IMG/VR virus record: IMGVR_UViG_3300025151_000147
Coordinates: 1-34,245 of that record
Reading direction: 5' to 3' (one strand)
From: a virus
Length of the DNA: 34,245 bases
Position 1 is the first letter of the stretch. Every line of letters starts with the position of its first letter. A program made the position numbers and the translations under genes. The notes under the pieces were generated by a model, which ran no database searches, was not told the DNA's origin, and saw only the letters and a list, made by a program, of their open reading frames with translations. Positions 1-34,245 of the stretch are shown in pieces.

Positions 1-2
1 CT

Positions 3-56
3 TGGAACGAAATTATTGTTAATCAAGACCCGAACTGGGTTGAAATTGCGGCGTAG
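3..56 (+). CDS. C-terminal end of an upstream virion gene (partial)
   Basis: Frame 3 is open from the window edge to a TAG at 54-56 and reads WNEIIVNQDPNWVEIAA before the stop. The other two forward frames are less convincing: one stops within 21 nt and the other is Lys/Arg/Leu-rich. The stop is followed by GGGGAGACC and the ATG of the tail fibre gene at 65, so this is the previous gene of the same rightward virion operon. The acidic, aromatic ending fits a tail or fibre protein, but only 17 residues are visible and no function can be given. Confidence 0.6.
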   Translation, partial: WNEIIVNQDPNWVEIAA

Positions 57-64
57 GGGAGACC

Positions 65-1036
65 ATGCCTAGCACATACACAACGAATCTTGGCATTGAA
101 AAGATCACAACCGGCGAGCAGGCTGGCCTGTGGGGTGCTACGACAAACACTAACTTCGACATTTTGGATCAGGCGATTGACGGCATATTGTCGCTAACGC
201 TGTCATCTGCCGGAAACTCAGGCTCTCCTACAGATATACCCGTCACAAATGGAGCTGTTTCCAACGGCAGGAATAAGTTTATTGAGTTAACTGATGGCGG
301 CGACCTTGGCGCTACTGCGTATGTCCGCCTGACCCCGAATGACGCGGAAAAGATACTTTTTGTTCGCAACAGCCTGTCCGGGTCAAGATCGGTCATCTTG
401 TTCCAAGGCACATACAGCGCATCTAACGACTTTGAGCTGGCAAACGGCAAAGACGCGGTGCTGAAGTTTAGCGGCACCGGATCGGGCGCCACGGTCACTC
501 AGGTATTTGTTGATCTTGTTGCTGGCAATTTAACAGCAAATGTCACCGGGAATGTTACTGGCAATGTAACCGGCAACGTGACGGGCGCGGTAACTGGGAA
601 TGTGGCCGGCAACCTGACTGGCAATGTGACTGGCGATGTTACAGGTAACGTGACGGGAAATATCACCTCCACAGGCGCATCGTCATTTAGCAATGCAGAT
701 ATCAACGGCGGAGCTGTTGACGGGACTGTGATTGGAGCCGCCTCTGCCGCCGCTGGCACGTTTACGAACCTAACCGCCTCTGGCACATCTACCTTAACGA
801 CGGTGGATATTAACGCGGGAGATATTGACGGAACTAATATTGGGGCGTCTACTCCCGGCGCAGGCACGTTTTCAGCGCTAGTAACCACAGGCGACCATAT
901 CAGAATCGACACGACTCAGACGCCAGCAAGCTCCTCTGCTTCAGGCACAAAAGGCGAAATTGCCTACGACAGCGACTACATATACGTCTGCGTAGCCACT
1001 AATAGCTGGAAGCGAGTGGCACTGTCCACATTCTAA
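65..1036 (+). CDS. Tail fibre / receptor-binding type protein with GNVTG repeats
   Basis: A 323-residue protein, probably part of the tail fibre that contacts the host surface. Residues 1-150 are a Gly/Thr/Ser-rich beta-type head domain. About residues 153-200 are a near-continuous run of four-residue V-T-G-N units (GNVTG), as in trimeric beta-helical phage fibres. Two imperfect repeats follow, each with DING/DINAG, an IGA element and an AGTF element. The C-terminus (GEIAYDSDYIYVCVATNSWK) is of a kind common at the end of phage tail proteins. The start has GGGGAGA upstream. It lies beside the lysis genes, usual for a fibre gene. The fibre role is inferred from composition and position; the receptor cannot be deduced. 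Confidence 0.75.
   Translation: MPSTYTTNLGIEKITTGEQAGLWGATTNTNFDILDQAIDGILSLTLSSAGNSGSPTDIPVTNGAVSNGRNKFIELTDGGDLGATAYVRLTPNDAEKILFVRNSLSGSRSVILFQGTYSASNDFELANGKDAVLKFSGTGSGATVTQVFVDLVAGNLTANVTGNVTGNVTGNVTGAVTGNVAGNLTGNVTGDVTGNVTGNITSTGASSFSNADINGGAVDGTVIGAASAAAGTFTNLTASGTSTLTTVDINAGDIDGTNIGASTPGAGTFSALVTTGDHIRIDTTQTPASSSASGTKGEIAYDSDYIYVCVATNSWKRVALSTF
520..668 (+). repeat. In-gene tandem repeat coding V-T-G-N units
   Basis: Degenerate 12-nt units of the form AAYGTNACYGGC occur about a dozen times inside the fibre gene and encode repeated VTGN. Synonymous positions differ between units, so the protein repeat is selected while DNA identity has drifted. A long open frame on the opposite strand (499-912) is a by-product of this repeat. 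Confidence 0.85.
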
Positions 1037-1045
1037 GGACGACTC

Positions 1046-1447
1046 ATGATTGAATCTCTTATAGCCCCCGTTACGGGGCTACTGGACAAGTTTATTCCTG
1101 ATGCCGACGAGCGAAACAGGCTGGCCCATGAAATTGCGACGATGTCGGAGAGGCATGCCCATGAACTTGCCAAGGGCCAGATTGAAATTAACAAAATTAG
1201 CGCGGCGCATAAATCAATGTTTGTCGCAGGCTGGCGCCCTTTTGTGGGCTGGTCTTGCGGTGTCGCTATGGCTTGGCACTTTGTTGGCCAGCCAATTGCT
1301 GTTTTTGTCATTGCATACACTGGCGTGGAGACCCCTCCTCTTCCTGCGTTTGAAATGGAAAGCCTGCTGACGGTGCTTCTTGGCATGCTCGGCCTTGGCG
1401 GTCTCCGCACATTTGAAAAGACCAAAAACGTAGCTAGGGAGAAGTAA
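1046..1447 (+). CDS. Holin, 3-TM GTA-release type
   Basis: A 133-residue inner-membrane protein resembling the 'holin of 3TMs' family (Pfam GTA_holin_3TM), which releases gene transfer agents and phages. Residues 1-55 are a charged amphipathic helix (DADERNRLAHEIATMSERHA). Hydrophobic segments follow at about 59-75 (around GWRPFVGWSCGVAMAW), 78-92 and 105-122 (LLTVLLGMLGLGG), with a basic tail. The W-R-P-F-VGW motif after the helical region is characteristic. It sits between the fibre gene and two small membrane proteins followed by a cell-wall peptidase, a typical lysis block. ATG at 1046 has GGACG upstream. Holin identity is by family recall plus context. Confidence 0.8.
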   Translation: MIESLIAPVTGLLDKFIPDADERNRLAHEIATMSERHAHELAKGQIEINKISAAHKSMFVAGWRPFVGWSCGVAMAWHFVGQPIAVFVIAYTGVETPPLPAFEMESLLTVLLGMLGLGGLRTFEKTKNVAREK

Positions 1448-1451
1448 GACA

Positions 1452-1592
1452 ATGATGGGGCTGATAAAAGCCGTTGGAAAGTCCTGTAAGTCCCGCGTAA
1501 TGCACCTCACCGAGTGGGAGGCGGGGATGCTGTTCGTCTCCGCTCTTGCGCTAAATGTAGTGCTGGTGGCGCTCTTAGCCCTGCAAGCGTGA
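1452..1592 (+). CDS. Small single-pass membrane protein of the lysis block
   Basis: A 46-residue protein too short for common length cut-offs, starting with tandem ATG codons four bases after the holin stop. The N-terminal 24 residues are basic (KAVGKSCKSRVMHLTEWEAG) and residues 25-46 form one hydrophobic helix rich in Leu, Val and Ala. Its stop overlaps the GTG start of the next membrane gene (GTGA). No lipobox is seen, so an outer-membrane spanin lipoprotein is unlikely. It could be an accessory holin, an antiholin or an inner-membrane spanin relic. Function unknown; reality is supported by coupling on the downstream side. Confidence 0.6.
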   Translation: MMGLIKAVGKSCKSRVMHLTEWEAGMLFVSALALNVVLVALLALQA

Positions 1593-1792
1593 TCTCTCCA
1601 GAGCTACTGGACCGCTGGCGCATACTGCCGCGGGTGGTCATGTTTGTGATGATTGTTATGACCTATCGGGTTGTTGAGTGGTTTATGGATTTACCCGATC
1701 CGAACCCAGAGCAAGCCGCCTTGGTCAGCGTGATGACCGGAGCGCTTACCGGCGCTTTTGGTCTGTTTCTGGGTCAGGGGAAGAAAGAGTAA
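1589..1792 (+). CDS. Two-pass membrane protein, holin-like
   Basis: A 67-residue protein starting at GTG 1589, which overlaps the previous stop as GTGA. An upstream GTG at 1514 would overlap the previous gene by 79 nt and was not chosen. Two transmembrane helices are visible: residues about 12-30 (ILPRVVMFVMIVMTYRVVEW) and 44-62 (LVSVMTGALTGAFGLFLG), with a short hydrophilic DLPDPNPEQ loop and a basic GQGKKE tail. Size and topology fit a class II holin or antiholin. Similar ISPELLDRWR-starting proteins are familiar from marine phages, from memory. The stop codon shares one base with the ATG of the peptidase gene. Confidence 0.7.
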   Translation: MISPELLDRWRILPRVVMFVMIVMTYRVVEWFMDLPDPNPEQAALVSVMTGALTGAFGLFLGQGKKE

Positions 1793-2139
1793 TGAATTTC
1801 AAGTACTTCAACCTGTCTGACTTTAACTGTCAGGAGACAGGTGAAAACGAAATGGACCTTGATTTTATCAGGGATTTAGACGAACTCCGCGACGCCTGCG
1901 GCTTTCCGTTTATTGTCACATCAGGGTATCGGTCGCCCAGACACAGCATAGAAGCCAAGAAAGAAAAGCCGGGGGTGCACGCGCACGGTATTGCGGCAGA
2001 CATACAAGTTAAGGACGGCCATGAGCGCATGTTGATTGTCTGGAAGGCGATAGAGATGGGCTTCAACGGTATTGGTGTGGCCAAGACGTTTGTCCATGTG
2101 GATACAAGAAATTCCACACCAGTTATGTGGGTTTACTGA
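1792..2139 (+). CDS. M15 family peptidase, probable endolysin
   Basis: A 115-residue metallopeptidase of the M15 (D-Ala-D-Ala carboxypeptidase / L-Ala-D-Glu endopeptidase) type, which cuts peptidoglycan peptide cross-bridges. Visible motifs: SGYRSP at 44-49, the zinc motif H63-x-x-G66-x-A68-x-D70 (VHAHGIAADI), and H102 in FVHVD. There is no signal peptide, so export would need the neighbouring holin. ATG 1792 overlaps the upstream stop (TAATG) and gives the standard compact length; a longer in-frame start at 1678 would run back through the membrane gene. A structural or capsid-maturation role is possible for M15 proteins, but lysis context makes endolysin the best call. Confidence 0.85.
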   Translation: MNFKYFNLSDFNCQETGENEMDLDFIRDLDELRDACGFPFIVTSGYRSPRHSIEAKKEKPGVHAHGIAADIQVKDGHERMLIVWKAIEMGFNGIGVAKTFVHVDTRNSTPVMWVY

Positions 2140-2148
2140 GGTACAACA

Positions 2149-4005
2149 GTGGCGCTGAGTAAAATTGCCTTCAAGCCGGGAATAGACAAGGAAGGTACAG
2201 AGTACAGCGCCGATTCCGGCTGGTTTGACGGAGACAAAGTCCGTTTCCGCAAGGGCCGCGTTGAAACTATCGGCGGCTGGACCAAGTACATCAGCACCGC
2301 CATCAAGGGTGTGGCAAGGTCTCTGTTTGACTGGGGTTCCGCTGACGGCAACAAGTACCTTGGGATAGGAACTAATCTAAAGTTTTATGTTGAGACAGGC
2401 GGCGCTCTGTCTGACATAACACCAATAAGGGCGACCACGGCGGCGGGCGATGTGACCTTTGCCGCGACAAATGGCTCATCTACGCTGGTCGTAAGTGATA
2501 CGGCTCACGGCGCGGTAGAAGGCGACTTTGTGACATTTTCGGGCGCTGTCTCTCTGGGCGGTAATGTGACTGCCGCAGTGCTAAACCAAGAGTACCAAAT
2601 AGACCTGATTGTTGATGACGATTCCTACAATGTCACAGCAAAAGACACTGGCGGCGCGGAGGTTACTGCAAACAGTAGTGACACAGGGAATGGAGGCTCG
2701 TCTGTTGTTGGCGCTTACCAGATCAATACTGGCACCAACTTCTATGTGGACAGTACAGGTTGGGGTGTAGGGGGCTGGGGTATTCCTGCGTTTGGCGAGT
2801 CTGTTGACCTGACAGTTTCTAACCAGCTCCGCCTGTATAGTCAAGACGCCTTTGGCGATGACCTAATATTCAACCCAAGGGCTGGCGGCGTTTACTTTTG
2901 GGATGAAAGTTCCGGCACGTCAACGCGAGCTATTCCTCTTTCCTCTTTGGGAGGGGCGTCAGATACCCCAACATCCGCACTACAAGTGATGGTGTCAGAC
3001 ATTGATCGGCACGTCATCTGCTTTGGCTGTAATGCGCTTGGTTCGTCTGCCATAGACCCGCTCCTGATTAGGTGGTCTGATCAAGAAAATGCGGCAGTGT
3101 GGACGCCCACTGCGACCAACAGCTCTGGCGGGCAGGTGTTGTCCACTGGGACCACAATTGTAGGGGCGATTAAGACCAGACAGGAAATACTGGTTTTTAC
3201 TGATGTCGGCATACAGGCAATGCGGTTTATCGGTGCGCCGTTTATTTACTCATTTTCCCCTGTAGCGGAAAACGTCAGCATGATATCCCCCAAGGCGGGG
3301 GTTGCGGCGGCTGACGCAGTCTTTTTTATGGACAGAGAAGGGTTTTATGTCTACCGCGGCGCGGTGCAGAGATTGCCGTGCTCTGTTTTGGACTATGTTT
3401 TTTCTAATTTGCAGTTTGACCAGCGATTCAAGATATACGCAACGACTAATCCTGACGATTCTGAGGTAACATGGCACTACCCGGTTGGTGATGCGAGCGC
3501 GGATATTACCAACTACGTTACATACAACTACTTAGAGGATAACTGGACAATCGGGACTTTAGATCGCGGAGCGTACATACACGCACCTACAAAAGAATAT
3601 CCGATTGCGGCGTCAAATGACCTGTCGAATATAGACAGCAACTACCTTTATCTGCATGAGTTTGGTCATAGCGCTGATGGAGAGCCTTTAAACGCATTTG
3701 TAGCTTCTGGGGGGATTGGGCTGGGTGACGGCGAGTCTTTTGCGGCAGTAAGGCGGGTTATTCCGGACTTCACATTCCGGGGTAACTCGACTGCTGTAGA
3801 CCTGTCACTTGAAATTTTGGGAAAGGACTTCCCGCTCAACACAGAAACATTACTGGACACTGCGTCAATAGATAACAGCACAGGCCAGTATCATTTGCGA
3901 GCGAGAGCCAGAGAGGTGATTGTCAAAATCACCACCAACGGCTCCGAGTATGGCTGGACATTGGGCGACTTGCGCTTTGATATACGCACGGACGGTCGCC
4001 GCTAA
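2149..4005 (+). CDS. Tail / head-tail stabilisation-like structural protein
   Basis: A 618-residue protein with GTG start, nine bases after the peptidase stop. The N-terminus (KIAFKPGIDKEGTEYSADSG, then GWFDGDKVRFRKGR) is a signature of a large family of podovirus virion proteins usually annotated as phage stabilisation or tail proteins. The body is beta-rich with many Gly, Thr and Asp residues and no catalytic motif. An immunoglobulin-like stretch with TAKDTGGAEV lies near residues 155-185. Its stop overlaps the next ATG (TAATG). The assignment rests on recognition of the N-terminal signature and on position within virion genes; the exact place in the particle is unproven. Confidence 0.65.
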   Translation: MALSKIAFKPGIDKEGTEYSADSGWFDGDKVRFRKGRVETIGGWTKYISTAIKGVARSLFDWGSADGNKYLGIGTNLKFYVETGGALSDITPIRATTAAGDVTFAATNGSSTLVVSDTAHGAVEGDFVTFSGAVSLGGNVTAAVLNQEYQIDLIVDDDSYNVTAKDTGGAEVTANSSDTGNGGSSVVGAYQINTGTNFYVDSTGWGVGGWGIPAFGESVDLTVSNQLRLYSQDAFGDDLIFNPRAGGVYFWDESSGTSTRAIPLSSLGGASDTPTSALQVMVSDIDRHVICFGCNALGSSAIDPLLIRWSDQENAAVWTPTATNSSGGQVLSTGTTIVGAIKTRQEILVFTDVGIQAMRFIGAPFIYSFSPVAENVSMISPKAGVAAADAVFFMDREGFYVYRGAVQRLPCSVLDYVFSNLQFDQRFKIYATTNPDDSEVTWHYPVGDASADITNYVTYNYLEDNWTIGTLDRGAYIHAPTKEYPIAASNDLSNIDSNYLYLHEFGHSADGEPLNAFVASGGIGLGDGESFAAVRRVIPDFTFRGNSTAVDLSLEILGKDFPLNTETLLDTASIDNSTGQYHLRARAREVIVKITTNGSEYGWTLGDLRFDIRTDGRR

Positions 4006-4202
4006 TGTCTAGATATACGACATTGCCGGTAGCGACTCGCGAGTACGAGCAACAAAACGAGCAAGTTGCGCGGCGAACGATAGAGCAGTCGTTGCAAGAT
4101 ATATCCAGTACGGTCGAGGGCAATACAAACAAAACAAACAAGAACTCCTCCTTGGCTTTACGTCGGTTTCAGTTCTTATTGATGGGGGCAAGCAGTGGCT
4201 GA
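4005..4202 (+). CDS. Small hypothetical virion-operon protein
   Basis: A 65-residue hydrophilic protein rich in Gln, Asn, Thr and Ser, with a predicted helix at residues 10-38 (EYEQQNEQVARRTIEQSLQD). The ATG overlaps the previous stop as TAATG, and its own stop overlaps the next gene by 8 nt, so translation is coupled on both sides. It could be a small tail or head-tail accessory protein. No family is recognised. Confidence 0.55.
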   Translation: MSRYTTLPVATREYEQQNEQVARRTIEQSLQDISSTVEGNTNKTNKNSSLALRRFQFLLMGASSG

Positions 4203-4524
4203 CGTAATCAAGGTATTGGGTCAGTCTGCTCCAGCGGCAACCACAACAACAACCTTGTACACGGTGCCGAACCTCAATCAAACCACTGTCAGCTCTCTAG
4301 TTATCTGCAATAGGACGGGAGGGTCACTCAGCTACCGCGTGAGCGTGCATGTTGCAGGTGCAACAACCGACAACAAGCAATACCTATATTACGACAAGAC
4401 CCTCGCGGCCAACGAGACATTTTCTGCCGTGCTAGGGCTGACTCTTAATCAAAGCGACGTGGTCAAGGTGTATGCGAGCAACACCGGCCTTAGCTTTAAC
4501 ATGTTTGGTGTAGAGACAAGCTAA
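4195..4524 (+). CDS. Small beta-sandwich virion protein
   Basis: A 109-residue protein with GTG start inside the end of the previous gene. The sequence alternates hydrophobic and polar residues throughout (VSSLVICNRTGGSLSYRVSV; QYLYYDKTLAANETFSAV), the pattern of a small beta-sandwich. Similar proteins starting with a Thr-rich TTTTTLYTVP segment are common in marine phage structural clusters, from memory. It may decorate the tail or fibre base. The stop shares one base with the ATG of the following 1241-residue protein. Function unproven. Confidence 0.55.
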   Translation: MADVIKVLGQSAPAATTTTTLYTVPNLNQTTVSSLVICNRTGGSLSYRVSVHVAGATTDNKQYLYYDKTLAANETFSAVLGLTLNQSDVVKVYASNTGLSFNMFGVETS

Positions 4525-7500
4525 TGAATCGATATCCAGCAAAACCGATAATGGACCAGATGGCGCAACATGGGCGCTACGGCGACACCATGCTTGTGCA
4601 CATGAACCCCATTGAGGTGGCTGGCATTGCCGCGCTCTCTCCCACGGGACAACTCACTACAAACCCAGTAACAGGACAGCCAGAAGCGTTTCTTCCTCTT
4701 TTGTTTGGCGGCTTGGGTAGCCTGTTAAAACTGTCCCCGCTTATGACCGGCGTTCTGTCGGGTGTGGGCACAGCGGCGGTTACAGGTGATCTGAAGCGTG
4801 GGTTATTGGCTGGCGTAACTTCTGGTCTGACTGCTGGCGCAGGAGACCTTATAGAGGCTGGATCATCAGCGTCTACAGCGGCTGAAGGGATTGCGGCTGT
4901 TGACCCCGCTCTGGTATCAGATGGCGCCGTTGCGCTTGATTCCGCTGGTAATGTAGCTCAGAACGTCGCCCAAAGTGTTGACCCTAACCTTATATCTGCA
5001 GGCGCCGTGGACCCCAATACAATAGCAACAGCGACCGCAGAAACAATGGCAACCCCCGGCACGTTAGATCAGATTCGATCCGGTGTTCCTGACTTTTTAA
5101 AGCAACAGCCGGCGTTTATGGATACGGCCATAGACAAGCTCGGCGTCTCTGGCAATTTGGTTGGCGCCATGACAGCCGAGGGCGTGTCTCAGCAAATGCA
5201 GACCCAGCAGGACTTTGAGCGTCAGCAACGAGCTAGGATGGCGGAGGCTGAAGAGGACAAGCTAACGTCTATGCGCAACATAGACCGAGCTATGGCAATG
5301 GCCCAGCCGGGACTACCCACTGGCCCAAGCGTGGGCCGCTCTGAGATGAGCCGATATATACCTTCTGGATTTTATCCGGGGATGAGGGCCGCTCAGGGTG
5401 GCATGGTCCGCATGAGTGAGGGCGGTCAAATTGAACGAAACAGAAAGTTCTTGGCAGAAAACACCTTTAAGAAAGGCAAGGACTATAGCGGCGACTTTGC
5501 GGGGCTGTTTGGCGCCGATGTAAACAGAGAAAGCCCGCTCTACTACAAGGGGCCGGGAGACAGATGGATGTATGCCCTGAATGAGCGGATGGACCTTCGC
5601 TCGGACGGACGGTATGGATCGGCTGAAACAATGTATGAGCGATTTCAGTCCACAATGGATCAGGACAACAGAGCGCTAATGTACCGCAGAAATAATGCGG
5701 TTGAGGACATGTTTCGCAGGGGATACAGTCGCGAACAGATCAGGGCGCACCTTGACGGCAAAAGGAATGTCTTGGAGGAAGGGCCAAGCTGGTCTGAGTA
5801 TGGCTCTCAAAAGATAGGTCGCGAGGTCTTTGAACTGCCTGACGATTATTTTATGGGCGCCCCAGATGCTGTTAAGGCTCGCCAGCCCTCGGCAGGTAGG
5901 CGCTCTCAAGGTCAGGCGCCACGCGCTATGAAGTCCCAGCGCAGAGGGCGCACTTATACGCTTCCCGGCGGCACTCAATTTACGATGCCCGATGATCTTG
6001 GCACCTATACGCCTCCCGGCGGCACCGGCACGCCTCCCGGCGCAAGCTCAGATGGCGCAGGAGGTTTTCTCGGCCTAGTCACCTTTAGCCCTACCGAACA
6101 AGAGTCGGCTGTGCTGGCAAAAGCCGCCCAAGGCCCGTTGAGCGCAGAGGATCAGGCGATTCTTGAGGCGTATTATGCGCGTCGGGCTGAGGCACAGCAG
6201 GCGGCGGCGGATGCAAAAGCGGCGGAAGAGGGGGATGCCAACACCCTGCGCATACCGCCGGGGACAAGCAACCGGCAAGCCCTTGAGATTTTGAATAGGT
6301 ACGGCTTAGTTCCTCCAGATGCTTACAACTGGTTTAGCCAGCACCTAACTGAAAGCGGCACGGGAGATGGCAAGTACTATGCAAGTGACTCGTTCCCCGG
6401 TGTAGATGCTTATTTGGAGCAGTCTGGCTTTGATGATCAAAACAAAGCCCGAGCCAGACAGGTTTTAAGCAGAATACAACAGGCCGCAGATGAAGGTATA
6501 CCGCTTGCCGCTGTTCCTGAGATCACAGGTGGATACGTCCGAGGTATGCCCGGAATATTCGGCGGTGGATACTACGGGGTAGGCGGGGCAGGTGGCTACT
6601 ATGGCGGCATAGACCCCGTCGAAGTACAGAGAAGGCTACGAGGAGCGTCGAGCGTTTCTCCGCCTAGAGACTATATGGCTGGCTTTGAGCCAGAGTTCAT
6701 GTACTTCCAAGACGATCCAAGCAATATTGCGGTGCCTGACAGGTCGTTTAGGCCGGTGCGCCGAGGCGTACAATCTACCGGCGCGTATTTTGATCCCATT
6801 CTCCAAAAAGATGAATATCAGGATCAGCTAGACTCCTATTATGAAACGCTAGGCTCTTACACTCCGGCAGAGGTTGTTTACCCTGAAGAGGCTCCGTCCA
6901 TACCTGACGACCCTAGCAATACAGTTCCGGGTGGAGGAAGCACCATACCCACTCAGGGTCCAACAGACCCAGAAGGTCCAACAGGCCCAGAAGGTCCGAC
7001 AGACCCAGAAGGTCCGCCGCTGTATGGGTACGACAGCATGGAAACGCTTCTCAAGCGTCAAGGCGAGACAGCGTGGAGGCTCAGACAGCTTGGAGAGGGC
7101 GTCACAGGCAACGAGAAATGGGGCGACACGGCGTTTTCAGACTGGCTTGCAAATCGATACGATGATGAAATCTTTAGCGACCCAACTAATCCGTACTATG
7201 TCTCGCCTGATGATCCCTCTACGCCAGATATCAATGAGGGCGGTGCAAATGTAAATGTCATTACTGGCTGGGACGACATGACTGAGGTTCAGCGTGTTGC
7301 GCACTCTCTGAGCAATGAAGACAGCAACTACTGGGAAAGTGCATCTCCCGAGCTCCTTGCAAAAGCGAGGGAGTATCTTGAAATAGATTCGACAGTCGGC
7401 ACCCAGTATGACGCGCCCGCGTGGGCTTTTGACGAGCTAAAAGAGGGCGACGAACAGGGAGAGACAGCGCCCCCGTCGCCCACCGGGGAAAAGGCCCAGC

Positions 7501-8249
7501 GGACCCCGTCAGAAAGGGGCATTGCCAGCTTGGGTGCCGACGATCCGGTGCCTCAAGCTGTGCCGCAGGTCGGGCCTCCAGTTGTGCCACAGGTTGGGCC
7601 TCCAGACGCATCTCAAGTTAACCCCCCAGTCGGCCCACAGGTCGGCCCCCCAGTTGCGCCTCAAGTTGGTCCGCAGGCAACTCCTCCAGTTGTGCCACCT
7701 AGAAAAGGTCGCGGCCCACGGAGGATGCGCGAAGGGGGCGTGGCCACGGAGGTGCCGCTGAGAACAGGCATGGGTGATGTTTCTGTGGCCGCGGGCGGGA
7801 TTGCGAATGTGCCCACCAGCTTTACTGCATCCATGCCTAGCGAGCAGGAGTTTAATGTTGTTGCATCTGCAATCCTTGGGCGTTCAGGAAGCGACTCGGA
7901 CGCTATCATCAACATGTTTATAGAAAAGTATGGGGTTGAGGCGTTCCAGCAAGTCCGTGACTTTGTGTTGCGCTCTGCAACCCCCAAGGCGCAAACAGAG
8001 GGCATGATACGCGGTCAGGGTAGCGGGATGGATGACAAGGTTCCCGGCATGATTGGGGATCAACAGCCTGTTGCGGTTTCGCCCGGAGAGTTCATTGTCC
8101 CTGCTGATGTCGTGTCAGGACTAGGCGACGGAAGCTCTGACGCTGGCGCCGAGGAATTAGACAAGATGATGGATCGAGTCAGAATGAGACGAAATGGCAC
8201 GACCAAGCAAGCTCCGCCTATTGAAGCAAGGAAAGCGATGCCCGCATGA
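4524..8249 (+). CDS. Large Gly/Pro-rich virion protein, probable ejection protein
   Basis: A 1241-residue protein. Residues 50-110 are a hydrophobic Gly/Ala/Leu segment that may insert in membranes. Residues about 290-305 contain AAQGGMVRMSEGGQ, a motif type shared with the 663-residue protein downstream. The middle is rich in Tyr and Gly. About residues 811-831 are collagen-like PEGPT(D/G) units, and about 1008-1060 are Pro/Gln repeats of the type PQVGPP. The C-terminus has the block GMDDKVPGMIGDQQPVAVSP then GEFIVPADVV, which I recall as typical of large marine podovirus virion proteins. No enzyme motif is seen. The position in the ejection-protein block suggests a protein packaged in the capsid and expelled with DNA; this is inference. 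Confidence 0.6.
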   Translation: MNRYPAKPIMDQMAQHGRYGDTMLVHMNPIEVAGIAALSPTGQLTTNPVTGQPEAFLPLLFGGLGSLLKLSPLMTGVLSGVGTAAVTGDLKRGLLAGVTSGLTAGAGDLIEAGSSASTAAEGIAAVDPALVSDGAVALDSAGNVAQNVAQSVDPNLISAGAVDPNTIATATAETMATPGTLDQIRSGVPDFLKQQPAFMDTAIDKLGVSGNLVGAMTAEGVSQQMQTQQDFERQQRARMAEAEEDKLTSMRNIDRAMAMAQPGLPTGPSVGRSEMSRYIPSGFYPGMRAAQGGMVRMSEGGQIERNRKFLAENTFKKGKDYSGDFAGLFGADVNRESPLYYKGPGDRWMYALNERMDLRSDGRYGSAETMYERFQSTMDQDNRALMYRRNNAVEDMFRRGYSREQIRAHLDGKRNVLEEGPSWSEYGSQKIGREVFELPDDYFMGAPDAVKARQPSAGRRSQGQAPRAMKSQRRGRTYTLPGGTQFTMPDDLGTYTPPGGTGTPPGASSDGAGGFLGLVTFSPTEQESAVLAKAAQGPLSAEDQAILEAYYARRAEAQQAAADAKAAEEGDANTLRIPPGTSNRQALEILNRYGLVPPDAYNWFSQHLTESGTGDGKYYASDSFPGVDAYLEQSGFDDQNKARARQVLSRIQQAADEGIPLAAVPEITGGYVRGMPGIFGGGYYGVGGAGGYYGGIDPVEVQRRLRGASSVSPPRDYMAGFEPEFMYFQDDPSNIAVPDRSFRPVRRGVQSTGAYFDPILQKDEYQDQLDSYYETLGSYTPAEVVYPEEAPSIPDDPSNTVPGGGSTIPTQGPTDPEGPTGPEGPTDPEGPPLYGYDSMETLLKRQGETAWRLRQLGEGVTGNEKWGDTAFSDWLANRYDDEIFSDPTNPYYVSPDDPSTPDINEGGANVNVITGWDDMTEVQRVAHSLSNEDSNYWESASPELLAKAREYLEIDSTVGTQYDAPAWAFDELKEGDEQGETAPPSPTGEKAQRTPSERGIASLGADDPVPQAVPQVGPPVVPQVGPPDASQVNPPVGPQVGPPVAPQVGPQATPPVVPPRKGRGPRRMREGGVATEVPLRTGMGDVSVAAGGIANVPTSFTASMPSEQEFNVVASAILGRSGSDSDAIINMFIEKYGVEAFQQVRDFVLRSATPKAQTEGMIRGQGSGMDDKVPGMIGDQQPVAVSPGEFIVPADVVSGLGDGSSDAGAEELDKMMDRVRMRRNGTTKQAPPIEARKAMPA
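6957..7019 (+). repeat. Collagen-like (PEG P) tandem repeat in a virion gene
   Basis: Three near-identical 18-nt units of the type GGTCCAACAGACCCAGAA encode GPTDPE, GPTGPE, GPTDPE followed by GPP. Gly occurs at every third residue as in phage collagen-like fibres, although the tract is short. Confidence 0.75.
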
Positions 8250-8665
8250 ACATCAGTTTGGTCCCGTTAGAGCACGCCGCGTCGGCATGGAATGATGTCC
8301 GGCATTATCTGGAGCCTGCTGTTGAGACGGCTAACGGGCGCTGGACGATGGAGCATCTCTGTGCCGCCGTTGCTATGGGCAATACACAGCTCTGGATAGC
8401 ATTTGACGATGAAAAAATCTGGGGTTGCTTGACCACGGAGGTCACTCAATATCCTGCCAAAAAAGTGCTTTCCATGCATTTTCTGGGCGGCGAGGACTTT
8501 GATAAGTGGTACAGCCTCCTTCTGGAGCAGATAACCCGTTATGGCTTAGACATGGGATGCGACGGCATTGAGGGCGTGGCCCGATTTGGTTTTTGGAAAT
8601 ATCTACAGGCTGACGGTTTTGAGAAGTCAGCGGCATTTTACGAGAAGGGTATGAAAAATGGGTAG
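8246..8665 (+). CDS. GNAT-like small virion protein
   Basis: A 139-residue protein whose ATG overlaps the previous stop as ATGA. The pattern LWIAFDDEKIWGCLTTEVT, followed by helices and a GVARFGFWKYLQADGFEKSA segment, matches the GNAT acetyltransferase fold in outline: beta4 exposes the substrate, then a C-terminal FxxAxGF-like end. T7 internal virion protein gp13 also has a GNAT-like fold, and similar proteins occur beside ejection proteins in marine podoviruses. No clear acetyl-CoA pyrophosphate loop (Q/RxxGxG/A) is visible, so catalytic activity is doubtful. It is more likely a structural or assembly protein of the internal core. Confidence 0.6.
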   Translation: MNISLVPLEHAASAWNDVRHYLEPAVETANGRWTMEHLCAAVAMGNTQLWIAFDDEKIWGCLTTEVTQYPAKKVLSMHFLGGEDFDKWYSLLLEQITRYGLDMGCDGIEGVARFGFWKYLQADGFEKSAAFYEKGMKNG

Positions 8666-9803
8666 CAAAGGCGGATCGTCCGGCCCAACTGAGTCAACGG
8701 TAACTCAAACAAACCTGCCTGAATGGGCAGAGCCGTACTACCGGGGTCTTCTTGACCGCACTGTATACGACACCAGTCTAGGGTATCAGCCTTATGGTGG
8801 CTCGCGTCTTGAGTACTTTATGCCTTCTGAGCAGGAGGCCATGTACAGAATGACCCAGCTTGGAGTATCTGGAACCCCGCAGGAGCTGGACGCGGCAGGC
8901 ATGATAGCCGGTCAGATTGGCGCCGGGAACCCTTATGCAGGCACGATGCTGGAGGTAACACGTCGTGCGCAAGAGATGCCCGGATACGCGAGCACATTCC
9001 GCCAAGGAAATGTGTACAGCGGATACCAGCCGCAGTTTATGGATGATCCTGAAGTTATTTCGCAATACATGAACCCGTACCAGCAACTCGTGGTTCAGCC
9101 GCAGATGGACGAGGCTCGACGGCAGTCCGAAATTATGGGGCAACAGGCAAGCCTCCAAGCCGCAGGGCAAGGTAGCCTCGGCGGTTACCGCGAAGCAATC
9201 ATGCAGTCAGAGCGTGAGCGCAACCTTGAGCGCCAGCTAGGCGATATCTACGGCGCCGGACAAAAGCAAGCCTATGATCAGGCTGTTGGCGTTTTCCAGT
9301 CTGGAGAAGCCGCAAGACAACAGGCGGCGGCTATGGGTCTGGATGCGGCAAAGATAGAGCAGTATGGACGCATAGCGGAGGAAGATGCTCGCCGCGCCGC
9401 AATGGACATGAATTACGCTCAGGCCCAGCGGTCAGCTCAATTGGGGCAGTCGGCATACAGCCAGCTAATGGGCGGGGACCAGCAGAGGCTTGCGGCGGCA
9501 GGCATGCTTGGTGACTATGTCGATCAGCGCCAGAGGATGGAGTTTGACCGGCTCAGGGCGATGCAGTCTGCGGGGCAGATTGAGAGGGAGTTGTTACAGC
9601 GCGGTCTGGACATTGGCTACTCCGACTTCCTGCGCCAGCAGGCATACCCAAGAGAAAATCTAGCCTTCCTCAGCTCTATGTTGCAGGGCATACCCATCGC
9701 ACCCGGACAGGTGTCTCAATCATATGGCATCACCCCCTCTATGACCCAGCAATTGCTTGGCGCTGGGATTGCGGGTGTCGGCCTGTACAACGCATTTCAA
9801 TAG
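8658..9803 (+). CDS. Ala/Gln-rich helical virion protein, probable DNA-ejection protein
   Basis: A 381-residue protein overlapping the GNAT-like gene by 8 nt. The N-terminus SKGGSSGPTESTVTQTNLPE is a recognisable opener of a marine podovirus and siphovirus structural family. Residues 90-330 are mostly amphipathic helix rich in Ala, Gln, Met, Tyr and Arg (IMGQQASLQAAGQGSLGGYR; YAQAQRSAQLGQSAYSQLM). The C-terminus ends with a hydrophobic LLGAGIAGVGLYNAF stretch. Such composition is typical of internal-core or ejection proteins that build a conduit through the envelope. No catalytic motif is seen; the role is inferred from composition and neighbours. Confidence 0.55.
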   Translation: MGSKGGSSGPTESTVTQTNLPEWAEPYYRGLLDRTVYDTSLGYQPYGGSRLEYFMPSEQEAMYRMTQLGVSGTPQELDAAGMIAGQIGAGNPYAGTMLEVTRRAQEMPGYASTFRQGNVYSGYQPQFMDDPEVISQYMNPYQQLVVQPQMDEARRQSEIMGQQASLQAAGQGSLGGYREAIMQSERERNLERQLGDIYGAGQKQAYDQAVGVFQSGEAARQQAAAMGLDAAKIEQYGRIAEEDARRAAMDMNYAQAQRSAQLGQSAYSQLMGGDQQRLAAAGMLGDYVDQRQRMEFDRLRAMQSAGQIERELLQRGLDIGYSDFLRQQAYPRENLAFLSSMLQGIPIAPGQVSQSYGITPSMTQQLLGAGIAGVGLYNAFQ

Positions 9804-9813
9804 GGGCTAGCGG

Positions 9814-11805
9814 ATGAATATCCTCCAAGAAGAAGACATCATTAAGGGGCTTCCAGATCAAGCCCTCTTCCAAGAGGCGACTAACCCCACTGGACAACTA
9901 AAGCAGTTTTTGGTGGTTTCGGAGATTCAACGCCGCAAGGAAATGCGCAAGGACTTTGAGGCCCAGCAACAGCAGGATCAGGGCACCGTCAAAGACCAGA
10001 TTATTATGGAGGCGATGGGCATTCCAAGCGTGATGCCCCCGCAGATGGCTTCTGCGCCTAAACCAATGGGTCAAGCAGGGGCGCCCCCGATGGGTGCTAT
10101 GCCACCCCCGATGGGCGGTATGCCTCCGCAGGGAGCACCTCCAATGGCACCCCCCATGCCGCAGGGAATGCCTCCCATGCCACAGGGCGGTATAGCGTCT
10201 GCCCCACAGGCTATGCCCCCGATGCGTATGGCTCAGGGCGGGATAGTGCAGATGGCGGATCTGGGTCAGGTGCCGTTTTTAGATCAGTATGTTCCTGAGT
10301 CATATTTCGGTCCTGTTCAGGGTGGCCCAACAGTAAGAGATCAAATAGACAGGCTTATTGAAAGCGGCATGTCTGCCGCAGACCTGCTGGCGTTTGCCAC
10401 TAAAAAATTCCGAGCAAATCCAGAGGCAGTTCAATATGTCGTGGATAAGATCGGCGGCTCTGGAGCAATGGCTGACGCGGTCAGCGGTATGACAGAAATG
10501 GATGCCACCCGCCTATCACAAGCCACGCCACAGCCTGAGCTGGATTATACCTTCCCGCAAGAAGGCCCAAGAGAAGTGCGTGCCTCTGCTCAAAGAGGCA
10601 TGGAGATGATGCTTGAGGAGCTTGACCAGAATGACATGCAAAGGCGCATTGAAGCGCTAGGTGTCAACGAAGCGCTAGGTATCGGCCCTGTAGGGCCGGT
10701 GTCTAATCCATTCGGAACAAAATCGGGTATTGCGTCGATTGGTGGCGGGGATGCGCGTGTACAAGCGGTGGGCAGTGCGGAAGTTCAAAGCCAGCCGGCC
10801 AGACTTGCTAGAGACCCATTCTCTGACCCATCTGTTGTCGCCGGTCTAGAGCAAAACCGCCAGCAGGCTGGGGACTTTTTGTCTGGTCTCAACCAGAGAA
10901 TAGCAGAAAGGCAGGCCGCTGGTGGTAATCGTGACATGCGTTTCATGAACATCCCAGAGGAAGCCACCATCGGGGGCAAGGGAGAGCCTACTGTGGTGAC
11001 GGAGGCGGTTACGGCTCTCTCAGAAACACCCGGACCTCAAGATAGAAGCAATAAGATCGTGGATATCGCTCAGTCGAATAGAGAGCTGGGAATTGGTCCC
11101 AGAGGACCGGTATCCAACCCATTCGGAACAAAGAAGGTAGCGGACGCTTTGGCAGAGCTGGAGGAGGTCACGGTTGATAGAGAGCGAAAAGACCTGTCTG
11201 GCATACTTGCCAACTTGACCAAGGGTGAAAAAGACACGCCAATGCCTGCTCTTGACTTTTCAGACTTAATAGCTGACAGCAAACAGCAGGCTCTGGCCAA
11301 CGCAATGATTCAGCTTGGCGCTGGCGTCGCCTCTGGTGACGTGGCAAAAGGTTTGTCTGCCGCAGGCACTGCCGCCATGAAGGGCACTGCTGACGCAAGG
11401 GCGCTGGACATGAAGCGTCGTCTGGCTGAGTACCAAGCGGGTCGCGAAGACATCCGCAGAGGCGAAGAAACACGCCGATATGAAGAAGGAATGAAGCTCA
11501 AGCGCGAGCAGTTTGATTCGGACGTTGCCTACAGAGCGGCGAAGCTATCGGCTGATATAGAGGCGGCGTCAGGACTAAACCGCAGAGCGCTTCTGACTAA
11601 CGTGAGCGCCATGATTCAGGAGACTAACGACGAGATATTGCGCTTGCAATCACTTGGCTCAGGCCCGGAAGATCCCGCAATGATGGAGCTTCAGTCATAC
11701 CTTAATGTTCTGAAGACGCAATCCCAGAAGTACGCCAATGAGATAGCCGCCAGCTTGGCAAAAGCAGACGAGTTTGATGGGTTTGAAGTCGTAGGGACAC
11801 GTTAG
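9814..11805 (+). CDS. Met/Pro/Gln-rich virion protein, probable ejection protein
   Basis: A 663-residue protein. The N-terminus NILQEEDIIKGLPDQALFQE is a family signature seen in HTVC010P-like phages, from memory. Residues 70-140 are Met/Pro/Gly/Gln low complexity, followed by MAQGGIVQMADLGQ, the same AQGG(I/M)V type of motif as in the 1241-residue protein. A 16-residue motif LGIGP(V/R)GPVSNPFGTK occurs twice, at residues 288-303 and 425-440, and points to an internal duplication. Residues 490-650 are a charged coiled-coil-like helical region (DIRRGEETRRYEEGMKLKRE). The stop is followed by GGAGTAGTAA and the ATG of the giant protein. Confidence 0.55.
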   Translation: MNILQEEDIIKGLPDQALFQEATNPTGQLKQFLVVSEIQRRKEMRKDFEAQQQQDQGTVKDQIIMEAMGIPSVMPPQMASAPKPMGQAGAPPMGAMPPPMGGMPPQGAPPMAPPMPQGMPPMPQGGIASAPQAMPPMRMAQGGIVQMADLGQVPFLDQYVPESYFGPVQGGPTVRDQIDRLIESGMSAADLLAFATKKFRANPEAVQYVVDKIGGSGAMADAVSGMTEMDATRLSQATPQPELDYTFPQEGPREVRASAQRGMEMMLEELDQNDMQRRIEALGVNEALGIGPVGPVSNPFGTKSGIASIGGGDARVQAVGSAEVQSQPARLARDPFSDPSVVAGLEQNRQQAGDFLSGLNQRIAERQAAGGNRDMRFMNIPEEATIGGKGEPTVVTEAVTALSETPGPQDRSNKIVDIAQSNRELGIGPRGPVSNPFGTKKVADALAELEEVTVDRERKDLSGILANLTKGEKDTPMPALDFSDLIADSKQQALANAMIQLGAGVASGDVAKGLSAAGTAAMKGTADARALDMKRRLAEYQAGREDIRRGEETRRYEEGMKLKREQFDSDVAYRAAKLSADIEAASGLNRRALLTNVSAMIQETNDEILRLQSLGSGPEDPAMMELQSYLNVLKTQSQKYANEIAASLAKADEFDGFEVVGTR

Positions 11806-11814
11806 GAGTAGTAA

Positions 11815-14800
11815 ATGCCCGTATCAGATGTTCGCGTCCCTGACGGCAGAATACTCCAAATATCGCACCCCGAAGGAGCGACTGAAGAAGAAATCTTTGC
11901 GTTCGCGAAATATCAGTACCTTCAGTTTGAAGAGCCGCCAGCAAGAGCAGAGCCTGTCTCTCCTCCCGTCGAGGAGGAGGAAGATACAGGCATGCTGTCC
12001 GACATTGCGGAGTTCGGTCAACGGACCCTTGGGGCGGCGGGCAGAATACTGGGCCAATCTCCGGCTGGCTTGCAGTCCCTGTTCCGTGAGGGCATGGAGG
12101 AGGATGAGGAGCTTGTCGAGCGCAATCGCGCAATAGAAGAAAGCATCCGAAGCGGCCTTGGGTATGATGATGAGTATGACGACTCGACCCTTGGGCTAGC
12201 CGCAGATGTTACCGGATCAGTGCTGGGCTTTGGCGGAACCACTTTGGCTGGCGCGGCTCTGGGCAGTGTTGTTCCGGGTATCGGGACGCTAGTAGGCGGC
12301 GTGCTTGGCTTGGGTTCTGGCATATTGCTAGGTGCAGGGTCAAATGTGGCTCGCGGAATGGAAGAGGCGGCGAGGCAGGTTGAGCGCGGCGAGATTGTCA
12401 GTGACGCGGATTACGAGAAGGCGAGCACAAGGTTAGCGGCGATTGGCGCCTCCGAGGGACTGCCATTTATTGGCCCTACGTTCAGAGTATTGCGCCGTAT
12501 ATCAGGAGCCGCGGCCAAAAACCCCAAAGCGGTAGAGACGCTGGGGGATTATATTCGTAGTGCGGCCTTGCAGGGCACGGAGGAGGCGGCTCAGGAAGCG
12601 CTTGCCGGTATAGCGACAGACGCTGTATTGAAAGAATACATCAACCCAGACATAGAGATAGGTGACTCGCTCGGCGTTGATCTGGTTGCAGGAGGTACGG
12701 CAGGCGCCCTGTTTGATGTTGGCATCAACCTTGCAACTCGCAGGAGGCGCACACCAGCCGACCCAGAGGAAGATATCAAGCCGTTCCGAGAGGAGCTGAT
12801 TGCCGAAGAGGCCGCTTTGCGAGAAAACGTAGAGTTGGCTGAGGAAGCTAGACGTGAGCGCATGGGCGAGCTTGCTACCGCACCCGTCGATCCGGTGGAC
12901 GCAACGGAAGTCGTAATGCCTGAGTTGTTAGAAGCAGGCCGGGCGTTTGCTGAACCCACGCCGCAAGAGATGAAGGTCATCGAAAAGCGTCGGGCGCAGG
13001 AGGAGCTGACAAGCGCAGAGCGCCGAATTCTGAATGAGTATAAACAGCGCCTGCCGGATGAGGGATCGTACAACGAGATAGCCAGAAGGGTTGTTCGTCA
13101 GATGGGCGATCAATTCCCGATTGAGCCAGAGTTTTATCTTGACGACAACATCGACGGCATGCCCGGAATGGTCGCGATTAGAGATGGCTCGGGCAGGATG
13201 TATGGCTCGCCTGTAAGCGCTGAGATGGCGCCGAAAGTACAGCCCGCCGTAGCGGCGCTCAATGGGCAGACGGTAGAAGAGAATATCTTCCAGAGCAATA
13301 GGACGGCAATAGCCTCGGCTAAAGAGGACTACTCCCCCGAGCAGGTGCAGACCCTTCAGCGGGTTGGTCGCATTGTGCTTGGCCCAGAATCATTGTCTTA
13401 CTCTGCTGAAGCCGCCAACTACGCAGGCGGAACAACGGCAGAAACCGGCTTCCTGCCTAATCTCTCCGCAGAGAAGGTGATTGAGGCAAAACTACCAAGA
13501 AAGAAGCAGACCATAGCCCAGCGCATCAACGTGCGCCGTATCAAAGAAGGCAAGGTGCCTAGCAACCGATTTGCCATCAGCGAAATCCGCAGGGAAATCG
13601 GCAAGGATGTGGGTCGCCTAGCTGAGTATGAAGCGGGGGCGTTTAGCGTTGACACCTACGCGGCTTTATCTACGCCGGTCAAGGGCAAGTTTGCTGTACA
13701 GCCGATGAGCCTCAGCCCGTCTGGGCAAATGGAGCCTTCTGGCGACCTGATCTTTGATCGTCCCGCAACCGCTGGAGAAAGGCAGGCGGCAAAAGATGCG
13801 GGGAAAACGGCCCGAAAGCGGGTGCCTTTTGCTTCTGCGGCAGAAGCGTTCGCGTTTGCCAGAGAGGCCAATAGCCGCAAGGGCGGTAGCTATATTCCCA
13901 CCCGTGAGCTGATGGGTGACCCAGAGTTTGGGATTGGCAAGATCAAGGAAATACTAGAGACAAAAAACATATCGTCTCCTCTTAACTCGCCAGAGGTAAA
14001 GAACCTAGCATCGCGGTTTACCGGCAGAAAACTACGCCGAGACCAGTCTATCAGCGATCTCACCGACGCCGAAAAGCAACTGTTTTATCAGAAGCTACGT
14101 CAGCTACCCCGCTTTTCGTCCCCAACCAATATCCCGCTTTTTAAATTACGCCCAAGGCCCGAGGCAGAGCCTGCCATTGAAGAGCAGGTGCAGGCAGAGA
14201 CCCTTGAACTGCCCTCTCCCGCCGTCCCGCAGGGCATGGACGCGGCGACAAAAGGCATTCTAGAGCGTGCCCTTGAGTCCAGACTAAGACAGCTTGGCCT
14301 CACTGATTACAAGACTATGGTGACCAACACGGTGAAGTCGGTCGCTCGGGATACAGATGGCAACGTCTATATGCGTAGCCGGCCAGAGGATCAGACGGCA
14401 GAAGCTCTTGCCGAGGGCGCCGCTAGCGTGGACGGCGCTCGCGTTATCCAGATTGCTGTTGACAACATCATGGCAAGAGGCGTCAAGCCTGATGACCTTG
14501 AAGCGGCGATGGTTGACGTGCTCAATCATGAGGTCGTTCACGCTCTCCGTGAGCTGGATGTCATAACGGAGCAAGAGTTACGCTTGCTTCAGCGTCTGGC
14601 CTCGCGCTACCGAATGATGTCCACCAAGAAAACCTACATGGATTGGGCGATTGACACATATGGCGACACAGAATCAGACGTAAACATTGCCGAAGAAGCA
14701 ATCGCAGAAATGATCCGAGATGCTATTTCAGGGCGGGTCATTATTGATAACAAGCCAGCAGTAGTATCGGGCAAGCCCCGATCAATCATCAATAAGATCG

Positions 14801-17800
14801 TCAAGTTCTTCAAGGGGCTGGTTGGCGTTGCTCAAGATGTTGATCCAGATTACACGTCATTTACCCAGTTCATGAATGATCTTGAGGCAGGTCGAATTGG
14901 CGCTAGAGAACGGGGGCCAATCAGAACCCTATACAGACTGGAGCGCGAAACGGGTCAGTTTATTGACCGCCCAGCGCCAGTGCGGACTGAAAGACAAGTA
15001 GAGACCTACGAGGTTGAAACTCCGACGGGTACGACCGTTATTGAAACAGACTCTCCTGAGGTGGCGGAGAGAACGGCTGAAGCTATGGGCGGCACTGCTA
15101 CGCAAACTGCGCGAGCGGGTGACCTTATGGATGAGGCAGGTCTTGGCGACATGATGCTGAGTCGACGAGCTGACATGAAGCACGGAATCCCGAGGCCATA
15201 CATTGTTTCGTCTAGGGGACAGGTTTCTGGAAAGCCCTCGCTACCCAAGGCGATAAACCCCAACAATGGGGCGGCACAAGCGCAGAAGCTAAAGGAGCTG
15301 GCGGAGCGGCATCCAGATCCGTTGTCCAGCAAGGCGGCATGGCTTAGGTTTGAGCGTGACCTGCTGGGTGACAATGAAACGCCATCCGCCCCAACCGGCC
15401 TGATTGACTTGTACAATGATATGGATGCGTGGGCCGAAAAGCACGAACAACTCACGCCAGACCAGCTTGCCGCCGCTGGTGAAGGATTTGAGCTTGTGGA
15501 AGACATGAGCAAAGCCTACGAGAATGGCGACGCCAGCGTAGACACTACAGGCAAGTTGATGCTGTGGGGCATGCTCTCGCGGATGCTGTCTGCCCACCCG
15601 CATGAGTCGGCGTTTTTGGATGCGGCTGTAGACAAAAAGTTGTCTGAGTTCATCAAGCGGGCCACGGCAAGGGAGTGGACACAGGCCGACATAGACGAAT
15701 ATCTTGCTTGGTCGGAAACAGTAATTCCCGACTTTGCCCCGTCTAAGCAAGGCACCTCCAACCTCCGAGCTTTCGGCAAGACGTTTTTACCAAAAATGTC
15801 AAAGCGCATGCCAAGCGGAAAATCAGCGCTGGAGGAACTGCATGACCTTATAGCTGACAAGTCAGTTCCAAGTAGTGACATCCGGGCCAAGTACTACAGC
15901 CTCAATCAGGGCATGGGGATTCAAAATAAAGTACTGTCTTTCATCCTGCTTATGACCGGCAGAAAGGATGTTGTGGTCTTAGACCGGATACAGATCAACT
16001 CCATGTGGGATGCAGGCCGATTCGGCAAGCTAATATACGACGATATAGCCGGCCTGTTTGAAGGCGCTCACGGACTGGCGCGGTACGAGGCGCTGGAGCG
16101 GTCCCTGTCGAACAAGATACAGGGTCTTTACGACAGGGTTGGCAGGACGGAAGATGCATCTGTTGGGCGCTATCACTGGGAAAGCTGGGTAAGGGATTCC
16201 GGTCAGGTTGTTTCTCACCCGACGATCAAGGGCTTGATTAGCGAGACAAAGGGGGATCAGCCCTTATCCAGCTCGTATGCGGACATAGGCGCCCCAGAAG
16301 GGCGCTTCCATCAATTTGCGTTTGGCTCTGTTTATGCCCGTGACGCAGATGGTGAGCCATACATTATGTATGCTGAGAGTGACGGCACTCCACACAAGTT
16401 CAAGCTGGGACGATTCAAGGAGTTTTTGGATCAGATCAGAAAGCCGGCCAGTGGGGTTATTCCTGCGAAATTTAGCGTAAAATCATACAGGGATGCCGGC
16501 TACCCGTGGTATCAATCAGAGGAAGTGAACCGTGAAAGACTCGACCAGATCATCCGAGATTTCTCAGAGGGAAAAACGTCTACAGAAGCGTCTGTTTCAG
16601 AGGCTGTTGAAGCTGAAGCAGAAGCCGATGTCGCCGGACAGCGACCAAGCGATGAGGACATCTTCGGTCAAGACAGGATCGCCTTCTCTCGCAGAGCGGC
16701 AGACAGAAATGTAGAGCAGTCAAGCAACGAGGCTATGGCTGACGTTGCTGATTATGTGACAGAAACAAACCCAGACGCCGCCGGCATGGCGACAATTGAA
16801 GCAGGCCCGATGGCCTACTCAATCAACTCAGGCTTCGCAGATCAAAACGGCTACGCACCCACCTTTACTACACCGTCACGGTCTTGGTTTCAGAAGATCG
16901 TCTTTCAAGTGCAGGACAAGCTGACCGACCTCAAATCGATAGAAGATGCCATCAATGAGGACCGGAAGGCAAGAGGGCTTCCCCCGCTAAAAGCGGCAGA
17001 GAGCGCGTACACCGGAGAGGAGACGCTTCCCGGCAAGATTGGGGAGTTTGACCGGCGATTCAGAAGTAATGAGCTGGAGCCGCTACTTAAAGACATGGCA
17101 GACAGCGATGTCACGCTGGACCAAATGGATGAGTTCTTGGTGCTACGCCACGCGATAGAGCGTAACGACCGTGTGCGAAAGATCAATCCAGCTATACCTG
17201 ATGCAGGATCTGGTAAGTGGGCGGGTCAGGAACTTACTGATCAATATGTTAAGGGCAAGATGTTGTCGGACTTCGGCATGAAGTGGAACGACAGCAAGGG
17301 TGAGTGGGAAGGCGGCAATGAGCGAGGCCGCACCTTATCCAGACTGGCCTCTCGCGTTGACAAAATTACCAGTACGACGCTGGCTATTACCCAGAAAGGT
17401 GAGCTGATTACTGAGCAAGAGCGGGCCTTTTTGGACGGCTTCTTTAAATACTACACTCCGTTACGGGGCATCGCGCAAGACGAGGACATTGCGGCGGAAA
17501 CTGATTCAAGAACCGCAGGCTCCGGAGGCACACTTAGTATTGTCGGGAAAGAGGTAAAGCGATTATTCGGAAGCGATAAAAAAGAGGTGATCTCTCCGCT
17601 AGCCACCACGGTGTCTATGCGAGGGACTCAAGCCGCACGGGCGGTGAAGAACACTTCATTTGGCAAGCGATTAATCAAGCTCATCCAAGAAAACCCCAAT
17701 GATGAAGTGTGGCAGTTGATCTCTCCGGAAGACCCCAGATACAAGACAGCCTTTGATTCGTCCTACACCTATGTCGGTCCTGACAGGTCACGATACGGCC

Positions 17801-19743
17801 AGAGGAAAAGCGACATATCTGGGGAGTCAGACAAAAAGAACTGGGTCAAGCGAGTGCGGGTAGTTCAAGACCCGGTGTTTAATCCTACTGGTCAGGAGCT
17901 GTTAGGAGTAAAGGTTGACGGCAAGCAGTACTACGTCTTCTTTCAGAATCCGGATCTCCGCAAGGCGGCAATAAACCTTGACGCACAGAGCGTCGGGTTT
18001 TTGGTGGAGAAGCTGAACGGGTTTACCCGCTTCATGTCATACGTCAACACCAGCCTTAACCCAGAGTTTGTTATGGGCAACTTCCCTCGCGACGTTGAGA
18101 CAGCCATTGCTAACATTGTTGGTGAGCAAACAATGGAAGGCGGTAAGGCGCTGGACGCCAAGGGAATTATCGGGGAGGTTCTGAAGACAACGATCCCCTC
18201 TGTTCGCGTGTTCTACAAGGGGTTCCGAAATCGAGACAGCTTGTCCAGCGAGGACGCCACCAACTTTAATGAGTTCATCACTTCCGGCACCAAAACGGAT
18301 TGGTTTCATTCACAGCCACCAGAGCAACAAAAGAAAAACCTTGAAATGATGGCTGAGATGGCTAAAGGAACATTCAAGGGTACTGCCGCGCAAGGGTTTA
18401 AGGCGGTTAAGGACTTTGTGGATGACAGCAATAACGCTGTTGAAAATGGCGTGCGTTTAGCTACATTTGTCGCGGCGCGGGATGCGATGATCAAGGGCGG
18501 CATGTCACGTTCGGACGCCATACAGCAGGCGTCTACGCTCTCCAAAAACTTAACCGTCAACTTCAACAGGAAGGGCAACTCCGGTCAATTGCTGAACGGA
18601 CTGTACCTTTTCTTCAACGCCTCAGTGCAGGGCACCGTCAATACGATGCGGGGGTTGAACGTGTTTGACCCTAACTCGTCAAGGACAAAGCAAGCGCTGG
18701 TCGGGTCAATCATGGGATTTGGCGCACTCACGACGGCGATTGCCAATGCGCTTATGGGTGAAGATGAGTTTGAGAGAATACCTGACTACATCAGGGATCG
18801 GAACATCATCATTCCGGACGCATTGTGGGGCGGTGACCCAGAAGCATACTCGACCATCCCTCTGCCATACGGCTACAACGTATTCTGGAATCTAGGGGAG
18901 AATGCCTACCTTGTTTCTGCTGGGCAGGTTTCGCCAGAGAATGCGGCAGTCAGGGCGACCAATGTTTTCCTCGGCTCCTTCAACCCGCTCGGCACATCTA
19001 CCAGCGAAACGTATCTTGGCTCGCTGGTCAAAACCGGCACGCCGCAGGTTCTCAAGCCGGCCCTTGAGCTGGTAATGAACGAGAACTATTTTGGCTCTCC
19101 CATTTACCCTCCGGACAGCCCGTTCGGCGGTGGGGACGACCCGCTGTCACGTCGCTCATTCTCCAATACCTCACAAGTCTGGAAGAGCATTGCAGAAACA
19201 ATTGGCACGTTAACTGGCGGCAACGAGTCAGAGCCGGGGCTTGTCGAAATACCACCGGACGCCTTGAGCTACTTGCTGTCGTTCTACGGTGGCGGCGCGG
19301 GATCATTTGCTGAAAGGACGTTCTTCAAGGTGCCCGATGCACTCATGGACCCCACGAAAAATCTGGAGATCAGGGACATTCCTTTCGTGCGAAGGATACG
19401 CGGCGAAGTGGACAATCGCGTAGACAGCGAGTCATTCTACGAGCGACGGGAGACGTTGCAGAGAAAAGACAGGCAGGCGAATGACAGACTGACAGGCGCA
19501 GAGCGCACCGCCTACATCAAGGAGAATCAGGACTACATCAAGATGCTTCCCATGCTTAAAGGGACAGAAAAAACATTACGAGCATTGCGCAAGTCGCTGA
19601 GGAACCTAGATAAATTGCAGAATGTCAGCCCGCAACGAGCACTTGAAATTGCCGAGCAAAAGCGGAAAATACAGGAGCGCATCGACAAAACAATAGAGCG
19701 CTTCAACAAAAGGTATGACGAAGTGGTAGGCAAAACAAAATAA
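11815..19743 (+). CDS. Giant polyvalent-type internal virion protein with HExxH metallopeptidase motif
   Basis: A 2642-residue protein, the largest gene here. Residues 1-45 hold a DGRILQI...EGATEEEIFAFAK opener. Residues 126-186 are a Gly/Ala/Leu hydrophobic segment (GTLVGGVLGLGSGILLGAG) that could enter membrane. A zincin motif HEVVH lies at 905-909, within a helical domain. A domain around 1340-1460 contains GRKDVVVLDRIQINSMWD. Residues about 2080-2270 (NPEFVMGNFPRD; LTVNFNRKGNSGQLLNGLYL) resemble the C-terminal domain of phage large polyvalent proteins (LPD38-like, recalled, unverified). The tail is a charged coiled coil. It follows the ejection block, so it is probably injected with the genome, with the peptidase or lytic function opening or modifying the cell. 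Confidence 0.7.
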   Translation: MPVSDVRVPDGRILQISHPEGATEEEIFAFAKYQYLQFEEPPARAEPVSPPVEEEEDTGMLSDIAEFGQRTLGAAGRILGQSPAGLQSLFREGMEEDEELVERNRAIEESIRSGLGYDDEYDDSTLGLAADVTGSVLGFGGTTLAGAALGSVVPGIGTLVGGVLGLGSGILLGAGSNVARGMEEAARQVERGEIVSDADYEKASTRLAAIGASEGLPFIGPTFRVLRRISGAAAKNPKAVETLGDYIRSAALQGTEEAAQEALAGIATDAVLKEYINPDIEIGDSLGVDLVAGGTAGALFDVGINLATRRRRTPADPEEDIKPFREELIAEEAALRENVELAEEARRERMGELATAPVDPVDATEVVMPELLEAGRAFAEPTPQEMKVIEKRRAQEELTSAERRILNEYKQRLPDEGSYNEIARRVVRQMGDQFPIEPEFYLDDNIDGMPGMVAIRDGSGRMYGSPVSAEMAPKVQPAVAALNGQTVEENIFQSNRTAIASAKEDYSPEQVQTLQRVGRIVLGPESLSYSAEAANYAGGTTAETGFLPNLSAEKVIEAKLPRKKQTIAQRINVRRIKEGKVPSNRFAISEIRREIGKDVGRLAEYEAGAFSVDTYAALSTPVKGKFAVQPMSLSPSGQMEPSGDLIFDRPATAGERQAAKDAGKTARKRVPFASAAEAFAFAREANSRKGGSYIPTRELMGDPEFGIGKIKEILETKNISSPLNSPEVKNLASRFTGRKLRRDQSISDLTDAEKQLFYQKLRQLPRFSSPTNIPLFKLRPRPEAEPAIEEQVQAETLELPSPAVPQGMDAATKGILERALESRLRQLGLTDYKTMVTNTVKSVARDTDGNVYMRSRPEDQTAEALAEGAASVDGARVIQIAVDNIMARGVKPDDLEAAMVDVLNHEVVHALRELDVITEQELRLLQRLASRYRMMSTKKTYMDWAIDTYGDTESDVNIAEEAIAEMIRDAISGRVIIDNKPAVVSGKPRSIINKIVKFFKGLVGVAQDVDPDYTSFTQFMNDLEAGRIGARERGPIRTLYRLERETGQFIDRPAPVRTERQVETYEVETPTGTTVIETDSPEVAERTAEAMGGTATQTARAGDLMDEAGLGDMMLSRRADMKHGIPRPYIVSSRGQVSGKPSLPKAINPNNGAAQAQKLKELAERHPDPLSSKAAWLRFERDLLGDNETPSAPTGLIDLYNDMDAWAEKHEQLTPDQLAAAGEGFELVEDMSKAYENGDASVDTTGKLMLWGMLSRMLSAHPHESAFLDAAVDKKLSEFIKRATAREWTQADIDEYLAWSETVIPDFAPSKQGTSNLRAFGKTFLPKMSKRMPSGKSALEELHDLIADKSVPSSDIRAKYYSLNQGMGIQNKVLSFILLMTGRKDVVVLDRIQINSMWDAGRFGKLIYDDIAGLFEGAHGLARYEALERSLSNKIQGLYDRVGRTEDASVGRYHWESWVRDSGQVVSHPTIKGLISETKGDQPLSSSYADIGAPEGRFHQFAFGSVYARDADGEPYIMYAESDGTPHKFKLGRFKEFLDQIRKPASGVIPAKFSVKSYRDAGYPWYQSEEVNRERLDQIIRDFSEGKTSTEASVSEAVEAEAEADVAGQRPSDEDIFGQDRIAFSRRAADRNVEQSSNEAMADVADYVTETNPDAAGMATIEAGPMAYSINSGFADQNGYAPTFTTPSRSWFQKIVFQVQDKLTDLKSIEDAINEDRKARGLPPLKAAESAYTGEETLPGKIGEFDRRFRSNELEPLLKDMADSDVTLDQMDEFLVLRHAIERNDRVRKINPAIPDAGSGKWAGQELTDQYVKGKMLSDFGMKWNDSKGEWEGGNERGRTLSRLASRVDKITSTTLAITQKGELITEQERAFLDGFFKYYTPLRGIAQDEDIAAETDSRTAGSGGTLSIVGKEVKRLFGSDKKEVISPLATTVSMRGTQAARAVKNTSFGKRLIKLIQENPNDEVWQLISPEDPRYKTAFDSSYTYVGPDRSRYGQRKSDISGESDKKNWVKRVRVVQDPVFNPTGQELLGVKVDGKQYYVFFQNPDLRKAAINLDAQSVGFLVEKLNGFTRFMSYVNTSLNPEFVMGNFPRDVETAIANIVGEQTMEGGKALDAKGIIGEVLKTTIPSVRVFYKGFRNRDSLSSEDATNFNEFITSGTKTDWFHSQPPEQQKKNLEMMAEMAKGTFKGTAAQGFKAVKDFVDDSNNAVENGVRLATFVAARDAMIKGGMSRSDAIQQASTLSKNLTVNFNRKGNSGQLLNGLYLFFNASVQGTVNTMRGLNVFDPNSSRTKQALVGSIMGFGALTTAIANALMGEDEFERIPDYIRDRNIIIPDALWGGDPEAYSTIPLPYGYNVFWNLGENAYLVSAGQVSPENAAVRATNVFLGSFNPLGTSTSETYLGSLVKTGTPQVLKPALELVMNENYFGSPIYPPDSPFGGGDDPLSRRSFSNTSQVWKSIAETIGTLTGGNESEPGLVEIPPDALSYLLSFYGGGAGSFAERTFFKVPDALMDPTKNLEIRDIPFVRRIRGEVDNRVDSESFYERRETLQRKDRQANDRLTGAERTAYIKENQDYIKMLPMLKGTEKTLRALRKSLRNLDKLQNVSPQRALEIAEQKRKIQERIDKTIERFNKRYDEVVGKTK

Positions 19744-19763
19744 CATTCTAGCGGGGGCATAGG

Positions 19764-20930
19764 ATGCAGTTGGGGAAGTTTGCCGAGAGCAAGGCTCAGG
19801 CAGATGTCGCGTCGCTTGTAGATAGCGGCGCCACACGGCGAGAGACGGCACGGCGGCTAGGTATATCCGAGCGCAACGTCTATAAAATGATTCAGCGCAT
19901 TAAGTCCAATGCCCTGAAGCGCGGATACAGTCCAGACCACGACATGACGCATGTTGTGCCCGAGGGCTACAAGGTCAAGGGCGTATCCACCTACTACAAT
20001 GAAGACGGCAAACCCACTGGGCAGTGGGTCAAATCTGCGACCGACGAGAAACAGCGAATCGAGTCTATACTGAATGCCATAGAGGGGGCGTCCAAGTCGC
20101 TTCCCGCGTTCAAGCCAGTCAAGCCACCAAAACAAGCAGACGAAGAGCTAGCCTCCCTGCTGACCATCACTGACTTTCACCTTGGCATGCGTGCTTGGCG
20201 TGCCAGCGAGGGCGAGGATTGGGATGTCAAAATTGCACGCGATGTATTTCTGAACGCTATTCATGACATGTTACAAGGAAGCCCTAAATCCGGGACCGGG
20301 ATACTCAACCAGCTTGGTGACTTCTTCCATTGGGATGGCTTGATACCGGTCACCCCTACCTCTCAACATGTCTTAATCGGCACTGACGACCGTTACAGCA
20401 AACTTGTCGAGATGACCATCGCCATCATGGACGAAGCAGTCAAGATGATGCTCGGCAAGTTCGGCAGGGTGGTGATTGTGCAGGCCGAAGGCAACCACGA
20501 CCTGTCCTCCAGTGTGTGGATGCGCAAGTACATGAAGCACCGGTTCCGTGATGAGCCGCGGGTCGAGGTCATCGACAACGAGTTTCCCTACTACGCCTAC
20601 CTCCACGGCCAGACCATGCTTGGCTTCCACCACGGCCATAAAATGCGGATGGCTAACCTGCAAAAACTGTTTGCGGCAGAGCCTCGGTTCCGCGAGATGT
20701 GGGGCAAAGCGAAGCACTGCTACATCCACTGCGGACACCTCCACCATGAGCGGATTCTGGATGATGCAGGCGCCACAATCGAACAGCACCCGACCCTCTC
20801 AGCCCGTGACCATTACAGCAGTTCGCATGGATATGTCAGCCAGCGTGGGGCGAAGGTGATTACATATGACAAGTCAGATGGAGAGGTACACCGAGTCACC
20901 GTGAGGCCGAGGTATGACAAAGGTAATTGA
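19764..20930 (+). CDS. Helix-turn-helix metallophosphoesterase
   Basis: A 388-residue fusion. Residues about 14-48 form a helix-turn-helix (ETARRLGISERNVYKMIQRI). Residues 130-385 are a calcineurin-like phosphoesterase with the complete metal set: D137-x-H139 (TDFHLG), G185-D186 with D191, GNHD at 243-246, H289/H290 and GHLHH at 324-328. Such enzymes act as nucleases or phosphodiesterases (Mre11/SbcD superfamily), and the HTH suggests a DNA substrate. It lies after the giant virion gene, preceded by a GGGGG tract, and overlaps the next gene by 17 nt. It could process DNA late in infection or near packaging. The substrate is unknown; enzyme class is clear. Confidence 0.85.
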   Translation: MQLGKFAESKAQADVASLVDSGATRRETARRLGISERNVYKMIQRIKSNALKRGYSPDHDMTHVVPEGYKVKGVSTYYNEDGKPTGQWVKSATDEKQRIESILNAIEGASKSLPAFKPVKPPKQADEELASLLTITDFHLGMRAWRASEGEDWDVKIARDVFLNAIHDMLQGSPKSGTGILNQLGDFFHWDGLIPVTPTSQHVLIGTDDRYSKLVEMTIAIMDEAVKMMLGKFGRVVIVQAEGNHDLSSSVWMRKYMKHRFRDEPRVEVIDNEFPYYAYLHGQTMLGFHHGHKMRMANLQKLFAAEPRFREMWGKAKHCYIHCGHLHHERILDDAGATIEQHPTLSARDHYSSSHGYVSQRGAKVITYDKSDGEVHRVTVRPRYDKGN

Positions 20931-21192
20931 GTTCAAGCGCCCGATGGCGTGGGAGTCGGCTCAAGAAATGGCCGAGGCGTTTGCAGAAAGGTTGGGTACA
21001 GACGAGGATGGGTTTGCGTCTGACTTGTACGGTGCGGTGATCATGTACCGCATGAAGGACGGCAGTATTTCTTTTGAGTGCAGTGCAAACGCCAACGCCC
21101 TTGACGTGGGGATGATGGCGTCAGCGGTTCACCTCGCCTGCCTCTACGAGATGGGGATGGTCGAGGTCGGAGACGATGAGGTTATCCATTAG
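20914..21192 (+). CDS. Small hypothetical protein at end of late operon
   Basis: A 92-residue acidic protein starting inside the end of the phosphoesterase gene. It shows IEFKRPMAWESAQEMAEAFA at the start and an alternating beta/alpha pattern (FASDLYGAVIMYRMKDGSIS), with a Cys at about 49. No family is recognised. It is the last rightward gene of the late operon. Its final 11 nt overlap the end of the leftward zinc-ribbon gene, so the two transcripts are convergent. Confidence 0.6.
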   Translation: MTKVIEFKRPMAWESAQEMAEAFAERLGTDEDGFASDLYGAVIMYRMKDGSISFECSANANALDVGMMASAVHLACLYEMGMVEVGDDEVIH

Positions 21193-21352
21193 CCTCTGGC
21201 CAGTAAACAGCCACCACCGACATAAATATAACGATTACCAGCGCCCACAGATACTCAGGAACGCCCTGCGGCTCCAGCTTTTTCTTGCATTCATCGCAGA
21301 GCGCTCTGGATATCGGAATACCAGACTTGTTACACCTGTAGCAGTGCCTCAC
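21182..21352 (-). CDS. Zinc-ribbon plus membrane-helix microprotein
   Basis: A 56-residue protein with GTG start overlapping the stop of the upstream gene (GTGA). The N-terminus has two Cys pairs, HCYRCNKSG and LCDECKKK, about 15 residues apart, a treble-clef or zinc-ribbon pattern. Residues 36-51 are a hydrophobic helix (LWALVIVIFMSVVAVYW). The expected topology is a cytoplasmic zinc knuckle with a C-terminal anchor. It ends the leftward recombination operon and converges on the late operon, overlapping it by 11 nt. It is below the usual length cut-off, but the motif order and coupling make it likely real. Function unknown. Confidence 0.65.
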   Translation of the reverse strand: MRHCYRCNKSGIPISRALCDECKKKLEPQGVPEYLWALVIVIFMSVVAVYWPEANG

Positions 21353-21555
21353 AGACCATTCATCTCCGCTAGCTTGTTCTGAGCCTTCTTCAAGTCCTCA
21401 ATCGCCGCCTCAATGATATCCAGACTGTCGGCGTTCATATTGGACAGGTCGGTGATACGCCCAATTGCCTTGTCTAGCTCATCCAATCGCTCAAGCACTG
21501 CACTAATAGCTTGTTCAGCCATCTCCCCCTCCAGTTCCACCTTAATTCTGGTCAC
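21349..21555 (-). CDS. Small coiled-coil protein
   Basis: GTG at 21555 overlaps the upstream stop (GTGA) and gives 68 residues starting VTRIKVELEGEMAEQAISAV. A shorter ATG at 21522 has a strong GGAGGGGG ribosome site and gives 57 residues. An ATG at 21612 would overlap the upstream gene by 61 nt. The product is an acidic amphipathic helix (LERLDELDKAIGRITDLSN; LDIIEAAIEDLKKAQNKLAE), probably an oligomerising coiled coil. No family is recognised. It lies in the leftward recombination operon between the NinB-like gene and the zinc-ribbon gene. Confidence 0.6.
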   Translation of the reverse strand: MTRIKVELEGEMAEQAISAVLERLDELDKAIGRITDLSNMNADSLDIIEAAIEDLKKAQNKLAEMNGL

Positions 21556-21977
21556 ACCCTGCCCTCTTCTGCCGGCGGTATGTAGTATCCGATCTCTGCG
21601 GCGACACGACACAGCGTTTCTATTAGCTCTGAATAGTCACCTCTAGAGGCATCGTTACTACGCTTAACCGGTCTTCTCCGCATGCCAAACTTGGTCGCAT
21701 GCTCTGTTGAGCCATAGCATTGGCACAGCATCTCTTCATGCATCTCATCTGGCGTCATCCCGCAGAACCGAGCAAACTCGCCGCAGTATTTGCGGTAGTA
21801 GTTCTCTTGCGGTCGAGTCCGTTCGCTACGGAGCGGCTTGATTTCTATGGTGACACCGTATGGCGCCTGCTTGTTGGTGTCGATCAGCTCCTTGACAGAT
21901 TCCGGAAATGCCGATGACAGGTACTGAAAAACATTCATCAACTGAATGGATTTAGCTCGCGGAATGTGCAACTGCAT
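21552..21977 (-). CDS. NinB/Orf-like recombination protein
   Basis: A 141-residue protein. The core RSERTRPQENYYRKYCGEFA followed by GMTPDEMHEEMLCQCYG, and the closing ELIETLCRVAAEIGYYIPP, follow the layout of the NinB (lambda Orf) and related 'recombination' families: R-x-x-x-Q-N-x-Y, G-x-T-x-x-E-x-H, then a C-terminal helix ending in x-IP-P. Lambda Orf helps load recombinase on single-stranded DNA coated with SSB. It sits with an annealing protein, an SSB-like protein and a nuclease, which fits a recombination mediator. The start has AGGAGACTAAAG upstream. Similarity is by pattern only and homology could be distant. Confidence 0.5.
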   Translation of the reverse strand: MQLHIPRAKSIQLMNVFQYLSSAFPESVKELIDTNKQAPYGVTIEIKPLRSERTRPQENYYRKYCGEFARFCGMTPDEMHEEMLCQCYGSTEHATKFGMRRRPVKRSNDASRGDYSELIETLCRVAAEIGYYIPPAEEGRV

Positions 21978-22173
21978 CTTTAGTCTCCTTGTCTTGGTAC
22001 GGGCGGTAAAAGTAGAGGGGGCAATTTGGAGCGGTGCAGTTTCTTATGCTTTCGCGGAACCCCTGCTCAATGTGATCCTTGGTGCATCCCATGCAGTGGG
22101 CGCACATAGCCTTGATTGCCCTCTGCCTTGTGCGCTTTTTTTCATACTGAAGTAGCGGGTTGTATGTGCTCAT
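21952..22173 (-). CDS. Cys-rich zinc-binding small protein
   Basis: A 73-residue protein with CAHCMGC followed by RNCTAPNCPLYFYRPYQ. The pattern CxxCxxC...C..x..CPLxxYRP is a recurrent small zinc-binding module in phage genomes, found next to replication and recombination genes; I recall it without a named function. The 26-nt overlap with the NinB-like gene suggests coupled translation. Basic N-terminus (YEKKRTRQRAIKAM) could bind nucleic acid. Its stop side and start side are both tightly packed with neighbours. Confidence 0.65.
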   Translation of the reverse strand: MSTYNPLLQYEKKRTRQRAIKAMCAHCMGCTKDHIEQGFRESIRNCTAPNCPLYFYRPYQDKETKDAVAHSAS

Positions 22174-22490
22174 GGTTCGTGTCCCTTGATGTCGATGATC
22201 TCCTGCGCCACACGGCGCACTAGCGTCTGAATTATCAGGAATAAGAACTGCTCGCTGAGATCGATCTTTTTTTCAAACGATGACCCGTCAAAGGCCACGT
22301 CGAATTTGTAGTGACATTTTTGGCACAGATCGGCAATGCACAGGTCGTGTGGTTTGTGGCCTGTACCTTTGCCAAATCTGTGCGATCTCATTCCGGTGTA
22401 GTGTGCGGCAACCACGGTGCCATCAGCGGCACCGCAGTTAACACATGACTGGCCCTTGGCCCCGTCAAGCAGTTTCTTTGACCTAATCAA
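22170..22490 (-). CDS. DUF1364-like HNH-type zinc protein
   Basis: A 106-residue protein with SCVNCGAADGTVVAAHYTG, then LCIADLCQKCHYKFD. The layout of paired Cys, a central A-H-x-x-G, and C-x-x-C-H-x-x-x-D matches DUF1364 and related HNH/treble-clef phage proteins, which may be DNA nucleases or junction-binding proteins of the recombination region. The ATG overlaps the SSB-like gene's stop (ATGA) and the stop overlaps the next ATG in the same way. Catalysis is not certain because the HNH histidine pattern is incomplete to the eye. Confidence 0.6.
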   Translation of the reverse strand: MIRSKKLLDGAKGQSCVNCGAADGTVVAAHYTGMRSHRFGKGTGHKPHDLCIADLCQKCHYKFDVAFDGSSFEKKIDLSEQFLFLIIQTLVRRVAQEIIDIKGHEP

Positions 22491-22807
22491 AACGGAATAT
22501 CATCCTCTGGTGTCAGGATGGGCTGGGGTTCTGGGACAGGAGGAGGCGGCGGTGGGGCTGGCGCAGTCTCCTCTCCGTCCCAGAATACCTCACCAGTCAC
22601 ATACTGGTATGGCTCGCCAGTGTCTTGGGCCTTCCGATCCCATGCCGCCAGCTTAATCTTGGGCGTCTCGCCTTTTTTCGCCATAGCGATCAGCCCCTTT
22701 AACTGCTCGCGAGAAAGCTCGACCTTGCCTGTCTTGTCAGGATGATTCTGCGCCTTTTTCTCCTTGTTTGGCCAGAGACCGCCCTCGCTTTTGTGGTATT
22801 TACTCAT
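22487..22807 (-). CDS. SSB-like protein with acidic DDIPF tail
   Basis: A 106-residue protein. Residues 1-20 contain GGLWPNKEKKAQNHPDKTG and the middle has IKLAAWDRKAQDTGEPYQYV, resembling small OB-fold-type phage proteins with HPDxTG. A proline linker (nine consecutive Pro-rich residues) leads to TPEDDIPF at the extreme C-terminus. An acidic tail ending DDIPF is the hallmark by which bacterial SSB recruits repair and replication proteins. It sits between an HTH gene and DUF1364-like gene, four genes from the annealing protein and nuclease. Probable single-stranded-DNA binding is inferred from tail and context; the OB fold is not proven. Confidence 0.6.
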   Translation of the reverse strand: MSKYHKSEGGLWPNKEKKAQNHPDKTGKVELSREQLKGLIAMAKKGETPKIKLAAWDRKAQDTGEPYQYVTGEVFWDGEETAPAPPPPPPVPEPQPILTPEDDIPF

Positions 22808-23072
22808 TGGTTCCCTCCTTCTGGGTGTTTTTACTAAGCTGACCTCCGCAGGTTGCTATCCAGTCAAGATAAGCGGCCCTCGGGATGATATATCTCTTCC
22901 CAATTCGTATATTAGGAATAAGCCCTTCTTTGCATGCGGAGTAAGCGTGATTAAGTCCAATGCCAAGGCGGTCGGCCACCTCATGCATGGACATTACATC
23001 CTCGCCCAAATAGTAGTTGGCATATCTTTCCGCGCCTCTTGGCCCGACTGAGTTTTGAGATTTTTCTTTCAT
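22800..23072 (-). CDS. Excisionase-like HTH DNA-binding protein
   Basis: A 90-residue protein. Residues 25-72 (MSMHEVADRLGIGLNHAYSA, then GLIPNIRIGKRYIIPRAAYL) follow the MerR-like HTH_17 / excisionase fold: recognition helix, then a beta-wing with R-x-G-x-R-x-x-I and a closing helix. There is no integrase in the window, so it more likely regulates transcription than excision. It overlaps both neighbours (8 nt with the SSB-like gene and ATGA with the annealing protein), so it is made together with the recombination proteins. Confidence 0.75.
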   Translation of the reverse strand: MKEKSQNSVGPRGAERYANYYLGEDVMSMHEVADRLGIGLNHAYSACKEGLIPNIRIGKRYIIPRAAYLDWIATCGGQLSKNTQKEGTNE

Positions 23073-23806
23073 GCGCTCGCCTCTTTGAGCTTTTGTCGTA
23101 GAGCAGTGAAGTGGCCCTTCAGTTGCTCGTAGTGCTCGTTGTAGTTTTGATCCAGCAGATCGATGACCTGCTTGTTCTGCTTCCAGAAATCGATCAGGTC
23201 TTGCTCTGTGCCTGTTGCGAACGTGTCAGCAGTACTCATCATGAACGCCAGCACGTTATCAGCCTCTTCCTTGGACCCGATGTGATTTTCGGCAGGCTGT
23301 GCCTGCTCGGCAACCTCCTCCTGCTTGATCGGCGTCACCTTCTGGGCCGGCTCCTTTTTCTTGGCAGGCTTTTTCTCTGGCTTTGGCTCTGATGGCGGGT
23401 CGCTATCGGGCGGTAGGTCTTCGCCAGCGTAGATGTAATGGCCCAACCCAAACATCGCCAGACACTTGGTCAAACAGCGCATACGAGTGTCAGATATTGC
23501 TCTTGAGTCAGGGTGCGCTATGGCTTTATTTTTGTAGTCCATCACAGGCAACCACATCATCCGGTCAAGCTCTCCTATCTTGACACTGACCCACACCGTT
23601 GCGTGCCCTTGGTTGTCCCACTCTTCGTTGAGAAACTGGTATGTCGCCTGCGGATAGTGCTCCATCAAGGTGCCCCACGCCCACGCCCAAGACAGATAGG
23701 TCAGGCCGTTTTTCTTTTCGACGCGTTCGCTAACGTCAACCTTTGACAGTCTCTCCCAGACCGACTGGTATGTCGGTTCAGAGGAGGTAGTTTTTTTTGT
23801 GCTCAT
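23069..23806 (-). CDS. DUF1071 single-strand annealing protein
   Basis: A 245-residue protein. Residues 10-130 (SVWERLSKVDVSERVEKKNG; LSYLSWAWAW-like; THVDYKNKAIAHPDSRAISD region) match DUF1071, a family of phage single-strand annealing proteins in the Redbeta/RecT group. These pair complementary single strands during recombination and replication. A Lys/Glu/Pro-rich linker (residues 140-175) and a C-terminal acidic helix (195-245) follow. It is encoded two genes downstream of a PD-(D/E)XK nuclease, the classic exonuclease-plus-annealase pair. Start ATG overlaps the small upstream gene by 29 nt and has AGGAGTAAGCG upstream. Confidence 0.85.
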   Translation of the reverse strand: MSTKKTTSSEPTYQSVWERLSKVDVSERVEKKNGLTYLSWAWAWGTLMEHYPQATYQFLNEEWDNQGHATVWVSVKIGELDRMMWLPVMDYKNKAIAHPDSRAISDTRMRCLTKCLAMFGLGHYIYAGEDLPPDSDPPSEPKPEKKPAKKKEPAQKVTPIKQEEVAEQAQPAENHIGSKEEADNVLAFMMSTADTFATGTEQDLIDFWKQNKQVIDLLDQNYNEHYEQLKGHFTALRQKLKEASA

Positions 23807-23999
23807 CGCTTACTCCTAGTGTTTTCCACACTTCCCGTGGTGTCATTTTGTAGAACTCTGCGGCGCTGATATCTCCGACACGCTTATCATTAAGATAAAA
23901 CGCCAGCATGTTCCCGTGAATAACAATCTGTAACTTGTTTTTCGACTGTTGCATCATGCCAACAACCTTGAGATAAAAATCAGGGTCTTGCTGAATCAT
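23778..23999 (-). CDS. Small hypothetical protein
   Basis: A 73-residue protein reading IQQDPDFYLKVVGMMQQSKN, then LQIVIHGNMLAFYLNDKRVG. It looks like a helix followed by a small beta-sheet and a helix (MTPREVWKTLG). ATG overlaps the upstream stop (ATGA). The 29-nt overlap with the annealing protein suggests coupling. No family is recognised; an accessory of the nuclease/annealase pair is possible by position alone. Confidence 0.6.
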   Translation of the reverse strand: MIQQDPDFYLKVVGMMQQSKNKLQIVIHGNMLAFYLNDKRVGDISAAEFYKMTPREVWKTLGVSDEHKKNYLL

Positions 24000-24205
24000 T
24001 CGGCATCCTTATCGTAGTGCCAGCTATTGCAGTCTCCGTAACGGTTGTACGCGGCCAGCCCTTGACTATCTGTGACCGCCCTTGCTGTTGCTTTTTTCGG
24101 GTCGGTTGAGAGCCGTATGTCATTGGTGGTTTTTTGCCAGTGACTTCGGTTTTCAGACGCCGTTCTACCGCAAAATGCATATCTCGGCTGACGATGTTTT
24201 TTCAT
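23996..24205 (-). CDS. Small basic hypothetical protein
   Basis: A 69-residue protein from ATG 24205, which overlaps the stop of the nuclease gene (ATGA); a start at 24229 would overlap further. It is hydrophilic and rich in Lys, Arg, Asp and Asn (KKHRQPRYAFCGRTASENRS; DSQGLAAYNRYGDCNSWHYD) with two Cys. The frame is preferred over a competing 201-nt frame at 23980-24180 because both its ends are coupled to neighbours. No family is recognised. Confidence 0.5.
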   Translation of the reverse strand: MKKHRQPRYAFCGRTASENRSHWQKTTNDIRLSTDPKKATARAVTDSQGLAAYNRYGDCNSWHYDKDAE

Positions 24206-25062
24206 GCGGCCCTCCATTGGTCGCACCACTCAGCAACACGGCACCAGTTATCCTCGCATCTGGTGTACCGCCCCTCTCTGGTCTCGACAATCAAGTCCTC
24301 CTTACCCTCGGCGTATTCACGCGCCTCATCCATTGAGTCGAACACCCTCAGCGCTCGCTTGTTGCCATCTTTCTTGACGGCGAACAGGTCAGGCTTTTTC
24401 CATCGCTCCTCGTCAGAGCATGGGGGTAATGGCTCGCCAGTCAGGCGCAGGAACTCGGCTTCGTCGTGGAGGCGGACCCGCTCACGAACATAGCTATCCC
24501 TGTCTTGTTGACTCCAAAGCGGGATATCCACAATCACGATTGGCGCCTTCGGGTAATTCGCCTCGCCGGCCTTGTTCCGTTGCCAGTCCCGCAGGACCGC
24601 CACGATGTTCAGCGCCGACACCTCAACGTCATGATTCTGCTCGACGAGCCAAGCGTAGAAGTTAAGTTGCTTGTCCCACTCCTTCTTGCCGTAGATGACA
24701 GACCAGACTGACGTACACTTGTAGTCGAGAATGGTGACGGTGCCATCTCCTTCGGAGCGTTGTAGGTCGATAGCGCCGCTGATCAGCCAGTTATCAACCT
24801 CGGCAAACAACCTTTCCTCCACGATGTGGCCGTCCGGTTGGTGTCGCTCAAACATGTTATGGACTGCGGTGCCAAGTACAGACCAGACCATGTCGGATGC
24901 GTCTTCCTCAATCACGGCATCGTGCTCTGCCTTGAGAATGCGCACACGCGGAGAGTCGATCAGTTGTGTAACGGATCGATTGCTGTTGCCACGGCTGTAA
25001 TCGCTGTGGGTCAGCGCCTGATAGACAGGCTCCGGTAGATTGGTGTGGTTAGTTATTCTCAC
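24202..25062 (-). CDS. PD-(D/E)XK exonuclease with Cys cluster
   Basis: A 286-residue nuclease of the Cas4/RecB-like PD-(D/E)XK superfamily, the likely exonuclease partner of the annealing protein. Active-site elements: H68 in GTAVHNMFE, D99 in ISGAIDL, D113-Y-K115 in ILDYK, and the Q132/Y136 motif QLNFYAW. Four Cys at 215, 269, 274 and 280 (PPCSDEERW; RCEDNWCRVAEWC) could hold an iron-sulfur cluster. In canonical Cas4/AddB one Cys lies N-terminal to the nuclease core, but here all are C-terminal. GTG start overlaps the upstream stop (GTGA). It would resect ends to give single strands for DUF1071. Confidence 0.8.
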   Translation of the reverse strand: MRITNHTNLPEPVYQALTHSDYSRGNSNRSVTQLIDSPRVRILKAEHDAVIEEDASDMVWSVLGTAVHNMFERHQPDGHIVEERLFAEVDNWLISGAIDLQRSEGDGTVTILDYKCTSVWSVIYGKKEWDKQLNFYAWLVEQNHDVEVSALNIVAVLRDWQRNKAGEANYPKAPIVIVDIPLWSQQDRDSYVRERVRLHDEAEFLRLTGEPLPPCSDEERWKKPDLFAVKKDGNKRALRVFDSMDEAREYAEGKEDLIVETREGRYTRCEDNWCRVAEWCDQWRAA

Positions 25063-25289
25063 TGGATTCTGAACACCCGCATCTGGTCGCCGTCTCGGAC
25101 CACGCTAAACTTCTTCGGGGGGTGACGCCTTTGGAACCGGACCACTCGTTGGCGTAACGCTTGGACAAGTCGGGCGTCGCCTGACATAACTGGGGCGAGG
25201 AATGATTCGTTGATCTCCATCTCCGAAAATGGTAACTCTGGCAAGCGGGTGCGTTGCGGGATTGGAATGTTCCGTTCGATCTTGATCAT
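25059..25289 (-). CDS. Small conserved phage protein (DUF7303-like)
   Basis: A 76-residue protein starting IKIERNIPIPQRTR, then FSEMEINESFLAP and a basic RRHPPKKFSVVRDGDQMRVF ending. The pattern 'I.I..ipiP....r...pF..m..geSF..p ... r..p.kF..r...g..RVwR' is a widespread phage family (DUF7303-like, from memory). The fold resembles a small DNA-binding wing, but no function is known. It opens the leftward recombination operon, with GAAGAGAGAGAGCAG just upstream of ATG. Confidence 0.65.
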   Translation of the reverse strand: MIKIERNIPIPQRTRLPELPFSEMEINESFLAPVMSGDARLVQALRQRVVRFQRRHPPKKFSVVRDGDQMRVFRIQ

Positions 25290-25399
25290 ACTGCTCTCTC
25301 TCTTCAGCTTCTTGAAGTTGGTAGACGTAGCGTCCCATTTTGCTCACTGGTCGGTCCTCGTTTTGAACCAGTCGTAATGATAATAGCGGGAAGAAAGAA
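25290..25399 (+). promoter_or_regulatory. Divergent intergenic region with inverted repeat
   Basis: This 110-nt region separates the leftward recombination operon from the rightward RusA-primase operon, so promoters for both should lie here. An inverted repeat ACTGGT (25346-25351) / ACCAGT (25367-25372) with a 15-nt spacer could be an operator. A -10-like GATAAT lies at 25379-25384, but no convincing -35 is at the correct distance. No other structure is seen. Confidence 0.4.
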
Positions 25400-25801
25400 A
25401 TGTCAAACAACATCGTAGAAATGGTGATCTATGGCGAGCCGTGTAGCAAAGCAAATAGCCGTAGACTTGTTAAGAGCAAGAGCGGGCGCCCGCTGTTCAT
25501 CAAATCCCAGAAAGCGCTCGACTATGTCAAGTCATTTGAGAAGCAGTGCAGGAAAATTGAGCCGCCAGTCGAGAAAGATGTAGCCGTCCGGATCGTTATC
25601 TTTTATGCTAGTCGACGGCCTGACCTTGACGAATCACTGATACTGGATTGCATGCAGGGTCCGATATACAAGAACGACAGGCAGGTCAAGGAAAAGCACA
25701 TAATCTGGGGCGGGGTTGACAAAGACAACCCGAGGGCAGAAATCAGTGTCCGATATTTACAAGACGGTTTACAGCAAGGTGATATTCCAAGCGATTCGTG
25801 A
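25400..25801 (+). CDS. rusA: RusA-family Holliday junction resolvase
   Basis: A 133-residue endonuclease that resolves four-way DNA junctions. The N-terminus GEPCSKANSRRL followed by SGRPLFIKS, and the acidic core RRPDLDESLILDCMQGPIYK then NDRQV, match RusA. D75, D77, D83 and D93 are candidate metal ligands and K17 and K91 basic DNA contacts. Length is close to the RusA norm of about 120. It opens the rightward replication operon, divergent from the nuclease and annealing genes, and would debranch recombination products before packaging. Its end overlaps the next gene by about 56 nt. Confidence 0.85.
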   Translation: MSNNIVEMVIYGEPCSKANSRRLVKSKSGRPLFIKSQKALDYVKSFEKQCRKIEPPVEKDVAVRIVIFYASRRPDLDESLILDCMQGPIYKNDRQVKEKHIIWGGVDKDNPRAEISVRYLQDGLQQGDIPSDS

Positions 25802-25997
25802 TCTCGTTGGCGCACAGCCGCAAGAGAAGCAGGACGCCGTCAAGTATTTACAATCCCCAGCATTCTTGTCGCACTGTGAAATCGCGGGTTTCCCGACTGG
25901 TTTGCAGGACGCCTTGGATGAGATGTTGTTGCTCAGTCGCACCGAGCAAAAGGTGGTCGCCAGAATGGTGATGGAAGAGCTGACATCTTGTGCATAA
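25746..25997 (+). CDS. Small helical phage protein
   Basis: GTG at 25746 (GAGGG nine bases upstream) gives 83 residues; GTG 25779 is an alternative, 72 residues. The product is VSDIYKTVYSKVIFQAIRDL, then KYLQSPAFLSHCEIAGFP, all helical. 'A..FL.s..F...C..aG' is a recurring pattern in small phage proteins of unknown role. It overlaps the resolvase gene and ends one base-pair before the A-tract of the hairpin at 25996. No known domain is assigned. Confidence 0.6.
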   Translation: MSDIYKTVYSKVIFQAIRDLVGAQPQEKQDAVKYLQSPAFLSHCEIAGFPTGLQDALDEMLLLSRTEQKVVARMVMEELTSCA

Positions 25998-26022
25998 AAA
26001 AAGCCCCCGATGGGCGGGGGCT
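25996..26022 (-). terminator. Leftward intrinsic terminator without a leftward gene
   Basis: An eight-pair stem (AGCCCCCG 26002-26009 with CGGGGGCT 26015-26022), five-base loop, and on the minus strand a run of seven T at 26002-25996. The rightward strand has no U-tract after the hairpin. Hence it stops leftward transcription, although the nearest gene upstream in that direction is rightward. It probably ends a short RNA transcribed from the primase upstream region. Confidence 0.75.
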
Positions 26023-26066
26023 AGACTCAAGGAGGTTCACCACTAGTACTGTTCTAGTCTAGTACA
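25996..26066 (-). ncRNA. Candidate small RNA with anti-Shine-Dalgarno sequence
   Basis: On the minus strand a -10-like TATACT (26078-26073) sits ahead of GTAATGTACTAGACTAG, a weak GTACT/AGTAC hairpin, then GGTGAACCTCCTTGAG (26040-26025) and the intrinsic terminator. AACCTCCTTGA is complementary to a consensus Shine-Dalgarno and resembles the 3' tail of 16S rRNA (ATCACCTCCTTA). The orphan AAGGAGGT on the plus strand has no start codon after it, which supports the leftward reading. Predicted length about 70 nt. A longer form could start near 26135 from a TATGAT (26147-26142). No clear -35 is present; expression unproven. Confidence 0.45.
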
Positions 26067-26119
26067 TTACTAAGTATATATAAATAGTAATGTTCTAAGC
26101 TGGTACTGTTCTAGTCTAG
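26046..26119 (+). repeat. Pair of 17-nt direct repeats
   Basis: GTACTGTTCTAGTCTAG is present identically at 26046-26062 and 26103-26119, start to start 57 nt. Degenerate copies of its TGTTCTAG core occur at 26091 (TGTTCTAAG) and 26124 (AGTTCTAG). Each copy carries two CTAG tetramers. Confidence 0.9.
26064..26093. repeat. Nine-base inverted repeat around AT-rich core
   Basis: ACATTACTA (26064-26072) and TAGTAATGT (26085-26093) are perfect complements flanking AGTATATATAAA. It lies between the two direct repeats. It could unwind easily, or act as a two-fold protein site. Confidence 0.85.
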
Positions 26120-26170
26120 GACAGTTCTAGGGTCTACTCATATCATAAAATATGGGGGTAGGCAACCACT

Positions 26171-27904
26171 ATGACCGCTCTGAACGACTATGTTCTTGGC
26201 CATAGTCAGGACGCGAGAGTGAAGTGTCCTGAGTGTGGCGATCAGCGCAAAAAGAAAAACCAGAAAACACTTTCAATCACGATCAAGCCCGATCACACCC
26301 TGTACCACTGTCACCACTGTGGTCTATCGGGTGCTGTCCGGCGTGAAAAATTTTACGAGGCTCACATGGAGAAAGTAGTAAAGATACCCACCCAGCTTAA
26401 TTACAACGTGCAGTTGATACAGGATTTTTTCGGAAGGCGTAGCGTGCCGCTGGATACTCTTGACGGGTTACCAGCAATGACCACCGGCATGAAGTGGTTC
26501 GACGGCGCCCAACGAGAAGCAGTGGGTTTCATTTACGGGCCGCGGGAAAACCCGACAGCAATCAAGTGGCGATCCGTGGAAGGGAAGGGATTTCTCTGTG
26601 ATGGCGCCCCAAGATCGTTCTACGGTATCGAAAACGTGGAAGATACTGACGAGGATTTGACGATAGTCGAGGGGGAGTGTGATGTCATTGCTTTGGCTAG
26701 CGTCGGAATTAAGGCCGTATCTTGCCCCAACGGCGCACCTGCAAAGGTCAGCCAAAATCGGGTCTCTCCGGAGGAGGACAACAAGTTCTCGTATATCTGG
26801 GAAGAAAGGGAGCGTCTGGAACGGTGTAAGCGGGTTATTTTAGCCACTGATAACGATCAGGCAGGCGAGGCGTTGGCAGAAGAAATCGCCCGTCGAGTGG
26901 GTCGGGCCAAGTGCTGGCGGGTCAAGTTTCCCGAGGGCACCAAGGACGCAAACGATGCTGTTGACAAGTTAGGAGCAGATGAAACACGCAGAATCTTCGA
27001 TAATCCCGAGCCAGTTCCGCTGTCCGGAGTCTATGGCGCGTCGGAATATCTGAGTGACATCAAGGACATTTATGCCAATGGTCACGGGCGGGGAGCGTCC
27101 ACCGGCTTCCCTGCCATTGATGAACTGTTCACCATAGCCGAGGGACAGCTATCTATCGTCACCGGAATGCCGAGTTCGGGCAAGTCTGAATTCATTGACC
27201 AGATCATGGTGAATCTGGCCCAGCGCGAGTCATGGAAGTTTGCCGTGTGCTCGTTTGAGAACCCGCCCCATATGCACATCGCCAAGCTGGCAGAGAAAGT
27301 CACGGGCAAGCCGTTCTATGACGGGCTTGGTCCCAGAATGACAGAGGAGGAATTGGAAGAAGCAATAGTGTTCATTAACAGACACTTTGTGTTCCTTGAA
27401 TCCAAGGACGGCGGCATGAGCACCATCGACAGTGTCATTGAGCGCACCAAGCAAGCGGTTATGCGTCTGGGGGTGCGGGGCTTGATCATCGATCCCTACA
27501 ACTACATTGAGCAGTCAGGGACTGAAGAGCACAACAGCATCAGCCATATGCTCAGTCGAATCACCGCCTTTGCCAAGGCCCACGGCATCCACGTCTGGTT
27601 TGTCGCCCACCCCCAGAAAATGTACCCCCGAGAGGACGGCACCTATGCAGTGCCCAAGGGCATGAATATCTCTGGTTCGGCGGCGTGGTTTGCGAAAGCC
27701 GATCTAGGCATTACCGTCCACCGGAGCGAGGACTGCGTTGAGATACATTGCTGGAAGTCTAGGTTCAAGTGGACCGGTCAGCAGGGCGTGGCATGTCTTA
27801 CATATGAGCTGTCAAACGGTAGATACCGAGACTACGCTCCGCCGGCAGAGATCAAGACGATCAAGGGAGTTGACCGGAGTTGGGAGGACTTTGATGAATT
27901 CTGA
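26171..27904 (+). CDS. Bifunctional primase-helicase
   Basis: A 577-residue protein of the T7 gp4 / Twinkle type. Zinc ribbon: C19-x-x-C22 and C47-x-x-C50 (CPECG, CHHCG). TOPRIM primase core: E167 in VEGECD and D227-N-D229 in LATDNDQAG. RecA-like helicase: Walker A GMPSSGKS at 332-339, Walker B LIIDPYN with D441, H4-like VAHPQK. It synthesises RNA primers and unwinds the template at the replication fork. No DNA polymerase is in this window. The gene is preceded by the repeat-rich regulatory region and a GGGGGTAGG ribosome site. Confidence 0.95.
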   Translation: MTALNDYVLGHSQDARVKCPECGDQRKKKNQKTLSITIKPDHTLYHCHHCGLSGAVRREKFYEAHMEKVVKIPTQLNYNVQLIQDFFGRRSVPLDTLDGLPAMTTGMKWFDGAQREAVGFIYGPRENPTAIKWRSVEGKGFLCDGAPRSFYGIENVEDTDEDLTIVEGECDVIALASVGIKAVSCPNGAPAKVSQNRVSPEEDNKFSYIWEERERLERCKRVILATDNDQAGEALAEEIARRVGRAKCWRVKFPEGTKDANDAVDKLGADETRRIFDNPEPVPLSGVYGASEYLSDIKDIYANGHGRGASTGFPAIDELFTIAEGQLSIVTGMPSSGKSEFIDQIMVNLAQRESWKFAVCSFENPPHMHIAKLAEKVTGKPFYDGLGPRMTEEELEEAIVFINRHFVFLESKDGGMSTIDSVIERTKQAVMRLGVRGLIIDPYNYIEQSGTEEHNSISHMLSRITAFAKAHGIHVWFVAHPQKMYPREDGTYAVPKGMNISGSAAWFAKADLGITVHRSEDCVEIHCWKSRFKWTGQQGVACLTYELSNGRYRDYAPPAEIKTIKGVDRSWEDFDEF

Positions 27905-27971
27905 TAACTTGTTTGGAGTAGCTGGGTTTCCCGGAGCCGGGGTCATTTCCCGGAGAGTCGCTTATGTCTGA
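27894..27971 (+). CDS. Possible 25-residue microprotein bridging primase and next gene
   Basis: ATG 27894 has GGGAGGACTTTG upstream (GGAGG, spacing 6). It opens a 25-codon frame reading MNSDNLFGVAGFPGAGVISR and ends at TGA 27969-27971, overlapping the ATG of the next gene. It may only serve translational coupling. Low confidence that a stable product is made. Confidence 0.25.
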   Translation: MNSDNLFGVAGFPGAGVISRRVAYV

Positions 27972-28440
27972 CAAGTCACACACAGACCTCGGCACGAAGG
28001 AAATCTACAAACGCCACGCCGTGATGGTCGAGGGCGGCACGATGCCCCGAGCCAAGGTCATGGATCAAACACTGGTTGATCGGTATTTGATGGACGGGTT
28101 GCTCACGCTTTCCCAGCATCAGGCCGGCGAGTATGTGATGAGTCAGGCATTGCAGGCGGGGATGTACACGAAGCCCCTCAGCTCTGAGCCGTCATCGGGC
28201 GCCAGAGCCAAGGACTCTGTCGCCACAGAATCGCTGATGCGTTATGGACGCACGCTGGATTTGGTCAGCAAGCGCTTTGGTCCGTATCACAAGTATCTGG
28301 TGGAAGAGGTGGTTCTGCATGGGTGGGACGTGTCTCTGGATTCCAAAAAGATGACAGCGCTGAAAGAGGCGCTCGACTGGATATCTGAGCGGCGTCTGGC
28401 TGGTGGGCGTAATCCACTGAGGAAGTTGAAAGGTGAGTAG
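27964..28440 (+). CDS. Hypothetical helical protein of replication operon
   Basis: A 158-residue protein (HTDLGTKEIYKRHAVMVEGG, then ALQAGMYTKPLSS). The arrangement of an N-terminal helix, LxQHQAGEYxxxQA, and a C-terminal LVEEVVLHGWDVSL...ALKEALDWISE resembles DUF6456-like phage proteins of the RinA/antirepressor type, by pattern only. If so it may regulate late transcription. ATG 27964 has CCCGGAGAG upstream. It overlaps the DUF3310 gene by 8 nt. Confidence 0.55.
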   Translation: MSDKSHTDLGTKEIYKRHAVMVEGGTMPRAKVMDQTLVDRYLMDGLLTLSQHQAGEYVMSQALQAGMYTKPLSSEPSSGARAKDSVATESLMRYGRTLDLVSKRFGPYHKYLVEEVVLHGWDVSLDSKKMTALKEALDWISERRLAGGRNPLRKLKGE

Positions 28441-28654
28441 TTTTGATGAGCAGGTAGGCGGGGATCATTACAAGCGGTTCAAGATACAGCCGTTGGAGTA
28501 TGCATTGCAGAATGATCTGGGGATTTGCGAACACGCCGTGATCAAATATGTGACTCGGTGGCGCGACAAGGGTGGTACTGATGACTTGTTAAAAGCAAAG
28601 CATTACATCGAGTTGCTGTTGGAGTTTGAGAGTGAAAAGTCTGGGGACGGGTAG
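28433..28654 (+). CDS. DUF3310 / SaV-like protein
   Basis: A 73-residue protein with GTG start. The sequence VGGDHYKRFKIQPLEYALQN followed by CEHAVIKYVTRWRDKGGTDD and LLKAKHYIELLLE is a near-textbook DUF3310 (SaV-like) signature. The family is nucleotide-kinase-associated in many phages and its role is not established. It lies in the replication operon after the hypothetical gene. Confidence 0.9.
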   Translation: MSSFDEQVGGDHYKRFKIQPLEYALQNDLGICEHAVIKYVTRWRDKGGTDDLLKAKHYIELLLEFESEKSGDG

Positions 28655-28667
28655 GCGTTTTAATCAC

Positions 28668-29126
28668 ATGACGATTTGCGAAAACGGCGAGGGACAGCAT
28701 GTAGGAACCCTCGCTGAGATGGAGTTTTCGCGGTTCCTGATTATGAACAACGTACAGCATGCGTGGTCGGCTTGCGACAAAGGCCCGTATGATTTTGCCG
28801 TAATGGACATATCCGGTCGCATGGTAGGGATTGATGTGAAGGCAAAAAAGAGGAATGTGCCACCATCGCACTCTCAGGATGCGCACGTTACCTGCGATCA
28901 AGAGCTATATGAATGCCATGTTTATGTTTTTTATAGTGTTACAGATGACAAGCCAACAGCAATGGGATGGATTGGTAAAAGTGATTTTTGGCGAGACTGC
29001 CGAAGGGTGCGGAAGGGCGACAGGGACGGCTCTTTTGAGGAGCACGTTGATGCGGGGAAGATGAAGTACAGCGAACTCAAGCCAATGACTGATATTCTTG
29101 GGTATTTGAAGTCCTGCTGGGAATAG
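28668..29126 (+). CDS. PD-(D/E)XK-like endonuclease
   Basis: A 152-residue protein from ATG 28668. An in-frame TTG at 28626 would overlap DUF3310 by 29 nt. Residues of interest: E21 region GTLAEMEFSRFL, D40 in GPYDFAV, then GRMVGIDVKAKKR (D-x-K-x-K). The E...D...DxK layout with a preceding Gly-rich strand matches restriction-endonuclease-like enzymes of phages, such as those acting on junctions or host DNA. The downstream VYVFYSVTDD and GWIGKSDFW segments complete a mixed fold. It is the last rightward gene. Function is inferred from the motif only. Confidence 0.5.
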   Translation: MTICENGEGQHVGTLAEMEFSRFLIMNNVQHAWSACDKGPYDFAVMDISGRMVGIDVKAKKRNVPPSHSQDAHVTCDQELYECHVYVFYSVTDDKPTAMGWIGKSDFWRDCRRVRKGDRDGSFEEHVDAGKMKYSELKPMTDILGYLKSCWE

Positions 29127-29128
29127 GA

Positions 29129-29211
29129 TGCGGTGGATAGCGCCTGACCAATCACATGAACATCAATTCATTGTCAGCCCCTGATCAGACGCTTATACCC
29201 GTGCCACCGCA
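29129..29211. repeat. Spaced inverted repeat in convergent gap
   Basis: TGCGGTGG (29129-29136) and CCACCGCA (29204-29211) are perfect complements 67 nt apart, framing the gap between the convergent rightward and leftward genes. The intervening CTGATCAG is a further palindrome. No U-tract follows either arm, so a terminator is not clear; the rest of this gap shows no other feature. Confidence 0.4.
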
Positions 29212-29229
29212 CACGGTTAGGAGTTGGGG

Positions 29230-29505
29230 CTAACCCAGTGTAGCACCAGCCGACTTTTTGCGTAAAGCTCGCTTTTCTGGTTTCGCAGAAAAACTTGGAA
29301 ATCTGTTGATAAGTCCAAGGCGCTTTTTGCGCAAGTAAATCAATGTCTTGTCGGCTGGGCACCTAATAATTTCAATGCAGGGAGAATCTACCTCCCTTAG
29401 CAACAATACCGACAAGTTGTCCATGATTGCTACGTCCTCTCCGAATCTCTCGGCCATCTGCATCGCCGTTTGTACCGCTATCTGGTAATCGTCTGGGTCT
29501 TCCAT
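29230..29505 (-). CDS. Hypothetical protein
   Basis: A 91-residue protein from ATG 29505 (AAGGGG upstream). The start MEDPDDYQIAVQTAMQMAER then FGEDVAIMDNLSVLLLREVD and a basic C-terminus (KPEKRALRKKSAGATLG) look like a genuine small regulator or nucleic-acid-binding protein. It overlaps the preceding Cys-rich gene by 134 nt in another frame, so one of the two reading frames may be wrong over that stretch. No family recognised. Confidence 0.6.
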   Translation of the reverse strand: MEDPDDYQIAVQTAMQMAERFGEDVAIMDNLSVLLLREVDSPCIEIIRCPADKTLIYLRKKRLGLINRFPSFSAKPEKRALRKKSAGATLG

Positions 29506-29656
29506 CCATAATCCCCTTGCGTCTGAGAAATCGTGAGTAAGCGCCGGCCTCAAGGTCAGCGCATTTGCCTACCCCGCACAAATCGGTTGATTCGTAGATT
29601 GCGGGGCATGCGGGGGCGTGGACGCCCCCTTCCATGTCGCAGTACTGGCAAGTCAT
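29372..29656 (-). CDS. Cys-rich small protein with out-of-frame overlap
   Basis: ATG 29656 overlaps the stop of the SANT-like gene (ATGA). The N-terminal 50 residues, CQYCDMEGGVHAPACPAI then LCGVGKCADL, carry a plausible zinc cluster (CxxC, CP, CxxxxC), followed by GAYSRFLRRKG. After residue 50 the frame becomes Arg/Gly-rich (GRPRRLPDSGTNGDADG), typical of a wrong frame, and coincides with the overlapping start of the next gene. The N-terminal half is probably real; the true end may be earlier or involve a frameshift. Confidence 0.45.
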   Translation of the reverse strand: MTCQYCDMEGGVHAPACPAIYESTDLCGVGKCADLEAGAYSRFLRRKGIMDGRPRRLPDSGTNGDADGREIRRGRSNHGQLVGIVAKGGRFSLH

Positions 29657-30027
29657 GAGACCAACGCCAAAACAACAAGCACCAGAGTGGTGAATGACAT
29701 CATCGCACCAGCACCAGCAATCAAGGTCAGCATCGGTATCTGCTGAACCATGCGCTCCGCTTCCATTACCCGATCCAACAGGGCGTCTGGCATTTCGGGC
29801 GGCTTGGGTCGGACTTCTGACTTTGGAGCAGGCTCCACCTTTTTCGCAGGCGCTTGCAGAGGTAGTGACCTCTGAGTGGCCTTGCGGATGTGGGTCGCCC
29901 TCCACGTTACAGAGTCTGTTGTTCTGCCTAGCGCTTGGGCGATTACGATCTTGCTGAGACCCTTTTCCAAGCACTCCTCCAGCACTGCATCGTCTTCCTG
30001 AGACCACCTTTTAAAGTGTTTTTCCAT
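29653..30027 (-). CDS. SANT/Myb-like DNA-binding domain with membrane anchor
   Basis: A 124-residue protein. Residues 6-50 (KRWSQEDDAVLEECLEKGLS, then IVIAQALGRTTDSVTWRATH) follow the Myb/SANT three-helix pattern with the first Trp and an x-x-x-LGRTxxSVxxR recognition helix, also similar to GcrA-like folds. A Pro/Lys/Glu-rich linker follows (PAKKVEPAPKSEVRPKPPEM). Residues 98-124 are hydrophobic (MLTLIAGAGAMMSFTTLVLV), a likely C-terminal anchor. An orphan SANT domain tethered to membrane could attach phage DNA to the envelope or sense membrane state. Ribosome site GAGGAG upstream. Function unproven. Confidence 0.65.
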   Translation of the reverse strand: MEKHFKRWSQEDDAVLEECLEKGLSKIVIAQALGRTTDSVTWRATHIRKATQRSLPLQAPAKKVEPAPKSEVRPKPPEMPDALLDRVMEAERMVQQIPMLTLIAGAGAMMSFTTLVLVVLALVS

Positions 30028-30032
30028 TGCGA

Positions 30033-30203
30033 TTACTCCTCACAGTTGATGTTTGGGTTGTAGGCAGGCCATAGCTTGTCCTCAACCATTTCACAGTAGT
30101 GGCGTTCGGCGGCGACTGCATCCTCGTAGTCACCGCGTCCCACCACAGCTAAAGCGAGCAGGAGCGAAAGCACTCCCACCCATATCGAAAGCGCGTTGTC
30201 CAT
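30033..30203 (-). CDS. Small membrane protein with conserved YC..V..LWP motif
   Basis: A 56-residue protein from ATG 30203, which shares a base with the upstream TGA (TGATG) and has GGAGAG upstream. A longer frame at 30302 would lie mostly inside the neighbouring gene. Residues 4-23 are a transmembrane helix (ALSIWVGVLSLLLALAVVG). The C-terminus has AERHYCEMVEDKLWPAYNP, a pattern (YCxMV..WPxY) familiar in small phage membrane proteins without known function. Leftward operon with the SANT-like gene. Confidence 0.65.
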   Translation of the reverse strand: MDNALSIWVGVLSLLLALAVVGRGDYEDAVAAERHYCEMVEDKLWPAYNPNINCEE

Positions 30204-30520
30204 CAAATCTCTCCCTGCTTGTATTTTTCTTCGGCCATTTCGGTTGCCCTGACAATGAACTCGCGAGCAATATCTATGGACGGGGATACGTCGAACGCGC
30301 ACCGGATCACTGCATACAACACGCCATACATAGCGCCGGCCACGCCAGCGTGTGTCCTATCGACATCGTGCTCGCTCAGTTTGTCGAACATATCCAGCGC
30401 GGCCTGTACCCCGATTTCGTAGGCGGCGCGTTGCTGTGCGTCCACCTCCTCCATTGTCTCGGCTTGACGCTTCAACAGCTCTGCGGCCCTGCGGCCCTCA
30501 AAGTCAATCACGTCACTCAT
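30203..30520 (-). CDS. Hypothetical helical protein
   Basis: A 105-residue protein from ATG 30520, overlapping the upstream gene's stop by 8 nt; starts at 30556 or 30544 are possible but overlap more. It reads MSDVIDFEGRRAAELLKRQA, then YEIGVQAALDMFDKLSEHDV and a Ser/Ile/Asp-containing end. It looks mostly helical, with no recognised domain. It is coupled to both neighbours in the leftward accessory operon. Confidence 0.6.
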   Translation of the reverse strand: MSDVIDFEGRRAAELLKRQAETMEEVDAQQRAAYEIGVQAALDMFDKLSEHDVDRTHAGVAGAMYGVLYAVIRCAFDVSPSIDIAREFIVRATEMAEEKYKQGEI

Positions 30521-30800
30521 AGTCACAGGCCTCGCTCTCGTTGACATAGCATCCACCGATCACGATGCCGCACTCGTTCATAATGTCGGCCTCGCCGTCT
30601 TCAATAACAGTCGAGGGGTTGAACCCCCACAGCTTGGCGGCGGTACGCATCTCGCCCTCGCTGGACAGCCGGTCATCCATCGGCCTGCCGGTCAGCCACA
30701 GCGTAAAGGTCGGCTCTGGGGCGTCCTCTGCTTCTGGGCAATTCGGATGGTGCGCGTTCACGCGCAAGCATTCGTTACACATTCTGATCATGTCATTCAC
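30513..30800 (-). CDS. Cys-rich small protein
   Basis: A 95-residue acidic protein. MCNECLRVNAHHPNCPEAED carries CxxC...H...CP, the same small zinc motif family as the protein at 29372-29656, and a later NECGIVIGGCYVNESEACD adds three Cys. It starts the operon after the promoter and has TAGGAG upstream. The middle (TLWLTGRPMDDRLSSEGEMR) is otherwise unrecognised. Confidence 0.55.
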   Translation of the reverse strand: MNDMIRMCNECLRVNAHHPNCPEAEDAPEPTFTLWLTGRPMDDRLSSEGEMRTAAKLWGFNPSTVIEDGEADIMNECGIVIGGCYVNESEACDYE

Positions 30801-30821
30801 TCCTACGTTGAGACATTGTTT

Positions 30822-30850
30822 ATGTTACGTCCGCATGGACGCACAGGCAA
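30822..30850 (-). promoter_or_regulatory. Leftward promoter with palindromic spacer
   Basis: TTGCCT (30850-30845) and TAACAT (30827-30822) are separated by exactly 17 nt, fitting a sigma-70 promoter for the leftward operon from 30800. The spacer contains CGTCC-ATGC-GGACG (30828-30841), a five-base inverted repeat that may be an operator. Match to consensus is moderate. Confidence 0.5.
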
Positions 30851-30860
30851 GTACTATCAT

Positions 30861-30885
30861 AAAAAATGAGGGGCGAACCCCCTCA
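30861..30885 (-). terminator. Leftward intrinsic terminator
   Basis: TGAGGGG (30867-30873) pairs with CCCCTCA (30879-30885) around CGAAC, with an A-run on plus (30861-30866) giving six T on the minus strand. The stem overlaps the stop codon of the gene at 30883-31095, so it ends that leftward operon just before the next promoter. Confidence 0.8.
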
Positions 30886-31095
30886 GTGAATTATCCGGAC
30901 ACCTTGCTCTGCCCAGAATGCGATCAATTCCGCGACAACCTCGGGAGGCCATACGGAATCGACTGACCCGTCAGGGCCAGCCATCTCTGCGGCCACAGCA
31001 AGCGCCGCGTTTGCATCATGAAATTGCCCTATCGGGACAACGTCATCATCAATAAGAGCAAGCCACTGCTCAGATACTGGCGTTGGTTTCTGCAT
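30883..31095 (-). CDS. Small hypothetical protein
   Basis: A 70-residue protein: MQKPTPVSEQWLALIDDDVV, then HDANAALAVAAEMAGPDG, and FWAEQGVRIIH. It is predicted alpha/beta and acidic. It overlaps the upstream gene by 26 nt. Its stop is inside the intrinsic terminator stem. No family is recognised. Confidence 0.55.
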   Translation of the reverse strand: MQKPTPVSEQWLALIDDDVVPIGQFHDANAALAVAAEMAGPDGSVDSVWPPEVVAELIAFWAEQGVRIIH

Positions 31096-31255
31096 CTACA
31101 CCTCCCTCTCTCAGAAAATTTATCAGTATGCGCGGGGGCAGTTGATCCAGCATTTCAAACAGGGCGGTAAAGTCGCCCATCGAAAGGTCGTGCCTGATCT
31201 GATCAAAGACCCGCTCCCACTCTTCCTCGGTCAAAACCTCGGTGCGCTCGCTCAT
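31070..31255 (-). CDS. Small acidic hypothetical protein
   Basis: A 61-residue acidic protein: SERTEVLTEEEWERVFDQIR, then MGDFTALFEMLDQLPPRILI. The phrase 'GDFTAL.E.L..LP...L..FL.E' is common in small phage proteins of unknown role. Strong ribosome site GGGGAGGAGTAGCAC upstream, and three bases separate it from the previous gene. Confidence 0.6.
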   Translation of the reverse strand: MSERTEVLTEEEWERVFDQIRHDLSMGDFTALFEMLDQLPPRILINFLREGGVDAETNASI

Positions 31256-31258
31256 GTG

Positions 31259-31510
31259 CTACTCCTCCCCTTTTGCGTCAAGCATTACGCGCCTCAGCGC
31301 CTTGCTTGCATTGTGAACCACCGACAACATCTTGACCTGATCTGCCGTGTCCTGAGCCTGAGAAATGATGTCTTGCAAAAGCTCATCGATAATTACAAAC
31401 ATGGTGGACTGGCTAAATGCATCACCGTCCATCACAACGTCACAAACCCGTGACGCAAAATCCGCAGACTCAATATCAATCAACTCCAAAACTGATTTGC
31501 TGGTATCCAT
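31259..31510 (-). CDS. Small hypothetical protein
   Basis: An 83-residue protein from ATG 31510, preceded by TAGGAGGGATCACA, a ribosome site nearly identical to that of the AAA ATPase (TAGGAGGGATTTCAC). An upstream in-frame ATG at 31600 would lie through the terminator and into the VWA gene and is rejected. It is helical (VLELIDIESADFASRVCD; MFVIIDELLQDIISQAQDTA). It is downstream of the VWA terminator, so it needs read-through or a promoter not seen. Confidence 0.6.
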   Translation of the reverse strand: MDTSKSVLELIDIESADFASRVCDVVMDGDAFSQSTMFVIIDELLQDIISQAQDTADQVKMLSVVHNASKALRRVMLDAKGEE

Positions 31511-31535
31511 TGTGATCCCTCCTACGAGATAACTT

Positions 31536-31563
31536 GTTAAAAAGAAGGGGGCGCTTGGCCCCC
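31536..31563 (-). terminator. Leftward intrinsic terminator after VWA gene
   Basis: GGGGGC (31547-31552) pairs with GCCCCC (31558-31563) around GCTTG. The minus strand then reads TTCTTTTTAAC (31546-31536). It lies five bases after the stop of the VWA-metallopeptidase gene and ends the MoxR/VWA operon. Confidence 0.75.
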
Positions 31564-31568
31564 GTGGG

Positions 31569-32972
31569 TTACGCCGCCTGAGCGACGATGGTGTCGGCAC
31601 CAGAGACGCCGATCATTCGGCGGATGTAGGGCACCGGCTCGCTGTCGAGCACCACAACCAGATTGTCGCGCTGGCCCAGTGCGTTCCAGTCATCGTCATA
31701 CATCTCGCCATCGGTGAACACAATGACCAGATCAGACTCCAGACCGTTCTGCTCAAGCCACTCGACACCAGCGGTCATGTAGGTGCCGCCGCCGCAGGGT
31801 GCCTCAAGGTCGAGAAGCTCTGCACCGGAGTACACCTCGTCGGAACTGTGGAACTGGTGATTAGTCCAAGCAACCACAACACCGTCACGCGGCTGGAGCG
31901 TGTCGATCAGAGACGCAGACTCAATCATGAATTGATTGAGCATGTCGCGGCTGACTGATGCTGAGATGTCAACGACAATGGAGACGCGCCCGATCTGACC
32001 AATCGACGTGGGGCTGATGACGCCCAGCGTCGAGAACCGGCGGCGGTGAATGCGAGACCATGTGGTCTGACCGCCAGCGCCTGCGCGGTTGAATCGATCA
32101 GCAAGCTCTGCACGCCAGTCGGTGTCGGATGCATTGCTGGGACGGTAGCGGTGCGAACCCTCGCGGATAGACTCAGGGAGTCGCGCAGGGTCGCGCCCGT
32201 CAGCCTCAAGCTGATCGATGCCATCGTCCACTGATGAGCGGATGTCGTGCTCATCTTCGCGAGCCGCGGCGTCCTGCTCCTCATCGGTGCCCTCATACTC
32301 AGGCGTCAGGTGATGGTCGTGACCGGCAGGCTCCGGCAAGTCGCTTGCTTCTGACTCGTCAGCAGTAGGCTCACCATCCTGAGCACCTGCGTCGTCGGCT
32401 TCGTCTTGCATTTCCTTGCCGCCCCCATTGGAGTCGGAGTCGGGATTGCTGGGCTTGTCCGACTTGTTTCCACCGTGGATATCGTCATCGTCATCCTGTT
32501 TTTGGTACAGGTCAGCGTAGACCGAATCGACAATGTCATTGCGTCCGTACTCATCGGAGTAGCAACCCTGCGGGATAGGCTCAAAGCCCATCGCCTTGCA
32601 GTCGGAGTTGATGATGTAGTCGGCGGCGCGGTTGTAGAGGCCGTGATCGAATGACACGTTGGGTCGAAAGAACCCGCGGTCCTGATACACCTTGCCGCGC
32701 TGGGGGTGCCGCAGGATTATGTGCGACACCTCATGAGCAAGCAGGAATGCCCGCTGTGAGTCTGACTCAAGCCCGCGAAAGAACTCGGGGCTGATGTAGA
32801 CATAGACGCCGTCAGTGGCGGCGGTCGAGATGGCGTCAGTCCAGATCACCTCAGTGGCGAGTAGCACACTGTAATGAACGGGCGCTTTTGATTGCAGGCT
32901 GATCAGCGCCGCAATGTAGCGGCGCGAGTTGGTGAGATCAGCAGTGGGTGCGAATAGCTTTTTAGCTCGCAT
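31569..32972 (-). CDS. Metallopeptidase-VWA fusion (DUF2201-type), MoxR partner
   Basis: A 467-residue protein. N-terminal zincin: H80-E81-V-S-H84-x4-H89 (HEVSHIILRH), followed by GLYNRAADYIIN, as in the DUF2201 metallopeptidase domain. Acidic linker at 157-262 rich in Asp, Glu and Ser. C-terminal von Willebrand A domain with complete MIDAS: D335-x-S337-x-S339 (VDISASVS), T397 in CGGGTYM and D421 in VFTDGEM. Such proteins work with MoxR AAA+ ATPases to remodel or activate target proteins; that partner lies directly upstream, with two bases between stop and start. The target is unknown. Confidence 0.9.
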   Translation of the reverse strand: MRAKKLFAPTADLTNSRRYIAALISLQSKAPVHYSVLLATEVIWTDAISTAATDGVYVYISPEFFRGLESDSQRAFLLAHEVSHIILRHPQRGKVYQDRGFFRPNVSFDHGLYNRAADYIINSDCKAMGFEPIPQGCYSDEYGRNDIVDSVYADLYQKQDDDDDIHGGNKSDKPSNPDSDSNGGGKEMQDEADDAGAQDGEPTADESEASDLPEPAGHDHHLTPEYEGTDEEQDAAAREDEHDIRSSVDDGIDQLEADGRDPARLPESIREGSHRYRPSNASDTDWRAELADRFNRAGAGGQTTWSRIHRRRFSTLGVISPTSIGQIGRVSIVVDISASVSRDMLNQFMIESASLIDTLQPRDGVVVAWTNHQFHSSDEVYSGAELLDLEAPCGGGTYMTAGVEWLEQNGLESDLVIVFTDGEMYDDDWNALGQRDNLVVVLDSEPVPYIRRMIGVSGADTIVAQAA

Positions 32973-32974
32973 GG

Positions 32975-34111
32975 TTACACCTCCATGCCGGCAGTTTGTG
33001 CCAGCGGTAAAAGATCGTGGAACTTCTGAATGAATGCCACAGCGACACTCGACGTGAGTACCCAGCCTTGACGGGCTGAGGCGCGGAGCAGTTTAGACCC
33101 CAGCGACACCTGCAAGTCGGGACGCAGGCGCGTGATGTAGGCCAGTGCCGCCTCGCCAGTATCGGCATCGGATGCGCAGTTGATAGCGCGGTTGGCGGCG
33201 AGCAGTTGGTAGCCCGTTGCGTCTGGCACGTTAGCACCAGTGGGGTCAGCGAATATCTCAGCCGCAGTCGGCACCTGATCAGCCATCGCAATGTGGCGGG
33301 TCAGCATACCGGCGGCGCGGTCGCCAATGTTGGCGGCGATCAGTGACTCGACATATGACGGGATGGTCATGCCGTCGAAATCAGCAGAATCAGCAAACGC
33401 CGTCAGGTGCTGGGCGGCGCGTACCAGTGAGCGCGGGGTGCAGAATGGGCCGTCCTCAGTCGGGACGCAGTCAGCGAAAAAGCCGTCATCTGCATAGGCC
33501 ATCGCGCAGTCAATCGCCAGCGGGTTCACGCCATTGTCAGCGGCCCAATCGGCCCAGCCCTTGACATCAAACTGAAGCTCAAACACCGCGCACCGGTTGA
33601 GCAAGTGCGACAGCATACGGGTAGCACCTGACTTGTCAGATGTACGGTTGCCGGTGAAGCAAACGATCCAGCCGTCAGGGATGGGGTGACCGCCGACAGT
33701 GCGCTCGGCAGGGTCGAGCAAGTCGGCCAGCACCTTCTGAACGTCAGCAGTCGCCTGCATTAGCTCATCGATCAAGATGATGCCGTAGGGCTTGCCGGTC
33801 TCCCTGATTTTGGTGATCAGCGGCGCGACAGTGAATGTGGTGCGGAGGTTGCCGTCCGCGTCCTTTGATGGCAGTGCGACACCAGCGATCTCTGCTGAGT
33901 CGCGATTGGCAACGCGCTCTTGAATGAACCCAAGGTCATCAGTGGAGACGCCAACGTGCTCCGCGTACAGGTCGCGGAACCAGCCTTTGAAGTACTGGGT
34001 CTTGCCAACGCCCACGGGGCCGATCAGGCCCACGGGTTGCTGGTTGCCACTGGCGAGTACCAGCGGGACAATTTTTTGAAACTCGGCAATAGTGGTTTGA
34101 ATGTGTGCCAT
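32975..34111 (-). CDS. MoxR-type AAA+ ATPase
   Basis: A 378-residue AAA+ ATPase. Walker A GPVGVGKT at 31-38, Walker B IILIDE at 111-116, sensor-1 Asn155 in CFTGNRTSD, and an Arg finger candidate in SHLLNRCAVFEL (about R173). The C-terminal half is helical with no protease domain. MoxR proteins act with VWA partners as chaperones; here the next gene encodes the partner. Ribosome site TAGGAGGGATTTCAC. The pair's role in a phage could be virion assembly, activation of a phage enzyme, or interference with host complexes; none is shown by sequence. Confidence 0.9.
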   Translation of the reverse strand: MAHIQTTIAEFQKIVPLVLASGNQQPVGLIGPVGVGKTQYFKGWFRDLYAEHVGVSTDDLGFIQERVANRDSAEIAGVALPSKDADGNLRTTFTVAPLITKIRETGKPYGIILIDELMQATADVQKVLADLLDPAERTVGGHPIPDGWIVCFTGNRTSDKSGATRMLSHLLNRCAVFELQFDVKGWADWAADNGVNPLAIDCAMAYADDGFFADCVPTEDGPFCTPRSLVRAAQHLTAFADSADFDGMTIPSYVESLIAANIGDRAAGMLTRHIAMADQVPTAAEIFADPTGANVPDATGYQLLAANRAINCASDADTGEAALAYITRLRPDLQVSLGSKLLRASARQGWVLTSSVAVAFIQKFHDLLPLAQTAGMEV

Positions 34112-34135
34112 GTGAAATCCCTCCTACAGGATAAG

Positions 34136-34245
34136 TTAGTCGATGAGGTCAGCGAGCAGTGAATCGCCCGTGACTACGTTAGATGCGGCGGGTGCCGCGG
34201 GTGTTGTGGTTGATTCCCCCTTGACTACCTCAGCCAGCGTTTTAC
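34136..34245 (-). CDS. C-terminal end of a gene upstream of MoxR (partial)
   Basis: Reading leftward from the window edge, 35 residues are open, ending TGDSLLADLID before TAA at 34138-34136. The visible segment has KTLAEVVKGESTTTPAAPAA, an Ala/Pro/Thr-rich linker ending in an acidic-hydrophobic tail. The AAA ATPase ATG is 24 nt after the stop, so it belongs to the same leftward operon. An acidic hydrophobic tail may bind a partner. No function can be assigned from the fragment. Confidence 0.6.
   Translation of the reverse strand, partial: KTLAEVVKGESTTTPAAPAASNVVTGDSLLADLID

Follow-up and report, generated by a model that had tools for sequence, protein, structure and literature searches.

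What does a MoxR-type ATPase, paired with a metallopeptidase-VWA protein, do for a virus? The window, the whole 34,245-base stretch of virus record IMGVR_UViG_3300025151_000147 and a fragment of a genome, carries the ORFs of both proteins near one of its ends, on the minus strand and separated by a 2-base gap (TAA cc ATG). An earlier note had read here a complete pair, two bases apart, with intact Walker, MIDAS and HExxH motifs. The positions and motifs are confirmed, and the protein identities are borne out by Pfam and PHROG matches. Both ORFs are whole, but a third gene of the system, cut by the contig end at 34136-34245, had been missed. Such a pair in a virus is already known and not new. 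A 2009 description of marine roseophages listed N4 gp24 and gp25 without known function (PMC2784036), and both stand among the conserved genes in the panproteome table of the Schitoviridae (PMC7650795). The combination of MoxR with a metallopeptidase-VWA protein was described in 2021 in group 2.2 jumbo phages, where a part in virion assembly was suggested for it (PMC7824862). Genes of the N4 gp24/gp25 type are widespread in phages. What is new is modest: DUF3150 as third component, and a connection with plasmids.

The MoxR-type AAA+ ATPase (378 aa, 32975-34111, minus strand) is preceded by a Shine-Dalgarno sequence, AGGAGGG, read directly at 34119-34125 of the same strand. The protein is N4 gp24-like and matches PHROG 1297, an ATPase family, at E 4e-48, while Pfam AAA models reach 1e-4 at best, under their cut-offs. 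Walker A, GPVGVGKT, occupies residues 31-38 (33998-34021, minus), with K37 kept in 137/137 homologues; Walker B, IILIDE, occupies residues 111-116 (33764-33781, minus), with D115 kept in 140/140 and E or D at position 116 in 140/140. Sensor-1 N155, R173 and R227 are each found in 142/142 homologues. Searched against the PDB, the family profile matches midasin best (2e-45), with CbbQ, NorQ and CobS among further matches; on these profiles, the closest solved relatives of the window's MoxR belong to the MoxR/midasin clade.

The partner (467 aa, 31569-32972, minus strand) is N4 gp25-like and matches PHROG 1314 at E 2e-60. Its N-terminal metallopeptidase domain (DUF2201_N) is joined by an acidic linker to a VWA domain at the C-terminus. 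Pfam DUF2201_N (putative metallopeptidase) is matched at E 6e-26 (92.1 bits against a cut-off of 23.2) and DUF2201 (VWA-like) at E 7e-9 (36.3 bits against 26.4). The zincin motif HEVSH lies at residues 80-84 (32721-32735, minus); H80 is kept in 144/153 homologues, E81 in 141/153 and H84 in 153/154, and the full HExxH in about 141 of 153. D118, within an N-x-A-x-D-x-x-I-N motif (32619-32621, minus; 153/153), is a candidate third metal ligand. In the VWA domain, the MIDAS motif DISAS (D335-x-S337-x-S339, residues 335-339, 31956-31970, minus) keeps its D, S and S in 153/153, and is completed by T397 (31782-31784; 152/154) and D421 (31710-31712; 154/154). The AlphaFold model of the protein has a mean pLDDT of 81.6. 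In it, residues 324-467 fold as a VWA domain, superposing on 6snk over 136 residues with Z 11.9 and rmsd 2.5, and the model matches NorD of the NorQD entry 9qhe at a Foldseek E of 2e-4. A candidate finger is the conserved W-x-R-x-x-R-R...P segment immediately ahead of the MIDAS strand.

Between the two domains lies an acidic low-complexity linker (residues ~160-226, 32295-32495, minus). Its net acidic charge is 14-26 in the window's clade against a median of 4 elsewhere. The block of residues 161-200 shares 23-48% identity with relatives, and residues 171-218 fall under pLDDT 50 and are predicted to be disordered. The long acidic linker is a fast-evolving, lineage-specific feature of the window's clade. 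The fusion itself had been called not usual, a view that does not hold: the N-terminal metallopeptidase domain is common to the full-length relatives aligned, the architecture is published for jumbo phages, and the fused protein is the family's normal form. Even the divergent VWA protein of the IncA plasmid pRA1 has both HExxH and the conserved Asp.

The two active sites are not kept with equal strictness. Across some 140-154 homologues, MIDAS is kept more strictly than the zincin motif. Eight Gallionella-type copies carry NQxxH in place of HExxH with MIDAS intact and are probably inactive as peptidases. This makes the VWA/AAA+ core the constant part; since some relatives have lost the zincin motif, proteolysis is not essential to the family and is probably optional. 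The key motif residues, on whose conservation the earlier note had staked its reading, are nearly invariant across these homologues. Values of dN/dS for the pair's genes against close relatives are 0.09-0.25 in most comparisons and 0.32 for one mosaic MoxR, a range (0.09-0.32) that places both genes under purifying selection. In that mosaic (L004:6001-7143), identity to the window is 92-100% over the last 98 residues and just 45-80% over the first 280; the L004 VWA gene is 92% identical to the window, unlike the 5' part of its MoxR. The identity pattern points to recombination inside the L004 MoxR gene.

Two leads from annotation and gene structure were set aside. The PHROG 1314 label 'HNH endonuclease' is unsupported, the Pfam matches being to DUF2201 and HExxH and MIDAS being conserved; this misleading label has passed into RefSeq annotations of N4-like phages. 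A MoxR-VWA gene fusion at locus L071, considered as a sign of physical coupling, was dropped because its open frame spans an assembly gap, where a stretch of N is translated as XXXX.

The third gene enters the window only as its last 35 codons and stop (34136-34245, minus), whose translation is 71-80% identical to the C-terminus of relatives by tblastn. In five related loci it is complete and encodes a 325-aa protein, in the order DUF3150-like, MoxR, VWA. On a full-length relative, Pfam PF11348 (DUF3150) scores 22.3 bits against a cut-off of 24.9 (E 9e-5, residues 10-281), and 10/21 aligned family members match it at E up to 0.01. By tblastn, the protein also matches, at E 1e-4, a Synechococcus phage MinM2 protein annotated DUF3150 that stands beside MoxR and VWA genes, and homologues occur in 12 plasmids. 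The assignment as DUF3150-like thus draws on sub-threshold Pfam scores, synteny and one annotated relative. The structure model is helical; because the fold search returned generic helical bundles alone, no fold is assigned. Searches of NCBIfam and the literature gave no function for DUF3150, and no VMAP Pfam match was found for the upstream DUF3150-like protein. DUF3150 proteins end in Ala in 34/66 cases, against a 14% background, with an A-rich C-terminal tail, and the VWA protein ends in AQAA in the window's clade. These tails recall the C-terminal docking residues of NorD, a likeness that is suggestive only because the sequences are related. Two other candidates for the third slot were rejected as DUF3150: a 325-aa gene beside the VWA gene in Vequintavirus L019 (13% identity, no Pfam match), and the genes that fill the third slot where DUF3150 is missing, comprising three families from phages and one chromosomal family of 325-aa proteins, in which hhalign finds no similarity to DUF3150.

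At the other end of the operon, the earlier note had seen a terminator. The hairpin is present at 31563-31547 of the minus strand (GGGGGC-CAAGC-GCCCCC, then TTCTTTTT), but it folds with no unusual stability (z -1.06). Because of this, and because the following ORF has a Shine-Dalgarno sequence of its own and begins some 50 bases downstream, the hairpin may not end the transcript. In a promoter scan, no sigma-70 promoter stands out upstream.

How far does the set extend? By tblastn, the ATPase matches 361 phage records and the VWA protein 168, including N4-like phages annotated as N4 gp24/gp25-like. The same MoxR match found in rV5-like coliphages also appears in MG065690 (Campylobacter phage A135) and similar records, and in CP057073, a record of 137 kb described as an E. 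coli 'plasmid'; these records may be mislabelled, or a phage may have been deposited as a plasmid. A neighbourhood survey that used no bait but the VWA protein fetched 77 genome and 80 viral loci. Upstream flanks of 4.5 kb or more were available for 105 of these loci, related sequences included; MoxR adjoins the VWA gene in 101 of them and DUF3150 lies nearby in 46. Sets of DUF3150, MoxR and VWA genes are also present in cyanophages, in plasmids of Burkholderiales and Rhodovastum, and in pRA1. Two plasmid loci that were opened have the order MoxR, DUF3150-like, VWA. In pRA1, genes for an AAA ATPase, bet, exo, DUF3150 and VWA lie within 8 kb; in Burkholderiales elements, type IV secretion genes are found close to the set. 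Some chromosomal and plasmid sets have no virion genes alongside. In a separate arrangement, 13 phage loci place a further gene family between MoxR and VWA, and the member scanned contains Nmad5 (nucleotide modification associated domain 5).

The position of the operon was mapped in a sibling genome of 58,289 bases. There, packaging and structural genes extend one way from TerS and the three-gene operon is divergent from them, sharing its strand with an exonuclease and a Sak-like annealing protein while TerS/TerL and most structural genes occupy the other. In the window, the exonuclease (PHROG 2139, E 4e-52) lies at 24202-25062 and the Sak-like ssDNA-annealing protein (PHROG 8492, E 3e-47) at 23069-23806, both on the minus strand, as is the operon. 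Among the neighbours that could be identified across the phage loci, primase-helicase is the most frequent (28), followed by DNA polymerase A (21), TerS (20) and PD-(D/E)XK nucleases (18 and 13), counts that include closely related phages.

Several known systems bear comparison. N4 gp24/gp25 of Schitoviridae likewise have adjacent or near-adjacent MoxR and DUF2201 metallopeptidase-VWA genes near replication genes, and the window pair belongs to PHROGs 1297 and 1314 with its two genes adjacent; identity to the N4 proteins is, however, only ~20-27%, and DUF3150 was not found beside the Schitoviridae pair at two loci examined. The jumbo phage pair has the domain architecture of the window in a different phage group, and the available text of that description does not mention DUF3150 (PMC7824862). 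All three families recur in the DUF3150-AAA-VWA set of pRA1, with HExxH and the conserved D in the VWA protein and recombination genes nearby, whereas identity is ~18-20% and bet/exo lie between the pRA1 genes. NorQ/NorD, CbbQ/CbbO, RavA/ViaA and midasin share a MoxR-clade AAA+ protein with a MIDAS-VWA partner and probably a similar mechanism; the window adds a fused zincin domain and the DUF3150 partner. The VMAP/MoxR-vWA ternary conflict systems (PMC7159879) also join MoxR and vWA to a third component, which in the window is DUF3150-like, with no effector array on the vWA protein.

We regard as moderately probable that the operon encodes a MoxR/VWA remodelling machine of the N4 gp24/gp25 kind, NorQD- or midasin-like, made early from three genes and acting on DNA-replication, recombination or host complexes. 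The working model is taken from the NorQD mechanism (PMC13036017; PMC9976466). MoxR would form a hexameric AAA+ ring, on which the VWA protein would dock as NorD does on NorQ. The MIDAS metal would grip an acidic residue of the target, and ATP hydrolysis by MoxR would twist or pull the target complex. The fused zincin domain, if intact, may clip what is exposed, and DUF3150 would be a helical subunit that recognises the target or acts as an adaptor. The early-side strand, with the recurrent siting beside replication and recombination genes, suggests an early target other than the capsid, namely proteins assembled on DNA or a host complex encountered early in infection; 'early' expression is itself read from strand and neighbours. 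In favour of this remodelling machine are the conserved motifs and purifying selection, the matches to midasin, CbbQ, NorQ, CobS and NorD, the adjacency counts, the plasmid and cyanophage sets, the map of the sibling genome and the neighbouring replication genes. Against it stand the observations that about half of the loci are without DUF3150, that the DUF3150 assignment uses sub-threshold scores, that the zincin motif is lost in some relatives, and that no sigma-70 promoter stands out.

A more specific version is doubtful: that DUF3150, MoxR and the metallopeptidase-VWA protein form a distinct ternary remodelling and protease machine of phages and conjugative plasmids, stripping or cleaving DNA-bound proteins early after entry and so enabling element-encoded replication and recombination. 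DUF3150-MoxR-VWA would, in either case, be a three-subunit complex open to purification and to testing in laboratory phages such as N4 or an rV5-like phage.

We consider it unlikely that the machine serves virion assembly, where it would remodel and clip proteins of the head or tail, or ejected proteins, as the particle matures; the analogy here is with the Acidianus two-tailed virus. This role was proposed for the same architecture in jumbo phages (PMC7824862), and the window encodes a potential substrate at 11815-19743 (plus strand), a 2642-aa polyvalent protein that could need processing. In a check for the giant virion RNA polymerase of Schitoviridae, made on the window as a fragment, this protein matched only LPD38; its 2559-aa counterpart in the sibling genome aligns in part only. 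The set is, however, also carried by plasmids and chromosomes where virion genes do not flank it, and the operon of the sibling genome lies on the other strand from the packaging and most structural genes. The capsid maturation and ejection-protein activation put forward in the earlier note are disfavoured on the same grounds. Because elements without virions carry the set, virion assembly is unlikely as the shared role, and the DUF3150 partner and the plasmid link likewise argue against particle assembly as the conserved function; lineage-specific use in assembly is possible.

Equally improbable, in our estimate, is counter-defence or host takeover, with the machine disassembling a host defence, replication or transcription complex. 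The set is common to phages and conjugative plasmids, both of which enter new hosts, the operon lies on the early side, and in some bacteria a retron-like reverse transcriptase and a DNA methylase are encoded in the same operon as the MoxR/VWA pair. Yet PADLOC returned no match for the window's MoxR, VWA or DUF3150-like proteins, and many chromosomes carry the set too. A chaperone inserting a metal cofactor into a phage metalloenzyme, in the CobS/CobT or NorQD sense, is very improbable: NorQD inserts iron (PMC13036017) and the pRA1 MoxR resembles CobS below the NCBIfam cut-off, but the window's MoxR has no NCBIfam CobS match, no metalloenzyme was found beside the operon, and the VWA protein carries a fused peptidase domain.

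MoxR and the metallopeptidase-VWA protein also occur together in a chromosomal operon of a different kind. In five loci, and in six others, from Burkholderiales and Spirochaetales MAGs, overlapping genes form an operon of a reverse transcriptase of ~900-1030 aa, an N6/N4 DNA methylase, a 325-aa protein, MoxR, metallopeptidase-VWA and sometimes a small protein. The reverse transcriptase of one of them (L080) matches PADLOC RT_XIII at E 9e-73, and this operon is possibly a defence system.
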